A DNA stretch of 64,000 bases, taken from the NCBI GenBank assembly GCA_020832235.1, contig JAFIEZ010000006.1, positions 62,001 to 126,000 on the forward strand, in the 5' to 3' direction. The notes beneath the pieces are model-generated. The model worked only from the letters and a program-made list of their open reading frames with translations. It did not search any database and had not been told where the DNA came from. Below, piece after piece: positions 1 through 64,000 of the stretch (position 1 is the first letter of the stretch; every line of letters begins with the position of its first letter). A program made the translations under genes and the position numbers. Source of the DNA: Bacteroidota bacterium. Its GTDB lineage: Bacteria > Bacteroidota > Rhodothermia > Balneolales > HLUCCA01.

Positions 1-169
1 CAAGCAAACCGACGTGAATTTCAGCTGGCTGATTTTTATTAAGCATGATGAGTTTATCCCCTTCCAGTACGCAGTTTGCACCTCTGAAATTTCCACGCTC
101 CTTACGTATTCGGTAGCCCAATTGAGATACTATTTCCTCAAACTCTAATAATAGTTTATCTGCTTTCAT
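1..169 (-). CDS. hypothetical protein, N-terminal part only (runs off the left edge)
   Basis: Only the first 56 codons are inside the window. They start at an ATG at 169 with MKADKLLLEFEEIV and continue in frame to base 1. The visible part is charged and soluble-looking, with no signal peptide or membrane segment. It begins 15 bases after the stop of the exported protein at 185-934 on the same strand, so the two are probably co-transcribed. I do not recognise the family, and the missing C-terminal part prevents a call. Confidence 0.5.
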   Translation of the reverse strand, partial: MKADKLLLEFEEIVSQLGYRIRKERGNFRGANCVLEGDKLIMLNKNQPAEIHVGLL

Positions 170-184
170 TAAGGAAGTTCTGAC

Positions 185-934
185 TTAAAATGATACCCCT
201 AATATAAGATTCTGATGAACAGCACGGTAATTAAACTGTGAATCATCAAGGCGATAACGTCTGCTTACAATATCAAAGCCGGCAAATAAACCAATCTGAC
301 CAAAGAGCCTGTCGGCATATAAACGATTGGATAATTGAATATCAGTAGAACTGCCGGAAGATAATCCATAACCGGTTATTGAAAAAGCGTAGCCCGCAAG
401 TCCCTGTGCGGTGAAGCGCGTTCGCTGAGATAACCTTGCATTAATCTGTAGCCCACTTCGAATACCTAGATTATTTTGTCTGAATTCATCACTATTGTTC
501 AGAATACGTCGATTTCTGGCCAATACATACTCGGTTGAAAGAGCCAGGGGAATAATTACATTGAAGTGTGATCCGGGTACCAAAATAAACCCACTATTTA
601 ATGCCGCACCTAACTCGGAGTAAATATTATCCTGCTCACCAAGTCCCCTACCGTAAATACCGTAGACCGAAAACCCTCCAAGATCTAATCGTCCGTGGAA
701 CAACGGAGCACTAAACGTGAAATCGTTTGAAGTTCCAATATTCTCTGCCGGACCTCTGTAACTAAAATCCACAAAAGATACACCTGCACTAATTCCAGAT
801 GTCGGTGTGGTTATTCGTTGTGGTTGTGCTTGAACTGAAAACATTTGTGCCTCCGCAACCGAACTTAGCACAAACAAATACGCTACAAGCAGCAATGAGA
901 TTTTTTTAGTTAACATGAGATATAATTTTAACAT
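185..934 (-). CDS. exported hypothetical protein, probably a small outer-membrane beta-barrel
   Basis: The product has 249 residues and begins with a clear Sec signal: Lys-Lys, a hydrophobic core, then a VAEAQ cleavage region near residue 29. The rest alternates polar and hydrophobic residues with many Gly, Tyr, Phe and Arg. It ends LILGVSF with a terminal Phe, as in outer-membrane barrels, so a 10-12 strand barrel is an inference. A second in-frame ATG at 916 gives a more typical signal peptide and may be the true start. No catalytic motif is visible. It lies head-to-head with the glutathione peroxidase gene. Confidence 0.65.
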   Translation of the reverse strand: MLKLYLMLTKKISLLLVAYLFVLSSVAEAQMFSVQAQPQRITTPTSGISAGVSFVDFSYRGPAENIGTSNDFTFSAPLFHGRLDLGGFSVYGIYGRGLGEQDNIYSELGAALNSGFILVPGSHFNVIIPLALSTEYVLARNRRILNNSDEFRQNNLGIRSGLQINARLSQRTRFTAQGLAGYAFSITGYGLSSGSSTDIQLSNRLYADRLFGQIGLFAGFDIVSRRYRLDDSQFNYRAVHQNLILGVSF

Positions 935-996
935 AAAGGAACGTTGTTAACGCGAAATGGATTTTAATTAAACAACCGCAACCTCTCAGGAAAGAT

Positions 997-1548
997 ATGA
1001 AAGTCATAATAACACTTATTACAGTATTAACATTCATGATGCCTTTAACGTCTGACGTAGCTACAAATTTGCATGATTTTAAAGTACGCGATATTCGCGG
1101 TAATGAAATAGAACTATCTCAGTTCAAAGGTCAGGTTGTAATGGTGGTGAATACGGCCTCGAAATGTGGTTTTACCGGTCAATATGAGGAGTTACAGTCC
1201 TTATATAGCGCGTATAGAGACAAAGGATTAGTCATTTTAGGTTTCCCGTCTGGTAACTTTGCAGGTCAGGAATTTGAGTCGGAAGAAGAGGTCGCGCAGT
1301 TTTGTCAGGTTAATTATGGTGTTGAATTCCCCATGTTCTCTATAACGGAAGTAAAGGGTTCAAATCAACATCCCTTATTTAGTTTTCTAACCACGGCAGA
1401 CAATCAGGATTTTACTGGCGACATTAATTGGAACTTCGAAAAATTCATTATTGACAAGGAAGGAGAGCTGGTAAGACGCTTCCGTTCCAGAACAACCCCA
1501 AAAAGTGCAGAAATTTTACAAACATTGGAAACTTTACTGCAACAATAG
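997..1548 (+). CDS. glutathione peroxidase family protein (Cys-type, exported)
   Basis: The 183-residue product is a thioredoxin-fold peroxidase that reduces H2O2 or lipid peroxides. Residues 1 to about 19 are hydrophobic and look like a signal peptide, so it probably acts in the periplasm. The family signature NTASKCGFTGQY places the peroxidatic Cys at 57. The WNFEKFIID block near the C-terminus supplies the conserved Trp, and a Cys in the FCQVNYG block is at the position of the resolving Cys of thioredoxin-dependent members. The usual GFPCNQF motif reads GFPSGNF, so that intermediate Cys is absent. Cys instead of selenocysteine argues for thioredoxin as the reductant. Confidence 0.9.
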   Translation: MKVIITLITVLTFMMPLTSDVATNLHDFKVRDIRGNEIELSQFKGQVVMVVNTASKCGFTGQYEELQSLYSAYRDKGLVILGFPSGNFAGQEFESEEEVAQFCQVNYGVEFPMFSITEVKGSNQHPLFSFLTTADNQDFTGDINWNFEKFIIDKEGELVRRFRSRTTPKSAEILQTLETLLQQ

Positions 1549-1588
1549 CGGTTAAGAGTAGAATATTTATCCCATCACCATCCACTAC

Positions 1589-1626
1589 AAAGGATTGCAT
1601 CTGATCGGTGCTATCCTTTTTTTTTT
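1589..1626 (+). terminator. Rho-independent terminator of the glutathione peroxidase gene
   Basis: An AGGAT-T-GCA arm pairs with TGC-T-ATCCT across a short loop, with one T-T mismatch. A run of ten T follows directly. It lies 40 bases after the peroxidase stop codon. Confidence 0.8.
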
Positions 1627-1808
1627 GCCTTTTTTACTGGCTTGACCGCAATACCATCGATTAGCTTTCAATACCGGGTACAATCGGATTGATAGGTTTT
1701 GATCCCCCTGTGTTTTAACGCATATCTCTTTACTGCCTCTAAACTAGACTTGCAAGAACCTGATTGCTAATGATAAATCAAAGAGGTAACCTATTAACCC
1801 AGGCCTGG

Positions 1809-2192
1809 TCAGTTCAGCAAGTGTGACTTAAGCAAAAACCGGGGGATGGTTACTTTTAGAGAGCTTCCATCGTCTTTTTGCATGAGATAATACCCCTCCA
1901 TACTCCCCTCAAATGACTTCAGAACACAGTAACTATTGTAACTGTGCGACTCGCCAGGCTGAATCAGTGGTTGTTTACCTACCACACCATCCCCGTGCAC
2001 CTCATGGGTTTCACCATTAGAGTCGTTGATATACCATTGTCGCCGGAGTAACTGCACGGGTTCAAGACCCATATTTTCAATGGTAATAAAATAGGCGAAA
2101 ACGTAACGACCGGTAACCAGGTCAGACTCCTGCTCTATAAAAACAGGCTTCACTATAACGCGTATATCGTGTGTTATTTCGGCAAAAATCAT
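1809..2192 (-). CDS. apaG: ApaG domain protein (DUF525)
   Basis: The 127-residue product matches the ApaG family over its whole length, which is about 125 residues in E. coli. A beta-sandwich core has the typical FAYFITIENMG block, LLRRQWYI, VHGDGVVGKQP and a Pro-Gly-Glu turn followed by YNSYC. ApaG was linked genetically to Co2+/Mg2+ sensitivity and diadenosine tetraphosphate levels, and related domains occur in F-box proteins. Its molecular role is not settled. The gene stands alone on the minus strand, downstream of the repeat region that follows metH. Confidence 0.93.
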   Translation of the reverse strand: MIFAEITHDIRVIVKPVFIEQESDLVTGRYVFAYFITIENMGLEPVQLLRRQWYINDSNGETHEVHGDGVVGKQPLIQPGESHSYNSYCVLKSFEGSMEGYYLMQKDDGSSLKVTIPRFLLKSHLLN

Positions 2193-2583
2193 GGCATTAG
2201 TGATTTAGTGGGCAGTATTACCTAGCATACGCTGATGTTATAGTACTATTTATCGGTCAAAATGTCGAATAAATAATTGTTGTTTGAATACCACCCAAAT
2301 TTTAAACAACATCAAGTGCAATCGGTATGCAGCCTATACTGACTGTAATTAGCGGAACAAATTCGCTAATCGGATCGGAGCCAGCGGTTATGCAAAAACT
2401 ATTCGCACTATACTGGCTGCAATTTACGCCCCCCATAACGCTAATCGGATCGGAGCCAGCGGTGGGCACATGGTGCGTATTCTACGCTTGATAAAAGACC
2501 AACCCCATTAACGCAAGTCGGCCCGGCGGTCGCATAGCACGCATTCTACGCTGACTACCATAGCAAATGCTACCTGAACCGAA
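2193..2583. other. 391-bp intergenic region between apaG and metH
   Basis: It lies downstream of metH and upstream of apaG, both on the minus strand. It has no convincing ORF. Its metH-proximal two thirds is a degenerate tandem repeat, listed separately. The apaG-proximal part is A+T-rich and would carry the apaG promoter. Confidence 0.6.
2325..2562. repeat. degenerate tandem repeat, about four units of 64-75 bp
   Basis: A 25-bp segment at 2364-2388, starting CGCTAATCGGATCGG, recurs without change at 2439-2463, exactly 75 bp later. A decayed copy is at 2511-2530. A second shared block recurs four times: around 2333 (CTATACTGA), 2408 (CTATACTGG), 2480 (TTCTACGCT) and 2544 (TTCTACGCTG). The array therefore looks like 3-4 diverged units. 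There is no ORF across it and it is not a CRISPR, because the spacers resemble each other and the repeats decay. Confidence 0.75.
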
Positions 2584-5500
2584 TTAACCGTGCGGTACAC
2601 CGCATGCGCATTTCACACCCTCTTTCGGATTGGCAGCCGTTCCGTCATAGCCCAAAATAGGCGACAACCATCGTTCCAGAACATCCAACGGCATTCCCTT
2701 TCGGATGTGATAATCACGTACCTGATCGCGGTCGATGTCGCCCAAACGGAAATAAGCGGCCTCCGGATGCGCAAAGTACAGTCCACAAACCGATGCAGCC
2801 GGACTCATCGCCATACTTTCGGTCAGCGAAACGCCCGTAATCTCCGTGGCATTGAGCAAGTCGAACAAGGCCGGCTTCTCACTATGATCCGGATTAGCAG
2901 GATAGCCCGGCGCCGGACGAATCCCACGATACCCCTCTTTAATCAGCTCTTCGTTGGTAAGCTTCTCCGTAGGCGCATAACCCCAGATGGAGGTTCTCAC
3001 CCGCTCGTGCAGATATTCGGCAAAGGCTTCGGCAAGGCGGTCGGCCAACGCCTTAACCATGATGGCGTTGTAATCGTCATGTTCCCGCGCAAATTCTTCC
3101 AGAATTCCTTCAATGCCCAATCCCGTAGTAACAGCAAATCCACCTATATAATCTGGCTTTCCACTGCTTACCGGCGCAACGTAATCGGCGATACAGCGAT
3201 TGGGCTGTCCCTCCCGCTTTTCTGTCTGTTGCCGCAGCATATGCAGCGTAGTACGGATTTCAGTGCGCGTATCGTCGGTATAAACATGGATGTCGTCACC
3301 CTCGGCATTGGCCGGAAAAATTCCGCATACAGCCTTTGCCGCAAGCAGTTTCTCGTTAATTACACGATCCAACAGACGATTGGCATCATCAAATAATCGG
3401 CGCGCTTCCACCCCAACTGTTTTATCCTCCAAAATCGCCGGATACTTGCCTGTAAGCTGCCAGGTAATGAAGAACGGTGTCCAGTCGATGTAAGGACGCA
3501 ACGTAGCGAGAGGGAGGTCCTCAATCACGGTCAAGCCCGGCTTTAGGGGTGCATCCACCTCAAAAGCATCCCAATCTAATTGAACGCGGTTTTCCCGCGC
3601 TTTTTCCAGCGGCAACATCTTTCGGGTTTGCTTGCGACGGCTGTGGTCATCGCGCACCTGATCATACTCGGCGAGGATCTCGGCGGCATAGCTTTCGCGG
3701 GTATCGTCAGATATCAACTTACTCACCACCGGTACACTGCGGGATGCATCCAGAACATGCACTGTTGTGCCGCTATATTCGGGCGCAATTTTCACGGCCG
3801 TATGCACGCGGGATGTAGTCGCGCCGCCAATGAGCAGGGGTAGCTTGAGTCCCTGCCGCTCCATTTCGCGGGCAAAATCCACCATTTCGTCAAGGGACGG
3901 GGTAATGAGTCCGCTCAGACCAATAACATCAACCTTGTGCTCAATGGCAGCATCAATAATTTTGTCGCGAGGCACCATCACACCAAGATCAATGACCTCA
4001 TAGTTATTACAGGCCAGCACTACACCCACGATGTTCTTGCCGATATCGTGCACATCGCCCTTAACCGTTGCCAGCAAAACCTTGGCCTGGGCGCGTGTAT
4101 CTTTGTTTTTGGCTTTTTCGGCTTCGATGTAGGGAATGAGATAAGCGACGGCTTTTTTCATAACCCGGGCGCTTTTCACCACCTGAGGCAGAAACATCTT
4201 GCCGGCGCCGAACAAGTCTCCCACCACATTCATACCGTCCATGAGGGGACCTTCAATCACATGCAGGGGTTCAGCGGCCTGAAGCCGGGCCTCTTCGGTG
4301 TCTACCTCAATAAAATCTACGATGCCTTTCACAAGAGCATGGGCGAGGCGTTCGTTAACGGGCAAACTGCGCCAGGCATCAATTTTTGCCTCTACTTTGT
4401 CACTTTGTTTAACGGATTCGGCGAAGTCGATGAGCCGCTCGGTGGCATCGTTACGTCGATTCAACAGTACATCCTCCACAAGCTCGAGAAGCTTGGGATC
4501 GATTTCATCGTAAACCTCGATCTGACCGGCATTCACAATGCCCATGTCTAGTCCGGCGCGAATGGCATGATACAGAAAAGCCGTGTGCATCGCTTCGCGA
4601 ACCGCATTATTGCCGCGGAATGAGAAGGAAATATTACTCACCCCACCGCTTACTTTAGCCAGCGGGAGGTTAGCTTTAATCCACTGCGTTGCGCGGATGA
4701 AGTCCACCGCGTAGTTGTTGTGCTCTTCGATGCCGGTGGCAACGGTGAGAATATTGGGATCAAAGATGATGTCCTGAGGAGGGAACCCGATCTGCTCGGT
4801 GAGTATTCGGTAAGCACGCTCGCAAATTTCGATACGGCGTTCGTAGGAGTCGGCCTGCCCTTCTTCGTCGAATGCCATTACAATGACCGCCGCGCCATAA
4901 CTTCGGATGGTTCGGGCTTGTTTGATGAAGGCCTCCTCACCTTCTTTCATAGAAATGGAGTTTACAATACATTTCCCCTGAACGCATTTGAGTCCGGCCT
5001 CGAGCACCGACCATTTGGAGGAGTCAATCATGACCGGAACACGGCTGATGTCGGGCTCGGCTGCGAGCAGGTTCAGAAACCTGACCATGGCCGCTTCGGA
5101 ATCGAGCATGCCCTCATCCATGTTAATGTCGATGATTTGCGCGCCATTTTCAACCTGCTGACGGGCGACGCGCAGGCCGCCATCGAAATCATCGTTTAAG
5201 ATGAGCTTGGCGAATACACTGGACCCGGTTACATTCGTGCGTTCCCCAACATTTATAAAATTCGTTTCCGGGCGCACTACCAACGGCTCGAGTCCACTTA
5301 GCCGCAGATAGGGTTCGGTATCAGGTAGCTGCCGGGGTGGCAGATCGGCCACGCTTTCGGCAATGGCTTTGATATGCTCGGGACGGGTTCCGCAGCACCC
5401 TCCCACGATATTCAAAAAACCGGATTGACCATAATCACGCGTCTGCTCGGCCATAAATTCGGGCGACTCGTCGTACCCACCGAACTCATTGGGTAATCCA

Positions 5501-6315
5501 GCGTTCGGATACAGACTCACATAGCATGTGGCTACCCTCGAAAGCTCTTGAATAAACGGCCGCATCTGCTTGGAGCCCAATGCACAGTTTAGTCCAACGC
5601 TAAGCAGATTCGGCATGTGCGATACCGAAATCCAAAAGGCCTCGGTGGTCTGACCCGACAGCGTTCTGCCGCTCGCATCTACGATTGTACCCGAAATCAT
5701 AACCGGTAATTCGGTACCCGACTCCTGTATGGCATACAATGCGGCCTTGGCATTGAGGGTGTCGAAAACGGTTTCAACGAGAATGAGATCAACGCCACCG
5801 TCAATGAGTCCGCGGATCTGCTCGCGATAGGCTTCAACCACTTCATCGAAGGTTACGGCGCGGTAACCGGGATCATTCACATCGGGGGAAAGCGAAAGGG
5901 TTCGGTTTGTGGGACCGATAGCACCGGCAACGAATCGGGGTCTGGACGGGTTTTTCGCCGTGATGGCATCCGCTGCTTGTCGCGCCAGTTGTGCGGAAGC
6001 CACGTTTAGTTCATAGGTAAGGTCGATCTGGTCATAATCGGCCAGTGATATCGGATTCGCATTGAACGTGTTCGTTTCAAGAATATCCGCACCGGCTTCC
6101 AGAAACTTGGTGTGGATTTCGCGAATAATCTGGGGTTGCGTGAGGCTCAGTAAATCATTGTTGCCCTTGAGATCGGAGGGATGATTTTTAAACCGGTCGC
6201 CACGGTAATCTTCTTCTGTTAAACTGTACGATTGAATCATGGTACCCATGGCACCATCGATTACCAATATGCGCTTCTCCAATTCTTTCTGAATCGGATG
6301 TTGATCAAATTTCAT
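2584..6315 (-). CDS. metH: cobalamin-dependent methionine synthase
   Basis: This is a full-length enzyme of 1243 residues (E. coli MetH has 1227). It transfers the methyl group of 5-methyltetrahydrofolate to homocysteine through methylcobalamin. Four modules are visible in order. The first is a homocysteine domain starting VIDGAMGTM, with zinc ligands in GLNCALG and GGCCGT. Next is a pterin-binding domain from about residue 355 ([12 protein letters not shown]). The cap and B12 domains follow, with the cobalt-ligand motif [11 protein letters not shown]. Last is the SAM-binding activation domain with [10 protein letters not shown] and RPAPGYPA. All essential motifs are present. No cobalamin riboswitch is seen in the 138 bp upstream. 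Coding G+C looks higher than in the neighbours. Confidence 0.98.
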
Positions 6316-6453
6316 TCGCTTTATTTACTTGTATTGAAAGACGGATTTACCTTTAGTTCTTACGCCAAACACATCTTAATGTAATGTTGACAAGAGTTCT
6401 CACTGGTAAAATGAGGCCGGTAAAGACCTACAAAAATACGGAAATAAGCTTGT

Positions 6454-7068
6454 TTATTCATCATTTAGGGGCTTATTAGGTTCTGATCGAATGGCATCCA
6501 TCAAAAACATGGGCGGAATATTAAATAAGTAACTCTCGGTGTCGAGATTGCCAAAAACATTTTCAATGGTATCTTTCATGAGCCATGACGCCTGATAAGC
6601 CATGAAATGACCACCGTTTTTAAGGTTTTCCTTTGTTTTCACAACCAGCTTTTCTCTGATATCAGACTTTAAAAATGAGAACGGAATGCCAGAAAGCACA
6701 TAATCTGCAAGTGGTAGATCTGCCTGTTCCCGAACTTGAGTAACCAATTCTGCACTTTCCTCCGATATAATCATGCGTTCGTCGGCGTGTTTTCGCAACA
6801 TCGCCGCTAAATCACTATTCGTTTCAAACGCCAATAAACGAGAGCCCGACGACATCCGTTTCATCATTTCGAAGGTAAATACCCCCGTTCCTGCACCATA
6901 CTCAATAACAACAACATCCCTGCTGAAATCCATCCTGTCGCATATTTTATTGACCACATTAGCAGATGTTGGTGTAACAGAAGCTACATTTTTGTCTTTT
7001 AAAAAACTCTTTACATAGGCCATGGTATGGTCCAGAGCCGTTGGCGAAGTATTTTTTTTCTTACCCAT
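6454..7068 (-). CDS. class I SAM-dependent methyltransferase (phospholipid N-methyltransferase / rRNA dimethylase-like)
   Basis: The product has 204 residues. The SAM-binding loop EYGAGTGVFT is at residues 56-65, an acidic motif II follows (AFETN), and LSGIPFSFL at 125-133 is at the position of the N-methylase motif IV. This layout resembles PmtA-type phosphatidylethanolamine N-methyltransferases and KsgA-like enzymes, but the substrate cannot be read from sequence. There is no signal or membrane segment. Its ATG overlaps the last 8 bases of uvrB, so it is translated with uvrB in one operon. No functional link between the two is known. Confidence 0.7.
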   Translation of the reverse strand: MGKKKNTSPTALDHTMAYVKSFLKDKNVASVTPTSANVVNKICDRMDFSRDVVVIEYGAGTGVFTFEMMKRMSSGSRLLAFETNSDLAAMLRKHADERMIISEESAELVTQVREQADLPLADYVLSGIPFSFLKSDIREKLVVKTKENLKNGGHFMAYQASWLMKDTIENVFGNLDTESYLFNIPPMFLMDAIRSEPNKPLNDE

Positions 7069-9115
7069 TCATTTCTTTTTTAAGTTTTTCAATCTGGTCT
7101 CGTATTCTGGCAGCTTCCTCAAATTCAAGATTACGGGCCGCTGTCATCATCGCATCCTGCAAATAGTCCAGAAACTTGTCTTTACTTTCGAACACCACTT
7201 CTTTCATTGCGGGATTCGCCTTGTAATGAATTCCATCATCAGCAGCCTGAATTACTTCAATTGGCTGTACACCCTGCATATACTCGTCGTCAAAACTTAC
7301 CGCTTTATTCGATATTAAGTGGGGGTCTACAAGCGGTTTTAGCTCTTTGGTTATCGTCTGCGGTGTAATGCCATGCGCTTTATTGTATTCCCGCTGAATC
7401 TCGCGTCGACGATTGGTTTCGTCGATTACCTTCCTCATGCTTGGGGTAATTTTGTCGGCATACATGATAACCCTGCCGTTTACATTTCGTGCGGCTCTTC
7501 CCGCTATCTGCATCAACGATGTCTCCGATCTCAGAAACCCTTCTTTATCGGCATCCAAAATACCTACGAGTCCAAGTTCCGGAATGTCTATCCCCTCCCG
7601 CAACAGGTTAATGCCAACAAGCACATCAAAATCGCCTCTTCTGTAGCGGAAAAGCACCTCAATTCGTTCGATGGCATCCAGTTCACTGTGCATATAAGCG
7701 GCGCGGATACCCAAATTCTTGAGATATTCGGCTAGCTCCTCACTCATACGCTTGGTAAGCGTGAGCACCAGAATGCGTTGTTTCATCTCAATGCGCTGAC
7801 GAATTTCCTCGATGAGGTCATCAATTTGATTCGCGAGTGGACGCACATCAATCTCGGGTTCCATTAGTCCTGTTGGACGAATAATTTGTTCTACGAAAAT
7901 GCCTTCCGACTGCTCCAGTTCATAGTCGGCAGGTGTTGCACTCACATAAATGGCCTGATTTATCATGGTTTGCCATTCTTCGAAGGTTAACGGACGGTTA
8001 TCCATGGCCGATGGAAGCCTGAAACCGTGTTCAACCAGTGCGAGTTTTCGGGAGCGGTCACCACCGTACATGGCACCAATTTGCGGAACCGTCTGGTGAC
8101 TTTCATCTACAACGAGCAGATAATCTTCGGGGAAATAATCCATCAGGCAGTACGGGCGTTCGCCGGGTTTACGTCCGGCCAGATAACGTGAATAGTTCTC
8201 AATTCCCGAGCAGTAACCGATTTCCTGAATCATATCCAGATCGAAGTGGGTGCGCTGCTCAAGTCGATGCGCCTCCAGAAACTTGTCTTCCGAACGCAGT
8301 ACTTCCAGCCGCCAGACCAGTTCATCGCGGATCTGATTAATAGCCTCTGCAAGACGATCTTTGCTGGTAACGTAGTGGGAGGCCGGATAAATCACGAACT
8401 GATTCACTTTTTCGAGCACTTTACCCGTGTCGGGATCAATCAACAACATCTCTTCAATTTCATCGCCCCAGAATGTAATACGAAGTCCCTGATCACTGTA
8501 AGCGGGATATACATCCACCACATCTCCCCTCACCCGAAAGACAGCTCGCTTGAATTCCACATCGTTACGGGTGTAATGCAACTCAACCAGGTCGTACAGC
8601 AGGGTATTGCGTGGAATCGACATCCCTACATTCAAATTAATGATAAGTTTGGCGTACTCGCTGGGACTTCCGATACCGTAAATGCAGCTCACCGACGATA
8701 CAATGATGACATCCTGCCGTCCCGATAGCAACGAACTTGTTGCCCTCAGCCGCAGTCGCTGAATTTCATCGTTTATGGAAAGATCCTTTTCGATGTATTT
8801 ATCCTGCGAAATGAGATAGGCCTCGGGCTGATAATAGTCGTAGTAGGAGATAAAAAACTCGACGCAGTTATTTGGAAAAAAGTCGCTAAGCTCACGATAT
8901 AATTGGGCGGCAAGCGTTTTGTTGTGACTCATCACCAGGGTTGGCTTGGCGTTTTGCTCAATTACAGAGGCAATAGTTCGGGTTTTGCCCGATCCGGTAA
9001 TCCCGAGCAGGGTCTGATTTTTGTCGCCCCTTTTGAGTCCTGCCGTGAGCTCTTCTATGGCTTTAGGTTGGTCACCAGCGGGCTTAAATGGGGAAATCAA
9101 TTCAAAGTCAGACAT
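7061..9115 (-). CDS. uvrB: excinuclease ABC subunit B
   Basis: UvrB is the damage-verifying helicase-like subunit of nucleotide excision repair. It is loaded by UvrA and then recruits UvrC. The 684-residue protein has Walker A GITGSGKT near residue 39 and the beta-hairpin YYDYYQPEAYL that clamps the damaged strand. It also has helicase motifs (VDESHQTVPQ, LREGIDIPELGLV, QIAGRAARN) and a C-terminal UVR motif (residues about 649-682) that binds UvrC. Length is normal (E. coli 673). uvrA is also in the window, at 31170, but not adjacent. No recognisable LexA box is seen in the 230 bp upstream. Confidence 0.98.
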   Translation of the reverse strand: MSDFELISPFKPAGDQPKAIEELTAGLKRGDKNQTLLGITGSGKTRTIASVIEQNAKPTLVMSHNKTLAAQLYRELSDFFPNNCVEFFISYYDYYQPEAYLISQDKYIEKDLSINDEIQRLRLRATSSLLSGRQDVIIVSSVSCIYGIGSPSEYAKLIINLNVGMSIPRNTLLYDLVELHYTRNDVEFKRAVFRVRGDVVDVYPAYSDQGLRITFWGDEIEEMLLIDPDTGKVLEKVNQFVIYPASHYVTSKDRLAEAINQIRDELVWRLEVLRSEDKFLEAHRLEQRTHFDLDMIQEIGYCSGIENYSRYLAGRKPGERPYCLMDYFPEDYLLVVDESHQTVPQIGAMYGGDRSRKLALVEHGFRLPSAMDNRPLTFEEWQTMINQAIYVSATPADYELEQSEGIFVEQIIRPTGLMEPEIDVRPLANQIDDLIEEIRQRIEMKQRILVLTLTKRMSEELAEYLKNLGIRAAYMHSELDAIERIEVLFRYRRGDFDVLVGINLLREGIDIPELGLVGILDADKEGFLRSETSLMQIAGRAARNVNGRVIMYADKITPSMRKVIDETNRRREIQREYNKAHGITPQTITKELKPLVDPHLISNKAVSFDDEYMQGVQPIEVIQAADDGIHYKANPAMKEVVFESKDKFLDYLQDAMMTAARNLEFEEAARIRDQIEKLKKEMNG

Positions 9116-9342
9116 TGGTGGGGTAAAAAATGGGATTTTATGTAACTTTCAATTCATCACAGTTGCCCAAAAATGGTGTAAAGGGATGTCATGATTCAGC
9201 TTAACAGCAGGCCGATTCCGTCGGATATTGCCACGGTTCTAGGCTGCTGCTTATGTATGTTCATTGCTAACGCGACCATGTCGGATGTCGTTCGTGGCAT
9301 TACACCATCGAACTGCAACAACCTCTTAAAATAACGGAAATC

Positions 9343-10476
9343 ATGCCAAAGTCAGAGCAATCTTTATCGGTTTTTCGCGAACGTATCGACGAAATTGACG
9401 AGCAAATACTGGATTTACTTCGTGAACGCAGCGAAGTGGTGAAAGGTGTTTTAATGACCAAGATAGAGAAAAAGCTTCCTATTTATGTTGCTGGTCGCGA
9501 GACGAATAAAATTCAGTCGTTCCGTGAGATGGCTATTAAACGAGATATGGACCCCAATTGGGCAGAAGACTTTCTGCGCATGATTATGAGCTCATCGCGG
9601 GCCAGTCAGTCGACCAGCGAGTTTCCAAGCGCTACCTCGTCGGCAAAAACCGTGCTCATAATTGGTGGAGGAGGCGGTATGGGTGTGCAGTACAGCAATT
9701 TATTTAGTGCCAGCGGTCATCATGTTCGCATTTTGGATAAAAACGATTGGCATCGAGCGGAGGACCTGTTTAGAGCCGTTGATCTGGTTATTGTTTCCGT
9801 GCCCATTAACCTAACCGAGCAAATCATTAAGCAAGCTGCTTCATTCATGCCCTCTTATGCAGTGCTTGCCGACTTTACAAGTAACAAAAAAGACGCCTTG
9901 AAGGCTATGGTTGAGGCACATCCGGGTCCTGTGGTCGGGTTGCACCCTATGCATGGACCCGATTTACAGAACTTATCTAAACAGCTGATGATTTATTCGC
10001 ATGGTCGTGATGAAGATGCATACACCTGGGTTTTAAATCAGTTTCAGCTATGGGGTATGCGACTGCTTCAGGTAGATCCCGACCGGCACGACCGCGTGAT
10101 GCATATGGTTCAGGGCTTACGTCACTTTGTAGCTTTATTGCACGGGTCGTTCATGAAGGATTTCGACCTAAAACCGGATGAAATCCTGCATTTCTCTTCT
10201 CCTATCTATCGCGCAGAATTGATGATGACAGGACGTATTTTCGCTCAGGATGCTGAGCTTTATGCCGATATCGTTTTTGCCAATGAAGAGCGACGGAATC
10301 TATTGCTTCAGTTTATGGAACACCATGAAAGGTTGGCCGATATGGTGCGAAAAGGTGACAAAAAAGCGTTTATTGAGGAGTTCGAAAACATAACGGCATT
10401 TTTTGGTGAGTTTGCCGAAACGGCTTTGGATGAAAGCAGCTACCTGATTAACAGACTTGCCGATCGTTTCGCATAA
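9343..10476 (+). CDS. tyrA: T-protein: fused chorismate mutase / prephenate dehydrogenase
   Basis: This bifunctional tyrosine-pathway enzyme converts chorismate to prephenate and then to 4-hydroxyphenylpyruvate. Residues 1-90 form an AroQ-type mutase helix bundle (RIDEIDEQILDLL). A Rossmann motif GGGGGMG is at 108-114, and the catalytic His is in GLHPMHGPD (residue 201). SSPIYR and FAQDAELYADI complete the dehydrogenase. Length (377) and domain order match the 373-residue enterobacterial T-protein, with stretches that align almost word for word. That is unusual for this phylum, where TyrA is often unfused. It converges on xth with a 13-base gap. Confidence 0.95.
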   Translation: MPKSEQSLSVFRERIDEIDEQILDLLRERSEVVKGVLMTKIEKKLPIYVAGRETNKIQSFREMAIKRDMDPNWAEDFLRMIMSSSRASQSTSEFPSATSSAKTVLIIGGGGGMGVQYSNLFSASGHHVRILDKNDWHRAEDLFRAVDLVIVSVPINLTEQIIKQAASFMPSYAVLADFTSNKKDALKAMVEAHPGPVVGLHPMHGPDLQNLSKQLMIYSHGRDEDAYTWVLNQFQLWGMRLLQVDPDRHDRVMHMVQGLRHFVALLHGSFMKDFDLKPDEILHFSSPIYRAELMMTGRIFAQDAELYADIVFANEERRNLLLQFMEHHERLADMVRKGDKKAFIEEFENITAFFGEFAETALDESSYLINRLADRFA

Positions 10477-10489
10477 TTGGTTGGGGATG

Positions 10490-11260
10490 TCAGAAATCGT
10501 ACGTCACGGTAACCGGTGCATGGTCCGACAAATCCAGCTCACGTTCAATTACAGCATCGATGCGCTTATCAGCCAACAGTTTATTTGCAAAATGATAATC
10601 AATACGCCAACCTTTGTTATTGCCTTTTGCACCCGCCCTGTATGTCCACCAGCTGTATAAGTCGCCAACAGCGGGGTGGTGTTCTCGAAATACATCCCGA
10701 AGCCCCTCATCGTTCAATATGCTGGTAACCCACGCTCGCTCTTCAGGCAAAAAACCGGATGTTTTTTTGTTGGCTATCGGATTGTGAATGTCGATTTCAG
10801 TGTGTGCAATATTGAAGTCTCCACAAAAGACCACAGGGTTGTCGCCGGTGTTATATCTCCGAATGAATGGAGTAAATGCATCCAAAAATGCCATTTTTAA
10901 TGCTTGACGGGCATCTCCGGTGGTTCCACTAGGAGCATAAACCGAAAAAACATCGATGCCTTTAATTCGGGCTCTTATTACACGTCCCTCGGCATCTACC
11001 CAATCCACACCCATCCCGATTTCAACCTCATCGGGCGCGATATTGGTGAAAATAGCAACGCCGGAATAACCTTTCTTTTCTGCTGGATGATAAAATTGAT
11101 GGTAATTCAGTGCTTTAAGCTGTTCGGGAACCTGGCTTTCATCCGCTTTAAGTTCTTGAAAGCAGATAACATCCGGCTTTGTTCTGTTTATCCATTCTGT
11201 TAGACCTTTTCGGTGCGCAGCGCGAATTCCGTTTACATTGTAACTGGCAATTTTAAGCAA
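10490..11260 (-). CDS. xth: exodeoxyribonuclease III / AP endonuclease
   Basis: This 256-residue base-excision-repair enzyme cleaves 5' of abasic sites and degrades 3' ends. It has the full endonuclease/exonuclease/phosphatase signature: ASYNVNGIR at the start, metal ligand Glu36 in CFQELKA, CGDFNIAHTEID, and the catalytic SDHAP with His247 near the end. There is no signal peptide. The start is immediately preceded by the exported DUF2059-like gene on the same strand (17-base gap), so xth may be the last gene of a yqeY-cvpA-tyrS transcript. Confidence 0.96.
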   Translation of the reverse strand: MLKIASYNVNGIRAAHRKGLTEWINRTKPDVICFQELKADESQVPEQLKALNYHQFYHPAEKKGYSGVAIFTNIAPDEVEIGMGVDWVDAEGRVIRARIKGIDVFSVYAPSGTTGDARQALKMAFLDAFTPFIRRYNTGDNPVVFCGDFNIAHTEIDIHNPIANKKTSGFLPEERAWVTSILNDEGLRDVFREHHPAVGDLYSWWTYRAGAKGNNKGWRIDYHFANKLLADKRIDAVIERELDLSDHAPVTVTYDF

Positions 11261-11277
11261 CTTTTTTCTCTTACGTT

Positions 11278-12081
11278 TTAGTTAGATGCGATTCTGACGT
11301 TAGCTTGCATCAAAACATGGTTAATAACTTCAAAAGATACGTCTGCAAACCATTTTCCAGCCTCGGTTTCATAAAAAGAGACGTATTCCTCGAGGTCTTC
11401 ATGAGAAACATCTCTGTAGGTGTATAGATTCATCGCGAATGTAATGTCTCGATACATGGGGAGCAGATCATTCATGATGGCATATCGCAGCTCTGGAAGT
11501 CGATCTGAGCTCACACGGTCTTCTGGTGGCATGTAATTCGACATGATTTGGATGAGCGACAAATACATATCGGTAATAATGGAGACAAGGTAATAAGTTG
11601 CTTCTGTACTGGATTCTAATCGTCTCAAGAGTTCGAGCCGAGCTTCAGATGGCATTTCGTTTTCAAGCGTGGAAAAGAATCGATCTCTGTTTTCAAAGGT
11701 CACATCGTCGTTTGAAGCCATTTCCAGATCGTTCATCTTCTGGGTCAGCTCGGTATTTAACCACGCATTAATTTCATCAATGAAACCATCCGCACTTACA
11801 AGCATCAGGTAATTCCGGGCATCAGTCACCATTAACTCAGGATTAAAAACTTCCTCAATTACGGCCAGGGCATTGTTTCGGCTTGCAGGAGTTAAAAGCT
11901 CTTTTTCCTCGTTGAACTGCTCAAGTACTATGGAGGGTAAGTCCCGTATCTGCTGTTCAAGTCCGGACAATCGAAAGAACATATCTACCGCATCGTCTTG
12001 TTGGGCATTTGAGTTAGCAGGATTCAAGCACAAAAGGATCACAACCGCTAAGAGCAATCCCTTAAACATTCCACGTATCAT
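11278..12081 (-). CDS. exported hypothetical protein, DUF2059-like
   Basis: The 267-residue product begins with a Sec signal (about residues 1-26, cleavage near SNAQ). The mature part is helical and acidic. Near the C-terminus it has EEYVSFYETEAGKWF, which resembles the FYES-pAG block of DUF2059 proteins, followed by a short helical tail. The function is unknown. Its ATG directly follows the tyrS stop codon with no spacer, which implies translational coupling to tyrS. The assignment to DUF2059 rests on that one motif and the overall helical pattern. Confidence 0.65.
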   Translation of the reverse strand: MIRGMFKGLLLAVVILLCLNPANSNAQQDDAVDMFFRLSGLEQQIRDLPSIVLEQFNEEKELLTPASRNNALAVIEEVFNPELMVTDARNYLMLVSADGFIDEINAWLNTELTQKMNDLEMASNDDVTFENRDRFFSTLENEMPSEARLELLRRLESSTEATYYLVSIITDMYLSLIQIMSNYMPPEDRVSSDRLPELRYAIMNDLLPMYRDITFAMNLYTYRDVSHEDLEEYVSFYETEAGKWFADVSFEVINHVLMQANVRIASN

Positions 12082-13296
12082 TTACTTACCTGTAATTTTC
12101 CCGAATTTTCTTTTTCCAACTTTCAAAACAAATGAGGTTTCGGCATCAATTGATATTTCAGCATTTATATCACTTACGGTTTCGCCGTCGATAGAAACCC
12201 CGCCCTGTTGAATCAACCTGCGCGATTCGCCATTGCTTGGAGCAAATTTTATACTTGTAATAAGTTGGATCAGTCGAATTTGCTCACCTGCAGCGAATGA
12301 AAATTCAGGTATATCGTCGGGTATTTCTTTCTTAATAACGGTTTGCTCGAAATGTTCGCGTGCTTTAATTGCTGCTTCCTTTCCATAGTATAATTCGGTT
12401 ATGGCCAAAGCCAGGTCGTGTTTCGCGTTGCGAGGGTCTGTTTCTGCTTTCTGTTTAAGTACAGGCAGCTCTTCCAGCGGGACATCCGTAACGAGTTCAA
12501 AGTAATCGTAAATTAATTGATCAGGAATTGATAATGACTTGCCGTACATGTTGTTAGCATCTTCATCAAGACCAATATAGTTATCGTATGACTTGCTCAT
12601 TTTATGGGTTCCATCGGTTCCCACCAATAGCGGCATCATCAGACAAACCTGTGGGTCCTGGCCATCTTCGCGTTGAAGCTGACGACCTACGAGCAGGTTA
12701 AATTTTTGATCGGACCCTCCGAGCTCTACATCCGATCGTAAGTGAACGGAGTCTTGACCCTGGGCGAGTGGATACAAGAACTCGTGCAGAGATATTGGCT
12801 CATTACTTTCGTATCGTTTCGTGAAATCATCCCGCTCAATCATACGGGCTACGGTGAATTTGGAAGCCAGCCGAATGACATCTTCAAATTTCATATTACC
12901 GAGCCAGTCAGCGTTATAAACGATTTCCGTTTTTTGAGGGTCCAGTATTTTGGACGCTTGCTCAAAGTAGGTTTTCCCGTTTTCACGTACATCTTCTTTT
13001 GTAAGCGACGGACGTGTTTTATTAGCACCTGAAGGGTCTCCAATCATACCCGTAAAGTCACCGATGATGAGGATACAGTGATGTCCTAGGTCTTGAAACT
13101 GTCTCATTTTTCGCAGAATCACGGAATGGCCTAAGTGCAGATCGGGGCGAGTAGGGTCGCAGCCTAGTTTGATTCTAAGCGGAGTGTTTAGCTTAAAAGA
13201 CTTCTCTAATTTTAGAACCAACTCCTCTTCGGGCACGATTTCAACGGTACCACGTTTAATTATTTCAAGTTGTTCTTTAACAGGTAAAAAGGCCAT
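12082..13296 (-). CDS. tyrS: tyrosyl-tRNA synthetase
   Basis: This class I synthetase charges tRNA-Tyr. The 404-residue protein has HLGH at 54-57 and KMSKS at 232-236, and a C-terminal S4-type RNA-binding domain (about 340-400) with RRLIQQGGVSIDG. The spacing and sequence around GCDPTRPDLHLGH indicate the TyrZ-like subgroup. It lies 5 bases downstream of cvpA and is directly followed by the DUF2059-like gene, so it is probably in the yqeY-cvpA-tyrS operon. Confidence 0.97.
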   Translation of the reverse strand: MAFLPVKEQLEIIKRGTVEIVPEEELVLKLEKSFKLNTPLRIKLGCDPTRPDLHLGHSVILRKMRQFQDLGHHCILIIGDFTGMIGDPSGANKTRPSLTKEDVRENGKTYFEQASKILDPQKTEIVYNADWLGNMKFEDVIRLASKFTVARMIERDDFTKRYESNEPISLHEFLYPLAQGQDSVHLRSDVELGGSDQKFNLLVGRQLQREDGQDPQVCLMMPLLVGTDGTHKMSKSYDNYIGLDEDANNMYGKSLSIPDQLIYDYFELVTDVPLEELPVLKQKAETDPRNAKHDLALAITELYYGKEAAIKAREHFEQTVIKKEIPDDIPEFSFAAGEQIRLIQLITSIKFAPSNGESRRLIQQGGVSIDGETVSDINAEISIDAETSFVLKVGKRKFGKITGK

Positions 13297-13301
13297 AAAT
13301 A

Positions 13302-13865
13302 TTAGTTACTAGAGTCCGGTTGATTGGTAAATGATTTAAATTTTTCAATAAATGTACCCGCTTCGTCGGCAAAATCGGTTATGCCCGGAAATACAAACGC
13401 CACTGTGTTATACGTGGCAGGGGCAACCGGCATCACAATATTATATAGATAGGATTTCTCTGTTGTCTCTTTATCAGGAACATTGAACCCGGCGAAAAGA
13501 ACGAGAATTACGGAAAAAACCAAGAGCCCTTTGAATGTGCTGAATACAGCACCTAACAGCATATTAAACGTAGACAGATAAACTACTTTGATAATAGAGT
13601 TAGCAATGCGAATGAGGATACCCAAAAGGATAATGAATATCAGATAAATGAGAAGGAATGCCACTAAGGGAACGGCGGGACTGTGCCAGCTGAAATAATT
13701 TGACAAGGCCTGACCCAGAGGCTCCATGTAGGTAAAGCTTATAAAAATGGCGGCAATCTGCCCTGTAAGGCTAAGAATTTCATGAGCAAACCCATTTTTC
13801 ATCCCTTTTATGAACATGGCCACCAAGGGAACCGCAATGATTAGATCGATTATGCTGAATGGCAT
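13302..13865 (-). CDS. CvpA family inner-membrane protein
   Basis: The 187-residue product has four hydrophobic segments, at about 5-20, 28-46, 63-87 and 100-126. The N-terminus is the typical CvpA form (IIDLIIAVPLVAMFIKGMKNGF, a helix followed by a Lys-Gly turn), and the tail is hydrophilic. CvpA was first described as needed for colicin V production. In other bacteria it affects envelope integrity and growth with bile or deoxycholate, but its mechanism is unknown. It sits between a yqeY gene and tyrS, all on the same strand. Confidence 0.85.
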   Translation of the reverse strand: MPFSIIDLIIAVPLVAMFIKGMKNGFAHEILSLTGQIAAIFISFTYMEPLGQALSNYFSWHSPAVPLVAFLLIYLIFIILLGILIRIANSIIKVVYLSTFNMLLGAVFSTFKGLLVFSVILVLFAGFNVPDKETTEKSYLYNIVMPVAPATYNTVAFVFPGITDFADEAGTFIEKFKSFTNQPDSSN

Positions 13866-13898
13866 ACAAGCTCCTGGATTACGTTGTTAGCCTATTGA

Positions 13899-14360
13899 TT
13901 ATCCTGCCAGATGTTCTTTAACAATTTTGTTAACTAAAGCTCCGTCGGCTTTACCCTTAACCTGAGGCATCAACGCCCCCATCAGTTTCCCCATATCAGC
14001 GGGTGCAGAAGCCCCAACCTTGATTGCTGTAGACTGTACCAAAGACCGAATCTCATCCTCACCCATCATTTTGGGAAGATAAGCTTCAATGATTTCCAGT
14101 TCATACCTTTCTACAGATGCCAAATCTTCGCGCGATGCTTTTTCAAATTGATCGAGGGAATCTTTTCGTTGTTTTGCAGCTTTCATCAAGACCTGAATAA
14201 CCTCATCTTCTTTGAGTTCAACTGCACCTGAGCCACTGCGCATGCTAATTTCTTTCTCCTGCAGATTGGTCTTTAGTGAACGTAAAACGGTAGCCTTATC
14301 ACTATCACGCGATTTCATGGCTTCTTTTAAATCGGATAGAATTTGTTGAAATGTACTCAT
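13899..14360 (-). CDS. yqeY: GatB/YqeY domain protein
   Basis: The 153-residue product matches the YqeY family throughout. It starts with FQQILSDLKEAMKSRD, followed by VLRSLKTNLQEKE. A middle helical block has IEAYLPKMMGEDE, and the C-terminus has DMGKLMGALMPQVKGKADGALVN. The domain resembles the tail of GatB, the amidotransferase that makes Gln-tRNA or Asn-tRNA, and may bind tRNA. The stand-alone protein has no proven role. It begins the yqeY-cvpA-tyrS run and lies downstream of the DUF4295 terminator. Confidence 0.92.
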   Translation of the reverse strand: MSTFQQILSDLKEAMKSRDSDKATVLRSLKTNLQEKEISMRSGSGAVELKEDEVIQVLMKAAKQRKDSLDQFEKASREDLASVERYELEIIEAYLPKMMGEDEIRSLVQSTAIKVGASAPADMGKLMGALMPQVKGKADGALVNKIVKEHLAG

Positions 14361-14462
14361 GCTGAACCTGTTTGTTTATGTATTTAGGATTCGCTCTATA
14401 AATAATAATCAAAATGGATTATATCGAAGCGTTTTAATTACCCATACCCTATAGTTTTATGC

Positions 14463-14495
14463 AAAAAAAAAGGTCGCAACTAAGTGCGACCTTTT
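14463..14495 (-). terminator. terminator of the rpmB-rpmG-DUF4295 operon
   Basis: On the minus strand, GGTCGCA and TGCGACC flank a six-base loop and are followed by about ten T. It lies 47 bases after the DUF4295 stop and separates the ribosomal genes from yqeY. Confidence 0.9.
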
Positions 14496-14541
14496 ACATA
14501 ACAAATTACGCTACGCAAAGCGATATGTCAGAGCACACTAA

Positions 14542-14709
14542 CTATTTATTAGCGCTTATGAAATCGTTTACTTTGTCTACGTCAATGGTAGCTTCGCGGT
14601 AGGTGATGGTTCCTTTGGGTGATTTTTCTGAAATAATCACCTTAGCCATTTTGCGCTGAGCAAGCTTGGCAGCAAGTACTTTATCACCGAATGTCTGCTT
14701 CTTAGCCAT
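14542..14709 (-). CDS. DUF4295 family small ribosome-associated protein
   Basis: This 55-residue basic protein starts MAKKQTFGDKVLAAKL and ends DFISANK. DUF4295 proteins are found in the Bacteroidota group, nearly always just after L28 and L33, as here, and are thought to be ribosomal. Base 14709 is the first ATG of a clean 56-codon frame. The gap to rpmG is 13 bases and a strong terminator follows. In many Bacteroidota ftsY is next; here ftsY is at 39613. Confidence 0.93.
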   Translation of the reverse strand: MAKKQTFGDKVLAAKLAQRKMAKVIISEKSPKGTITYREATIDVDKVNDFISANK

Positions 14710-14722
14710 GATCTATACCTGT

Positions 14723-14893
14723 TTATTTAATCTCTTTGTGAACCGTGTGCTTACGTAATACAGTGTTGTATTTGCGCAATTCAAGACGGTTTGTAGTGTT
14801 ACGACGATTTTTCATCGTTACATAGCGGGAAGTTCCCGGCTTCTCAGTACACTCCAGAATTACCTGAATACGTACGCCTTTAGACTTGGCCAT
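14723..14893 (-). CDS. rpmG: 50S ribosomal protein L33
   Basis: The product has 56 residues, [20 protein letters not shown] onward, and ends HTVHKEIK. It has the L33 core with [20 protein letters not shown]. Only the first of the zinc-ribbon cysteines is kept (ILEC), so this is the zinc-independent form. Its ATG lies one base after the rpmB stop, giving tight coupling within the L28-L33-DUF4295 operon. Confidence 0.96.
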
Positions 14894-14894
14894 A

Positions 14895-15143
14895 TCAGAT
14901 TACTCCTTTCTTTAATGTACCGGCAGCCTCTGCTTGTTTGAGTACAGCAGATATACCATTTTTGTTGATGGTACGAAGCGTTTTAGCTGTTACCTTCAAT
15001 GTAATCCAACGATCTTCTTCTGGAATGTAGAAGCGCTTGGTCTGAAGATTCAAGTGAAAACGATGCTTCGTTTTGTTATTAGCATGTGAAGAACGGTAAC
15101 CATTTAGCGCTTTGGCTCCCGTTATATCGTCTCTGCGTGCCAT
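14895..15143 (-). CDS. rpmB: 50S ribosomal protein L28
   Basis: The product has 82 residues when started at the ATG at 15143, giving [20 protein letters not shown] as in the family. The open frame runs 35 codons further upstream, but that extension is not L28-like. [20 protein letters not shown] and [17 protein letters not shown] are typical L28 blocks. It is the first gene of the ribosomal trio and is divergent from gyrB. Confidence 0.96.
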
Positions 15144-17404
<2,261 letters not shown>

Positions 17405-17423
17405 CCCATACTGGATATAGTAA

Positions 17424-19979
17424 ATGGCTGACAAGATTATACCAATAACAATCGAAAGCGAAATGCAGGCATCCTACATCGATTATTCGATGTCGGTAAT
17501 TGTTTCGCGCGCGCTTCCCGATGTTCGTGACGGACTTAAACCAGTGCACCGCAGGGCTTTATACGGAATGAGCGAACTGGGGATGTTGCACAACCGTCCA
17601 TATAAGAAAAGTGCACGTATAGTGGGTGAAGTACTGGGTAAGTACCACCCGCATGGTGATACGGCCGTGTATGATACCATCGTTCGTATGGTTCAGGAGT
17701 TTTCGTTGCGCTATCCCCTAGTTGACGGACAGGGTAACTTTGGTTCTGTGGATGGAGATTCTGCTGCAGCAATGCGATACACAGAAGTTCGGATGAAACG
17801 TATTTCTGAGGAATTGCTGTCTGACCTGAACAAAAATACGGTCGATTTTCAACCTAACTTTGACGATACCTTAACTGAGCCAACGGTTCTGCCTTCAATG
17901 GTACCGAATCTCTTGATTAATGGGTCTTCTGGTATTGCCGTAGGTATGGCTACAAACATGGCTCCTCACAACCTCACCGAAGTTGTGAATGGTATCAATG
18001 CCTACATCGACGATAATGATATTGAAATTACGGAGCTGATGAAGCATATATCGGCTCCCGACTTCCCAACCGGTGGTATTATCTATGGTTACGAGGGCGT
18101 AAAAGATGCCTATACCACAGGGCGAGGCAAGGTAACCTTACGTGCCCTTGCTTCTGTTGAAGAATTACGTGGCAATCGAGAGCAGATTGTGGTTACGGAG
18201 CTGCCATATCAAGTTAATAAGGCTCAGTTAATCATCAAGATTGCAGAGCTCATCCAGCAGGAAAAATTAACCGATATTGCAGATGTTCGCGATGAATCCG
18301 ATCGTGAAGGAATGAGAATGGTCATTATTCTCAAGCGTGGAGCCGTTCCGAGTGTAGTACTTAACCAATTGTATAAGTATACACAGATGCAGACGACATT
18401 TGGTATCATTAACCTGGCACTGGTTAAGGGCCGTCCTAAGGTAATGCATATCAAGGAGTTAATTAAACACTTCGTTGACCACCGAATTGAAGTGATCATC
18501 CGAAGAACGCTTTATGATCTAGACCAGGCGGAAGCGCGAGCGCATATTCTTGAAGGCCTTAAAATCGCCATCGACAATCTGGATGAGGTTATTAAAACGA
18601 TTCGAGCTTCTAAAAATGTTCCCGAAGCGAATGACTCTCTTCGTAGGAAATATGGGTTAACGGATATTCAGGCTAAGGCGATTCTGGATATGCGTCTACA
18701 GAAACTTACTGCTCTGGAGCGTGACAAAATCGATCTGGAATACAGAGATATCCTGGATCAGATCGCTGAGTACCGTCGAATTCTTGGGAATCGTGAAGTA
18801 CAGCTTGGTATTATCAAAACGGAACTTAATGACCTTAAGGACCGCTATGGTGATAAGCGCAGAACACAGATTGTGTACTCAGCTGAGGATTTCAGTATTG
18901 AGGACATGATTGCTGATGAAGATGTAGTGGTTACTATATCCAACACCGGATATATAAAACGTACTCCTGTTAGCGGTTATCGCAGACAGAAGCGTGGTGG
19001 CACCGGGTCTAAAGGAGCTACGACTAAAGATGAAGAGTATATAGAACATCTGTTTGTAGCTACTAACCATAACTATATCCTGTTCTTTACGGAGAAGGGT
19101 AAATGTTACTGGCTGAAAGTGTATGAAATTCCGGAAGGAACCAGGTTAAGCCGTGGACGTGCTATCGTTAATCTTATTCAGATCGATAAAGATGATCATG
19201 TCAAAACATTTGTACCCGTAAAAACGCTTGATGATGAAAATTACATCAAGTCTCATTATATCATAATGGGTACCAGAAAGGGCATCGTTAAAAAAACGTC
19301 CCTAGAGGCATATAGTCGACCAAGAAAAGATGGTATCATTGCTATCAATATTGATGACGGAGATCACTTGCTTGAAGCACGTTTAACGGATGGTACCAGT
19401 ACCATTATCCTAGGCGCCAAGAATGGACGTGCAATTCGATTCCAGGAATCTGATGTAAGAGATATGGGACGAAATACACGAGGTGTTAGAGGTATCAACC
19501 TTGATGAAAGCACCGACGACGAAATGGTAGACATGGTTGTTGTCAAAAGTATTCAGGATGCTACCGTATTGGCAATTTCTGAAAATGGTTACGGTAAACG
19601 TTCCCAAGTACAGGACTACCGCGAACAGTCAAGGGGTGGAAAAGGTGTAATTACCATGAAGATTACCCCTAAAACCGGAAATTTGATTGCCCTTAAAGAA
19701 GTCTCCGATACGGACGACCTTATGGTTATTACCAAAAAAGGTAAAATCATCAGGATGCACTGTAAGGATATCCGATCCATGGGAAGAAACACGCAAGGTG
19801 TTAGAATTATTAGACTTACAACAGACGATAAGATTGGTGGCGTTACGCGTGTTGTTAAGGATGATGATGAAGATGAAACACTGGATCAAATTGATAATGG
19901 CAACAATTCACCGGATACAGGATCTGATTCAACTGACAATGACACAAATCAGAGTCAACTGGAACTAGGGGACGAGTAA
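17424..19979 (+). CDS. gyrA: DNA gyrase subunit A
   Basis: This is the DNA-breaking subunit of gyrase. The 851-residue protein has the catalytic Tyr119 in [11 protein letters not shown], and the winged-helix QRDR is [15 protein letters not shown]. The residue at the E. coli Ser83 position is Thr80, and the Asp87 equivalent is kept (Asp84). The C-terminal beta-pinwheel holds the GyrA box [10 protein letters not shown], which marks it as gyrase rather than topoisomerase IV. An acidic Asn/Asp-rich tail ends the protein. It is followed by a strong terminator. Confidence 0.98.
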
Positions 19980-20010
19980 GAGTCTCTATAGTAGAAGTTA
20001 CGAATAGATG

Positions 20011-20045
20011 AGCGGCTGATATGAAACCATATCAGCCGCTTTTGT
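20011..20045 (+). terminator. terminator of gyrB-gyrA
   Basis: A perfect 13-bp stem, AGCGGCTGATATG with its complement, has a four-base loop and is followed by TTTTGTTTT. It lies 31 bases after the gyrA stop, and the convergent WYL gene ends just beyond it. Confidence 0.92.
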
Positions 20046-20047
20046 TT

Positions 20048-20971
20048 TCAGGAGTCAAGCATCGTTTTAAGCAATAGCTTTCTCTTGGCGAGTAACTCAC
20101 CGGGTGACTTTATGCTAACTTTGTCTGTAAACCGTAAAAGCCAATGGTTTAAATAATCTAGGTTATCAAACTTTATAACCACTTCATAAATGTCATTCAA
20201 CTTGTTGTGGCTCAATATAATAGCTGGACATTGTATTCTAAATTCCATCCATGCATCCTCTCTGACATCCAGGTCAATTTTATGACCTTTATCGCTATTT
20301 CTGTATATGAGTTCTTCCTTACTATATTCTTTGTTTGTACTTTTTTGTGTACCTGGATGGATGCTCAGCGATACCATTTTCTCAATTCTAAAGTTTCTCA
20401 GCTCAACATTTAGTTCATCTAGTCCAATAACATTCCAGTGATCTGAGAAGTATACAAGTAGCATGGGTTGAAAAAGTCTCTTTTTATTGGAATAAACAAA
20501 TTCAACTAATTGATTTTGGGCAATAGCGTTCGCAATAACAAACCAATCCCCACTTGAACTTTGAGCCATTTTTTTATCAGCATACGGATCTACTATAACA
20601 TTTTCGCCTAAGATATTCATGAGATTACGCATTTCAGCAGGTACCACACTGCTTATTTTCAATTCTACTGCCTTAGCATCTTCTACGAGCTGCGTATCTT
20701 TTTGACTTTTAGCGAAATTTAATCCCATCATAATTGTCGCTATTTCTTTAGGATTAAACATTAACGGCGGAATTGTATATCCACGCATAATACCATAACC
20801 CGTATGCTCCTCATAGGTTAATGGGACTTCCATCTCTTGAAGAATTTTAAGATCCCTAAAGATGGTCCTCCGACTAACCTGAAAGTAATCTGCAAGATAG
20901 TTTACCGTTAATGCCTTTGTTTTTGATTGGAGCATAAGCAAGAGCTTCATTCTCCGTTCAGCACTATTCAT
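20048..20971 (-). CDS. WYL-domain transcriptional regulator (DeoR/YafY-like)
   Basis: The 307-residue product has an N-terminal helix-turn-helix (residues about 5-60: LADYFQVSRRTIFRDLKIL). A linker and a WYL sensor domain follow (about 140-225: FVYSNKKRLFQPMLLVYFSDHWNVIGLD), and then a WCX-like C-terminal domain. Such proteins sense nucleotides or nucleic acids and regulate DNA-damage, phage-defence or metabolic genes. Its ATG is one base after the rsmG stop, so it is in the mnmG-rsmG operon at the place where parA-parB stands in many genomes. Its target is unknown. Confidence 0.88.
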   Translation of the reverse strand: MNSAERRMKLLLMLQSKTKALTVNYLADYFQVSRRTIFRDLKILQEMEVPLTYEEHTGYGIMRGYTIPPLMFNPKEIATIMMGLNFAKSQKDTQLVEDAKAVELKISSVVPAEMRNLMNILGENVIVDPYADKKMAQSSSGDWFVIANAIAQNQLVEFVYSNKKRLFQPMLLVYFSDHWNVIGLDELNVELRNFRIEKMVSLSIHPGTQKSTNKEYSKEELIYRNSDKGHKIDLDVREDAWMEFRIQCPAIILSHNKLNDIYEVVIKFDNLDYLNHWLLRFTDKVSIKSPGELLAKRKLLLKTMLDS

Positions 20972-20972
20972 T

Positions 20973-21611
20973 TCAAACCCTTTTTATTACAAGAACATAT
21001 TTACCAGCAAAAAAAGAATCCTTCTCAACTGCTGATATATCGTAAGATGTTATTTCAAAGCTTTCATCAATATTTTCCAACTCGTCTACATAATCTGATC
21101 CTTTTAAAAGAACCATATAATCATATTTCCAAGATTTTGTCAGTTCAATCAGATCCCCTAGCTTAAATGCGTGCTTACTTACTAATATGCTCCGCGTACC
21201 GGGTGTATGATCTCCTATAGAACGATGAACACAACGAGTGTTTTTTAACCCCAGGTCTCTCTTAATCGCATCTATTGCCAATATTTTTTTCTGCACTACA
21301 TCAACCAATACAAACCTTCTCTCAGGGTTTATAATTGCAAGTGGGATTCCTGGCAACCCGCCACCAGTACCTGCGTCTACAATCTCCTCTATGTCACTAT
21401 TTATGAATGAAGCAATATATAGTGAATGCTTGATGTGATTTATCAAATCACTGGTTGTAGCATTTCTACTTATTAGGTTTACTTTTTTATTCCACCAGAT
21501 TAGCTTATCGGCATAGAGCTTGAACCTATCTCGATTAGCTTCGTAGATAGACGCAACCTCGTCGAATGTTTCACGTGAAACATTCTGTCTTATGACTTTT
21601 GCTTTAGACAT
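20973..21611 (-). CDS. rsmG: 16S rRNA (guanine-527-N7)-methyltransferase
   Basis: RsmG (GidB) methylates G527 of 16S rRNA, and its loss causes low-level streptomycin resistance in several species. The 212-residue product has the SAM loop DAGTGGGLPGIPLAI at residues 79-93 and the typical KLIWWNKKVNLISR block. Residues 10-16 (NVSRETF) are encoded by a perfect parS site, an arrangement seen in other bacteria where the protein tolerates this sequence. The gene follows mnmG after 165 bp that hold two more parS sites. Confidence 0.96.
   Translation of the reverse strand: MSKAKVIRQNVSRETFDEVASIYEANRDRFKLYADKLIWWNKKVNLISRNATTSDLINHIKHSLYIASFINSDIEEIVDAGTGGGLPGIPLAIINPERRFVLVDVVQKKILAIDAIKRDLGLKNTRCVHRSIGDHTPGTRSILVSKHAFKLGDLIELTKSWKYDYMVLLKGSDYVDELENIDESFEITSYDISAVEKDSFFAGKYVLVIKRV
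21567..21582. other. parS site 1 (inside rsmG)
   Basis: It is a perfect 16-bp palindrome, TGTTTCACGTGAAACA, identical to the consensus ParB/Spo0J-binding parS. It encodes residues 10-16 of RsmG in frame. Confidence 0.93.
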
Positions 21612-21656
21612 ATAACAACTCTTTTAAAAATAACCGATTTTTGCAGGCACCCAATA

Positions 21657-21672
21657 TGTTTCACGTGAAACA
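21657..21672. other. parS site 2 (mnmG-rsmG intergenic)
   Basis: It is a second identical TGTTTCACGTGAAACA palindrome, 90 bp centre to centre from site 1 and 46 bp upstream of the rsmG start. Confidence 0.94.
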
Positions 21673-21726
21673 TATATAATACAAAATAATATATGAGAGA
21701 AATTATGTCATAAACTATGGCACAAA

Positions 21727-21773
21727 AAAAGCAGTCCCGTGAATGTTTCACGTGAAACAGTATCGCGACTGAG
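21727..21773 (-). terminator. terminator-like hairpin after mnmG with parS in its loop
   Basis: On the minus strand CAGTC pairs with GACTG, followed by C and a T-run of seven. The interior is almost entirely parS site 3, which itself can fold as an 8-bp stem. Termination is plausible but may be partial, because rsmG lies downstream on the same strand. Confidence 0.55.
21744..21759. other. parS site 3 (in the mnmG 3' hairpin)
   Basis: It is a third identical TGTTTCACGTGAAACA, 87 bp from site 2, and lies 17 bases beyond the mnmG stop codon. The three near-even spacings form a compact centromere-like cluster. Confidence 0.94.
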
Positions 21774-21776
21774 ATG

Positions 21777-23663
21777 TTAGTTCTTCAAATACACCATCAG
21801 TATGGCGATGTCGCTTGGTGATACTCCGGAGATTCTGCTAGCCTGACCTATTGTTTCGGGTTTAACCTTTGAGAGCTTAGCTACACCCTCCGATGATAAG
21901 CTTTTAATACCTTGGTAATTTATCTTATCTGGTATGCGCAGGTTTTCTTGTCGATTAATTTCCTCAACCATTTCATACTCTTTCTCAATATATCCGGCAT
22001 ATTTGTGCTGAATTTCAACTTGTTCAATTACTACCTCGCTTTCCGTAATCTGCGAAACAAGTTCATTCAAATCCGCATCTGCATTTATAATTCCACGCAA
22101 AGAAACCTGAGGTCTGCCAATTACAGAGACAAGTTTTACGGTTTGCTTTAAAGGTGCCGTTCCTACACTAGTAAGATATCCATTAATAACATCGGCCCGT
22201 ACAGAATAGTCATTAACCAATTTATTCAGGCTATCAAGTTCAGAGACTTTTTTCTTTAAACGAGCATATCTGTCTTCTTTAGCTAGTCCTATTTTATAAC
22301 CAATCTCGGTTAAACGTAAATCCGCATTATCTTGTCTTAATACAATACGATGTTCTGCTCTGGAGGTAAACATTCGATACGGTTCATCGGTGCCCTTTCC
22401 AACAAGATCATCTATAAGGACTCCAATATAGGCCTCGCTTCGTTTCAGGATAAGAGGCTCCTCACCTTTTACCTTATTAGCAGCATTAATTCCAGCCATT
22501 AGTCCTTGACATGCTGCTTCCTCATACCCTGTAGTACCATTAATTTGACCAGCAAAAAATAGGTTTGAAATGATTTTTGTTTCCATCGATCGATAGATTT
22601 GATGTGGTGGAAAGAAATCATATTCAATTGCATATCCAGGCCTAATCATAACAGCACTTTCAAATCCAGGAATGGTTCTCAATGCTTTATATTGCACATC
22701 CTCCGGAAGACTTGTGGAGAAGCCATTCAGATACATTTCGTGCGTGTTCCATCCTTCAGGTTCGAGAAACAGCTGATGACGATCTTTATCTGCGAAGCGA
22801 TTAATTTTATCTTCAATGCTCGGACAATATCGTGGACCGGTTGATTTAATTCGGCCATTAAACATTGGACTTCTATCGAAGCCTGTTTTCAGCATTTCAT
22901 GAACTTCATTATTTGTATAGCCAATCCAGCATGTTAACTGTTCTTTCCCCTCGAGAACGGTATCATTCATAAATGAAAAAGGAACTGGCTTTTCGTCACC
23001 ATACTGAATTTCAAGCTTCTCGTAATTTATAGACCTTCCATCCAGTCTGGGTGGCGTTCCGGTTTTTAGACGTCCATACTCAAATCCATAGTCAACCAAA
23101 CATTCCGTTATTCCCTTGGAAGACCTTTCACCGGATCTTCCACCTCCATACTGCTGCTCGCCAATATGAATAAGCCCGTTTAGGAATGTTCCACTGGTGA
23201 CAACCACGGTATGAGCATAAATCTTCTGCCCAGTTTGCGTAACCACGCCGTACGCTTCTTTATTTTCATTGATGAGAATATTGATGACATTGTCTTGCCT
23301 GAAGGTTAACGCAGGGATATTTTCTAAATGTTCCCTCATGTGAGTAGCATAAAGCATCCTGTCGCTCTGCGCTCTTGGGCTCCACATTGCAGGACCTTTA
23401 GACAAGTTTAACATTCTGAATTGAACACCAGAAGAATCCGTAACTAAACCAGACAGACCACCCAGTGCATCTATTTCTCTCACGAGTTGCCCTTTGGCTA
23501 CACCGCCCATTGCCGGATTGCATGACATTTGAGCGATGCTATTTAGGTTCATGCTGATGAGCAGCGTCTTTGCACCCATATTGGCTGCAGCCCCTGCTGC
23601 CTCACTACCAGCATGGCCTCCTCCAACTACTATGACGTCGTATTGAGGATAAATAGAATCCAT
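21777..23663 (-). CDS. mnmG: tRNA uridine-5-carboxymethylaminomethyl modification enzyme MnmG (GidA)
   Basis: MnmG is the FAD- and NADH-dependent partner of MnmE. It installs the cmnm5 group on U34 of several tRNAs. The 628-residue protein has the FAD-binding VIVVGGGHAGSEAAGAAANMG near residue 10, CNPAMGGVAKGQLVREIDALGG, GLKTGTPPRL-type sequence (GRLKTGTPPRLDGRS) and GYEEAACQGLMAGINA. The MnmE-binding C-terminal domain ends with GQASRISGVSPSDIAILM. Length is normal (E. coli 629). The gidA-gidB pairing with parS nearby is characteristic of the origin-proximal region in many bacteria. Confidence 0.98.
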   Translation of the reverse strand: MDSIYPQYDVIVVGGGHAGSEAAGAAANMGAKTLLISMNLNSIAQMSCNPAMGGVAKGQLVREIDALGGLSGLVTDSSGVQFRMLNLSKGPAMWSPRAQSDRMLYATHMREHLENIPALTFRQDNVINILINENKEAYGVVTQTGQKIYAHTVVVTSGTFLNGLIHIGEQQYGGGRSGERSSKGITECLVDYGFEYGRLKTGTPPRLDGRSINYEKLEIQYGDEKPVPFSFMNDTVLEGKEQLTCWIGYTNNEVHEMLKTGFDRSPMFNGRIKSTGPRYCPSIEDKINRFADKDRHQLFLEPEGWNTHEMYLNGFSTSLPEDVQYKALRTIPGFESAVMIRPGYAIEYDFFPPHQIYRSMETKIISNLFFAGQINGTTGYEEAACQGLMAGINAANKVKGEEPLILKRSEAYIGVLIDDLVGKGTDEPYRMFTSRAEHRIVLRQDNADLRLTEIGYKIGLAKEDRYARLKKKVSELDSLNKLVNDYSVRADVINGYLTSVGTAPLKQTVKLVSVIGRPQVSLRGIINADADLNELVSQITESEVVIEQVEIQHKYAGYIEKEYEMVEEINRQENLRIPDKINYQGIKSLSSEGVAKLSKVKPETIGQASRISGVSPSDIAILMVYLKN

Positions 23664-23744
23664 ATATACCTGTTTTTTAATGACTTAGTAGGTTTTTAAA
23701 CGTGTTTATGAAAAGTAATTACACCCCGATGATGTTATATAAAC

Positions 23745-23782
23745 AAAAAAAGCCACTTACCGATTAGGTAGGTGGCTTTTTG
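23745..23782. terminator. bidirectional terminator downstream of tRNA-Asp
   Basis: GCCACTTACC pairs with GGTAGGTGGC (one T-G wobble) around a GATTA loop. It is flanked by an A-run on the left and a T-run on the right. It begins at the 3' end of the tRNA and ends its minus-strand transcript. Confidence 0.88.
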
Positions 23783-23857
23783 GCGATCCGGAAGGGACTC
23801 GAACCCTCGACCTCCTGCGTGACAGGCAGGCGTTCTAACCAACTGAACTACCGGACC
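23781..23857 (-). tRNA. tRNA-Asp (anticodon GTC)
   Basis: The 77-nt gene folds as a standard cloverleaf. The acceptor is GGTCCGG with CCGGATC (one G-T pair). The D-arm has TAGTTCAGTTGGTTAGAA, the anticodon stem is CCTGC/GCAGG around CTGTCAC, and the T-loop is GTTCGAGTC. The discriminator G73 and an encoded CCA are present. Anticodon GTC with G73 identifies aspartate. Confidence 0.97.
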
Positions 23858-23990
23858 GTACTACATTTAAGTAGATTACTAATATACAACCTATATCCGT
23901 TTATTGTCAATAGAATTATTCTTCTTCTGCGAGAACGCAATACGGCTTAAAGATCATAGAACAAAACAGGCACAGGAGAATTAGAGAATA

Positions 23991-24893
23991 TCAATTTTTG
24001 AACATTGCTGATAGCACAAAGAATACATTTTCCTTTCTTTCCTTCAATCTTCTGGTAAAATAGGGAAACCACATTGTTCCGTATGGTACGTATACGCGAA
24101 CATTATACCCGTCCTCTGCAAGCATCTCACAAGTAGGTTGCCTGAGCCCATATAGCATCTGAAATTCATACCGCTCTTTACCGATTCCTTCGGTATTGGT
24201 GTATGACTTAGTCCAATTAATTAATTCATCATCATGAGTGGCTATACGAGGATAAGATGTGCGTTGTAGTAATGTAGTAGCATATAACCGGTAAGCATTA
24301 CGAATTTCACTCATGCTCCTGATCGCCAGGTTTGGGGGCTCACTGTAAGCGCCCTTGCATATACGAACATCAGCATTAATACCAGCCAATTCGTTAATAT
24401 CATGTGCAGTACGATGCAAATAAGCTTGTAGTACGATACCTACATTACTACCGAATGATTCTTTAGCTTTTTTAAATGTCGATACGGTTAGGTCAGTGTA
24501 ATCAGATCCTTCCATATCTATTCTCACAAATATCCCATTGCTTTTAGCGGTTTCAAGAAGTCTTGACAGATTATCAAAGGTGTAATCAGCGTCAATATCT
24601 AGTCCGAGCATAGTTAACTTTATGGAAATACTGCTATTCAGACCTTCATCGGCAATACCCTTAATTAAATCCTGATAATCTACTAACGTTTGATCTGCAA
24701 CTTCTCTGCTTTTAACATTTTCGCCCAGCAAGTCCAGACTCACGGCTATACCTTTGCTATTGAGCTCACGTACTGCTCCAATAGCCTGTCCAAATTCTTC
24801 ACCGGCAACAAATCGTTTTGCCAGGATAAATGGTAGATTCATAGTTTTAACAATTGAAGGATGTGTAAAATGCAAAGTTAGTGCTTTATTCAA
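23991..24893 (-). CDS. proline dehydrogenase
   Basis: This is the stand-alone PRODH domain, 300 residues, as in Gram-positive and Deinococcus PutB. It is an FAD enzyme oxidising proline to pyrroline-5-carboxylate at the membrane. Motifs seen in order are SISIKLTMLGLDID, FVRIDMEGSDYTDLT, VLQAYLHRT, RICKGAYSEPP, IATHDD and YEFQMLYGLR. The C-terminus has VRVYVPYGTMWFPYFTRRL, where the two Arg contact the proline carboxylate. No partner P5C dehydrogenase lies next to it. It is transcribed away from the Mrp operon. Confidence 0.94.
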   Translation of the reverse strand: MNKALTLHFTHPSIVKTMNLPFILAKRFVAGEEFGQAIGAVRELNSKGIAVSLDLLGENVKSREVADQTLVDYQDLIKGIADEGLNSSISIKLTMLGLDIDADYTFDNLSRLLETAKSNGIFVRIDMEGSDYTDLTVSTFKKAKESFGSNVGIVLQAYLHRTAHDINELAGINADVRICKGAYSEPPNLAIRSMSEIRNAYRLYATTLLQRTSYPRIATHDDELINWTKSYTNTEGIGKERYEFQMLYGLRQPTCEMLAEDGYNVRVYVPYGTMWFPYFTRRLKERKENVFFVLSAMFKN

Positions 24894-25196
24894 TGTATTT
24901 TGAATGTTGTGTAACAGAAAAGCGATTTTATAGCGTCATATGATGGTATTCAAATTGTAAAATCGACTAAAATCAACCGTGATAAGTACTTATAGCACCG
25001 GTATTTCTTGGTGATACTTTGCAGTATTGGTATATTTAGCCGGTTTGCAGACTGATTCTAAATAATATAGCTTCGGTATCTGTAATGTGGTCATTCATTT
25101 CTCGACAATCTTTTGTTCAGCCTGTAATAGTACCTATTATCATGCAAAAACAGGCGTAACGTTTTAAACATAAATTAACCATCACAGTATAAACGA
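24894..25196. other. 303-bp divergent intergenic region, PRODH / mrp
   Basis: The A+T-rich region between two divergent start codons must carry both promoters. I find no strong inverted repeat, ORF or recognisable operator in it. Confidence 0.4.
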
Positions 25197-25496
25197 ATGT
25201 TTCAAGTGAATGATGTTTTTAGCTTAATTACTTCGATTGTGCTGATTCTTTTGAGCATATCGTTAATTATAGCTTCCGTAAGACTAATAATAGGTCCAAG
25301 TTTGAGCGACAGGGTAATTGCACTTGACCTCATTGCCTTTATAACAATTGGATTTATTGCTACGTACGCTATCAGCACGTCAAGGCCAGCTTTAATGGAT
25401 GCAGCAACGGTATTAGCTTTGGTGGCATTTTTGGGCACTACTGCATTTGCCCGGTATGTGCAAAATGTAAAAAACGATTCTTCGGAGGAAAGTTAA
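25197..25496 (+). CDS. mrpF: Mrp Na+/H+ antiporter subunit F
   Basis: The 99-residue membrane protein has three hydrophobic helices (about 8-30, 37-58, 64-86). It carries the MrpF signature RLIIGPSLSDRVIALDLIA, whose Asp and Arg are conserved. It is a small accessory subunit of the multi-subunit antiporter related to complex I. It is the first gene of the operon here, and mrpG starts one base after its stop codon. Canonical operons end, rather than begin, with F and G. Confidence 0.93.
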   Translation: MFQVNDVFSLITSIVLILLSISLIIASVRLIIGPSLSDRVIALDLIAFITIGFIATYAISTSRPALMDAATVLALVAFLGTTAFARYVQNVKNDSSEES

Positions 25497-25841
25497 ATGA
25501 CTATTGCACAAATCATTGCATCTGTGGCGCTATTGGCCGGCGCATTTTTCACATTGGTTGCAGCAGTTGGTGTTTTAAGGCTACCCGATATTCTCATGAG
25601 AATGCACGCCTCTACAAAAGCTGGTACCCTTGGTACCGGATTTATACTGGTAGCCGTTGCAGTAGTTACCCCGGATTTCGGAGTAATAACCCGGGCCGTT
25701 GCCACCATACTTTTTTTAATTGTAACCGCTCCTGTTGCAGCTCATCTCATAGGCAGAGCATCATACTCGGCTGGCACCAAACTTTGGAAAAACACCATCG
25801 TTGACGAGCTTCGAGATTCCATTTCTAAAAATAAAAAGTAG
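25497..25841 (+). CDS. mrpG: Mrp Na+/H+ antiporter subunit G
   Basis: The 114-residue product has three membrane helices and the typical MrpG block GVLRLPDILMRMHASTKAGTLG, then a second helix pair and a basic tail. It is a small subunit at the end of the MrpA-D module. It abuts mrpF and is followed after 46 bp by mrpA. Confidence 0.93.
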   Translation: MTIAQIIASVALLAGAFFTLVAAVGVLRLPDILMRMHASTKAGTLGTGFILVAVAVVTPDFGVITRAVATILFLIVTAPVAAHLIGRASYSAGTKLWKNTIVDELRDSISKNKK

Positions 25842-25887
25842 TAACCGTTCACACGGTAAACTGAAACGTATATAACCAACTAAAGGC

Positions 25888-28206
25888 ATGCTTACAGCCA
25901 TATTAATTGCATTTATTGTAGCATTAGCCTCCCCATTCGTTGTAAAACTGGCGAAAGATTACTCAGGCTGGGTATTAGCTTTACTCCCTGCTGGTCTTTT
26001 CGCTTATTTTATGACCAGCTATCAGCTGGTGGGGTCGGGCGAGGTAATACTGGAGTCAAGTAGTTGGCTACCAGGACTGGATGTTCATTTGTCATTTTTG
26101 CTGGATGGTCTGAGTTTGACCTTCGCTCTGCTAATCACAGGAATCGGTACACTGGTTCTTATATATGCAGGCGGCTACATGAAGGGGCATCGTTATTTGG
26201 ATCGTTTTTTAATGATTCTGATTCTTTTCATGGCTTCCATGCTTGGGGTAGTACTCAGCGATAATCTCATTGGTTTATTCATATTTTGGGAATTGACCAG
26301 TGTTACCTCATACCTGTTAATTGGATTTAACAACGAGAAGGAAGAATCCAGAAGTTCAGCACTACAAGCGTTGCTTATCACCGGTCTGGGAGGCCTTGCC
26401 CTCATGGGAGGACTCATTTTAATGGGTCTGTCCGCCGGAACCATGAGTATTACTGAAATATTGAACAGTGGTGAGATTATTCGTGAGCATCCATTTTATC
26501 TTGGTATTCTCATACTCGTCTTGATGGGTGCCTTTACCAAATCAGCTCAATTTCCTGTTCACTTCTGGTTGCCCGGTGCCATGGCCGCCCCGACACCGGT
26601 AAGTGCGTACCTACACTCGGCAACAATGGTAAAAGCGGGTGTTTACCTGCTCGCACGCCTGCAGCCAGCTATGGGTGGTACAACAGAATGGTTTTACATC
26701 GTAACAGGCTTTGGTGCTGTTACCATGCTGGTTGGAGGCTGGTTGGCGTTAGCTTATACTGATTTAAAAAGAGTATTGGCTTATTCTACAGTCATGGCGT
26801 TAGGAACCATAACCATGTTGATTGGTATGGGTCATGACTACGCTTTAAAAGCAGCAGCCGTGTTTATTGTCGGCCACTCTTTATATAAAGGTGCACTGTT
26901 TATGGTAGCCGGGTCAATAGATCATGAAGCGGGTACCCGAGATGTGGCATATCTTGGAGGTCTTAGAAAATTAATGCCCATAACCGCCGCCGCTGCCGCT
27001 ATTGCCGCTTTGTCTATGGGTGGAATTCCGCCAATGTTGGGTTTTATTGGTAAAGAACTCGTGTACGAAGCTGCACTTTCTGCAACAACTTTTGCTTCCA
27101 TCCTCATCATTGTAGCTGTATTAGCAAATATTGCCGTTGTGGCCTCCTCTGCTATTGTGGCGATTACACCTTTCTACGGAGAAGAAAAGAAAACACCAAA
27201 ACACGCTCATGAGGCTCCGGTTTCAATGTGGATTGGTCCAGTGATATTAGCAGCTATGGGATTAATTGTTGGAGTGTTTCCATCACTGGCAGACCGCTCA
27301 TTATTTAGCGCAACTACTACCGCAATCAGCGGCGTAGAAACTTCATACTATTTGTCTCTTTGGCATGGAATCAACTTACCGCTGATTTTAAGTGTAGTGA
27401 CATTACTCTCGGGCCTGGCGGTGTTTAAAATTTGGAACAACCTTCGTGAATCATCCGCAATGCAAGGCTATGCCCGGGCATTTGGCGATTTTCCAAAAGC
27501 TACATACGAGGCGTTACTAAACGGAATGCTGAAATTCGCACGATTCCAAATCGATGCTTTCCAAAGCGGATATTTGCACCGATATATGGGAACCATTATT
27601 GGAGTTACCATATTTGGTACAGCAATTACACTGTTATTGAAAGCTAATTTTGTTTGGCCCGATTTCAACGACCATATAAACGCATACGAAGTGATTGTAT
27701 TGGCATTAATGATATTGTCTGCCCTGGCAGCAGTGGCGGCGAAGTCGGCCTTGAAAGCAATTACAGCACTGGGATTATTAGGATTCTCCATTGCACTAGT
27801 CTACATCATGTTCAGTGCACCAGATCTGGCCATAACTCAGGTGTTAGTTGAAACACTGACCGTCATATTGGCTGCACTCGTTCTGGTAAAAATACCAAAA
27901 CCGGTAATTGTAGATAGAGCCGGAGCCAAAGTACGCGATGCGTTTATCGCTATTAGTGGTGGCGTTCTCGTAACAGTTATGCTCCTGATCATTTTACAAG
28001 GTGACTTAGACTTAAGCTTATCAGAGTACTTTGGTGAAACCAGCTATGTGCTGGCACACGGGCGGAATATTGTCAACGTCATCCTTGTAGACTATCGTGC
28101 TATAGATACACTGGGCGAAATAATTGTACTAGGCGTTGCAGCCTTCGGAATAATATCGCTCATCAAATTATACATGAACGATAAAAAGGAGGAGAAGCAG
28201 TCATGA
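25888..28206 (+). CDS. mrpA: Mrp Na+/H+ antiporter subunit A
   Basis: This is the large NuoL-like subunit, 772 residues, almost the length of Bacillus MrpA (774). It has about 20 membrane helices. The conserved proton-path Glu135 is in [10 protein letters not shown]. Lys218 ([14 protein letters not shown]) and Lys249 (ATMVKAG) match the family. After residue about 620 comes the MbhD/MbhE-like C-terminal extension. Subunit A with this extension plus a separate B makes this a group 1 (seven-gene) Mrp complex. The start of mrpB overlaps its end by 4 bases. Confidence 0.96.
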
Positions 28207-28619
28207 TTAACTCATTGATATTGCGCACAGCTACTAAGTTGCTATTTGGTCTTCTTCTGATATTCTCAATATTTCTGTTCTTTCGCGGCCATAATGAGCC
28301 CGGAGGTGGATTTATTGGTGGCTTGGTAGGTGCTACTGCATTTGCTTTGTTTGCTATAGCGTACGGACCTAAAAAATCGCGCGAAATCCTAAAGCTGGAT
28401 CCACAGGTAATGATTGGGGCGGGGCTCTTATTTGGTGTGGCTAGTGGAATTATATCTATTCTGCTGGGTACCCCCTTTCTGACCGGTGCCTGGATCTTCC
28501 CGGTAATTGGAGGAACGGAGCTACACCTTGGCACTCCCTTGATTTTTGATATCGGTGTGTATCTGGTTGTTGTTGGATTCACACTCGGTGTAATTTTTTC
28601 ACTTGAAGAAGAGAAATAA
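28203..28619 (+). CDS. mrpB: Mrp Na+/H+ antiporter subunit B
   Basis: The 138-residue protein has four membrane helices and the MrpB core [24 protein letters not shown], then [21 protein letters not shown]. It is needed for assembly of the antiporter. It overlaps mrpA by 4 bases (ATGA type) and abuts mrpC. Confidence 0.95.
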
Positions 28620-29009
28620 ATGGAAATTTTATTAGCTATAACTGTTGGCGTACTCTTCGCATCCAGCATTTATTTATTACTGAAGAGAAGTTTGGTTCGC
28701 GTTGTAATTGGGGTGCTGATTCTGAGTAACGCCGTTAATCTCGCATTTTTTACTATGGGACGATTAACTCGTGGCGAACCCCCGCTGATCGCAGCAGACG
28801 AGTATGTAGCCGCTGCAGGGGTTGCAAACGCCCTTCCTCAGGCATTGATACTCACTGCCATTGTAATTGGCTTTGGTTTATTTGCTTTTGCACTCGCACT
28901 TATCTACCGCTACTATCTGGCAACAGGTAACCTACAGTCAGACAAAATGGCTGATGCAGAAACCCCGGTAGCCGACAAATTTGCACTAGCAAACAAGGAG
29001 GGTGAATAA
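28620..29009 (+). CDS. mrpC: Mrp Na+/H+ antiporter subunit C
   Basis: This NuoK-like subunit of 129 residues has three membrane helices. Visible motifs are GVLILSNAVNLAFFTMG and DALPQALILTAIVIGFG (here VANALPQALILTAIVIG). A hydrophilic tail of about 25 residues follows. Start and stop codons abut or overlap mrpB and mrpD, so translation is coupled. Confidence 0.95.
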   Translation: MEILLAITVGVLFASSIYLLLKRSLVRVVIGVLILSNAVNLAFFTMGRLTRGEPPLIAADEYVAAAGVANALPQALILTAIVIGFGLFAFALALIYRYYLATGNLQSDKMADAETPVADKFALANKEGE

Positions 29010-30523
29010 TGGAAAACCACGTTCTACTAGTCGCCCCCCTTGCCCTTCCACTCATCATCGCCTCATTGGGCATGATGGCATATAAATCACGAGCAGCTCA
29101 ACGAAGTATTGCGATCGTTGGTGCTGTGGGCCAGGTTATTGTTGCAGCATTATTATTCCAACGAATTTGGGAAGAAAGCATCATTGTGGCTCAAATGGGA
29201 AACTGGGCAGCGCCATTCGGCATAAGCCTGGTTGGCGATACCTTCTCGGGTATAATGGTATTGGCGGTTGCGGTAACATCCCTGGCTATATTTATTTATT
29301 CACTGGCAGACATTGACGAAAAACGGGAGCATTACGGGTATTATCCCGCACTTGCACTGCTAACAATGGCCGTGAACGGAACCCTGCTAACAGGCGATGT
29401 TTTCAACATGTTTGTCTGGTTTGAGCTAATGCTCATCTCCGCTTTTATGTTGCTTTCAATCGGGAATACACGTGAGCAGTTAGACGGAACGGTAAAATAC
29501 GTTGTCATCAATCTGTTTTCATCGGCTGTATTCCTGCTCGGCATCGCTCTTTTATACGGAATTGTCGGGTCACTCAATATGGCTGATATTGCTGTAAAAC
29601 TGGAGGGATACGATAATCCGGGTCTCATAACATCGATATCCATATTGTTTATGGTCGCTTTTGGACTGAAGGCTGCTGTATTTCCGTTATTTTTCTGGTT
29701 ACCCGCCTCTTATCATACTCCACCCGTAGCTATTTCAGCATTCTTTGCAGGAATACTCACCAAGGTGGCTATTTATGTTATTGCGCGATTCTATACACTC
29801 ATATTTATACAAGATGTAGGCTACACCCACACCATATTACTATGGGTAGGTGGACTAACCATGGTAATAGGTGTACTGGGAGCAGCTGCACAATATGAGT
29901 TTAGAAAAATCCTCTCCATTCACATTGTATCTCAGATTGGCTACATGATTATGGGTATTGCTTTATTTACACCAATGGCAATTCTTGGCACCGTATTCTT
30001 TGTGGTTAATCAGATCTTCGTGAAAATGAATCTTTTTCTTATTTCCGGCATTGCGAACAGATTAGGCGGTTCTTTTGAGCTGAAAGAGCTCGGAGGATTA
30101 TACAAAAACTACATCTGGTTAGGTGTTATGTTCCTGATATCTGCATTTTCGCTGGCTGGATTCCCTCCAATGTCTGGTTTCTGGGCGAAGTTTGCCCTGA
30201 TCTATGCAGGTTTGGAAATACAAGCGTGGGTGATTGTTGGAGTTGCGCTGGGGGTTAGTTTGCTGACATTGTTCTCAATGGTAAAAATCTGGGCATTCGC
30301 ATTCTGGAAACCACTTCCCGAAGGACATTCCGCGGATACATCAGACTACAAACTAAGAATATCTACCAGCAACTTGCTCCTGCTTGCAATGCCTGTTTTA
30401 TTGCTGACCTTACTGACCATACTCATCGGTATATTCCCTGAGTATCTGTATGCGGTGAGTGAGCGTGCAGCTGAGCAATTAATGGGTAGAACTGAATACA
30501 TTGAAGCCGTACTAAGACCATGA
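29009..30523 (+). CDS. mrpD: Mrp Na+/H+ antiporter subunit D
   Basis: This NuoM/N-like subunit has 504 residues and 14 predicted helices. The key Glu139 lies in DVFNMFVWFELMLISAF, at the position of the essential MrpD Glu137 of Bacillus. The Lys-bearing helices are FGLKAAVFPLFFWLP and AGILTKVAIYVIARF. It is probably the cation- and proton-translocating subunit. It overlaps mrpC by one base and mrpE by four. Confidence 0.96.
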   Translation: MENHVLLVAPLALPLIIASLGMMAYKSRAAQRSIAIVGAVGQVIVAALLFQRIWEESIIVAQMGNWAAPFGISLVGDTFSGIMVLAVAVTSLAIFIYSLADIDEKREHYGYYPALALLTMAVNGTLLTGDVFNMFVWFELMLISAFMLLSIGNTREQLDGTVKYVVINLFSSAVFLLGIALLYGIVGSLNMADIAVKLEGYDNPGLITSISILFMVAFGLKAAVFPLFFWLPASYHTPPVAISAFFAGILTKVAIYVIARFYTLIFIQDVGYTHTILLWVGGLTMVIGVLGAAAQYEFRKILSIHIVSQIGYMIMGIALFTPMAILGTVFFVVNQIFVKMNLFLISGIANRLGGSFELKELGGLYKNYIWLGVMFLISAFSLAGFPPMSGFWAKFALIYAGLEIQAWVIVGVALGVSLLTLFSMVKIWAFAFWKPLPEGHSADTSDYKLRISTSNLLLLAMPVLLLTLLTILIGIFPEYLYAVSERAAEQLMGRTEYIEAVLRP

Positions 30524-31029
30524 CAATACTATTATTAAATATCCTTCTCGCCTTTATATGGGCTGCCATTACGGGAACTTTTAGCATTACCTCTGTATCA
30601 ATTGGTTTCCTGCTGGGATACATCGTTATATGGATTGCAAGTCCGGTAATTGACCCCGATGATTACCATAAAAAACTGTGGCTCACTATTGCACTCGTGT
30701 TTTTCTTCTTGAAAGAACTCTTTGTATCGAGTCTGCGAGTTGCAAAAGATGTACTCACTCCCGGCGAATTCAAAATGAAATCGGGTGTTATTGGCATTCC
30801 CCTGGAGGTTAAGTCTGATTTCAGTATCACTTTTCTGGCAAACATGATTTCCCTTACACCCGGAACACTAAGCCTCGATGTTTCAGAAGACCGCACAAAG
30901 CTGTACATCCACGCCATGTATATAGATAACGACGACATTGAAGCCGTTAGAAAAGAAATAAAAGATGGTATGGAACAGAAAGTAATATCTACCTTCGGTC
31001 CCGGAGACTCCCCGTTATTAGAAAAATAA
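30520..31029 (+). CDS. mrpE: Mrp Na+/H+ antiporter subunit E
   Basis: The 169-residue product has N-terminal membrane helices (about 2-20, 23-41, 48-68). A cytoplasmic domain follows, starting with ELFVSSLRVAKDVLTPG and containing TFLANMISLTPGTLSLDV, a strong MrpE motif. It is the last gene of this operon, followed by a terminator. In canonical operons E precedes F and G. Confidence 0.95.
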   Translation: MTILLLNILLAFIWAAITGTFSITSVSIGFLLGYIVIWIASPVIDPDDYHKKLWLTIALVFFFLKELFVSSLRVAKDVLTPGEFKMKSGVIGIPLEVKSDFSITFLANMISLTPGTLSLDVSEDRTKLYIHAMYIDNDDIEAVRKEIKDGMEQKVISTFGPGDSPLLEK

Positions 31030-31054
31030 CGACTCATTTACTTACGAATGACCT

Positions 31055-31090
31055 AAAGCCCTTCAACATTATAGTTGCAGGGCTTTTTAA
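31055..31090 (+). terminator. terminator of the mrp operon
   Basis: AAAGCCCT-T-CAAC pairs with GTTG-C-AGGGCTTT around a short loop (one internal mismatch) and is followed by a T-run. It lies 25 bases after mrpE. Confidence 0.88.
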
Positions 31091-31169
31091 TGTGAACCTT
31101 TTGGATGTGTACTTAGGTTTCAATTAATGTTACCTTTACAGGTTACAGAATATTCACGTTCATACAACC

Positions 31170-33974
31170 ATGCCGCAAGCAGAAACAACCGTTGTAACCC
31201 ATTCAGCCCAGGATAGACCACTAATCATCAAGGGCGCAAGAGTTCACAACCTCAAAAATATCGATGTTACCATCCCCCGAAATAAGCTCACGGTGATAAC
31301 CGGCGTTTCAGGATCCGGTAAATCGAGCCTGGCATTTGATACCATCTATGCGGAAGGGCAACGACGCTATGTAGAAAGCCTCTCCAGCTATGCCCGGCAA
31401 TTTCTTGAGAGAATGGACAAACCGGATGTCGATTTCATGCAGGGTATATCTCCTGCTATGGCCATTCAACAAAAGAACACAACCACAAACCCACGCTCAA
31501 CGGTAGGCACTACAACCGAAATTTACGATTACATGCGACTGATGTTCGCACGAATTGGGAAAACCATTTCTCCGGTAAGTGGTAAACAGGTTCGGAAAGA
31601 TACCCCTCAGAGTATAATTCAAGATATAAACGGTGTTTGGGAAGACGGAGACCGGTTCTACATTACATTCCCCATACAACTTCAAGGCAAAAGAAAGCTT
31701 CAGGAAGAACTTAGTGTACTGGTAGAACGTGGTTTCACACGCATACTTTCACCAGATGAGCAAATTATTGACCTAAACGAAGATGATGCGCCAGTAAAGA
31801 CCATTAAGTCTGGTACTCATCGTGTTCTAGTAGACCGCCTTTCCCTGAAAAAAGACGACGCAGATTCCCGCACCCGATTCGCAGACTCACTCGAAGTTGC
31901 TCTTAGGGAAGGGTTGGGACGTTGCTTTCTGAAGTTGCGAAATGGAGAAGAGCGTGACTACAGCGAACGATTTGAAATGGACGGGATGGAGTTCACAGAA
32001 CCAACCCCACAGATGTTTTCATTTAATAACCCCTTCGGGGCCTGTCCGAAGTGCGAAGGGTTTGGCCGTGTAGCAGGTATTGACGAAGATAAGGTTATAC
32101 CAGATCCAGACTTATCTATTCGAGGAGGGACAATTGCACCCTTCAATGGACCTAAAAACAGCTCGTGGTTACGCGACCTCATCAAGGTTTGCGCGCGATA
32201 TGGCTACTCAATAGACACCCCTTACAGAAATATACCTAAGGAAGTCAGAGATGTAATATGGAAAGGAAAAGACGAGTACGGTGGAGTTCACACTTTCTTT
32301 GAGGGAGTTAAAGGAGAGTTCTATAAAGTACATATGCGCATATTTTATGCACGGTACCGTGGTTATTCACGTTGTCAGGAGTGTGACGGTCATCGAATCC
32401 GCAAAGACGCCCTGTATGTACATGTCGGTGGCCTCAATATTGGCCAGGTAAGTGAAATGACCATAGGCCACGCACACCAATGGTTCGAAGCACTGGAACT
32501 TACCGAATTTGAAACATCCGTTGCCTCCCAGATTCTCTATGAAATACGTAAAAGACTTAAATACCTTGATGAAGTAGGTCTAGAATACCTTACGTTAGAT
32601 AGATTAACGAATTCATTATCTGGTGGGGAGGCTCAGCGCATTAACCTTGCAAACGCACTTGGAAGCTCCTTGATAGGAAGCCTTTATGTACTTGATGAAC
32701 CAACAATTGGTCTGCATCCTCGCGACAATGACCGTTTAATCAGAATACTAAAATCCCTCAGAGATATTGGCAATACCGTTCTTGTGGTAGAACACGACCC
32801 TGAAATGATTGCTGCTGCAGATAACATCATTGATATTGGTCCTTTTGCTGGAACATATGGAGGCGAGGTCGTTTTTACGGGTAACTACAATGCACTGCTC
32901 AAATCCGACTCGCTGACCGGAAAGTACATGAGCGGCAGAAAAGCCATTGAAATACCAGCCAAACGCCGAAAAGGAAATGGTAACACCATTCAATTAAGAG
33001 GTGCATCTGAGCACAACCTCAAGCACGTTGATGTCGACTTCCCGCTTGGTATGCTAACCGTTGTAACCGGTGTTAGCGGATCGGGTAAATCAACGCTGGT
33101 TCACGACACCCTTTACGGTGGAATCATGAAAGAAATTGGAAGCTGGTCGGGTAAAGTAGGCAGGCATAAAAAACTAGGTGGGCTGGTACATATTGAAAGT
33201 GTTGAAATGGTAGATCAGACGCCAATTGGACGGTCATCTCGGTCTAACCCGGCAACGTATACCAAAGCTTTCGATGGAATTCGCGACTTGTTTGCAGCAT
33301 CAAGGCAAGCGAAAATAATGGGGTACGGAGCCGGACACTTCTCTTTCAACGTTCCAGGGGGAAGATGTGAAGCCTGTCAGGGTGAAGGGGTTCAAACCAT
33401 CGAAATGCAATTTCTGGCCGATATTGAATTACCCTGCGAATCCTGCAATGGTATGCGATACAAAAAAGATTTATTGGGTATTAAGTATCAGGGGAAAAGT
33501 ATATTCGACGTACTTGAAATGTCGATATCAGACGCACTTGGCTTCTTTGAGGGAAACCAGAATATAACTTCTAAGCTTCAGGTAATGGAAGATGTTGGCC
33601 TCGGTTATCTCCGGCTTGGTCAAAGCGGTACAACCCTTTCGGGCGGTGAAGCACAACGGGTGAAACTGGCTCGTTTTCTGGCAAGAGATGATGGAGCCAA
33701 TACCCTTTACTTTTTCGACGAACCCACAACTGGCCTCCACTTTGAAGATACCGCCCGCCTGTTGAACAGCTTCAACAGGCTCATAGATAAAGGACATTCC
33801 GTTATAATAATTGAACACAACCTGGATATCATCAAATCGGCCGACTGGATTATCGATGTAGGCCCGGAAGGCGGTTACGGAGGGGGGACTATCGTAGCCA
33901 CGGGTACACCAGAAGATATCGCTCGTGCACCCGGGTCACACACCGGTCGATACCTTTCAGACTTATTAAAGTAA
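31170..33974 (+). CDS. uvrA: excinuclease ABC subunit A
   Basis: This is the damage-recognition ATPase of nucleotide excision repair. The 934-residue protein (E. coli 940) has two ABC modules. The first Walker A is GVSGSGKSS at 45-53 and the second is GVSGSGKST near 640. Two LSGGEAQR signatures and two zinc modules are present (CPKCEGFG with CQECDG, and CEACQGEG with CESCNG). The N-terminal block QRRYVESLSSYARQFLERM is diagnostic. MarC follows one base after the stop, so the two may be co-transcribed. No SOS operator is recognised upstream. Confidence 0.98.
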   Translation: MPQAETTVVTHSAQDRPLIIKGARVHNLKNIDVTIPRNKLTVITGVSGSGKSSLAFDTIYAEGQRRYVESLSSYARQFLERMDKPDVDFMQGISPAMAIQQKNTTTNPRSTVGTTTEIYDYMRLMFARIGKTISPVSGKQVRKDTPQSIIQDINGVWEDGDRFYITFPIQLQGKRKLQEELSVLVERGFTRILSPDEQIIDLNEDDAPVKTIKSGTHRVLVDRLSLKKDDADSRTRFADSLEVALREGLGRCFLKLRNGEERDYSERFEMDGMEFTEPTPQMFSFNNPFGACPKCEGFGRVAGIDEDKVIPDPDLSIRGGTIAPFNGPKNSSWLRDLIKVCARYGYSIDTPYRNIPKEVRDVIWKGKDEYGGVHTFFEGVKGEFYKVHMRIFYARYRGYSRCQECDGHRIRKDALYVHVGGLNIGQVSEMTIGHAHQWFEALELTEFETSVASQILYEIRKRLKYLDEVGLEYLTLDRLTNSLSGGEAQRINLANALGSSLIGSLYVLDEPTIGLHPRDNDRLIRILKSLRDIGNTVLVVEHDPEMIAAADNIIDIGPFAGTYGGEVVFTGNYNALLKSDSLTGKYMSGRKAIEIPAKRRKGNGNTIQLRGASEHNLKHVDVDFPLGMLTVVTGVSGSGKSTLVHDTLYGGIMKEIGSWSGKVGRHKKLGGLVHIESVEMVDQTPIGRSSRSNPATYTKAFDGIRDLFAASRQAKIMGYGAGHFSFNVPGGRCEACQGEGVQTIEMQFLADIELPCESCNGMRYKKDLLGIKYQGKSIFDVLEMSISDALGFFEGNQNITSKLQVMEDVGLGYLRLGQSGTTLSGGEAQRVKLARFLARDDGANTLYFFDEPTTGLHFEDTARLLNSFNRLIDKGHSVIIIEHNLDIIKSADWIIDVGPEGGYGGGTIVATGTPEDIARAPGSHTGRYLSDLLK

Positions 33975-33975
33975 T

Positions 33976-34617
33976 ATGGAAACAACAGTTTATATACTAT
34001 CCCTTACATTTGGTTATTTCATAGCCATATTCGCCATTATGAATCCAGTAATGGCTGTTCCGGTTTTTTTGGTCTTAACGGATAACAACACCGAAGAGCA
34101 CCGTAAAAAAATGGCTAACAAAGCCAGCATGTTCACTTTTTTTATACTGGTTGCCTTCTTATACGGAGGAACATACATTATTAACTTCTTTGGATTAAGC
34201 TTAGAAGGTATACGAATAGCCGGTGGGCTGATGATTATTTCCTGGGCCTACTCGCTGCTGAATCCTGAAACAGGTGGCCGTAAACTTAGTCAGGAAGATG
34301 AAGACGATGCCCGCGATAAGGCCGATATCTCTTTCTCACCCATGGCAATGCCACTGCTATCAGGCCCAGGGTCTATAGCAGTAGTAATTGGTTTTGCTTC
34401 CCAGGATCTAACGATTACCAACTATGTTATGATCACGGCTGCCATATCAATGTGTTCATTGGGAGCATTCGTAGCACTTCGAATTGCACCACAAATTAGC
34501 CGGTTTCTGGGAAAAACCGGAATGGCCGGTTTCGCACGTATGATGGGGTTTATCGCACTGGCTATTGGCGTGCAGTTCATTATAAACGGTATTACACCCA
34601 TACTTGCTGCAAATTAG
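33976..34617 (+). CDS. MarC family integral membrane protein
   Basis: The 213-residue product has six hydrophobic helices. The family features are the opening AIFAIMNPVMAVPVFLVLT, the mid-protein SFSPMAMPLLSGPGSIAVVIGF, and a last helix FMGFIALAIGVQFIINGI. MarC proteins resemble small neutral amino acid transporters. The original claim of a role in multiple antibiotic resistance was withdrawn, so no substrate is given. Its start lies one base after uvrA. Confidence 0.9.
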   Translation: METTVYILSLTFGYFIAIFAIMNPVMAVPVFLVLTDNNTEEHRKKMANKASMFTFFILVAFLYGGTYIINFFGLSLEGIRIAGGLMIISWAYSLLNPETGGRKLSQEDEDDARDKADISFSPMAMPLLSGPGSIAVVIGFASQDLTITNYVMITAAISMCSLGAFVALRIAPQISRFLGKTGMAGFARMMGFIALAIGVQFIINGITPILAAN

Positions 34618-34892
34618 AAACAGCTATCAGCAAATAGAGTCGCATCCCCATATACCCCTTTTTGAGTAACAGCATGCTTTTATAGATATGTTCAAATTGA
34701 TATTTAAAAAGTGCGTAAGGCCATAATTAAGGCCAAATCCTGGTCCGGCTACAGACTGTACGGTATTTAGTTTACCACAAAGTGAACGTAATAATTTCAC
34801 AAGTTAATGTTTAAATGATTTAAACCGCATTTTTTATCTATATTGGCGCAATAACAAAAAGGTCACCCACTACCAATACTACGCCAATAGAT

Positions 34893-36299
34893 ATGGAGTA
34901 TATATATAGTCTGCTCGACACCCTCGAACACATCTTTACTGTTTTTGCCGATTATGCCTGGGGGATGCCGCTTCTTATTCTGCTAGTTGGCGGTGGAACG
35001 TATTTCGTATTCTTCTCAAAGTTCCGCCCATATCGCTACATTGCTCATTCTGTTGGCATACTTACCGGTAAATACGACGATCCTAATACCCCCGGTGATA
35101 TTAACCACTTTCAGGCATTATCAACGGCCTTGGCTGCAACGGTTGGAATGGGTAACATCAGCGGTGTAGCCATTGCCATTACCATGGGTGGACCAGGAGC
35201 TATTTTCTGGATGTGGGTTAGTGCGGTTGTAGGGATGATGACAAAGTTTTACACATGTACCCTGGCGGTAATGTTCCGTGGTAAAGACAGCGCCGGTAAA
35301 ATTCAGGGTGGACCGATGTACGTAATTCGAGAAGGTCTTGGAGAAAAGTGGAAACCTCTGGCATCATTTTTTGCCATCGCCGGACTTATCGGATGCGCCC
35401 CCATGTTTCAGTCGAACCAGTTAACCCAGATTGTACGCGACATGGTACTGGTTCCGGCCGAAGTGGTATCGGGTACCGCTGAGTCAACATTTATGTTCGA
35501 TGCCATAATGGGTCTTATAATCGTCGGATTGGTATCTCTGGTAATCTTCGGTGGAATTAAGAGAATTGGAAGCGTAGCGTCCAGCCTCGTGCCGATGATG
35601 GTAGTACTGTACAGTATTACGGTATTGTATATCATCCTGAACAACTTTGCAGATGTACCCTATTACTTCTCGTTGATTCTCACCGACGCATTTACGGGTC
35701 AAGCTGTTGCCGGTGGTGCTGTAGGAGAAGTAATTCGAACCGGAATACGTCGCGCTGCTTTTTCCAACGAAGCCGGTATTGGTACCGAGGCCATGGCCCA
35801 TGGTGCAGCCAGAACGAAAGAACCCGTACGTGAAGGTCTGGTTGCCATGTTAGAGCCCGTCATTGACACCATCATCGTTTGTACGATGACCGCCTTAGCC
35901 ATATTAATGACTGGCGTATGGACAGAGACAGGGGCCGATGGGGTTACCCTCACCGCTATGGCTTTCTCAACCGGTGTAGGTACCGTAGGAGTCGTAATTC
36001 TGGTAATTTGCGTGCTTATTTTCAGTATGACAACCATGTTTACCTATTCCTATTACGGAACAAAATGTCTCGGATATCTGATTGGTGCAGAGAAGCAGCA
36101 TTACTACAATTACTTCTATGTCTTTACTATTTGGTTTGGCGCCGTAGCAAGTATTGATGCAGTAATAAATCTAATTGACGGAATGTTTGCCATGATGGCC
36201 ATACCAACCATGGTATCTGCCCTGATTCTGGCCCCTAAAGTACGTAATGCCGCAAAAGACTACTTTGCAAGATATGACGCGCAACAAATGAAAAAATAG
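34893..36299 (+). CDS. amino acid:Na+ symporter, AGCS (alanine/glycine) family
   Basis: The 468-residue membrane protein has about eleven helices. The AGCS motifs are present: the N-terminal PLLILLVGGGTYFVFFSKF, QALSTALAATVGMGNISGVA with the substrate and Na+ site, GGPMYVIREGLG, and IRRAAFSNEAGIGTEAMAHGAA. It imports alanine, glycine or a related small amino acid with sodium, which fits the neighbouring sodium antiporter. The exact substrate cannot be read. The 274 bp upstream hold no gene. Confidence 0.92.
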   Translation: MEYIYSLLDTLEHIFTVFADYAWGMPLLILLVGGGTYFVFFSKFRPYRYIAHSVGILTGKYDDPNTPGDINHFQALSTALAATVGMGNISGVAIAITMGGPGAIFWMWVSAVVGMMTKFYTCTLAVMFRGKDSAGKIQGGPMYVIREGLGEKWKPLASFFAIAGLIGCAPMFQSNQLTQIVRDMVLVPAEVVSGTAESTFMFDAIMGLIIVGLVSLVIFGGIKRIGSVASSLVPMMVVLYSITVLYIILNNFADVPYYFSLILTDAFTGQAVAGGAVGEVIRTGIRRAAFSNEAGIGTEAMAHGAARTKEPVREGLVAMLEPVIDTIIVCTMTALAILMTGVWTETGADGVTLTAMAFSTGVGTVGVVILVICVLIFSMTTMFTYSYYGTKCLGYLIGAEKQHYYNYFYVFTIWFGAVASIDAVINLIDGMFAMMAIPTMVSALILAPKVRNAAKDYFARYDAQQMKK

Positions 36300-36398
36300 A
36301 ACCCCCACTGCCCTCGAGTTTGGTTACTTACGCAATCACAGTTGCGGTGCTTGTTCGTGCACCTAACATCATCGTCCACTACATGAGTATTTCAACCT

Positions 36399-37001
36399 AT
36401 GAGTAAATCGGTGGAAATCATCGATCCTTACTTTCTTATGGAAGCCTACGCAGAGGGCTACTTCCCCATGGGAAAGCAAGAAAGTGAGACGGAGGTAGAA
36501 TGGTACAGCGCAAAAAAGCGGGGTATAATGCCGTTGGAAGGTGTTCACATTCCACGTCGCGTTTTAAGAAGAATTCGATCAAAAGGATACTACCCTCGAA
36601 TTAATGCAAGCTTTTCCGAAGTTATTGAGGGCTGTGCCAACAGGGAATCGACCTGGATTAACAGCACGATATATAACAGCTTTCTTCATGCCCATATGAT
36701 GGGTTTTGCACACTCCATGGAGGTCTGGCGAGACAATAGCCTTTGTGGAGGACTATACGGAATAGCGTATGGAGGTGCTTTTTTTGCCGAGTCCATATTT
36801 CAAAGTGAACCTGAGTGCATGAAAATTGCGTTACATTTTTGTCACCAACACCTGATTGAACGCGGATTTACGTTATGGGATGTTCAGTTTTATAACCCAT
36901 TCCTTGGTCAGTTTGGATGCAAAGAAATCAGTGAAAAGGCATACCAGACGCTGTTGAACGAAGCCATCCGCTTACATGGATGCAGATTCGGTACCACCTA
37001 A
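36399..37001 (+). CDS. aat: leucyl/phenylalanyl-tRNA--protein transferase
   Basis: Aat adds Leu or Phe to N-terminal Lys or Arg of proteins, creating N-degrons for ClpS-ClpAP. The 200-residue product has a shorter N-terminus than E. coli Aat (234). It keeps the family blocks EAYAEGYFPMG, PRRVLRRIRSKGYYPRINASF, TWINSTIYNSFLHAHMMGFAHSMEVW, the acyl-transfer region GGLYGIAYGGAFFAESIFQ, and FTLWDVQFYNPFLGQFG. It stands alone and converges on dinB. Confidence 0.95.
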   Translation: MSKSVEIIDPYFLMEAYAEGYFPMGKQESETEVEWYSAKKRGIMPLEGVHIPRRVLRRIRSKGYYPRINASFSEVIEGCANRESTWINSTIYNSFLHAHMMGFAHSMEVWRDNSLCGGLYGIAYGGAFFAESIFQSEPECMKIALHFCHQHLIERGFTLWDVQFYNPFLGQFGCKEISEKAYQTLLNEAIRLHGCRFGTT

Positions 37002-37017
37002 AAAGTATCCGATACGA

Positions 37018-38082
37018 TTACAACTCCAATTTAAGCTGCCTGCTACCGTCTCTTGACAAATCCAGATTGGAAACAGATATCCCAAGCAGTCTTACTTTTC
37101 TTTGCCCGGCTTCGGTAAGGGGTAGTAGATTACAAGCCGTTTGGTGTAAAGTGGCTGCATCAGAAACATCATCCGGCAATGTTAAACTGCGTGTAGCTAT
37201 TTCAAAGTTATCGTAGCGCACTTTAAGCGTTATGGTTTTCCCTGCGGTTCGTGCGCGCCCGAGCCTTTGCTCCACAGTTTGAGCAATTTCATTGAGTCGA
37301 TTATGAATTTCATCAAGGGCGTGTATGTCTTCTGAATACGTATTCTCTGCTCCAACCGACTTTCTCACTCGATTAGCCTGAACTTCCCGGTCGTCAACTC
37401 CTCTTGCAATGCGATAATAGAAATGTCCGGACTTTCCAAAACTACGAACCAATTCTACCTCTGATCGTTCTCTGAGGTCAGCCCCATTCGTAATGCCAAG
37501 TTCCAGCATTCTTTTTTCTGTAGCCGAACCAACACCATAGAACTTGCCGATTGGCAACTGTGCTATAAATGCTTCTGCCTTATCGGGGGTAATTACTGTG
37601 ATGCCCGCAGGTTTTTTATAACCGGAGGCTACCTTCGCCAGAAATTTATTAGGTGCAACGCCAGCCGAGCAGCTAAGCTTAACTTCATCGAACACCCGCT
37701 TTTTTATTTCACGGGCAATGAGGGTAGCGGATGGGTTTCCTGTTTTCGACTCCGTAACATCAAGGTAGGCCTCATCCAGTGAGAGAGGCTCAATCAGATC
37801 GGTAAACTCATAAAAAATGGACCGAACTTTTAGAGAAACCTCCTTATACACATCGAAACGAGGTTTTACGAAAATTGCATCCGGACAAAGTCTATAGGCC
37901 TGAGAGGTGGGCATGGCTGAGTGTACGCCAAATGCACGTGCTTCGTAGCTGCAGGTTGCCACAACACCCCTGCTTTGCGGGTTACCTCCCACAATAACAG
38001 GTTTACCTCGCCAATCGGGATTGTCGCGCTGCTCTACCGATGCATAGAATGCATCCATATCAATGTGTATAATTTTGCGCAT
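37018..38082 (-). CDS. dinB: DNA polymerase IV
   Basis: This Y-family translesion polymerase has 354 residues from the ATG at 38082. That start gives MRKIIHIDMDAFYASVEQRD with the metal-binding Asp8, and SLDEAYLDVT places Asp103 and Glu104 exactly at E. coli DinB numbering. The open frame extends 25 codons upstream, but that part is not polymerase-like. The helix-hairpin-helix (FYGVGSATEKRMLELGI) and little-finger domains follow. The C-terminus lacks a clear beta-clamp motif, although LKLEL is close. A 10-bp palindrome abuts the start codon. Confidence 0.95.
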   Translation of the reverse strand: MRKIIHIDMDAFYASVEQRDNPDWRGKPVIVGGNPQSRGVVATCSYEARAFGVHSAMPTSQAYRLCPDAIFVKPRFDVYKEVSLKVRSIFYEFTDLIEPLSLDEAYLDVTESKTGNPSATLIAREIKKRVFDEVKLSCSAGVAPNKFLAKVASGYKKPAGITVITPDKAEAFIAQLPIGKFYGVGSATEKRMLELGITNGADLRERSEVELVRSFGKSGHFYYRIARGVDDREVQANRVRKSVGAENTYSEDIHALDEIHNRLNEIAQTVEQRLGRARTAGKTITLKVRYDNFEIATRSLTLPDDVSDAATLHQTACNLLPLTEAGQRKVRLLGISVSNLDLSRDGSRQLKLEL

Positions 38083-38092
38083 ACTGTACAGT
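38083..38092. promoter_or_regulatory. palindrome at the dinB start, possible SOS operator
   Basis: ACTGTACAGT is a perfect 10-bp palindrome directly upstream of the dinB ATG. It contains CTGT and ACAG half-sites like those of proteobacterial LexA boxes, but without the 8-base spacer. The LexA site of this phylum is not known to me. The only support is position, next to a gene that is often SOS-regulated. Confidence 0.25.
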
Positions 38093-38174
38093 CCGGAATA
38101 AAATACTGCACATATAATACACATATTTACTCGAGATGTAAACATGTGGAAAAACAACGTCAGAATGAGGTTAT

Positions 38175-38726
38175 TTATCTATTTTGTAACCAGTGCATTG
38201 CCCTCAAAAGACAGATAACTGTTTTACCATCATTAATAGACCCTTGGTGCACCATTTCAATGGCCTCCCTAAACGGAATACGAACGGGTTCAACGAATTC
38301 GTCAATATCGGCATTGCTATTGGTAAGCCTCAATTCAGTAGCTGTATATATGTGAATTACTTCATCTGAATACCCAATTCCTGGATAAAAATGGCCTATA
38401 TAATGCAATTTTCCAGCATGTACACCGGTTTCTTCATGCAATTCTCGTTCAGCAGTACTATCTGGATTTTCTCCGGCATCAATTTTCCCGGCAGGTACTT
38501 CCCAAAATAGCTGTCTCACCGGGTACCTGTACTGACGCAGAAGCATGATATCTCCATTCTCAAAAAATGGTACTACAGCGCATGCGCCCGGGTGTTTAAT
38601 CCACTCTCTAACTGATGTTTGATTATCAGGTAACAGAACCTGGTCTCTGTTCACATGCAACAATGCGCCCGAAAAAACCTTCTCTGATGATAGTTCTTTT
38701 TCTATGAGTGTATGAGGATTTTTCAT
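38175..38726 (-). CDS. NUDIX hydrolase, ADP-ribose pyrophosphatase-like
   Basis: The 183-residue product has an exact Nudix box, GKIDAGE followed after seven residues by RELHEETGV, at about 98-120. The upstream block MLLRQYRYPVRQLFWEVPAG is typical of ADP-ribose and nucleotide-sugar pyrophosphatases (NudF/YffH type). It would hydrolyse ADP-ribose or a related X-linked nucleoside diphosphate. It is transcribed in the same direction as dinB, about 90 bp upstream of it. Confidence 0.92.
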   Translation of the reverse strand: MKNPHTLIEKELSSEKVFSGALLHVNRDQVLLPDNQTSVREWIKHPGACAVVPFFENGDIMLLRQYRYPVRQLFWEVPAGKIDAGENPDSTAERELHEETGVHAGKLHYIGHFYPGIGYSDEVIHIYTATELRLTNSNADIDEFVEPVRIPFREAIEMVHQGSINDGKTVICLLRAMHWLQNR

Positions 38727-38957
38727 AACGAGGTCGTATCCAAATTGTGTATTTTTAAATCGAATTCGTAGAAGATAGTGTCGGAAGTTCCATGAATTTA
38801 CGTCATGGTAATGTAGCCCAATACAGCCAAAATGAACAACCTAATTTAGGTACAAATAAGAACTATCAGCATGTGGATGCATATAACTTCTTCTGTAATA
38901 GTCACCCGTAACTAAAAAAGCGTTGGGATAAACACAAGCCTCCGCAATTCTAACATC

Positions 38958-39545
38958 ATGGAAACAACCGAGAACGTTGATGGACGAAAATATCAGGTAA
39001 CTAAAAAGATTTTTACCCTTGCCAATATCTTTTCGTTTTCGCGGATACTGGTAGCAATACCGCTAATTTGGATTTACGAATATTATGATGGGGTTTCATG
39101 GATCTTCACCACGCTGATTGCCTATGCTATTATCAGCGATTATCTGGATGGATGGGCAGCAAGAGGAAGAAATGAAATTTCAGAGCTGGGCAAAGTAATT
39201 GATCCCATAGCCGACAAAGTTCTGGCGGGGGTATTATTTATTTTTGCAGCTTATTTAGGAAAAATTCCCCTTTGGTTTCTCTTCGCATCATTAGGAAGAG
39301 ACTTATTGATCATGGTGGGTTCTCTATATATACGCTTTACCCGTGGGAAGGTCGCCATGTCGGTAATGTCGGGTAAAGTTTTTGTTAATGCACTGGCTTT
39401 GTACTGGATTGTTGCGTTCTATTTTCCACAGCACACTGGATTGGTTACCTTCTTTCTTGTGGGTACTACCGTGCTTATGATTGTGTCATTTGCCGATTAT
39501 GTGTACCGATTTGTGCGTATTTTACGTGGTGCTGAATTTAACTAA
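38958..39545 (+). CDS. pgsA: CDP-alcohol phosphatidyltransferase, probably phosphatidylglycerophosphate synthase
   Basis: The 195-residue membrane enzyme has the full CDP-alcohol motif, DYLDGWAAR then, after a spacer, G-x3-D-PIA-D (residues about 61-87), which holds the catalytic Asp residues. Five or six helices are visible. The N-terminal LANIFSFSRILVAIPLIW matches PgsA-type enzymes, which make phosphatidylglycerophosphate from CDP-diacylglycerol. Other CDP-alcohol transferases share the motif, so the substrate is inferred. It precedes ftsY by 67 bp. Confidence 0.8.
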   Translation: METTENVDGRKYQVTKKIFTLANIFSFSRILVAIPLIWIYEYYDGVSWIFTTLIAYAIISDYLDGWAARGRNEISELGKVIDPIADKVLAGVLFIFAAYLGKIPLWFLFASLGRDLLIMVGSLYIRFTRGKVAMSVMSGKVFVNALALYWIVAFYFPQHTGLVTFFLVGTTVLMIVSFADYVYRFVRILRGAEFN

Positions 39546-39612
39546 ACTGAAATAAAAATCAGCTATTTGTCTCCGGCAACATCAATTATATTCGAAACAA
39601 CAGTATCAAACT

Positions 39613-40566
39613 ATGGGTTTTCTTGAAAAGTTAGGTTTTAAAAAACAGGAACGTCTGGATGAAGGGCTCGAGAAAAGTCGGGATGGCATACTTGGAAAAC
39701 TTACAAAAGCAATTGCCGGTAAAGATAAAGTGGACGATGAAGTTCTGGATGAGCTTGAAGAAGTACTCATCCGATCGGATGTAGGGGTTCCAACCACGCT
39801 GAAAATTATTCGCCAGATTGAAGAACGTGTTGCCCGAGATAAGTATATAGGCAGTTCTGATCTGCAACGTATTCTCCGTGAAGAAATAATTACGCTGCTA
39901 AAGCAAAATGATACAGATAAGCCTGCTGATTTTGACGCTCCATTGCCAAATAAACCGCATGTAGTTCTCATTGTGGGAGTTAATGGTGTTGGTAAAACAA
40001 CTACTATCGGCAAGTTGGCATATATGCACAAGCTCGCCGGCAAATCGGTAATTCTGGGAGCTGCAGATACGTTTCGGGCAGCAGCTGTACAGCAGTTAAC
40101 CATCTGGAGTGAACGGGCCGGAGTACCTATAGTACAACAGGGTCAAAATGCAGATCCCGCCGCTGTGGCATACGATACGGTACAAGCCGCTTTGAAAAGA
40201 GGCGCCGATATTGCCTTAATTGATACTGCAGGGCGTTTACACAATAAAACGGCGTTAATGGATGAGCTTTCAAAGATCAAACGTGTAATGAATAAAGTTG
40301 TAGAAGGTGCTCCACACGAAGTAATCCTGGTATTAGACGCCTCAACCGGTCAAAACGCCATGCAACAGGCCAAAGCATTTACCCAGGCCGTTGATATCAC
40401 AGGGCTGGCGCTAACAAAACTGGATGGTACTGCCAAAGGGGGTATTGCAATTGGGATTTCTTCTGAACTGGATGTACCCGTTAAATACATTGGTGTTGGA
40501 GAGAAGATGGAAGACCTGCAACTGTTCGACAGGGTAGGCTTCGTAGAGGCATTGTTTAAGGGGTGA
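39613..40566 (+). CDS. ftsY: signal recognition particle receptor FtsY
   Basis: FtsY is the SRP receptor GTPase for co-translational membrane targeting. The 317-residue product has a short N-terminal region instead of the long acidic domain of E. coli, then the helical N domain and the G domain. The motifs are GVNGVGKTT at 122-130 (G1), DTFRAAAVQQL, DTAGRLHNK (G3) and TKLDGTAKGG (G4). Its position near pgsA, not next to the L28-L33-DUF4295 trio, differs from many Bacteroidota. Confidence 0.97.
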   Translation: MGFLEKLGFKKQERLDEGLEKSRDGILGKLTKAIAGKDKVDDEVLDELEEVLIRSDVGVPTTLKIIRQIEERVARDKYIGSSDLQRILREEIITLLKQNDTDKPADFDAPLPNKPHVVLIVGVNGVGKTTTIGKLAYMHKLAGKSVILGAADTFRAAAVQQLTIWSERAGVPIVQQGQNADPAAVAYDTVQAALKRGADIALIDTAGRLHNKTALMDELSKIKRVMNKVVEGAPHEVILVLDASTGQNAMQQAKAFTQAVDITGLALTKLDGTAKGGIAIGISSELDVPVKYIGVGEKMEDLQLFDRVGFVEALFKG

Positions 40567-40655
40567 CCGTTGCAACAGGTCTTGCCAGTGTGTATACTAA
40601 TACAATCACACTGCAGATAACCTATTATTCACCGGCACCTATTAAATAATATTGT

Positions 40656-42053
40656 ATGTCAGAAAAATTCTTTGCTCAGGTAAACCGAAACTTTGATCGG
40701 GCTGCCCAATACACCAAGCTCCCAAAAGGAATTTTAAATCAAATCAAAACATGCAATAGCGTTTACCATGTTACCTTCCCGCTTGAAAGAGATAATGGGG
40801 AGGTTGTAACCATACACGCATGGAGGGCAGAACACAGCCAGCATCGCACTCCAACAAAAGGAGGTATTCGTTACAGTAGCCTGGTTAACGAAGATGAAAT
40901 AACGGCACTTGCTGCACTAATGACCTATAAATGTGCCGTTGTAGATGTACCTTTTGGAGGGGCAAAGGGTGGTATTAAAATTGAACGAAGTGAGTACTCT
41001 ATAGGAGAGCTGGAACGCATCACCAGAAGATATACCTATGAGTTATGGCAAAAGAATTTTATTGGCCCGGGTATAGACGTTCCAGCACCCGATTATGGTA
41101 CCAGTGAGCAGGAAATGGCATGGATAGCGGATACCTACCGACAACTGTCACCTTCACTAGATGCAATGGCCTGTGTTACGGGAAAACCGGTTTATCAGGC
41201 AGGCATCAGAGGTCGCGCCGAAGCAACAGGCAGAGGGGTATTTTTTGGTATTAGAGAGGCCTGTAGCATGCAAGATGATATGAAAACCCTTGGATTAACC
41301 ACCGGTATAGAAGGTAAAACGGTTGTTGTGCAAGGATTAGGAAAAGTTGGTTACCATGCTGCTAAAAATTTTCAGGAAGCCGGAGCACTATTAACCTGTC
41401 TCATTGAATACGAAGGTGCTATTTACAGTGAAAAAGGGCTTGATGTAGATAAGGTTATGAGTCACAGAACTGAGACGGGCAGCATCCTGAATTATCCTGG
41501 GGCCGAAAATATGGATAGTCGAAAAGCATTGGAAATTGAATGTGATATTTTGATACCAGCTGCACTTGAGAACCAAATTACTGTTGACAACGCACTAAGA
41601 ATCAAAGCAAAAATTATAGGGGAAGGGGCCAACGGCCCAACTAGTCCAGATGCACATGATATTATCAAAGATCGTGGGGCCCTCATTATACCCGACAATT
41701 ATCTGAATGCCGGAGGTGTAACCGTTTCATACTTTGAGTGGTTAAAAAATCTCTCTCATGTGCGTTTTGGGCGAATGGACAGACGTTTTGAAGAAAACGC
41801 CTTCAGGAAAATTGTAGAGGGATTTGAATCTCTTGTGGGAAAGAAGTTATCTGAGGCTCAATATAAAAGCATTGTTCATGGAGCTGACGAAAATGACATT
41901 GTGGATTCAGGCCTGGAAGACACTATGGTGACGGCATATAACGAAATCAAAGAAATTCGCGACCGCCATAATATCGATTTAAGGACAGCTGCCTTTGTGA
42001 GCGCAATAGAGAAAATTGGTAGATCTTACGATCAATTAGGCATCTTCCCTTAG
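40656..42053 (+). CDS. Glu/Leu/Phe/Val dehydrogenase, probably glutamate dehydrogenase
   Basis: The 465-residue protein has the catalytic domain with [39 protein letters not shown]. Its Lys residues bind substrate and drive catalysis. It also has [14 protein letters not shown] and a Rossmann domain with [13 protein letters not shown]. It interconverts glutamate and 2-oxoglutarate with ammonia. The length is slightly above the usual 410-450, mostly in the middle and C-terminal part. Leucine or valine dehydrogenases share the fold but are about 100 residues shorter. No adjacent partner gene is seen. Confidence 0.88.
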
Positions 42054-42534
42054 ACTTTTACTAAATTTAATAATCCCATCTACTTGATATATAGAAGTCT
42101 TTGAAGTAGTTTCGTGAAACGAATAGTTTATTGTGTCGAAATATTGAAGTTACCTAAGAAAAGAAGTCTGGTCGTATAAAAAAGAAGGCTCCACCCTTCT
42201 ACAAGTGGAGCCCTGGGTCTTAGTCGTCAATAGATGTATGTGATTTAAACAAACTTGCAGAGGAGCAAATATCCCGCTCTTTCTAACTGTTTCTAAATTA
42301 CAATGTTTTAACGCCTACATCAATCGCATAAGTATGTTATTGGTGTGCTTTTTAGTCGTTTTAACACTGATTTACCTTATTATAAGGCTTTTACATATTA
42401 GGCTGACTTAACAAGCTTACAGTGTGTTTCAACTAATTAGATAACGTATCTCCTTTACTATTTAGTACCTGTTAATACACGAGCTTTACATTTTCAACAG
42501 GGTATTAACGAAATTATCTGATTAGTTGTACCCA
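42054..42534. other. 481-bp intergenic region between gdh and mscS, with a terminator and no ORF
   Basis: Both flanking genes end here. An A+T-rich sequence holds a strong hairpin at 42174-42212 oriented for the minus strand, 320 bp beyond the mscS stop. The stretch 42215-42534 has no ORF and could be a long 3' UTR or contain a small RNA. A near-palindrome CCTTATTATAAGG occurs around 42370. Confidence 0.5.
42174..42212 (-). terminator. strong minus-strand terminator downstream of mscS
   Basis: GGCTCCAC pairs perfectly with GTGGAGCC around a ten-base loop. On the minus strand it is followed by TTCTTTTTT. On the plus strand no T-run follows, so it does not serve the glutamate dehydrogenase gene. 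Its distance from the mscS stop suggests that it ends a small RNA or a long UTR. Confidence 0.7.
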
Positions 42535-43512
42535 CTAGTCAATTGGCTCTCCGGGCTTAAGTGGCCGCTCATCTGAATTGCTTTTCATCTCCATTATATT
42601 TCTGAAATTGATATCACGTTGTGGGAATGGTATTTCAACGTCATGATCTCTGAATATGCGTACTATATTCATCCTTATTTCAGATGCAACAATTATATGA
42701 CGTTTTGCATCACTAATCCAGGATGTAACGCTTAGATCCCACGAAGAATCACCAAAATCTCTAAATACTACTACAGGTGCTGGATCTTTTAATACTTCTG
42801 GGTGATTTAATGCAGCATCTCTCAAGCATTTTATAACCAGGTCTAAATCACTTCCATAAGATACCCCAACATTTACGCGCACACGCACACGGGTATCTCC
42901 ACCATATGAATAGTTTACAACACTGCCGGAGATGAAATCGGCATTGGGCACAATTATAGAAATGTTTAAAAGGCTTTGTATAGTAGTAGACCGCATGTTG
43001 ATTTCCTTCACATCCCCCTCCATGTCATTAACTATAATTCTATCGCCAATCTTAATAGGCCGTTCAATTAACAAAATAAGACCAGCAATAAAATTTGAAG
43101 TTACATTTTGAAGACCAAAACCAATACCTACCGACAGAAGACCGAAAATAACAGCAAGCCCACTAAGATCAATTCCGATAAATTGAAAGGAAATAACTAC
43201 CCCAATGAAAATGATAAAGTAGTTCGTGAACCGCATCAGGGTAAACCGAATCCCCTCATCCATCTGCACATTACCAAGAAAACGAAAGAAAATAATCCGG
43301 CTTATAACTTTCCCACCAATAGCAAATATGGTGAGGAAAAGCAGGAACATCATTAACGAATAAATCGTAACCGGGGTGTTTTGAAGATTAAAAAGCTGAA
43401 TAGTTAAAAAATCATGTAGCTGAACAAGAAAACTCTCTTCTAAATTGGCAACCGCATCTGTTATATCCGAAATTACGGAGGTAGAATCATCAGATTGATC
43501 ATCTATCAACAT
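42535..43512 (-). CDS. mechanosensitive ion channel, MscS family
   Basis: The 325-residue product releases solutes on hypo-osmotic shock. Three hydrophobic helices lie at about 49-75, 88-112 and 117-145. The last is the pore helix, LAVIFGLLSVGIGFGLQNVTSNF, rich in Gly and Ala as in MscS TM3. The cytoplasmic beta and alpha-beta domains follow (ERPIKIGDRIIVNDMEGDVKEINMRST). The N-terminal 45 residues are acidic and amphipathic. It is a single-gene unit, divergent from adk. Confidence 0.93.
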   Translation of the reverse strand: MLIDDQSDDSTSVISDITDAVANLEESFLVQLHDFLTIQLFNLQNTPVTIYSLMMFLLFLTIFAIGGKVISRIIFFRFLGNVQMDEGIRFTLMRFTNYFIIFIGVVISFQFIGIDLSGLAVIFGLLSVGIGFGLQNVTSNFIAGLILLIERPIKIGDRIIVNDMEGDVKEINMRSTTIQSLLNISIIVPNADFISGSVVNYSYGGDTRVRVRVNVGVSYGSDLDLVIKCLRDAALNHPEVLKDPAPVVVFRDFGDSSWDLSVTSWISDAKRHIIVASEIRMNIVRIFRDHDVEIPFPQRDINFRNIMEMKSNSDERPLKPGEPID

Positions 43513-43654
43513 GGTATATTGGTTTACTTATAATTTATAATCATAATATACTATCATCTGACCATAGAAATGTAAATTCAGCAAGGCTTCGTTTCATTTA
43601 TGAGAAGTTGACCCTATATTTAACCGATCATCATTAAGCTAACAGAAATTTATT

Positions 43655-44209
43655 ATGCGATTAATATTATTTGGCCCTCCTGGTGCAGGAAAAGGCACTC
43701 AAGCAAAATTATTGGAAGAAAAAATTGGTGTTCGTCAGCTATCCACCGGCGATATGTTTCGCAATGCTATTAAAAATCAGACTCCGCTGGGCGTTAAAGT
43801 AAAAGCCATTATGGATGCGGGTAAATTGGTTGGCGACGATGTGGTAGTTGAAATGGTAGCCGAAACTATTTCAAAACCCGAATATGCCAAGGGATATATA
43901 CTGGATGGATTTCCGCGTACTGTAGCTCAGGCAGAAGCACTCGACTCAATGCTTTCAAAAAGAGGTGAGAAAATTGATGCATTTGTCGCTTTGGAAGTAC
44001 CCGATGAACAACTCATTGCCCGACTGGTTAATCGCGGACAAGGACGAGAAGACGATACCCCTGATAAAATCAAGGTCCGTCTCGACGTGTATAAAAAGGA
44101 GACCGCTCCGGTTTTAGCTTACTACGAAGGTAAAGGTCAGGCGAGACTTGTAAACGGTCTGGGTACTATTGAAGCTATACAACAACGCATTCTTGACGCT
44201 GTTGTGTAG
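43655..44209 (+). CDS. adk: adenylate kinase
   Basis: Adk catalyses ATP + AMP = 2 ADP. The 184-residue product is the short form, in which a small loop replaces the LID domain and its zinc site. The P-loop is GPPGAGKGT at 7-15. STGDMFRNAI and GYILDGFPRTVAQAEAL bind AMP, and NRGQGREDDTPDKIKVRL is the lid-loop region with the catalytic Arg residues. It is a single-gene unit. Confidence 0.97.
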   Translation: MRLILFGPPGAGKGTQAKLLEEKIGVRQLSTGDMFRNAIKNQTPLGVKVKAIMDAGKLVGDDVVVEMVAETISKPEYAKGYILDGFPRTVAQAEALDSMLSKRGEKIDAFVALEVPDEQLIARLVNRGQGREDDTPDKIKVRLDVYKKETAPVLAYYEGKGQARLVNGLGTIEAIQQRILDAVV

Positions 44210-44340
44210 AAATTGTACATAGTTAAACCCTGCAGACTGCCCAGTTAAGTAGATTATTTCTTGTAAGAATGTTATAACTCTGGCAGATCTACACCATTAG
44301 TTTTACGTGTCTTTTTGAAGCAGGAAGTTGAGTCCATTAA

Positions 44341-45240
44341 TTAAAAACAAGAAAGTATGGCAGGTGTGACACCCGTCAGGTCGTGTATATCTGCAAACTT
44401 TCCGGCTTTAGGACCAGCCGCAAATAAAGGCACATTATTAACCGTATGTGATTTTACACTGAGGTCTTCTATATTTCCGTGATCGCTGCTTATCACTACG
44501 GTATGTTTTTGTCCGCTGCGCTGATTTTCGTCCAGAAATGCGGTAATAAATCCATCCACCCTCTCCAGCGCCCGCACCGCATCCTGCATATCCCGGGCGT
44601 GACCGGCCTTGTCGGTTAAATAATACTCCATCAACACCACATCGTATCGGTCCAGCGCATGCATCACGCGCGAGGCCGCATCCTCAAACGTGATAGCTGG
44701 AATATCCAATTTCAGCATGGTTTGCCAATAATCTTGCAGGATTTCGGCCGTGATGGCCTCCCCATTTCTAACCTCATCCAGCGAATTTAACCGAACCCCG
44801 GCGCTGCGCGTCATGAGCGTAGCACAGCTCCAGCGATTCAATTTCGTAGCCCGATCAAAGAAGATCTTCGGAAAAGCATTCATAAAATAGGGCTGTAATC
44901 CGGCGGACTGGGCCTGGTGAAACAGACTCTGCTCCTGCAGCAAAGGCTTGATTCCCGAGTGCGGAAACGGTCCGAAATGCTTGCCAATCATCGCAGAAGC
45001 ATTCTCACCCGAGAACAGCGCGGCCTGACCTGTGCCACTTTGTGGCAATCCATCTACACCCAGGCAGGCATCGATCGACTTAAAAAGTACATCATCAACC
45101 TGACTTCCTTTTGCATCACGGGTGAGGAGCTCGCCGCCCGTTAACCGGCTGAAACCCGGAAACTCATGCTCCGAAAACGGATTATCACGGGATGCCTCTC
45201 CGAGTCCGATACCATCTATGAACAGAAACAATACCCCCAT
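44341..45240 (-). CDS. alkaline-phosphatase-superfamily metalloenzyme, phosphomutase-like
   Basis: The 299-residue product has the metal-binding pattern of the phosphopentomutase / cofactor-independent phosphoglycerate mutase family. Asp9 is in FLFIDGIGLGE, the Thr/Ser region is GLPQSGTGQAALFSGENA, and SSDHGNIEDLSVKSHTVNNVPL supplies the second Asp, His and His. It lacks the insertion domain of full phosphoglycerate mutases (about 510 residues), so substrate and reaction are unknown. Its ATG overlaps the dtd stop (TGATG), so the two are translated together. Confidence 0.78.
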   Translation of the reverse strand: MGVLFLFIDGIGLGEASRDNPFSEHEFPGFSRLTGGELLTRDAKGSQVDDVLFKSIDACLGVDGLPQSGTGQAALFSGENASAMIGKHFGPFPHSGIKPLLQEQSLFHQAQSAGLQPYFMNAFPKIFFDRATKLNRWSCATLMTRSAGVRLNSLDEVRNGEAITAEILQDYWQTMLKLDIPAITFEDAASRVMHALDRYDVVLMEYYLTDKAGHARDMQDAVRALERVDGFITAFLDENQRSGQKHTVVISSDHGNIEDLSVKSHTVNNVPLFAAGPKAGKFADIHDLTGVTPAILSCF

Positions 45241-45680
45241 CAGCGCTCCAGAATGATGGTCACGGGACCGTCATTAACGAGCGAAACCTCCATCATCGCA
45301 CCGAATTCACCCGATTCCACCGGCAAATTTCCATTAACGCGCAGGTAATCGAGCATCGATTCGTATAGCGGAATGGCCACTTCGGGACGGGCCGATTCAA
45401 TAAAACTCGGACGTGTACCCTTGCGCGCATCCCCATACAACGTAAACTGCGAAACCACGAGCAGCGACCCGCCCACATCCTGCACCGATCGGTTCATTTT
45501 ACCCTCATCATCGTTGAAAATGCGCAGTTTAAGCAGTTTATCGCACATCCAGTGCATCTTCTCTTCGGTATCGCTTGTATGAAATCCGGCCAGGACCAGC
45601 AAGCCCTGACCTATCTCGCCAACAACCTTTCCATCGACGGTAACTGACGCTTTGGAGACTCTTTGAACAACAGTTCGCAT
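45240..45680 (-). CDS. dtd: D-aminoacyl-tRNA deacylase
   Basis: Dtd removes D-amino acids, and glycine from mischarged tRNA-Ala. The 146-residue product starts at the ATG at 45680 with MRTVVQRVSKASVTVDGKVV, matching the family. The open frame reaches 45752, but that extension is not Dtd-like. LLVLAGF, SLLVVSQFTLYGD (the active-site block) and the Gly-cisPro type motif near the end (NDGPVTI) are seen. It is the first gene left of the putative origin. Confidence 0.95.
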   Translation of the reverse strand: MRTVVQRVSKASVTVDGKVVGEIGQGLLVLAGFHTSDTEEKMHWMCDKLLKLRIFNDDEGKMNRSVQDVGGSLLVVSQFTLYGDARKGTRPSFIESARPEVAIPLYESMLDYLRVNGNLPVESGEFGAMMEVSLVNDGPVTIILER

Positions 45681-46200
45681 GTAGATAACTATGTGTATAA
45701 GTGGTAAATGTGTGTGGGAAAAATGTGCGTAAAAAGGAAAATCAAAAAACAAATTTAGTTATACAAAGTCATCCACAGAAAAGTCGGAGTTGTTAACGGT
45801 GAATCGGGATAACTTCCAATGTGAATTACTTTTCCACAAAATAACATGTGTTATATGTGCATATGTTGACAACTTTGCAAACCGAGCCCCTAAGGTATTG
45901 AAATTATACAAAGCGGTTATCCACATAATCATGCACAATTCATAAACATATCCACAACTCAGAGCTGACAAAAAGGTTGTCCACATATCCACACGCACTA
46001 CTAATAAGAAGAAAACTTTAAAAAAAATGTTCTATTGTTATAAACCCGTGTGGAAAAGTATTGGAAAGGAAGTCCTTATGCGCATGGTATGTTGAAACGG
46101 GATGTTGTATTTTTTTAGGGTTGATGATTACAACAACGCAAACCTCCCCACTGTTTCCTCGAATACGAAATTTCCGATTCCATTTAAACATCTCAGCTGA
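45681..46200. other. oriC: putative chromosomal replication origin (DnaA-box cluster)
   Basis: This 520-bp region lies between divergent dtd and purM and has no credible gene. Exact TTATNCACA boxes are at 45692-45700 (minus) and 45917-45925 (plus). Matches with one mismatch are at 45724 (minus), 45769, 45830, 45856 (minus), 45929, 45948, 45977, 45985 and 46048 (minus). After the tight box group at 45948-45993 comes CTACTAATA (45998-46006), whose bottom strand read 3' to 5' is GAT-GAT-TAT, like a DnaA-trio. An A-rich run follows (46004-46030). dnaA itself is not in the window. The function is inferred from sequence only. Confidence 0.7.
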
Positions 46201-47205
46201 ATGAAAAAGCCTATCACGTACAAAGATTCCGGAGTTGATGTAAAAGCCGGCGAAGAGCTGGTCAATTCCATCAAATCCATCGTTAAAGAGACCCATACCG
46301 GGGCCGTTTTAAGCAATATTGGCGGATTCGGAGGACTTTTTCGTCCGGACTTCACCTCCATGAAAGATCCGGTTCTGGTAAGCAGCGTTGATGGCGTTGG
46401 AACCAAGCTCATCGTAGCATTCAAAGCCGGAAAGTACGACACCGTGGGACAAGACCTGGTTAACCATTGCGTAAACGATATTGCGGTGTGCGGAGCGGAG
46501 CCCCTCTTTTTTCTGGATTATTTCTCCACCGGTAAGCTCGATCAGTCCATCGCCTTTGATGTAATCAAAGGATTCACCGTTGCCTGCAAAGAAAACGGAT
46601 GTGCCCTGGTGGGAGGTGAAACCGCCGAAATGCCTGATATTTACAAGGATGGGGAATTCGATCTGGCCGGTACTATTGTCGGAGCTGTGGACCGAGATCA
46701 GATTGTGGATGGAAGCAAGGTTCAAAAAGGCGATTTGTTATTCGGGCTTCCAAGCACAGGACTACACACCAATGGATATTCCCTCGCTAGGAAAGTCCTA
46801 TTCAGCGAATTTGATATCAACGACAAACCCGAAGTACTGAACGGAATTTCCATCGGTGAGTCCCTCCTACAGGTGCATAAATCGTACCTCGCCGAAATCC
46901 GAGAGCTTAAAAAAATGGAAGGTGTACACGCGTTTTCGCACATTACCGGAGGTGGCATTGAAGGAAATACCAAACGTGTACTTCCTGAAGGACTCAAACT
47001 GGATGTAGATTACACCGCCTGGAATCGTCCGGCCATTTTCGATCTTATTCAAAAAACCGGTAATGTTCCCGAAGAAGACATGCGCTTGTCGTTCAATCTC
47101 GGTGTTGGACTCGTGATCATCGCCGCACCTCACATGATTGAAGAATTGGCAATCTGGGCCAGCAAACGCGAAACCCCGTTATTTATCATAGGAGAAGTCG
47201 TCTGA
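46201..47205 (+). CDS. purM: phosphoribosylformylglycinamidine cyclo-ligase
   Basis: PurM (AIR synthetase) closes the imidazole ring of purines using ATP. The 334-residue product has the glycine-rich ATP-binding loop near the start (NIGGFGGLF), SSVDGVGTKLIVAF, HCVNDIAVCGAEPLFFLDYF, the signature LVGGETAEMPDIY, LPSTGLHTNGYSLARK and HITGGGIEGN. All blocks are present and length is normal. It lies directly right of the DnaA-box region. Its stop codon overlaps the start of the next small gene. Confidence 0.97.
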   Translation: MKKPITYKDSGVDVKAGEELVNSIKSIVKETHTGAVLSNIGGFGGLFRPDFTSMKDPVLVSSVDGVGTKLIVAFKAGKYDTVGQDLVNHCVNDIAVCGAEPLFFLDYFSTGKLDQSIAFDVIKGFTVACKENGCALVGGETAEMPDIYKDGEFDLAGTIVGAVDRDQIVDGSKVQKGDLLFGLPSTGLHTNGYSLARKVLFSEFDINDKPEVLNGISIGESLLQVHKSYLAEIRELKKMEGVHAFSHITGGGIEGNTKRVLPEGLKLDVDYTAWNRPAIFDLIQKTGNVPEEDMRLSFNLGVGLVIIAAPHMIEELAIWASKRETPLFIIGEVV

Positions 47206-47579
47206 TGCCTGTAGTTAAACTCATCGAAATCGCCCACGGTCGCAGTGGGGACAAAGGAAATGCCAGTAATGTCGGCATCATTGCTCGTCACCCCGATGTA
47301 TATCCCTTTTTATGCGAGGTTCTCACCACCGACCGGGTTAAAGAGCACATGAAAAACGTGTGCAAGGGGGATGTAGAACGATTCGAATTACCCAATATAG
47401 GCGCTTTGAACTTCTTGCTGCATGAAAGTCTAGGCGGAGGCGGAACCGTATCGCTGAAGCTGGATGCGCAGGGTAAAACACACGCATCGCAGGTACTTCG
47501 GATGGATGTAGATGTTCCACAGGACCTGCTCGATAAGGTAAAAGCACTGCCGGTTCCGGGTACGGAATTTGCGGGATAG
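47205..47579 (+). CDS. stand-alone AtuA C-terminal-like (ferredoxin-fold) protein
   Basis: The 124-residue product starts MPVVKLIEIAHGRSGDKGNASNVGIIAR, where the RSGDKGN-x-N-G motif is typical of the C-terminal domain of AtuA (acyclic terpene utilisation; DUF1446-type proteins). Later NFLLHESLGGGGTVSLKLDAQGKTHASQVL also fits. Here the domain is a separate protein, without the large AtuA N-terminal domain. It overlaps the purM stop by one base, so it is translated with purM. Any role in purine metabolism would be a guess. Confidence 0.75.
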   Translation: MPVVKLIEIAHGRSGDKGNASNVGIIARHPDVYPFLCEVLTTDRVKEHMKNVCKGDVERFELPNIGALNFLLHESLGGGGTVSLKLDAQGKTHASQVLRMDVDVPQDLLDKVKALPVPGTEFAG

Positions 47580-47812
47580 GATTGGTATATCGTTTGATGA
47601 TGCCATAAATGGCGCTTAATATGTGTCCGTTGTTTCACACCTGCAGCAATGTTTGTACAACTTTTCAGCGATGATTGGCGTAAAAAGTGAGGTATGATTG
47701 AGGTCAACAGGAACACAACCTCAATGAAATCCTATGAAATCGGCTTAGAGATTTTTAAGCCGGTGGCGCGCGAGAAGCTTATCTGTCATAAACATATCAC
47801 ATTCGAATAGCT

Positions 47813-48307
47813 ATGCCGAATCCAAAAATTGCCATCCAGAAAGAATCCATCGATTATGTGATTGAGCGTGCCGGTTTTATAGGATTGATTGTTCTTATCG
47901 CTGTACCGGCCTATTATTTTGGAAGCTTGCCGGAAGAAGTCCCCCGACACTTTGGTGCAGATGGGAATCCAACAGCCTGGGCTGGTAAAGGAATTATCTG
48001 GCTCCTGCCGTCAATGGGACTTATTCTATTCGTGAAGATGTCCATTTTAGCACATTTCCCCCACATTTATAACTATCCAACCAAAGTCACAGAAGAGAAC
48101 GCCGAACGACTATACCGCTTGGCCACACGCATGATCAGGTCGCTCAATACCCTCATCGTATTCGTTTTTTTGTACATCACCTATTCCAGTATACTGACGG
48201 CACTCGGCGAGCAAGACGGACTTCACCCCGGCTTCATGTTCGCGTTTATGGGGAGTATGTTTCTAGTGATTGGATATTACATCTTTCAGTCGTATCGAAA
48301 GAAGTGA
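47813..48307 (+). CDS. DUF1648 domain membrane protein
   Basis: The 164-residue product has four hydrophobic helices (about 20-38, 58-77, 104-124, 140-157). The DUF1648 motif between the first two is SLPEEVPRHFGADGNPTAWAGK. The domain is found in SdpI-like immunity proteins and many uncharacterised small membrane proteins. No toxin gene is adjacent, so an immunity role is not supported. It is a single-gene unit. Confidence 0.85.
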   Translation: MPNPKIAIQKESIDYVIERAGFIGLIVLIAVPAYYFGSLPEEVPRHFGADGNPTAWAGKGIIWLLPSMGLILFVKMSILAHFPHIYNYPTKVTEENAERLYRLATRMIRSLNTLIVFVFLYITYSSILTALGEQDGLHPGFMFAFMGSMFLVIGYYIFQSYRKK

Positions 48308-48408
48308 GTTATTATGATGACGTCGACATGTAGGTATTTCAAGGTCTATCAAATTAGCTAAGAATACAGAATCCATGCGGATTACTGCATTCTTAACTGT
48401 TCTTTAGA

Positions 48409-48945
48409 TTACTGCGGCGTAATCGGAACCCGAATTCCGGTACGGTCCCAACGCAGGGTCATGTGCACAACGCCTTCTACATTTTCCAGTTGAATGCGAA
48501 ATGCTTCCCAAACTTCGTCGAGCTGCTCAACAGGGACCGTGATTCGGGTAACATCCAGCTCTTCGTTGTAGCGAAACGCACCCCACTGACCCAGACCACG
48601 ATTCAGAATAACCGTCCACTCATTCTCACCGGGAATGGTAAAAAGGGCGTAATGTCCGGCGGGAACCGATACGCCACCAAAGTCTACATCCCCCGTTAAG
48701 GTGATTTCGGTAGCTTCATCGGCTCCGGTTCTCCAAACGCGGTCGAAAGGCACAAGACCTCCGAAAATTTCACGATCATTTTTTCGAGGCGATCCATGTA
48801 CCACTCTGATGTAGGTATCATCTACAGTGATGGATGAAATCATGGTGGGACTAACCCGTGGATTGGGGACTTGTTGCGCAAAAACACCGGTTGTAATAAG
48901 CAGTGTGAGCACCAGAACAGATGCAATTGAAAATGAAGCCTTCAT
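48409..48945 (-). CDS. DUF2911 exported protein
   Basis: The 178-residue product starts at the ATG at 48945, which has a GGAG Shine-Dalgarno site 9 bases upstream and gives a clean Sec signal (residues 1-23, cleavage near VFAQ). The longer frame to 49047 adds 34 non-signal residues and is less likely. DUF2911 proteins are exported beta-rich proteins of the Bacteroidota group. The hallmarks are the short N-terminal strand, GGLVPFDRVWRTGADEATEI, VSVPAGHYALFTIPGENEWTVILN and the closing strand with Trp-Asp. The function is unknown. It lies downstream of the large MA-type peptidase gene on the same strand. Confidence 0.88.
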   Translation of the reverse strand: MKASFSIASVLVLTLLITTGVFAQQVPNPRVSPTMISSITVDDTYIRVVHGSPRKNDREIFGGLVPFDRVWRTGADEATEITLTGDVDFGGVSVPAGHYALFTIPGENEWTVILNRGLGQWGAFRYNEELDVTRITVPVEQLDEVWEAFRIQLENVEGVVHMTLRWDRTGIRVPITPQ

Positions 48946-49087
48946 GTGGATTCTCCGTGAGGATTGAGGTTTATTGACGTTAGAAGATAATGCGTTGATA
49001 GACATACTATGATATGATAATAACCGACAAGGTTTCCGCATAGTCATATAGAGGCTGTGAATTTCGTAAAACGGATGTTGCTTGATA

Positions 49088-51985
49088 TCAGAAATTAGTC
49101 AACACGCCATTGGTTCCGGATGTTCCCGGGATGGTTGCAAAGCCGATGCCGAGGTCGATCGGGAAGTTGAATATAAATCGAATTTGCGCCCGAAGTCCCC
49201 CACCAACCAGGGTTTGGGGATCATCGAAGAAATTAGATCCTATGGTTTCGGTGAACAGCACGGCATACACCCGGTCGAGGTAAACAGGGATGAAATATCC
49301 ACCGCGATCAGGATGCAGTAGTGGTATGGTATATCGGGCAGAGAATAGCGACAGATTCTGGCTGCTGAACCCGATTCCGGCTATGTCGAATCCCTCGTGT
49401 ACGATGCTGAACAGGTTGTAACCGAACCGATTTTGACGAATAATGCCGAGCTCGAGCCGAAGCGACTGATTTTGCAGCATAAGCGGCGCGACCCAGGTCT
49501 GAATTCCCGCCCGGAAACCCGAAAAAGGACTCAAATCTGACGATGTGTACAAGTCGTAGTCGGACTGGGCGTAGAGGCGGAAGCCGGAATTGGGCTGGGC
49601 ATCGCGCATGTTTTGTCGAAGCTTGTGGGCATAGCTGGCCTGTACTCGCGCCCGAAGTGCGGAGTTCCAGTCGGAGGATGCGAGTACGGCCGAGCTTCCG
49701 GTTGGCCGAAGCAGGATGCGGCTTTCGTTGAATTGTATTTCGGGTTGGAAGAAGAATCCGCTGGTGCCGGCCCGATCATCGAGATACCAGCTCATGGGCA
49801 GGGCCAGACTTTGGATGCGTTCTTGTCCGTAAAGGTCGGTTGATTCGTTGATCGGCGCCCCTGGCGAGTACGGTCGCAGGGCGGACCGGAGTTCGATTTT
49901 CGGGTATCGTCCGGCGTAGGTGTAGTTAAGATCGTAGAAGGTATCGCCACGACCGTGGGTGAATTCCAGGCTGTAGGAGTTTCTCCGTAGTACATCGGCG
50001 CTGCCGATGATGAGGCCGTAGCTGTTGAATCCGCGCGCCGACATGATTCTTGTTGTGGGGAAAACGGCCCGGGGCTTGAGCCACGCCCGTCCGGTGCGGT
50101 AGGGTTGGGATGTGTAGAGGGTGTCGGGTTGGGGTGTGGCAGACAGCAGATGTTGGAGGTTGGGCTGCCAGATGTTGCGCGGCACCTCGTGGTTGAGGTA
50201 CTGGGCGGGATCGAGCGTAGCGAGCCGGCGGTAGTTTTGGTGCTGGATGACCATGGCGATGCGTTCACCGGATGGGGTGTAGCTGGCTTCCATGGCGTTG
50301 TATGGGCTGTGGGTGAGTTGCAGGAGGCGGTCGGTGGTGTAGTGGTATTCGTAGAGGTTGAGGGTTTGTTGGTGCTCGCCGCTGAGCAGAAGGCGGGGTT
50401 GGGTGGGGTGCCAGTGGGCGTCGTAGACGGCTCCTCCTTCGAAGGCGATGTCGGGGGTTTGGGTGAAGACTTCATCGAAGCTCTGACGTATGATTCCATC
50501 GCGGCTGTGTTGTAGTTCCGAAATGTGATCCATTCGCAGCAACCAGAGGCCCTGCACGCCGTTGATGTTGGCTATAACGGCAACAAGGTTTTCATTCCGC
50601 GGATGCACCGCTACCTGTACGATGGAACCGGGAAAGCTTTCATGGATGATTTCCGTCCGGCTTTCGTCGCCATTTTTCAGTTTTATCCACCGATAGGTGT
50701 GTCGATCTGTTTGCAGGGCATAAATATCTCTGCCGGCGTGTACGGGTGCGTGTGCCCGAAGTCCTTCCGTTATGCGTTCGGTGCTTCCATCCCGCAGGTT
50801 GAACCGATGGATGTCGGCGATGTACTGGTTTTCGTTGTACGGATGGGTGCTGTATCGCGCATAGAGCAGGTTTTCACGGGATTCATCGAGGTCATATCCG
50901 ATCGATTCGTGCATGAAGGTGTTGAACAACAATCGATGTTCGTCGTTTTCGGTGTCATACACCCAGAACCCGGTGCGATGGTTGTAGTATCGACCATAGT
51001 ACAGTATTTCTGTTTCGGATATCCATCGGGGCTGATGAACGTCTGGACCGCGGAGTCGACCGGTGGCTATGGGCTGATGTTCTGTCGCACCGCGTAACCG
51101 ATGCGCTTCAAGGCGTTGGTCTTCGTTTTCGCGCATGGCATCCTGAAATTCCCTCGACATTTGCCACGGCGTGATTTTGGAGGTGTACCACAGATTGGTG
51201 GGATAGCCCAGAAACGGGAAGATGGTGTGTGAGCGGATGGATCTTTTGAGGGGTTCTTCACCGTAAGTCTGGATGAACCAGTTGGTGAAGGCGTATCCCC
51301 CGATGTAGTGCCGGCCTCCCGGACGGGTATAGCTCGCGGGGGTCATGTGACTGGCAAGGCTCCACGGTCGACGGCTATTCAGGTTGCCATAATATTGATG
51401 CATGAAGGGTGCGAAATTCCCGCGGCCTCCTCCTTCCGTTAACTGCGATTCCTGATAAACGGCATAGCCTTCGATGATGCCTCCGGGCACGAAGGCGTGC
51501 ACCGATCGACCTAAGTCGGGCGAAAAAATGTATAAAAGGTTGGTATATCCGCCCCGAACGCTGAATTGCAGGGCATGGACCAGCTCGTGCGACATGAGGT
51601 TTTCGAGATGCCCACCAGTGCGTGCATTCAGAATCTTACCGCCTATGGGCGGGGCTTCTACTTCCATGCGAAAGTTGAAGGAGGTAACGTATCCGTTCGA
51701 TTGGTCGTTGTACCCGTTGATGATGACGGGGAAGTTGCGGAGGTTGCCGCCTATGAGCGACTGTATGTTTTCGTAGTCGTCTTCGAGGAGTTGTGCGGCC
51801 CGTTGTGCGGTTTCATGAAATCCTTCGTGGTAGATGATGCGAAAGTGGCGGGTGTTTATTTCATGCCAGGATACCTGCGGGCGATGTACGGTGTCGTAAA
51901 ACTGCGCTTTAACAGGACTTGTAATCGCTAAAAAAAGCAATATGATGATGCTTTTTAGTATTGTTGATGGATATACGAGATTCAT
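49088..51985 (-). CDS. large exported protein: MA-type metallopeptidase + TolB-like propeller + outer-membrane barrel
   Basis: The 965-residue product has a signal peptide (cleavage near residue 28, PVKAQ). The N-terminal gluzincin-type peptidase domain has HELVH at 133-137 and a downstream Glu in GGIIEGYAVYQES (residue 172), the peptidase-MA zinc site. Residues about 300-610 hold short YWTD/WD40-like repeats with Asp-His pairs (DVHQPRWI, DAHWHPTQPRLLLSG, PSGERIAMV), a TolB-like propeller. From about 680 the sequence is barrel-like and ends in an aromatic residue (VLTNF). It probably sits in the outer membrane with the protease domain exposed. Coding G+C is visibly higher than in the genes to its right. 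Confidence 0.75.
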   Translation of the reverse strand: MNLVYPSTILKSIIILLFLAITSPVKAQFYDTVHRPQVSWHEINTRHFRIIYHEGFHETAQRAAQLLEDDYENIQSLIGGNLRNFPVIINGYNDQSNGYVTSFNFRMEVEAPPIGGKILNARTGGHLENLMSHELVHALQFSVRGGYTNLLYIFSPDLGRSVHAFVPGGIIEGYAVYQESQLTEGGGRGNFAPFMHQYYGNLNSRRPWSLASHMTPASYTRPGGRHYIGGYAFTNWFIQTYGEEPLKRSIRSHTIFPFLGYPTNLWYTSKITPWQMSREFQDAMRENEDQRLEAHRLRGATEHQPIATGRLRGPDVHQPRWISETEILYYGRYYNHRTGFWVYDTENDEHRLLFNTFMHESIGYDLDESRENLLYARYSTHPYNENQYIADIHRFNLRDGSTERITEGLRAHAPVHAGRDIYALQTDRHTYRWIKLKNGDESRTEIIHESFPGSIVQVAVHPRNENLVAVIANINGVQGLWLLRMDHISELQHSRDGIIRQSFDEVFTQTPDIAFEGGAVYDAHWHPTQPRLLLSGEHQQTLNLYEYHYTTDRLLQLTHSPYNAMEASYTPSGERIAMVIQHQNYRRLATLDPAQYLNHEVPRNIWQPNLQHLLSATPQPDTLYTSQPYRTGRAWLKPRAVFPTTRIMSARGFNSYGLIIGSADVLRRNSYSLEFTHGRGDTFYDLNYTYAGRYPKIELRSALRPYSPGAPINESTDLYGQERIQSLALPMSWYLDDRAGTSGFFFQPEIQFNESRILLRPTGSSAVLASSDWNSALRARVQASYAHKLRQNMRDAQPNSGFRLYAQSDYDLYTSSDLSPFSGFRAGIQTWVAPLMLQNQSLRLELGIIRQNRFGYNLFSIVHEGFDIAGIGFSSQNLSLFSARYTIPLLHPDRGGYFIPVYLDRVYAVLFTETIGSNFFDDPQTLVGGGLRAQIRFIFNFPIDLGIGFATIPGTSGTNGVLTNF

Positions 51986-52310
51986 CAGGGATTAATTTAT
52001 AAGCTTTAGATGAAGCCTGAATTATGTTTTAGCTTGGTTTTCTATTTAAGTATGTAAGTATACATAATACGGCTGCTGCATCTATTTCTTGGTTTACGGT
52101 GTGAAATGCGTAAAAATTTAATTCATCATGAATGTGTTGTATTCCTGTATAAATACCCATTTCTCAATTCCGCATGAAATAAACTGAGTATTTAAAGAAG
52201 ATCGTGTGCGGTGTTTACAATGTAATAGCTTGAAAACAAGTCTAATAGTAATGTGTAAATGAATTATTTTCCATGGTTGAAATATGTCTTAATCATCAAT
52301 TAATGTAGTT
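51986..52310. other. 325-bp divergent intergenic region, MA-peptidase / M14 peptidase
   Basis: This A+T-rich region lies between two divergent exported-peptidase genes. It must hold their promoters. I see no strong repeat, operator or ORF. Confidence 0.4.
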
Positions 52311-54989
52311 ATGAATCAATATGTAGCTTTGTTTGTGATACTATTCGGGCTTTCATCGGTTACAAATGCCCAGATGTACAGTAATATTCATAGTGCTCCG
52401 GATGGAAACGCCGTTACCTTGGATTACTATCTTCCGCAGGACGTTACTTTTAATCCTGATGTTCCAAAACCTTCTGATGTTCTAGGTTTTGAAGTTGGAT
52501 TTCGACATGCCCGAGCAAGTCAGATAACAGCCTATATGTATGCCCTGGCAGCTGCTTCCGACCGAATTCACGTTGAGCAGTATGCAACTTCACATGGACA
52601 TCGACCGGTGATGCTTATGGTTGCAAGCTCACCTGAAAATATGTCTAACCTGGACGAACTGCGCCAGCAACATCTTCAGCTGAGTAACCCTTCTGTGTCT
52701 GCATCTTTAGATATTTCTGAAATGCCTCTGGTGGTGTGGCAGGGTTTCAGTGTGCATGGTAACGAGCCGAGTGCGGCAAATTCTGCGATTTTGCTGATGT
52801 ATTATCTTGCAGCAGCTGAAGGGTCTGAAATAGATCGGATTCTCAATGAGACTATCGTAATTATTGATCCTGTTATTAATCCAGATGGTCATGATCGTTT
52901 TGCACACTGGGCAAATATGCATGTTGGCCGAAACATGGTGGGGGATCCAAATCATAGGGAGCATCTTGAGGTTTGGCCTGGAGGCAGAACGAATCATTAT
53001 TGGTTTGACTTAAATCGTGACTGGATGCCGGTTCAACATCCTGAATCACGTGGACGAATTGTTCAGTTTCATAACTGGAAACCGAATATTTTGAACGATT
53101 ATCATGAAATGGGTACGAATTCGCCGTATTTCTTTCAGCCGGGTGTGCCAAGTCGGAATAATCCACTTACTCCTGAGCGTACATTTGAGTTGACGCAGTT
53201 GATTGCGGAGTATCATGCCGAAGCCTTAGACCAGTTTGGCAGTTTATATTGGACCCGCGAGGTGTTCGATGATTTTTACGTGGGTAAAGGCAGTACATAT
53301 CCTGATATAAACGGTTCTATTGGAATTCTATATGAACAAGGCAGCTCGCGAGGACATGTTCAGGAAAGTATTTATGGAAAACTGACGTTTCCTTTCACGA
53401 TTCGGAATCAATTTATCACCACATTGTCTACCATGCGTGCCGGGGTTGACCTGCGGATGGAGTTGTTGAGTCATCAGCGGGATTTTTTCAGAACAGCCCT
53501 TTCTGAGGCTTCCCGATCAGAGGTGAAGGCTTATGTTTTTGCAGAACCGGAAGATCCGGCAAGAGTATGGCATCTGCTTGATCTTCTTGGTCACCATCAG
53601 ATTGATGTTTTTGAGCTTAATCGCAATATCACTGTAGACGGAGTAGATTTTGTGGCGGGTGATGCGTTTGTGGTACCTGTAGAACAGAAGCAGTATCGTT
53701 TTCTGACATCGCTCTTTGAAACACGTACAGAGTTCACAGACAGTCTATTTTATGATGTTTCAACGTGGACACTTCCCCTTTCTTTTAATCTGAAAAACGG
53801 TGAAATAAGAGGTCGTGCCTGGAGTCAGAACCTGATGGGTCAGCAAGTGGAACGGTCTCCGGCTTTTCCTAAAGGAGAAATTGTTCGGTCGGTTGTGAAC
53901 CATGAGCAGAGTGCTGTGAGTAATGTCTACGCCTATGCCTTTAGCTGGAGTGGCTACTATGCCCCACGCGCTGTAAACAGGTTACTTCGTGAAGGTATAG
54001 TAGTTCAAACAGCGAGCAGGACATTTGATGCTGTTACCGGAGAAGGATTAAAAACCTTTGATTTCGGTACGATAGTAGTGCCGATGGGTATTCAGCAGCC
54101 AGATACCTTTTCGAAAGTTCATGAACTTATGGAAGCTATTGCTGCCGAAGATGCCGTTACGGTCTATGAACTGAGTACAGGTTTAAGCAGGGATGGTATC
54201 GATTTAGGAAGTAGGAATTTTAATCTGTTGCGAAAGCCTGAAGTAATGATTCTAGGGGGAGCCGGTGTAACTCCAAATGATGTTGGAGAGGTATGGCATT
54301 TGCTAGATCAACGATATGATATGGAACTAAGTATTGTTGAAATTCCACGATTCAACGCTATTTCACTCGATCGCTACAATACTATTATTCTTGTAAATGG
54401 CAATTACAACGGTGTATCCTCAGGTTCTGTAGAGAAACTGCGTCGATGGGTTGCAGATGGAGGCACGCTCATATTACATAGAGGTGCTGTAGGATGGGCG
54501 AGCAGAAACGGACTTGCCAATGTTCAATTCCGTGGTAGTTCTGATGATGAAGATTCTAGTACGGACCAATCTGGAATGGTACGTTATATTGACGAGACGG
54601 GTTCCAGAGGTGCTCAAGTTATTGGGGGATCAATATTCCGAGTAAACATCGATACCACACACCCATTATTATATGGATTCAACCGTAGTCAGATGCCCGT
54701 TTTCAGAAACACGGCAACTATGGTAGAACCACCCTCTAATCCATTTGCAATGCCTATGCAATACGATTTGAATAATCCCTTGTTTAGCGGTTATATATCG
54801 GATGAAAACATGGAGAGAATTAAAGGAACAGCCGGAATAGTTGTAGGTGGTATAGGTTCCGGGAGGGTTATAATGAAAACGGATAATCCAACTTTCCGAG
54901 CATTTTGGTTTGGTACGAATAAACTATTAGCTAACAGTATCTTTTTTGGTCACACGATAAGCGGTCAGACCACCCAGCGATCGGAATAA
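52311..54989 (+). CDS. M14 family zinc carboxypeptidase, exported
   Basis: The 892-residue product has a Sec signal (residues 1-20, cleavage NAQ). The M14 catalytic domain has zinc ligands His149 and Glu152 in HGNEPSAANS, INPDGHDR, DLNRDW (Arg236) and His265 in NDYHEMG. The probable catalytic Glu342 is in LYEQGSSRG. A long C-terminal part (about 400-890) has a ThuA/GATase-like segment around VMILGGAGVTPNDVGEVWHLLDQ and ends with a beta-rich region. It is probably secreted or cell-surface for peptide scavenging. A perfect terminator follows. Confidence 0.9.
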   Translation: MNQYVALFVILFGLSSVTNAQMYSNIHSAPDGNAVTLDYYLPQDVTFNPDVPKPSDVLGFEVGFRHARASQITAYMYALAAASDRIHVEQYATSHGHRPVMLMVASSPENMSNLDELRQQHLQLSNPSVSASLDISEMPLVVWQGFSVHGNEPSAANSAILLMYYLAAAEGSEIDRILNETIVIIDPVINPDGHDRFAHWANMHVGRNMVGDPNHREHLEVWPGGRTNHYWFDLNRDWMPVQHPESRGRIVQFHNWKPNILNDYHEMGTNSPYFFQPGVPSRNNPLTPERTFELTQLIAEYHAEALDQFGSLYWTREVFDDFYVGKGSTYPDINGSIGILYEQGSSRGHVQESIYGKLTFPFTIRNQFITTLSTMRAGVDLRMELLSHQRDFFRTALSEASRSEVKAYVFAEPEDPARVWHLLDLLGHHQIDVFELNRNITVDGVDFVAGDAFVVPVEQKQYRFLTSLFETRTEFTDSLFYDVSTWTLPLSFNLKNGEIRGRAWSQNLMGQQVERSPAFPKGEIVRSVVNHEQSAVSNVYAYAFSWSGYYAPRAVNRLLREGIVVQTASRTFDAVTGEGLKTFDFGTIVVPMGIQQPDTFSKVHELMEAIAAEDAVTVYELSTGLSRDGIDLGSRNFNLLRKPEVMILGGAGVTPNDVGEVWHLLDQRYDMELSIVEIPRFNAISLDRYNTIILVNGNYNGVSSGSVEKLRRWVADGGTLILHRGAVGWASRNGLANVQFRGSSDDEDSSTDQSGMVRYIDETGSRGAQVIGGSIFRVNIDTTHPLLYGFNRSQMPVFRNTATMVEPPSNPFAMPMQYDLNNPLFSGYISDENMERIKGTAGIVVGGIGSGRVIMKTDNPTFRAFWFGTNKLLANSIFFGHTISGQTTQRSE

Positions 54990-54996
54990 AAATAAT

Positions 54997-55020
54997 AAAG
55001 GGAGGGCACGCCCTCCCTTT
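54997..55020. terminator. bidirectional terminator after the M14 peptidase
   Basis: AAAGGGAGGG and CCCTCCCTTT pair perfectly around CACG. The flanks are A+T-rich. It separates the convergent M14 gene and the DUF971 operon. Confidence 0.88.
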
Positions 55021-55130
55021 ATTGAATTCTTAGAGTACTATAAGCCTTTGAAAAACGAATGTAGACTATAAAATGTAAGCTACACTGTCGTGTACAACAG
55101 TCTAGTAAAAGCTTCGTAAGATGTAAGCGA

Positions 55131-55466
55131 TTATTGAGGCAGTTTTTTAAACTCATCCCATAAGTCGCGAAGAGCATCAAACCTATATAGACCGGAGTTG
55201 TGACCGTCTCCCCAATTAATCTGGATGGCATAGTTTCCGCTTGGCTTTATGGAGCTGATACGCCAGTCACGTTCAGGTTTATTTTTGAGTACACCGGGAT
55301 CCATCCTTTTCCCCATATGTTCATGTCCACCTCTGCAAAAAACACACGGACATACTTTTCTGAGGCCCTCTAAAGGATAATGAGATGTTTCACCATCTCC
55401 CCAGACAATACTCAAAACCTGAGATGCGGTGTCAACATCAATTTCAGTTACAGTAGTTTGTTGCAT
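55131..55466 (-). CDS. DUF971 (GBBH-like N-terminal) protein
   Basis: The 111-residue product matches DUF971. It has an N-terminal strand pair with IVWGDGETSHYPLEGLRKVCPCVFCRGGHEH, with Cys-x-Cys-x2-Cys as in the zinc-binding domain of gamma-butyrobetaine hydroxylase. The closing block is AIQINWGDGHNSGLYRFDALRDL. DUF971 proteins are linked with Fe-S cluster handling (the Mrp/ApbC family) in some genomes. It is the last gene of the peptide operon, 27 bases after the thioredoxin-like lipoprotein. It may equally be an unrelated housekeeping gene with its own promoter. Confidence 0.9.
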   Translation of the reverse strand: MQQTTVTEIDVDTASQVLSIVWGDGETSHYPLEGLRKVCPCVFCRGGHEHMGKRMDPGVLKNKPERDWRISSIKPSGNYAIQINWGDGHNSGLYRFDALRDLWDEFKKLPQ

Positions 55467-55493
55467 TATTTATCTCTTTTGCTGGCATGTGTA

Positions 55494-56093
55494 CTATTCA
55501 TCTAAAAACATTCTGACATAGTAATTCAGGTTTTCATTACTCCCGACAGGTCTTATATCCCGCACTTTTCTATTCCCATCAACAAAGATTTTAAGAGGAA
55601 TTTGAAAATGCTCTACCCATTGAGTAATCAGTTTCTCTTCATCCTGATACGTACTCATGCTGTAATTATTACGAGCCACAAAGTTACGCACGTTTTTTTT
55701 AGAATCGTCAACGACAATCAATTTGATATCTGTTGTACTTTGACTGAAAGAGTCCCCTAGTTGCTTTTGACTCCATTCATTCCAAAAATCAAGTTCATCG
55801 ATACAAAATCCGCAGTAAGTGTCGTGAGTTATTAATATGAGGGTATTATTTTTAAATAATGACCTCGAGGGGTCAGATTCGCTTGTATTTTCTACGGCCA
55901 GCATTTCTACATCGGAATCAGCGTCACGATAAATCTGATCGTGGTTGAGCTCAATAGGTGTTAGCTGCGTTAAATAATCCGTTAAAAGGTTTATGTCTAT
56001 TAGCTTTTCATAACCGTTGAACTGGCTTTTGTCGCAAGATAGTATCAGAGCCGCACAAAAAAATAACGATAAGGTAAACTTTCTAGTTAACAT
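55494..56093 (-). CDS. thioredoxin-like lipoprotein (CGFC) of the peptide operon
   Basis: The product has 199 residues from the ATG at 56093, which gives a lipoprotein signal ending ILSC (lipid Cys at 20). An 11-codon longer frame is less likely. DTYCGFCIDELDFWNEW places a CGFC redox pair at 94-97, preceded by a hydrophobic strand (LILITH). Later blocks (IKLIVVDDSKKNVRNFV, LKIFVDGNRKVRDIRPVG) fit a thioredoxin fold of the TlpA/AhpC type without the typical cis-Pro context. The CGFC pair could form or reduce disulfides of the twin-CX3C peptide. It overlaps the permease gene by 11 bases. Confidence 0.72.
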   Translation of the reverse strand: MLTRKFTLSLFFCAALILSCDKSQFNGYEKLIDINLLTDYLTQLTPIELNHDQIYRDADSDVEMLAVENTSESDPSRSLFKNNTLILITHDTYCGFCIDELDFWNEWSQKQLGDSFSQSTTDIKLIVVDDSKKNVRNFVARNNYSMSTYQDEEKLITQWVEHFQIPLKIFVDGNRKVRDIRPVGSNENLNYYVRMFLDE

Positions 56094-56856
56094 GCTTGAA
56101 ATCTTTACGATTGAACAGAATACCATTAAGTATTATAAGTGCAGATGTAATAATAGCCCCCTTAAAAAATAGCTCTCTTTGAATAAAGCCTCTGCTAATA
56201 ATATTCTCTCTGAAGGTATCAAGGCTGATATAGAAAGACACCAACTGCTCTAAAAAATAAACGCCATCTCCTAATAAGGGTATGTTGCCTGTATAACCAC
56301 TTAAAACTCTAAAAATGGCCGGTAAAATGAATAGCACAAAAACCAACAGTGGAATTGAGACAAGTTTAAGCCTGCTAAAGTAGGTAATACTGATTAGTAC
56401 TACAGCCAGTGCGAGCCCTCCAAAGACTTTCGAAGAGTAAGCAAACAATATGCTGTAAAGGTTAAAACCAGCTTTGATATATAAGTAAAGGTAACCGCTG
56501 GTGCTAATTAAAATTAATCCCAGAACTACTCCAAAGAATCCTGCAAAGTATTGTATTCGATTTTGATGCCGTGCAAGGTATATACAGGCTAGTTGGCTAC
56601 TTAGTACCTTATCGGATAGACTCAACGTTATAATTACTATGAGCAGTCCTAACAGGAGCTCAAAAATAGATAAGGATGCAGTGAGTATTCTCAGAGGCAT
56701 CGATAAGTTTCCGATAGATATAATCGCGTTTGGCCCTGTACCGTCGATGCTTGTCATTAGAACAAATAGCCAGGTCAGAGCCCCCAGCATCATGAGCAAC
56801 CAAAAAGAAAGTAATGCTTTCAAGACGAGCAGGTTTAGTCTTATTGCAGACTTCAT
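56083..56856 (-). CDS. ABC transporter permease of the peptide operon
   Basis: The 257-residue membrane protein has six probable helices, at about 11-35, 48-78, 103-128, 134-155, 161-182 and 227-247. The loops are short, except between helices 5 and 6. Overall it resembles ABC-2 or NosY-type permeases, but I see no family-defining motif. It overlaps the ATPase gene by 4 bases and the thioredoxin-like gene by 11, so the three are one translational unit. The combination suggests export or membrane release of a substrate rather than uptake, as no binding protein of the classic type is encoded. Confidence 0.8.
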   Translation of the reverse strand: MKSAIRLNLLVLKALLSFWLLMMLGALTWLFVLMTSIDGTGPNAIISIGNLSMPLRILTASLSIFELLLGLLIVIITLSLSDKVLSSQLACIYLARHQNRIQYFAGFFGVVLGLILISTSGYLYLYIKAGFNLYSILFAYSSKVFGGLALAVVLISITYFSRLKLVSIPLLVFVLFILPAIFRVLSGYTGNIPLLGDGVYFLEQLVSFYISLDTFRENIISRGFIQRELFFKGAIITSALIILNGILFNRKDFKHVN

Positions 56857-57626
56857 CGTTCACCTCCATACAATACATGATACAATTCTGATATAGTATC
56901 AGCGGGTCTATTTTGAAGCAATTGATTGATTTTAAGCTTCATGTTTTCTTCAACCTCATCCAGGTATGTTATTTCATAACCGCTTAATCTAAGCTTAATG
57001 GAACCGTTTTTAATGAAAAAAGAAGCGTCAGTCACTGTATCCAGATCATAAAGGATGTGGGTAGACAAGATAACAGTTAAACCATGCTCTACTTTTGATT
57101 TCAGAAAATTCAATAATCTAGTCCTGTCGATTGTATCTAGCCCTTCCAGGGGTTCATCCAGAACCAGAACATTTGGATTACCTGCCAGGGCTCCGATCAT
57201 GCCTACTTTTTTTTGCATTCCTTTCGACAATTTGGTTATAGGCTTATCTATGTATTCAGCAACGTTGAACAACTCAATAAACTCATTTGCGTATGAGTTG
57301 TTGGTATCGTCAGCAACCATTAAGCCAATTAACTGACGACATGTAAAACTTCCCGGCAAGTCAACAATCTCGGGTACATAACCCATTGCTATATCACTAT
57401 CAGAGTAATCTACACTTCCATTACTTGGGTGAATTAATCTTGTAATCAGCTTAATGAACGTGCTTTTCCCAGACCCGTTTGGACCAACAAGGCAAATAAA
57501 CTGACCTTTTCCGATTTGTATGCTGGTAGGATGCAAAGAGAAACTGTTTCGTTGATATCGTTTCTCCGTATTTGATAGTGTAATAATTGGGTTTAAAGTG
57601 GTATCAGATGGGTTTTGATGTTTCAT
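56853..57626 (-). CDS. ABC transporter ATP-binding protein of the peptide operon
   Basis: The 257-residue product has Walker A GPNGSGKST at 48-56, the signature LSKGMQKKVG at 133-142, Walker B VLVLDEPLEGLD at 153-164 and the H-loop His190. GMQKK in the signature and the short length are typical of ABC-2 export ATPases (NosF, CcmA-like or bacteriocin-immunity type). The gene starts inside the last codons of the propeller lipoprotein gene and overlaps the permease by 4 bases. Confidence 0.93.
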   Translation of the reverse strand: MKHQNPSDTTLNPIITLSNTEKRYQRNSFSLHPTSIQIGKGQFICLVGPNGSGKSTFIKLITRLIHPSNGSVDYSDSDIAMGYVPEIVDLPGSFTCRQLIGLMVADDTNNSYANEFIELFNVAEYIDKPITKLSKGMQKKVGMIGALAGNPNVLVLDEPLEGLDTIDRTRLLNFLKSKVEHGLTVILSTHILYDLDTVTDASFFIKNGSIKLRLSGYEITYLDEVEENMKLKINQLLQNRPADTISELYHVLYGGER

Positions 57627-58548
57627 TTCCCGTAAGTCGTTCTAATGGATAGTAGTAAATGGATTCATCTCTGGATCCGAAGATTCCACTTGGTCTAATC
57701 ACAGCAGTATCAAGATCTTCTTTGAGTTTAATCTTTAATGTCGGCTCTCCGCGTACGTTTGTAAGTATTACGGTAAAGCGTTCATCTTCTTTTGAAAGTT
57801 GAATTATTTGGTCGTCAAATAACTCCCCACCCAACCACACAGGCCCTTCGGGTACTTCAAGTGTTCCCACTCTTCGCAATGGTGGCCTGGTATCAAGGTG
57901 TTCGTAAATTATCCTTGAAGTGGTGCCGGTTGCTTTGTCAAACAAAGTGCTTCTGTTAGTAAATATGTGGTTGATCAGAATCGTGTTTTCGTATACAGTC
58001 AGGTGTGCTATACCGAATTCAGGCCTTCTGGTTGTCTCGATGTGTAAGTAATCGGGCAGGTCAAAGGTATTTTTGTCGTACCGTAAAAGCGACCATCCAT
58101 CCATTGTCAAATGTGTAGCATAGGCAATACCGGGAATGGTAAAATCGATATCAACCAGTGACTCTTTGATGACAAACTCACGAACTAAGTTTAGCTGCCC
58201 ATCCAATACAACTACCTTTCTTGCTATGTTATCAAATACATACAGGTAGTTGCCATCGAACTGAAGTTTGCTAATTCGTTGAAACTCGGATGGGCCAAAA
58301 CCACTCCCCCCCACGGACGCTATAATTTCATTTTCCCTATTAATCTTGTATATGTTGAGATTGCTTTCACTAATTGCGTAGCGATAGGGTTCAACGGATA
58401 TTGTTTGCCAGGCTCGATATTTGTTTTCGGGTATGTCCTCATCAAATATGGCACTAACGTAAATAACCGGTACTTCAAATTCACTTTTGCTGTTACAAGA
58501 AAAGCTAGTAATTAAGAGAAATGACGCTAAGTAGTATATCGTTTTCAT
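57604..58548 (-). CDS. six-bladed beta-propeller lipoprotein of the peptide operon
   Basis: The 314-residue product has a lipoprotein-like signal ending SFSC (Cys18). The mature part has repeated blades with patterns such as GGSGFGPSEFQRISKLQFDGNYLYVFDN and KVVVLDGQLNLVREF, typical of NHL/6-bladed propeller (BF3164-like) proteins. In Bacteroidota, such lipoproteins often stand next to genes for small cell-surface peptides (NVEALA type), which fits the adjacent twin-CX3C peptide. It may bind the peptide or a surface partner. The ABC ATPase gene starts 23 bases before its end. Confidence 0.75.
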   Translation of the reverse strand: MKTIYYLASFLLITSFSCNSKSEFEVPVIYVSAIFDEDIPENKYRAWQTISVEPYRYAISESNLNIYKINRENEIIASVGGSGFGPSEFQRISKLQFDGNYLYVFDNIARKVVVLDGQLNLVREFVIKESLVDIDFTIPGIAYATHLTMDGWSLLRYDKNTFDLPDYLHIETTRRPEFGIAHLTVYENTILINHIFTNRSTLFDKATGTTSRIIYEHLDTRPPLRRVGTLEVPEGPVWLGGELFDDQIIQLSKEDERFTVILTNVRGEPTLKIKLKEDLDTAVIRPSGIFGSRDESIYYYPLERLTGNETSKPI

Positions 58549-58551
58549 AGA

Positions 58552-58579
58552 ATAAAAATTAGGGCCCCCGATTTGCCCT
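58552..58579 (-). terminator. hairpin between the peptide and propeller genes, possible attenuator
   Basis: On the minus strand AGGGC pairs with GCCCT around a nine-base loop and is followed by AATTTTTATT. Its position, 13 bases after the peptide stop and 4 before the propeller ATG, fits partial termination so that the peptide is made in excess. The stem is only 5 bp. Confidence 0.5.
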
Positions 58580-58591
58580 GTTAATCATTAT

Positions 58592-58828
58592 TTATCTAAA
58601 TAACTGGAAAAAATCACTTACCAGTATTATGTAGCAGTCGCTTGCACAAGCAACTCTGCGGAGTGAATTTGGTTCTGTGCGTTCAACGCAAGACTCAACA
58701 CAATCCACATATGTTTCAACTGGCCCTTTTGTAATCTCAGTTGTGGCTTCCTGTTCTTCCGCAAACACGGTAGCTGAAAAAGAAGCTAAAATGAGTCCGG
58801 CCGCTAAAAAGGTTCTAATTTTTTTCAT
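58592..58828 (-). CDS. small secreted twin-CX3C peptide (possible pre-peptide of a new system)
   Basis: The 78-residue product has a Sec signal of 23 residues (KKIRTF, hydrophobic core, VFA cleavage). The mature part is about 55 residues. It begins acidic and then has CVESC (43-47), 13 residues, CASDC (61-65) and a hydrophobic C-terminus. CX3C-X13-CX3C is the spacing of helical-hairpin folds held by two disulfides (small Tim chaperones, plant alpha-hairpinins); similarity by descent is not claimed. A strong AAAGGAG ribosome site lies 7 bases upstream, unusual in this window. It leads an operon with a propeller, an ABC exporter and a CGFC lipoprotein. Confidence 0.75.
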   Translation of the reverse strand: MKKIRTFLAAGLILASFSATVFAEEQEATTEITKGPVETYVDCVESCVERTEPNSLRRVACASDCYIILVSDFFQLFR

Positions 58829-58835
58829 AGTAATT

Positions 58836-58843
58836 CTCCTTTT
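58836..58843 (-). promoter_or_regulatory. strong Shine-Dalgarno site of the twin-CX3C peptide gene
   Basis: On the minus strand AAAAGGAG lies 7 bases upstream of the ATG at 58828. Most genes in this window have only weak purine stretches, so this supports high expression of the peptide and fixes its start. Confidence 0.75.
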
Positions 58844-58999
58844 GTTTAGTTATTGATTTTTGCCGGTATCAGTTTCTGTTTTGCTGGCACAAGATTAAAA
58901 AGAAGAGGATTATTTTAGCAAGTACTATTACTACGAAATTTGTGTACGGAAAATATGAATTTAATTACCTTATATAAGGCATTGTTATTTATATGTTTA

Positions 59000-59152
59000 C
59001 AAAAAGAAGGAAAAATATTTACAAAAAAATGAGATTTTCATTGTAATAAATCAGCTTTTAAACACTCTATATAACTGCAGCTGTCCAAAATATGGATGCT
59101 GTAAACTTAGCTACTACAACCGGGACTGGCCGTAAGGTCAGTCCTTTTTTGT
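59000..59152 (+). ncRNA. candidate small RNA ending in a strong terminator
   Basis: A transcript must end at 59123-59150, yet no credible gene lies upstream on this strand. The region 59000-59122 is A+T-rich and could be a small RNA, or encode a 20-residue peptide from the ATG at 59092 whose stop lies at the T-run. The 5' end is not determined. It may act in cis on the neighbouring operons. Confidence 0.3.
59123..59150 (+). terminator. plus-strand terminator upstream of the HTH gene
   Basis: GGACTGGCC pairs with GGTCAGTCC (one G-T pair) around a GTAA tetraloop and is followed by six T. No annotated gene precedes it on the plus strand. Confidence 0.85.
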
Positions 59153-59266
59153 AGTCATGAGCATGTTTTTTTGATGTTTACGGAGTGCAAATAAAACCGT
59201 CAATTAGTGTGTGCATGCATCTCGTAACAATCAAGAGCATCGAAACTATCTGTAGTTAAAATAGAT

Positions 59267-59641
59267 GTGAACAAAAATTGTGATAAAAAGATGAATAAAC
59301 TGAGAATAGCTTTAGCGAATGAAGTTTTATTTCAAAACTTAAATCAGATAAGAACCGTCAACGAATGGGCCAACCTAATGGGCTGGGAGCGGTCTGATTT
59401 TTCCAGGTCGTATCGCCGTATGTTTTCCATTACGGCTAAAAAAAAGTTAAATAGAGAGAAGATTCGTTTAATTGAGCAATTATTCGGTGAACAGCCCTCG
59501 GCCAAATGTTATGAAATTGCATATGAAACAGGCTTTAAAGATGAAAAGGCGCTATACGATTATTTGAGATACCACGAACTTGTAAACGTTAGTCGATTCA
59601 GAGAGCGATTTCAACAAGCGGGTCAAATAAGTAGGCGTTGA
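59267..59641 (+). CDS. small AraC-type HTH protein, probable regulator of the peptide operon
   Basis: The 124-residue product is essentially an AraC/HTH_18 DNA-binding domain alone. The first HTH is VNEWANLMGWERSDFSRSYRRMF, and the second is in CYEIAYETGFKDEKALYDYLRYHE. No sensor domain is visible. The frame opens with GTG at 59267; an ATG at 59291 removes 8 residues and is equally possible. It is transcribed divergently from the peptide operon, 438 bp away, which suggests it controls that operon. Single-domain AraC proteins often work with a membrane-surface signal or a partner. Confidence 0.7.
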   Translation: MNKNCDKKMNKLRIALANEVLFQNLNQIRTVNEWANLMGWERSDFSRSYRRMFSITAKKKLNREKIRLIEQLFGEQPSAKCYEIAYETGFKDEKALYDYLRYHELVNVSRFRERFQQAGQISRR

Positions 59642-59708
59642 TGCCTTACATACGTTTAAACGTTGAATGCTGTATTACTATTAACGACAATCAAACGCTT
59701 AATCTTAC

Positions 59709-61322
59709 CTATTTCTCACCGCCTTTGTATTTGAACAGGTTTTCTTCCCCAACGGCTTCAATGGCCTGGTTAAGGGCATAAGCAGAGTCGAAGAGCACAA
59801 TCGGATTTTCGTCCATATCGTGCGTTACGTGCGTTGAAAAACTTGAGTCCAGTTTCTTTATCACTGTTTCATCTTCGGGCAACCACCTTGCTGCGAAGTA
59901 GGGTACCGGGCTCATTGTTATCTCCACTTTATATTCGGCCATCATGCGATGTTTAACTACATCGAACTGAAGAACACCCACCGTACCAAGCAGAAGCTCG
60001 TTTCCGACACCATTCGGAACTTCAAAAACGTGTACTACTCCCTCTTCAGCAAGCTGCTTTAGTCCCTCGCGAAGCTGCTTTCGTTTGAAGGGATCTTTAG
60101 AAGTAGCTTTCATAAAATGTTCTGGTGAGAACAAAGGTATAACATTAAAATTAACAGGCTTTTCTGCATATAGGGTACTCCCAATACGGAAATTACCCGG
60201 ATTGAATAGTGCTACAATATCACCTGGATATGCCGTTTCGAGTAAATTTCTCTCTTCTCCCATGAGGGAATGAGGGGTTGTCATTCTCACTTTTTTTCCT
60301 GTGTTGCTTAATGTGACCTCAATACCTCTTTTAAATACACCCGATGCAACTCTGACGAACGCGGTACAATCCCTATGGTCTGGATTCATATTGGCTTGCA
60401 TTTTGAAAATAAAGCCTGAAAAGGGTTCGCTTATGTCACGCTGAATTTCATCCTCAGCTTTGTATGGCTTAGGCGAAGGTGCCATTCCTGCGAAATATTG
60501 TAGAAATAAGTCTAATCCAAAGTTATTTAAAGCAGAGCCAAAAAACACAGGTGTGCAGCGGCCATTGGCAAAATCATCGGGGTCCATTTCATGGATTTCA
60601 TCTCCGATGAGCTCAATGATTTCCCGAACTTCATTTTTAGCAGATTGGGTTAAAAGACTTTCTTCGAGTCCTTTTTCAAGAGAAAACGTTTCAGTATCAG
60701 CTTTTTGGGCGCCATGTTTTGACTTTATGTAAAGGTGAAGTTCTTTGCCAATAAGATCATATACCCCCTGGAAATCCTGACCGTATCCAACAGGCCACGT
60801 TGCCGGAATGGGGGGGAGCCCCAGTTTTTGTTCGATATTACTCATCACCTCAAGGGGTTCCATACCCGGACGGTCACATTTATTCACAAATGTGATGATG
60901 GGAATGTTTCTAAGTTTACATACCTGATAAAGTTTTTCCGTTTGTTCCTCTACACCTTTGGCAACGTCAATCACCATCAACGCGCAGTCGGCAGCAACCA
61001 GTGTTCTAAGCGTATCTTCAGAAAAGTCTTTATGACCGGGCGTATCAAGCAAATTATATTTAATTCCATCTTTTTCGAATCGCAGCACAGATGATGTAAC
61101 CGAGATACCTCTTTCCTGCTCAATGGCCATCCAATCGGATGCCGCATGCCTGGCAGCTTTCCGTTGTTTAATAGAGCCAGCTTCGTGAATAGCTCCTCCG
61201 TAGAGCAAAAGTTTCTCAGTTAACGTAGTTTTACCGGCATCCGGATGAGAAATTATGGCAAAAGTTCGTCGGCTTTTGACCTCCTCATCCAATTTGTTAT
61301 AAAGTGTCAGGTCGTCAGACAT
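59709..61322 (-). CDS. prfC: peptide chain release factor 3
   Basis: RF3 is the GTPase that recycles RF1 and RF2 from the ribosome. The 537-residue product has SHPDAGKTTLTEKLL (G1, residues 25-39), RKAARHAASDWMAIEQERGISVTSSV (switch I), DTPGHKDFSEDT (G3), NKCDRPGMEPLEV (G4) and the RF3-specific domains 2 and 3. The RF3 hallmark is the SSVLRF and DWMAIEQERGIS combination. Length is normal (E. coli 529). It stands alone, with no obvious partner. Confidence 0.96.
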   Translation of the reverse strand: MSDDLTLYNKLDEEVKSRRTFAIISHPDAGKTTLTEKLLLYGGAIHEAGSIKQRKAARHAASDWMAIEQERGISVTSSVLRFEKDGIKYNLLDTPGHKDFSEDTLRTLVAADCALMVIDVAKGVEEQTEKLYQVCKLRNIPIITFVNKCDRPGMEPLEVMSNIEQKLGLPPIPATWPVGYGQDFQGVYDLIGKELHLYIKSKHGAQKADTETFSLEKGLEESLLTQSAKNEVREIIELIGDEIHEMDPDDFANGRCTPVFFGSALNNFGLDLFLQYFAGMAPSPKPYKAEDEIQRDISEPFSGFIFKMQANMNPDHRDCTAFVRVASGVFKRGIEVTLSNTGKKVRMTTPHSLMGEERNLLETAYPGDIVALFNPGNFRIGSTLYAEKPVNFNVIPLFSPEHFMKATSKDPFKRKQLREGLKQLAEEGVVHVFEVPNGVGNELLLGTVGVLQFDVVKHRMMAEYKVEITMSPVPYFAARWLPEDETVIKKLDSSFSTHVTHDMDENPIVLFDSAYALNQAIEAVGEENLFKYKGGEK

Positions 61323-61481
61323 GCAAAAGAGTTGAATAATTCGTCGATGTAATAAAGGAAGTGAGACTCCGGTGGCAATTAGAACTCAAAAAAAATGCCA
61401 ATTATTCAACATAAATGGCATTTTATAATTGCAAACACTGCCCAAAATCAGATGTTTAAGATACGGATAATATTTATGGAT

Positions 61482-63185
61482 TTAACGCGGGTTCGATTGC
61501 GTTCGATTTATGAACTCCTGACTATCAACTACCGGCGGGGTAGGGTAATTAGCAATTTGTAGCGTAGTTGAATAAATCAATTGTGCCCTTTTAGCATAAG
61601 GTCCGTACGTAATTCGGTCTGGAGTATCAGAAGGCTGATGATAATCTGCATGAACTCCCGAAAAGAAAAAGATGAACGGAATGCGGAGTCTACCGAAGTT
61701 CCAGTGGTCGCTCCTTCTGTAAAACTGATTGCGATCATCCAGATCATTGAATCTCATACTGAGTTCAAGTTCATGTCCCCTGATTTCACTAGCCTCCATC
61801 ATACGGTTATTCAAATCTGAGCTGATAATTTCAGCACCTATTACATATACGTAGTTTTCAATACCGGCTTCCGCCATATCATCGTCTACCCGACCAATCA
61901 TATCGGTGTTTATATTTGCAATAATCTGTTCTATGGGAACTGTTGGGTTATCGGAATAATAACGAGAACCCAGTAATCCTACTTCCTCCGCTGTAACATG
62001 CAAAAGAATAACACTGCGCTTAGGACCTACGCCGGCTTCTTTAGCAGCCATTAAAGCACGGGCCTGCGCCAATATATTAACACTTCCACTCCCATTATCA
62101 TCCGCACCGTTGTAAATAAAGTCACCATCTGCATTTGGTGTTGACAAACCGAGGTGATCATAGTGTGCGCTTATAACGATATATTCATTTTTCAGCTCCG
62201 GATCACTTCCTTCAACCAACCCCACTACATTTCTCACGGGCACTTCCGCTTGTGAAGTCACAGAAGTAGACAATAGATTATGACTAAGGCTAAAAGCCTC
62301 AAAATCACGAGGGTTTTTTGAGAATTCGCTAAAGTACTCTTCAATACTCTCGTCTAATCCTATCATCGCTGCAGCCATTGATGGACTTACAGTTAATATA
62401 GGTACAGAAAGTCTGCCTCTTGGGGGGTTCCCTGGTAGAGCAAATCCGGTTGGAATTCCCATGAGCCGGGCAAAACTTTCAGATTGCTCAAGGTAATCTT
62501 CCTCATCCATTTCACGAATCAATATGAGTCCGCCAGCAGCTCGGTTGAATAGAATATCGCGCGTTCTTTGCCACCCACCAAGACGTGTATCAATTAACGT
62601 ATCACCATCAACTACATGTTCGATATCTGAAAAAACCATAACCCATTTATCGGTAAGATCTTCTTCGCCAAAGTGGTTAACTCCTCGATTCGGGTCGTTT
62701 ACTCCATATCCTGCAAAGACAATGTCGCCGCTGAAGGTCTGACCGCCTCCGGCTATACGTGTAAATTCATTTCCGAATGAATCTGTTGAAAATACACTAC
62801 TGTTAACCACTTGGCTGTTATCTGAATCCGTTGAATGTAATTCGAACTCAATAGCAGTGGTTACATATGCATTGAGGTGAAAATGCTGAAAGTAACTACC
62901 GTTATCGCCCAAAGGTTTAACACCGTGCTCTATGTAGAAGTTTTTTATGTACTCAGCAGCTTTTTCAATACCCTCCTGACCTGTTCCGCGGCCTTCAAAT
63001 TCATCACCGGCAAATATATATAGATGTTCACGGAGGAAGTCTTCCGTAATAAGTTCAGCAAAATCGTGTGCGTTTACACCCGTATAAGCTGAATTTGATG
63101 CAGATTGTGTTTCATGGGAAGAAGAGCAGCTCAGAAAGGTGATCCCCAATAGCATGATGGAGACAAATATTTTTGATTGATACAT
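61482..63185 (-). CDS. M28 family zinc aminopeptidase lipoprotein with PA domain
   Basis: The 567-residue product has a lipoprotein signal ending LSC (about residue 20). A PA-like insert (residues about 130-260; GDIVFAGYGVNDP) may control substrate access. The M28 co-catalytic zinc core is SAHYDHLG, ADDNGSG, HVTAEEVGLLGSRYY and NTDMIGR, and a later His is in FFFSGVHADYHQPSDTPD. It is an exported aminopeptidase, probably on the cell surface or in the periplasm, that helps use extracellular peptides, as do the M14 and MA-type enzymes nearby. It is a single-gene unit. Confidence 0.92.
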   Translation of the reverse strand: MYQSKIFVSIMLLGITFLSCSSSHETQSASNSAYTGVNAHDFAELITEDFLREHLYIFAGDEFEGRGTGQEGIEKAAEYIKNFYIEHGVKPLGDNGSYFQHFHLNAYVTTAIEFELHSTDSDNSQVVNSSVFSTDSFGNEFTRIAGGGQTFSGDIVFAGYGVNDPNRGVNHFGEEDLTDKWVMVFSDIEHVVDGDTLIDTRLGGWQRTRDILFNRAAGGLILIREMDEEDYLEQSESFARLMGIPTGFALPGNPPRGRLSVPILTVSPSMAAAMIGLDESIEEYFSEFSKNPRDFEAFSLSHNLLSTSVTSQAEVPVRNVVGLVEGSDPELKNEYIVISAHYDHLGLSTPNADGDFIYNGADDNGSGSVNILAQARALMAAKEAGVGPKRSVILLHVTAEEVGLLGSRYYSDNPTVPIEQIIANINTDMIGRVDDDMAEAGIENYVYVIGAEIISSDLNNRMMEASEIRGHELELSMRFNDLDDRNQFYRRSDHWNFGRLRIPFIFFFSGVHADYHQPSDTPDRITYGPYAKRAQLIYSTTLQIANYPTPPVVDSQEFINRTQSNPR

Positions 63186-63438
63186 ACTGAAAATTGATTT
63201 GAAGCGATTAAATAATAATAACGTTGCCGGAAGTATGGAGCTTATTTACGGAATAAGGGGTATAGAACAAAAGTCATGAACCTTAAGCTTGTCTTTCTTG
63301 CATTCTCCACGTATGCAGGCAATTGTACGATAAAACATACGTTGCATAAAAATACAGCAACTTGTTTACAGTGGTGCACAAATGTGCGTTAAAAAATGTT
63401 CACGTAAACGTTCTTACAGATAATTGTAAATAAATAGC

Positions 63439-64000
63439 TTATACATTTTTCAGTATAGAATTGGCATCCGGCAGATCAATGCTGAACTGAGTGCCGTCGT
63501 CGCCAACGCTGAGGATCAGCTGCTGCTCCCTAACCATCTCAAGAATTGCGAGAAATGTAACAATAACCACCATCCTAGATGCATTACCTTCAAAAAGTTG
63601 CCAAAATGATTGTTTACCACGCGAACGCAGCTGACTAATGATGTATTTGCTCTGCTGCTCGATGTTGGTTTTTACGAGCTCTACTCGATGAACAACCTCT
63701 TCTCGGGTAACTTTGTTGAGTATTGCTTTGTAAGCGCTTATGAGCTCGAACAATGATACATCTCGTAGAGGCTCATCGTCTTCGGGTTCGGTTACGATGT
63801 CGGGTTTGAAATGCTGCCTACGATATGAACTTCTGATTTTGGCATCCATTTCGGATAATTCATTCCCCATTTCCTTATATTGTTTATACTCAAGAAGGCT
63901 TTGAACAAGTTCATAACGAGGGTCATTTTCATCGAACTCATCATCTTCATTAACCTCTCTTGGTAACATCATTTTCGCTTTAATAGACATAAGAGTGCTG
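63439..64000 (-). CDS. scpA: segregation and condensation protein A, C-terminal part (runs off the right edge)
   Basis: ScpA is the kleisin of the SMC-ScpAB condensin, which compacts and separates origins. The frame is open to the right edge (the codons before the internal ATG at 63990 read S-T-L), so only about the last 187 residues are seen. IKAKMMLPR is the typical ScpA block in which the N-terminal helices end. A middle linker and a C-terminal winged helix follow (VVIVTFLAILEMVREQQLIL), which binds the SMC head. Its presence near the parS and DnaA-box regions fits an origin-proximal gene set. Confidence 0.9.
   Translation of the reverse strand, partial: STLMSIKAKMMLPREVNEDDEFDENDPRYELVQSLLEYKQYKEMGNELSEMDAKIRSSYRRQHFKPDIVTEPEDDEPLRDVSLFELISAYKAILNKVTREEVVHRVELVKTNIEQQSKYIISQLRSRGKQSFWQLFEGNASRMVVIVTFLAILEMVREQQLILSVGDDGTQFSIDLPDANSILKNV

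Follow-up and report, generated by a model that had tools for sequence, protein, structure and literature searches.

The Region between dtd and purM

The window, that is, the whole stretch of 64,000 nucleotides which was analysed, corresponds to bases 62001–126000 of contig C2 (297,076 bp) in a genome of 3.38 Mb and 20 contigs. The nearest named relatives of its purM gene are found in Balneolota-type bacteria. An intergenic region in this window is bordered on the left by dtd, encoding D-aminoacyl-tRNA deacylase, which occupies 45240..45680 on the minus strand with its ATG at 45680 (Pfam PF02580, E 1.9e-62), and on the right by purM, encoding AIR synthase, which runs from its ATG at 46201 to 47205 on the plus strand (PF00586 and PF02769). 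An earlier note on this DNA had named the two as divergent genes around the region, and the Pfam domains together with the start codons established both identities and the opposite strands. The same note had placed parS sites, mnmG-rsmG, and scpA in the neighbourhood. Three perfect parS sites of 16 bp each were indeed found on the plus strand at 21567, 21657, and 21744 (span 21567..21759), about 90 bp apart and 24 kb from the putative origin, two of them between rsmG and mnmG and one inside rsmG at its 5' end; the genes rsmG, mnmG, and scpA were all recognized by Pfam. The mnmG (gidA) gene lies 22 kb away from the cluster of DnaA boxes described below. Genes named by eye as gyrB and gyrA are located 1–6 kb to the left of the parS group.

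DnaA Boxes, Trios, and AT-Rich Stretch

A scan for DnaA boxes, allowing up to one mismatch to TTATNCACA, yielded 16 boxes between 45680 and 46084 (405 bp), 15 of which start inside 45681–46200. Two boxes are exact, at 45692 on the minus and at 45917 on the plus strand, and 14 carry one mismatch, so that the earlier count of two exact and about nine one-mismatch boxes was right for the former and too low for the latter. The array opens with an inverted pair assigned to the minus strand (45680–45688 and the exact box 45692–45700, 12 bp apart), followed by middle boxes of mixed strand at 45724 (minus), 45759 and 45769 (plus), 45820 (minus), 45830 (plus), and 45856 (minus), spanning 45724..45864. 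The boxes that follow up to 45993 are all on the plus strand: a one-mismatch box at 45904..45912, a direct pair starting 12 bp apart at 45917 (exact) and 45929 (45917..45937), a further one-mismatch box at 45948..45956, and a pair of overlapping boxes, TTGTCCACATATCCACA, starting 8 bp apart (45977–45985 and 45985–45993). This overlapping pair is the anchor of the putative unwinding module, the direct pair having offsets of -60 and -48 from it. An inverted box on the minus strand at 46049..46057 (TGTGGAAAA on the plus strand, offset +72) closes the core, and the last box, with one mismatch, is found at 46076..46084 on the plus strand.

In a first-order Markov simulation of 520 bp based on the local 1 kb (200 runs) the mean was 0.58 boxes and the maximum 3, as compared to 15 observed. 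Over the whole window 76 boxes were counted versus a chance mean of 73.8; as this total is at chance level, the signal consists in the clustering. The densest 400 bp of contig C2 (297 kb) contain 15 boxes and are located here, the runner-up having 5, so the set claimed to be the densest of the window is the densest of the entire contig. The 16 boxes in 405 bp, set against the simulated maximum of 3 in 520 bp, form an intergenic DnaA-box cluster of the kind looked for in an oriC. A smaller group of two exact and three one-mismatch boxes is present at 37844–38359 of the window, around the start of an open reading frame resembling DNA polymerase IV and of a neighbour gene (by eye), which is possibly a case of DnaA-linked regulation.

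Four bases past the overlapping boxes three DnaA-trios, CTACTAATA, are found at 45998..46006 on the plus strand (3'-GAT GAT TAT-5' on the other strand), and these are followed by an AT-rich stretch at 46007..46048, a probable duplex unwinding element. The 50 bp starting at 45996 are 80% AT, which is in the top 0.23% of the window. Both the DnaA-trio-like motif after the right-hand boxes and the A-rich run past it had been noted, and they are borne out by motif and composition; judged from this composition, the run would be the AT-rich unwinding element expected beside the boxes of an oriC. The sequence CTACTA within 22 bp downstream of a box was seen at none of the 284 boxes of C2 outside the cluster.

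In the basal unwinding system (BUS), DnaA bound to boxes extends onto the trio strand and opens AT-rich DNA. The corresponding search rule asks for a DnaA box and, across a spacer no longer than 16 bp, three or more trios in which the central base is A (NAN) (PMC8287927). When checked by eye, the box at 45977–45985 is followed at 12 bp by CTACTAATA with exactly three trios, and this distance, from the upstream box end at 45985 to the first trio at 45998, is within the box-to-trio spacer peak of 10–13 bp (PMC8287927). The window shares with the BUS of the Bacillus subtilis oriC the boxes, the short spacer, the trios with a middle A on the DnaA-bound strand, and the adjoining AT-rich DNA. Unlike in B. 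subtilis, the boxes of the pair share one base, no more than three trios conform to the rule, and dnaA is not adjacent.

Conservation in the Balneolales

The earlier note had also proposed a comparison with related genomes, and this revealed that locus and core are kept throughout the order. In all 24 Balneolales-type loci read, the window included, the cluster is enclosed by dtd and purM in divergent orientation, dtd being truncated in L101, where the locus ends. In 13 of the 24 (L024, L102, L103, L105–L111, and L113–L115) the cluster and purM are separated by a small gene which resembles YfiT/DinB by eye and is absent in the window, and in these dtd still adjoins the cluster. This bears on the possibility that the boxes mediate transcriptional regulation of dtd and/or purM by DnaA and have no origin function, which would fit a cluster between two divergent genes. 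In addition to the 13 loci in which another gene separates the cluster from purM, the 16 boxes, the unwinding module, and the skew minimum described below exceed what regulation would need, so that this explanation retains next to no probability.

Box clusters near purM were examined in two sets of loci. The first consisted of 30 loci among 116 genomes with a match, namely, the own locus, 17 of the same order, and 12 others (10 of the same class and two other); all 17 same-order genomes have 5–14 boxes per 400 bp near purM, as compared to 0–3 in the 12 loci outside the order. In the second set, of which 49 of 80 loci were examined, all six Balneolota-type loci (one of them titled only Bacteroidetes) have 7–13 boxes, and the 43 others have at most 3 in the 700 bp upstream of purM.

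The common order of the core is a direct box pair, about 47 bp, the overlapping pair, about 4 bp, CTACTA-like DnaA-trios, an AT-rich run, and an inverted box. Allowing one mismatch and a shift of 1 bp, boxes occur in the 24 loci at -60 in 15, at -48 in 20, and at the anchor itself in 22, whereas the second box of the overlapping pair (+8) is kept with at most one mismatch in just 8. With a tolerance of 1 bp the inverted box is at +70 in 17 of the 24 loci and at +71 in 14. Among spacings below 40 bp between boxes on the same strand, the 12 bp of inverted pairs is commonest (16 pairs), followed by direct pairs at 12 bp (12) and at 8 bp (10). In the alignment the CTA after the overlapping pair is invariant (24/24) and the full CTACTA is present in 14 loci. 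A spacer of 4 bp was obtained in 20 of the 24, partly by construction because the anchor had been fitted with spacers of 2–8 allowed.

A profile of 150 core positions, R1, was built with the window in the training set; its E-values, like those of the other profiles, are rough. In the own genome R1 gave a single strong match (E 1.4e-17), the next non-overlapping one having an E of 0.196, and a profile built without the window still matched the window with an E of 3.9e-13 (next 0.85, on contigs C2 and C3). Among 128 genomes of the order R1 matched 109; in 104 of these purM is on the contig of the match, in three it is on another contig, and two gave no purM match. In 103 of the 104 the core precedes purM by 0–2330 bp and shares its orientation, and only G196 deviates, a doubtful match with an E of 0.0066 and the wrong orientation. 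Eighteen of the 109 matching genomes had been used in training, and 85 of the other 91 have the core upstream of purM in the same orientation; since these 91 may include the six named training loci (and do include G147, the genome of both L024 and G118), the safe figure is 79 of 85. Nineteen genomes had no match to R1, and in 17 of them purM was not matched at 1e-60 either; the origin stretch is therefore probably missing from those assemblies. The core is thus found as one strong match in its own genome, in 109 of 128 genomes of the order, and almost always upstream of purM, as a single-copy, conserved oriC would be.

Box or iteron arrays are also known from plasmid origins, and this would speak for the region being such an origin, brought in by an integrated plasmid or mobile element. 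The position between conserved housekeeping genes throughout the order and the single copy in the own genome speak against this, and no gene for a replication protein was seen by eye among the open reading frames neighbouring the cluster; we therefore give a mobile origin virtually no weight.

GC Skew and the Location of dnaA

GC skew was computed on C2 and C3, two of the 20 unordered contigs, both as raw skew and at third codon positions, the latter being less driven by gene direction. The third-position minimum of C2 is found at an open reading frame starting at 109,791, less than 2 kb to the right of the cluster (contig positions 107,680–108,084). The cumulative raw skew of C2 has a flat floor at about 72–108 kb and then rises, its lowest point being at 86,813, 21 kb to the left of the cluster. 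The skew minimum anticipated at this locus was recovered on C2 by the third-position measure, the raw one being flat over this area.

The sole match to dnaA in the genome is at 220,895 of contig C3, which agrees with the earlier statement that dnaA is outside the window. The encoded DnaA has three Pfam domains (N-terminal, ATPase, and box-binding), and a homologue of the helicase loader DciA is also present in the genome. The dnaA gene (L018:817-2259, G000:C3) is flanked by folK and prmC, and no dnaN was seen by eye among the open reading frames of the 8 kb around it. Another genome (G258:C1, G085) has two long open frames that each match the C-terminal family of DnaA. The raw skew of C3 is lowest at 6.9 kb and highest at 185 kb and is therefore falling at dnaA; the third-position skew declines steeply to a low point at 276 kb, 55 kb from dnaA and close to the end of the contig, where it is deeper than the minimum of C2. 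At dnaA on C3 neither measure has a minimum.

In three relatives with one-contig genomes the skew was determined in sampled 20-kb stretches (G065, n=31; G112, n=29; G118, CP051242.1, n=20), which were placed more densely near purM and so gave the lowest point more chances to fall in that area. After circular detrending the raw minima were at 985 kb in G065, 271 kb in G112, and 290 kb in G118, with the cluster at 955, 270, and 320 kb, respectively, all within 30 kb. The minimum of G065 had been at 1.41 Mb with the first 20 stretches and came to 985 kb once 11 more were added. Without detrending G065 agrees, and the raw minima of G112 and G118 are at the wrap-around end of the series, away from purM. 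Detrended third-position minima agree in G065 (956 kb) and G118 (318 kb) and disagree in G112 (3.56 Mb), where genes on the plus and minus strands are often opposite in sign and the third-position measure seems to track gene direction. The cluster is thus at or near a skew minimum, as an oriC should be, by the third-position skew of its own contig (less than 2 kb off) and by the detrended raw skew of the three relatives (within 30 kb). In these relatives dnaA is at 1,301 kb (G065), 1.4 kb (G112), and 3,618 kb (G118), about 346, 269, and 449 kb from the locus.

The densest 400 bp of C3, just upstream of dnaA, contain six DnaA boxes, which could serve autoregulation, and this upstream region matches the core profile weakly and partially (E 0.23); the best 400 bp at the dnaA loci of six relatives contain 2–4. 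On the relatives' detrended skew, the skew of C2 and C3, and the few boxes at the relatives' dnaA, an origin at dnaA was rejected.

The sites datA and DARS of Escherichia coli titrate and reactivate DnaA, respectively, and clusters of DnaA boxes away from oriC are known from other bacteria as well. The cluster between dtd and purM might in the same way titrate or reactivate DnaA with initiation occurring at dnaA, the more so as dnaA is located elsewhere and has up to six boxes in 400 bp upstream. The detrended raw minima of the three relatives at or near the cluster and not at dnaA, the third-position minimum of C2 at the cluster with none at dnaA on C3, the low box numbers at the dnaA loci of six relatives, and the weak core match upstream of the own dnaA argue against such a role, for which trios and an AT-rich run would moreover be superfluous, and it is considered very unlikely.

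Related Bacteria outside the Order

With a threshold of E <= 0.01, R1 matched 90 of 96 members of the order in a sample of the class, and 85 of 99 genomes outside it. These latter matches, presumably in Rhodothermales, are weaker, ranging from 9.2e-14 for the best to about 0.01, and the weakest may be due to chance. Ten of the 85 loci, picked among the stronger matches, were read (L257–L266). CTACTA is present on one strand in seven of them and in variants in three; pgi is found within the 10-kb locus in eight, and comEC-like and nusB-like genes also in eight; these gene names were verified with Pfam for two pgi genes and for one each of comEC and nusB. Like the core between dtd and purM these loci are matched by R1, and the genes near most of them are pgi, comEC-like, and nusB-like genes instead of dtd and purM. 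In G030, a genome outside the order sampled in ten stretches, the skew changes sign at 2.44–2.60 Mb, about 50–200 kb from the R1 match at 2.394 Mb, a weak sign in favour of an origin there. The origin core seems to be common to the class and sited elsewhere outside the order.

A Probable Origin of Replication apart from dnaA

The box cluster, the third-position skew minimum, and the order-wide conservation of locus and core support the candidate chromosomal origin put forward in the earlier note. Positions 45680–46084 of the window, with a functional span of about 45680–46200, are in all probability the chromosomal oriC with a canonical basal unwinding module, as far as can be judged from the sequence. 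DnaA made from the distant dnaA gene would load onto the boxes, and a DnaA filament starting from the pair at 45977–45993 would extend on the trio strand and open the AT-rich DNA at about 46000–46048. The array on the left and the inverted box that closes the core would help to build or to limit this filament. DnaB helicase would be loaded next, probably with DciA, two forks would leave in both directions, and ParB at the three nearby parS sites would segregate the new origins.

With the own dnaA on another contig and dnaA about 269–449 kb off in the three one-contig relatives, the origin is not of the dnaA-adjacent type. In this it is like the oriC of E. coli, which is separated from dnaA (PMC8287927). 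A gidA-mioC origin site is named for Yersinia pestis and E. coli (PMC10225481), and unlike in origins of that type the flanking genes here are dtd and purM, with mnmG (gidA) being the gene found 22 kb off. The trio module is clear in this origin as compared to the BUS score of E. coli, which is called relatively weak (PMC8287927). Judging by titles and abstract openings, no study of this origin was found in the literature naming this group; DoriC may already have predictions for the group.

What is of interest in this origin is the near-fixed layout throughout an order and the locus, which apparently changed from one order to another. It may be that the Balneolales have one origin blueprint with near-fixed box spacings which is lastingly apart from dnaA, and that at the split of the orders the module was transferred as a whole from one conserved locus to another, with its internal geometry kept and, elsewhere in the class, the core now found near pgi; to this account we assign an even chance of being correct. 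A whole bacterial order gains a located origin, which is useful for coverage-based estimates of growth rate and for the orientation of genomes, a case for the latter being G112, the sequence of which begins near dnaA, about 269 kb from the origin locus. The near-fixed spacing across many genera offers, in addition, a natural collection in which to test how the geometry of the boxes directs unwinding.

What the first reader, a model, noticed from the sequence alone, without database searches (positions are those of the whole stretch)
55131..59641. Possible undescribed secreted-peptide system: twin-CX3C peptide, propeller lipoprotein, ABC exporter, CGFC lipoprotein, AraC-type regulator
Seen: one minus-strand operon with overlapping frames in the order small Sec-exported Cys-rich peptide (58592-58828), propeller lipoprotein, ABC ATPase, ABC permease, thioredoxin-like lipoprotein, then DUF971. 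A single-domain AraC-type protein lies divergent. Known: propeller lipoproteins near small peptides (NVEALA/BF3164 type) occur in Bacteroidota, and CGFC pairs act on disulfides. Inferred: the peptide is folded by the CGFC protein, bound or shown at the surface by the propeller, and moved or sensed with the ABC pair. I know no named system with this set.
Basis: partly seen in the sequence, partly recalled or inferred. Interest (0 to 1): 0.85.

Follow-up and report, generated by a model that had tools for sequence, protein, structure and literature searches.

The report
Stapled hairpin peptide with transporter cassette
A small gene cassette, found here in 20 Bacteroidota genomes and apparently undescribed, makes a tiny exported protein predicted to fold as two helices held together by sulphur bridges, always next to a propeller-shaped envelope protein and an ATP-driven membrane pump; its function is unproven, but the parts suggest a secreted peptide that the producing cell handles with its own machinery.

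Summary
The order is twin-CX3C Sec-type peptide, NHL-type propeller lipoprotein, ABC ATPase, 6-TM permease and CGFC thioredoxin-like lipoprotein, with a divergent single-domain AraC. DUF971 is only a well-conserved flanking gene.

The operon is syntenic in 4 of 5 genomes of the family. Searches with the peptide profile alone found further loci in two other Rhodothermia families and another class: 22 loci in all (23 cassettes, 20 genomes). The propeller follows every peptide, and ABC plus permease follow wherever the contig continues. A permease-profile search of 129 order genomes found 11 loci. Ten carry the peptide; the eleventh is decayed.

Outside the window's family the peptide is mostly C-x6-C-x3-C-x(10-17)-C-x3-C-x6-C. 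AlphaFold gives a confident helical hairpin for the window peptide. The permease model resembles PmtCD and NosDFY. An RNA stem-loop usually separates peptide and propeller. The set evolves fast (31-49% identity against 68-92% for flanking genes). Thioredoxin is recurrent, not universal; AraC occurs only in Balneolales.

Best reading: an undescribed secreted-peptide cassette, perhaps an antagonism peptide with producer protection. The role is inferred. The acidic mature peptides weaken the antimicrobial reading; signalling and envelope maturation stay open.

The parts
58592..58828 (-). Sec-exported twin-CX3C peptide (78 aa; signal residues 1-23 = 58760-58828; Cys 43, 47, 61, 65)
   Evidence: Direct reading; orthologues in G223, G299, G298; AF2 helical hairpin H36-50/H56-77, pLDDT about 93-95; profile match to the 6-Cys peptides, hhalign Prob 94, E 8e-8
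58551..58580 (-). Terminator-like stem-loop plus T run between peptide and propeller genes
   Evidence: CAGGGC..GCCCTA then ATTTTTATT; weak here (z -1.2) but the same junction folds with z < -2 in 13 of 20 cassettes, mean z -3.1
57604..58548 (-). NHL-type beta-propeller lipoprotein (314 aa)
   Evidence: Profile A9 hits NHL propellers in PDB, best 6d69 5.4e-18; follows the peptide in all 23 cassettes
56853..57626 (-). ABC ATPase (257 aa), Walker A GPNGSGKS, signature LSKGM, Walker B VLVLDEP
   Evidence: Pfam ABC_tran 6.4e-22; NosF 4e-21 and PmtC 7e-21 among structural relatives
56083..56856 (-). 6-TM ABC permease (257 aa), no Pfam family
   Evidence: AF2 model (pLDDT 71, pTM 0.67) matches PmtCD (prob 1.00, E 0.012), ABCA7 and NosDFYL; permease profile co-occurs with the peptide
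55494..56126 (-). Thioredoxin-like lipoprotein, CGFC (likely start 56093)
   Evidence: NCBIfam ResA 5.5e-5; orthologues CRFC in G223, CGAC in G298, absent in G299
59267..59641 (+). Single-domain AraC-type HTH protein, divergent
   Evidence: HTH_18 1.6e-7; conserved next to the cassette in f1 and most Balneolaceae cassettes, absent from f5 and the other class
58829..59266 (.). Shared intergenic region between peptide and AraC genes (presumed control region)
   Evidence: Sequence only; repeats found were weak and not shared between species

Best explanation
The operon is one member of an undescribed cassette. Shown by sequence: a Sec-type small peptide with a twin-CX3C core, an NHL-type propeller, an ABC ATPase and an ABC-2-like permease, recurring together, with a CxxC thioredoxin (sometimes fused to MauE) in part of the lineages. 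Predicted: the peptide is a helical hairpin, which inner and outer disulfides would staple. Inferred: the peptide crosses the inner membrane by Sec, is oxidised in the envelope by the thioredoxin/MauE partner or by housekeeping enzymes, and is then recognised by the propeller, which works with the ABC pair to clear it from the inner membrane or periplasm and protect the producer, much as Pmt does for amphipathic helical peptides. The stem-loop after the peptide gene would make the peptide in excess over its handling proteins. The most likely role is a secreted peptide used on other cells (antagonism more likely than signalling), with producer protection.
For: Peptide-only profile searches landed beside propeller (23/23 cassettes) and ABC plus permease (all not cut by a contig end) in f1, f3, f5 and another class. 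Independent permease search: 11 of 129 genomes, 10 with the peptide, P about 5e-13; the eleventh (G332) has a truncated propeller and no peptide. Among 85 AraC loci, propeller-ABC adjacency occurs only where the hairpin peptide is (5/7 against 0/78, Fisher P 6e-7; one of the two apparent exceptions, G298, has the ABC in a frame the gene caller missed). Near-constant Cys spacing. AF2 hairpin. Permease fold nearest PmtCD; Pmt exports PSMs and gives producer immunity (PMC5354552). Stem-loop after the peptide gene. Fast evolution of the set against flanks. Two peptides in one cassette (G092) and tandem whole cassettes in G589. MauE is thought to act in disulfide formation (PMC7794033).
Against: Mature peptides are neutral to acidic (net 0 to -9), unlike typical cationic antimicrobial peptides. 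Sec already carries the peptide across the inner membrane, so an exporter role for the ABC is not needed. No outer-membrane exit route is encoded. Foldseek matches are of modest significance (best E 0.012 for the permease, none for the peptide). No expression or activity data exist. Thioredoxin is missing in f3 and f5 cassettes.
Confidence: 0.4

Rival explanations
1. NosDFY-like envelope machine. The propeller docks on the ABC permease in the periplasm, and ATP-driven movement helps to fold, load or deliver the disulfide-stapled peptide, which stays in the envelope as a structural, metal-handling or chaperone component rather than being released.
For: Permease model also matches NosY in NosDFY(L) and the ATPase matches NosF at 4e-21; as in nos, there is a periplasmic beta-rich partner; the peptide is already exported by Sec; MauE/Trx partners point to maturation work. 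Acidic peptides and the conserved loop YxGDxxxDxxxR in f3/f5 would fit a binding role.
Against: No conserved substrate enzyme lies next to the cassette; patchy presence (11 of 129 order genomes) and fast divergence do not suit a housekeeping maturation system; a peptide gene followed by a terminator-like hairpin suggests excess product.
Confidence: 0.27
2. Peptide pheromone system. The peptide is released, sensed through the propeller and ABC pair, and feeds back on the AraC-type regulator.
For: AraC-family gene adjacent in all f1 and most f3 cassettes and a LuxR-type gene upstream in two cassettes of the other class; the same AraC family flanks other propeller-peptide pairs.
Against: The AraC protein has only the DNA-binding domain, so it has no obvious input; f5 cassettes and one f3 cassette (L193) have no AraC; no kinase or anti-sigma partner links envelope to cytoplasm.
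Confidence: 0.17
3. Toxic peptide of the alpha-hairpinin kind, acting alone as a broad antimicrobial, with the ABC as a general drug pump nearby.
For: Shared 4C motif CX3C-Xn-CX3C and helix-loop-helix shape (PMC11591084); the top but non-significant fold match is a vicilin-derived hairpin.
Against: Net negative charge; no sequence homology; the ABC pair is specific to the cassette, not a general pump.
Confidence: 0.08
4. Chance neighbours: a small unrelated exported ORF that happens to lie upstream of a propeller-ABC operon.
For: The peptide is short and has no database family.
Against: Conserved Cys pattern and gene order in 22 loci, most of them found by the peptide profile alone.
Confidence: 0.01

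Closest known systems
PmtABCD (staphylococcal phenol-soluble modulin transporter)
   Same: ABC-2-like short permease plus ATPase; permease model matches PmtCD best; handles short amphipathic helical peptides and gives producer protection (PMC5354552)
   Different: Pmt has two ATPases and two permeases, exports leaderless peptides from the cytoplasm, has no propeller and no thioredoxin, and sits in Gram-positive bacteria
NosDFY(L) copper-site assembly complex
   Same: Type V-like ABC pair with a periplasmic beta-structured partner and a lipoprotein; permease and ATPase resemble NosY and NosF
   Different: NosD is a beta-helix, not a propeller; no small Cys peptide; serves nitrous oxide reductase, which is not encoded here
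Plant alpha-hairpinins
   Same: CX3C-Xn-CX3C helix-loop-helix peptides (PMC11591084)
   Different: Plant proteins, usually cationic; their 6C motif is CX3CX3C..CX3CX3C, whereas here it is Cx6Cx3C..Cx3Cx6C; no sequence homology shown
Mitochondrial small Tim chaperones (twin CX3C; from own knowledge)
   Same: Twin CX3C with 11-17 residues between, helical hairpin, oxidised after import
   Different: No sequence match found; eukaryotic
NVEALA/BF3164-type peptide and propeller loci of Bacteroidota (from own knowledge)
   Same: Small exported peptide beside a six-bladed propeller gene; NVEALA-like Cys peptides with propellers occur beside paralogues of this AraC
   Different: Different peptide Cys pattern; those loci here lack the ABC pair, and the one examined has MauE and an S26 peptidase

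Membership tests
Pmt-type peptide ABC exporter/immunity system | Short ABC-2 permease with separate ATPase | tested here: met
   PmtCD best match, prob 1.00, E 0.012; PmtC 7e-21
Pmt-type peptide ABC exporter/immunity system | Two ATPases and two permeases (PmtA-D), leaderless peptide substrate | tested here: not met
   One ATPase, one permease, Sec-signal peptide; two permeases but one ATPase in several loci of the other class
Pmt-type peptide ABC exporter/immunity system | Transport of, and protection from, the partner peptide | not testable with these tools
   Needs experiment
NosDFY(L) | NosD beta-helix (CASH) periplasmic protein | tested here: not met
   Partner is an NHL-type propeller
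NosDFY(L) | Linked to nitrous oxide reductase NosZ | tested here: not met
   No such gene was recognised among the neighbours read in any cassette; no NosZ profile was run
Alpha-hairpinin peptides | 4C motif CX3C-X4-20-CX3C | tested here: met
   CX3C-X13-CX3C in the window; X10-X17 elsewhere, one member with CX4C
Alpha-hairpinin peptides | Helix-loop-helix fold | tested here: met
   AF2 prediction only, pLDDT about 93-95 in the hairpin
Alpha-hairpinin peptides | Sequence homology to known members | tested here: not met
   No significant sequence or fold hit
Alpha-hairpinin peptides | Cationic charge | tested here: not met
   Net charge 0 to -9
Alpha-hairpinin peptides | Antimicrobial activity | not testable with these tools
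   Needs experiment
NVEALA-type peptides | NVEALA-like motif at the leader/core boundary | tested here: not met
   Motif absent from the hairpin peptides; no NVEALA hit in Pfam
GG-leader bacteriocins with PCAT exporters | Double-glycine leader and peptidase-ABC exporter | tested here: not met
   Sec signal; ABC ATPase has no fused peptidase or membrane domain

The most novel reading that the evidence does not exclude
A phylum-wide, previously unnamed class of bacterial secreted peptides: disulfide-stapled twin-CX3C helical hairpins made through Sec and handled by a dedicated periplasmic NHL propeller plus type V-like ABC machine, used in competition or communication between Bacteroidota, and part of a wider set of Cys-peptide/propeller/MauE loci, many of them beside members of one family of single-domain AraC proteins.
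Probability: 0.35. Interest if true: 0.85.

Novelty: new variant of a known kind. Interest (0 to 1): 0.66.

Why it matters
Secreted peptides of the Balneolales/Rhodothermia side of Bacteroidota are, as far as I know, hardly studied. This gives a testable cassette with a search rule (Cx6Cx3C-x10-17-Cx3Cx6C plus propeller and ABC) that finds members in other genomes. If the ABC and propeller handle a peptide that Sec has already exported, that would be an unusual use of this kind of ABC machine and a new peptide protection or maturation route in Gram-negative bacteria.

Tried and rejected
DUF971 as part of the system: rejected (flank-like conservation, separable). PADLOC defence families: only generic ABC ATPase hits. 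Haemagglutinin HA2 hits of the peptide profile in PDB: chance, gone with the wider profile. Direct profile comparison of f1 and f3 permeases failed (E 0.49), but both match the permeases of the other class (5e-7 and 1e-5), so homology is indirect. Trx of f1 against Trx of the other class: no detectable homology, so only an analogous role is claimed. Control-region motif for AraC: no shared repeat. Plasmid search with an f5 propeller: none. Literature on NVEALA, BF3164 or this gene set: essentially nothing in the library. Weak A1-profile hits outside f1 (E > 0.003) were taken as noise. My first guess that the 154-aa gene after the propeller in L110 was thioredoxin was wrong: it is an S26 peptidase. 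A simple terminator pattern count was too loose to be useful (18 seen, 8.75 expected) and was replaced by folding against shuffles.
Full report
WHAT IS IN THE WINDOW. The minus-strand operon is as described: a 78-aa peptide with a Sec-type signal and CX3C-X13-CX3C core (58592-58828), a 43-bp gap with a terminator-like stem-loop (58551-58580), a propeller lipoprotein (57604-58548), an ABC ATPase (56853-57626), a 6-TM permease (56083-56856), and a thioredoxin-like CGFC lipoprotein (to 55494). A single-domain AraC-type gene lies divergent (59267-59641). DUF971 follows 27 bp after the CGFC gene. Pfam and NCBIfam name only the ATPase, DUF971 and, weakly, the AraC HTH. The propeller profile matches NHL propellers of known structure (6d69, 5.4e-18). 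The signal peptide and lipoboxes were judged by eye; no signal-peptide predictor was available.

CONSERVATION IN THE FAMILY. Of the five family genomes, four have the operon at the same place: G000 (window), G223, G299 and G298. G297 keeps the AraC gene, but the genes beside it are unrelated ORFs up to the contig end. G299 lacks the thioredoxin. The flanks are prfC and an M28-like peptidase on one side, DUF971 and an M14-like peptidase on the other. Between G000 and G223 the flanks are 68-92% identical, while the cassette is peptide 49, propeller 33, ABC 40, permease 31, Trx 34 and AraC 46%. The set therefore diverges fast while the locus stays; DUF971 (68%) behaves like a flank and is not a part.

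CONSERVATION BEYOND. The AraC profile led to a Balneolales-wide family of single-domain AraC proteins (57 of 196 class genomes). Two of these loci, in Balneolaceae genera (L107, L163), carry the same order: AraC, twin-CX3C peptide(s), propeller, ABC, permease. A profile of those three peptides only (A7) then found eight new loci in 245 class genomes, and extended profiles found more in the phylum and in the class of G004. In total there are 22 loci and 23 cassettes in 20 genomes. The propeller follows the peptide in every one. ABC and permease follow in all that are not cut by a contig end (L181 has the ABC and two proteins in the permease position that the profile did not score). A CxxC thioredoxin, sometimes fused to MauE (Pfam 2.7e-16 in L192), follows the propeller in all seven loci of the other class, and ends the operon in three of four f1 genomes; it is absent from f3 and f5. 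AraC is next to all f1 and most f3 cassettes only.

TESTS OF CO-OCCURRENCE. A permease profile searched in 129 order genomes without reference to the peptide hit 11; ten are the peptide-bearing loci (P about 5e-13 for the genome overlap), and the eleventh, G332, keeps ABC and permease behind a truncated propeller with no peptide. That P value treats genomes as independent, and the permease profile was built from ten known cassettes, so it overstates the strength; the point that matters is that no intact peptide-less cassette was found. In 85 AraC loci the propeller-ABC junction was seen only with a twin-CX3C peptide (5 of 7 against 0 of 78, Fisher 6e-7); of the two exceptions G298 does have the ABC, and L092 is a GG-leader locus with a very Cys-rich ORF that matches the motif by composition.

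THE PEPTIDE. All members outside f1 but three share C-x6-C-x3-C-x(10-17)-C-x3-C-x6-C; the exceptions are L178 (four Cys), L204 (shifted outer Cys) and L207 (CX4C in the second pair). The f1 peptides keep the four core Cys, and the two groups match as profiles (Prob 94, E 8e-8; part of that is the signal peptide). AlphaFold gives a helical hairpin for the window peptide (helices 36-50 and 56-77, pLDDT about 93-95). The disulfide pairing (outer C1-C4, inner C2-C3) is inferred from the hairpin geometry and was not measured. No solved structure matches significantly. Mature forms are neutral to acidic.

THE RNA STEM-LOOP. The peptide-propeller junction folds better than dinucleotide shuffles in 13 of 20 cassettes at z < -2 (mean z -3.1), with sequences that differ between genera; in the window the hairpin is present but weak (z -1.2). 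This is what one expects if the peptide is made in excess of the downstream proteins.

THE TRANSPORTER. The permease model (pLDDT 71) matches PmtCD best (E 0.012, prob 1.00), then ABCA7 and NosDFYL. ATPase relatives include NosF and PmtC. f1 and f3 permeases are linked only through those of the other class. The Walker and signature motifs in the window protein are intact by eye.

MECHANISM. The Sec signal puts the peptide in the periplasm, so the ABC is not needed to cross the inner membrane. The two readings that fit are (a) clearance or producer protection, as Pmt gives against PSMs (PMC5354552), and (b) a Nos-like envelope machine in which the propeller is the periplasmic arm. Patchy presence, rapid divergence, tandem cassettes (G589), two peptides in one cassette (G092) and the excess-product hairpin favour (a) with the peptide acting on other cells; the acidic charge and the lack of an outer-membrane route weigh against a classical antimicrobial. 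I give (a) 0.40, (b) 0.27 and signalling 0.17. Steps shown: gene set, co-occurrence, Cys pattern, stem-loop (by computation). Steps predicted: hairpin fold, permease class. Steps inferred: secretion, oxidation by Trx/MauE, binding by the propeller, protection.

NOVELTY. No Pfam, NCBIfam or PADLOC family covers the peptide or permease, and no paper in the library describes the set; papers outside that library were not searched. As a kind, a secreted peptide with dedicated ABC handling is known; this composition is a new variant, and possibly a new class if the propeller-ABC machine proves to act on an already exported peptide.

Noticed in passing
L083, L091, L102, L110, L111, L120, L121, L138, L162 (Balneolaceae loci): Paralogues of the same single-domain AraC sit beside another peptide type (about 85-100 aa, often 'AYAGPC..C..C..C', NVEALA-like) with an NHL propeller; L110 also has MauE and an S26 peptidase, and several lie next to an RND-type efflux operon.
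   Followed up: partly
L106:4047-4289 (G363): AraC-linked peptide with a twin CX6C pattern followed by a propeller gene, with no ABC in the contig; perhaps a further hairpin variant.
   Followed up: no
L205:10631-13479 (G074): Directly behind a hairpin cassette lies a second set: MauE-like, a different Cys-rich peptide, a thioredoxin-like protein and a propeller, so two peptide types share component families in one locus.
   Followed up: no
L206:6950-15596 (G589): Two complete cassettes in tandem; the first has its peptide without a readable signal (stops upstream) and a split thioredoxin frame.
   Followed up: partly
L108, L109, L092: Members of the AraC family also flank GG-leader-like peptides with PCAT-type or other ABC exporters.
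   Followed up: no
L086-L089, L114, L118 (family f51): In this family the AraC protein lies at one conserved site beside a XerC-like recombinase gene with no peptide or propeller nearby.
   Followed up: no
L104:7505-8923 (G297): In a congener the peptide operon is missing beside its AraC gene; unrelated ORFs occupy the site up to the contig end.
   Followed up: partly
L183:5640-5960 (G333): The peptide frame is interrupted at a run of T in the signal region, either an assembly slip or a phase-variable homopolymer.
   Followed up: no
window 55131-55466: DUF971 (GBBH-like_N) gene directly downstream is conserved like the flanking genes and is syntenic but not part of the cassette.
   Followed up: yes
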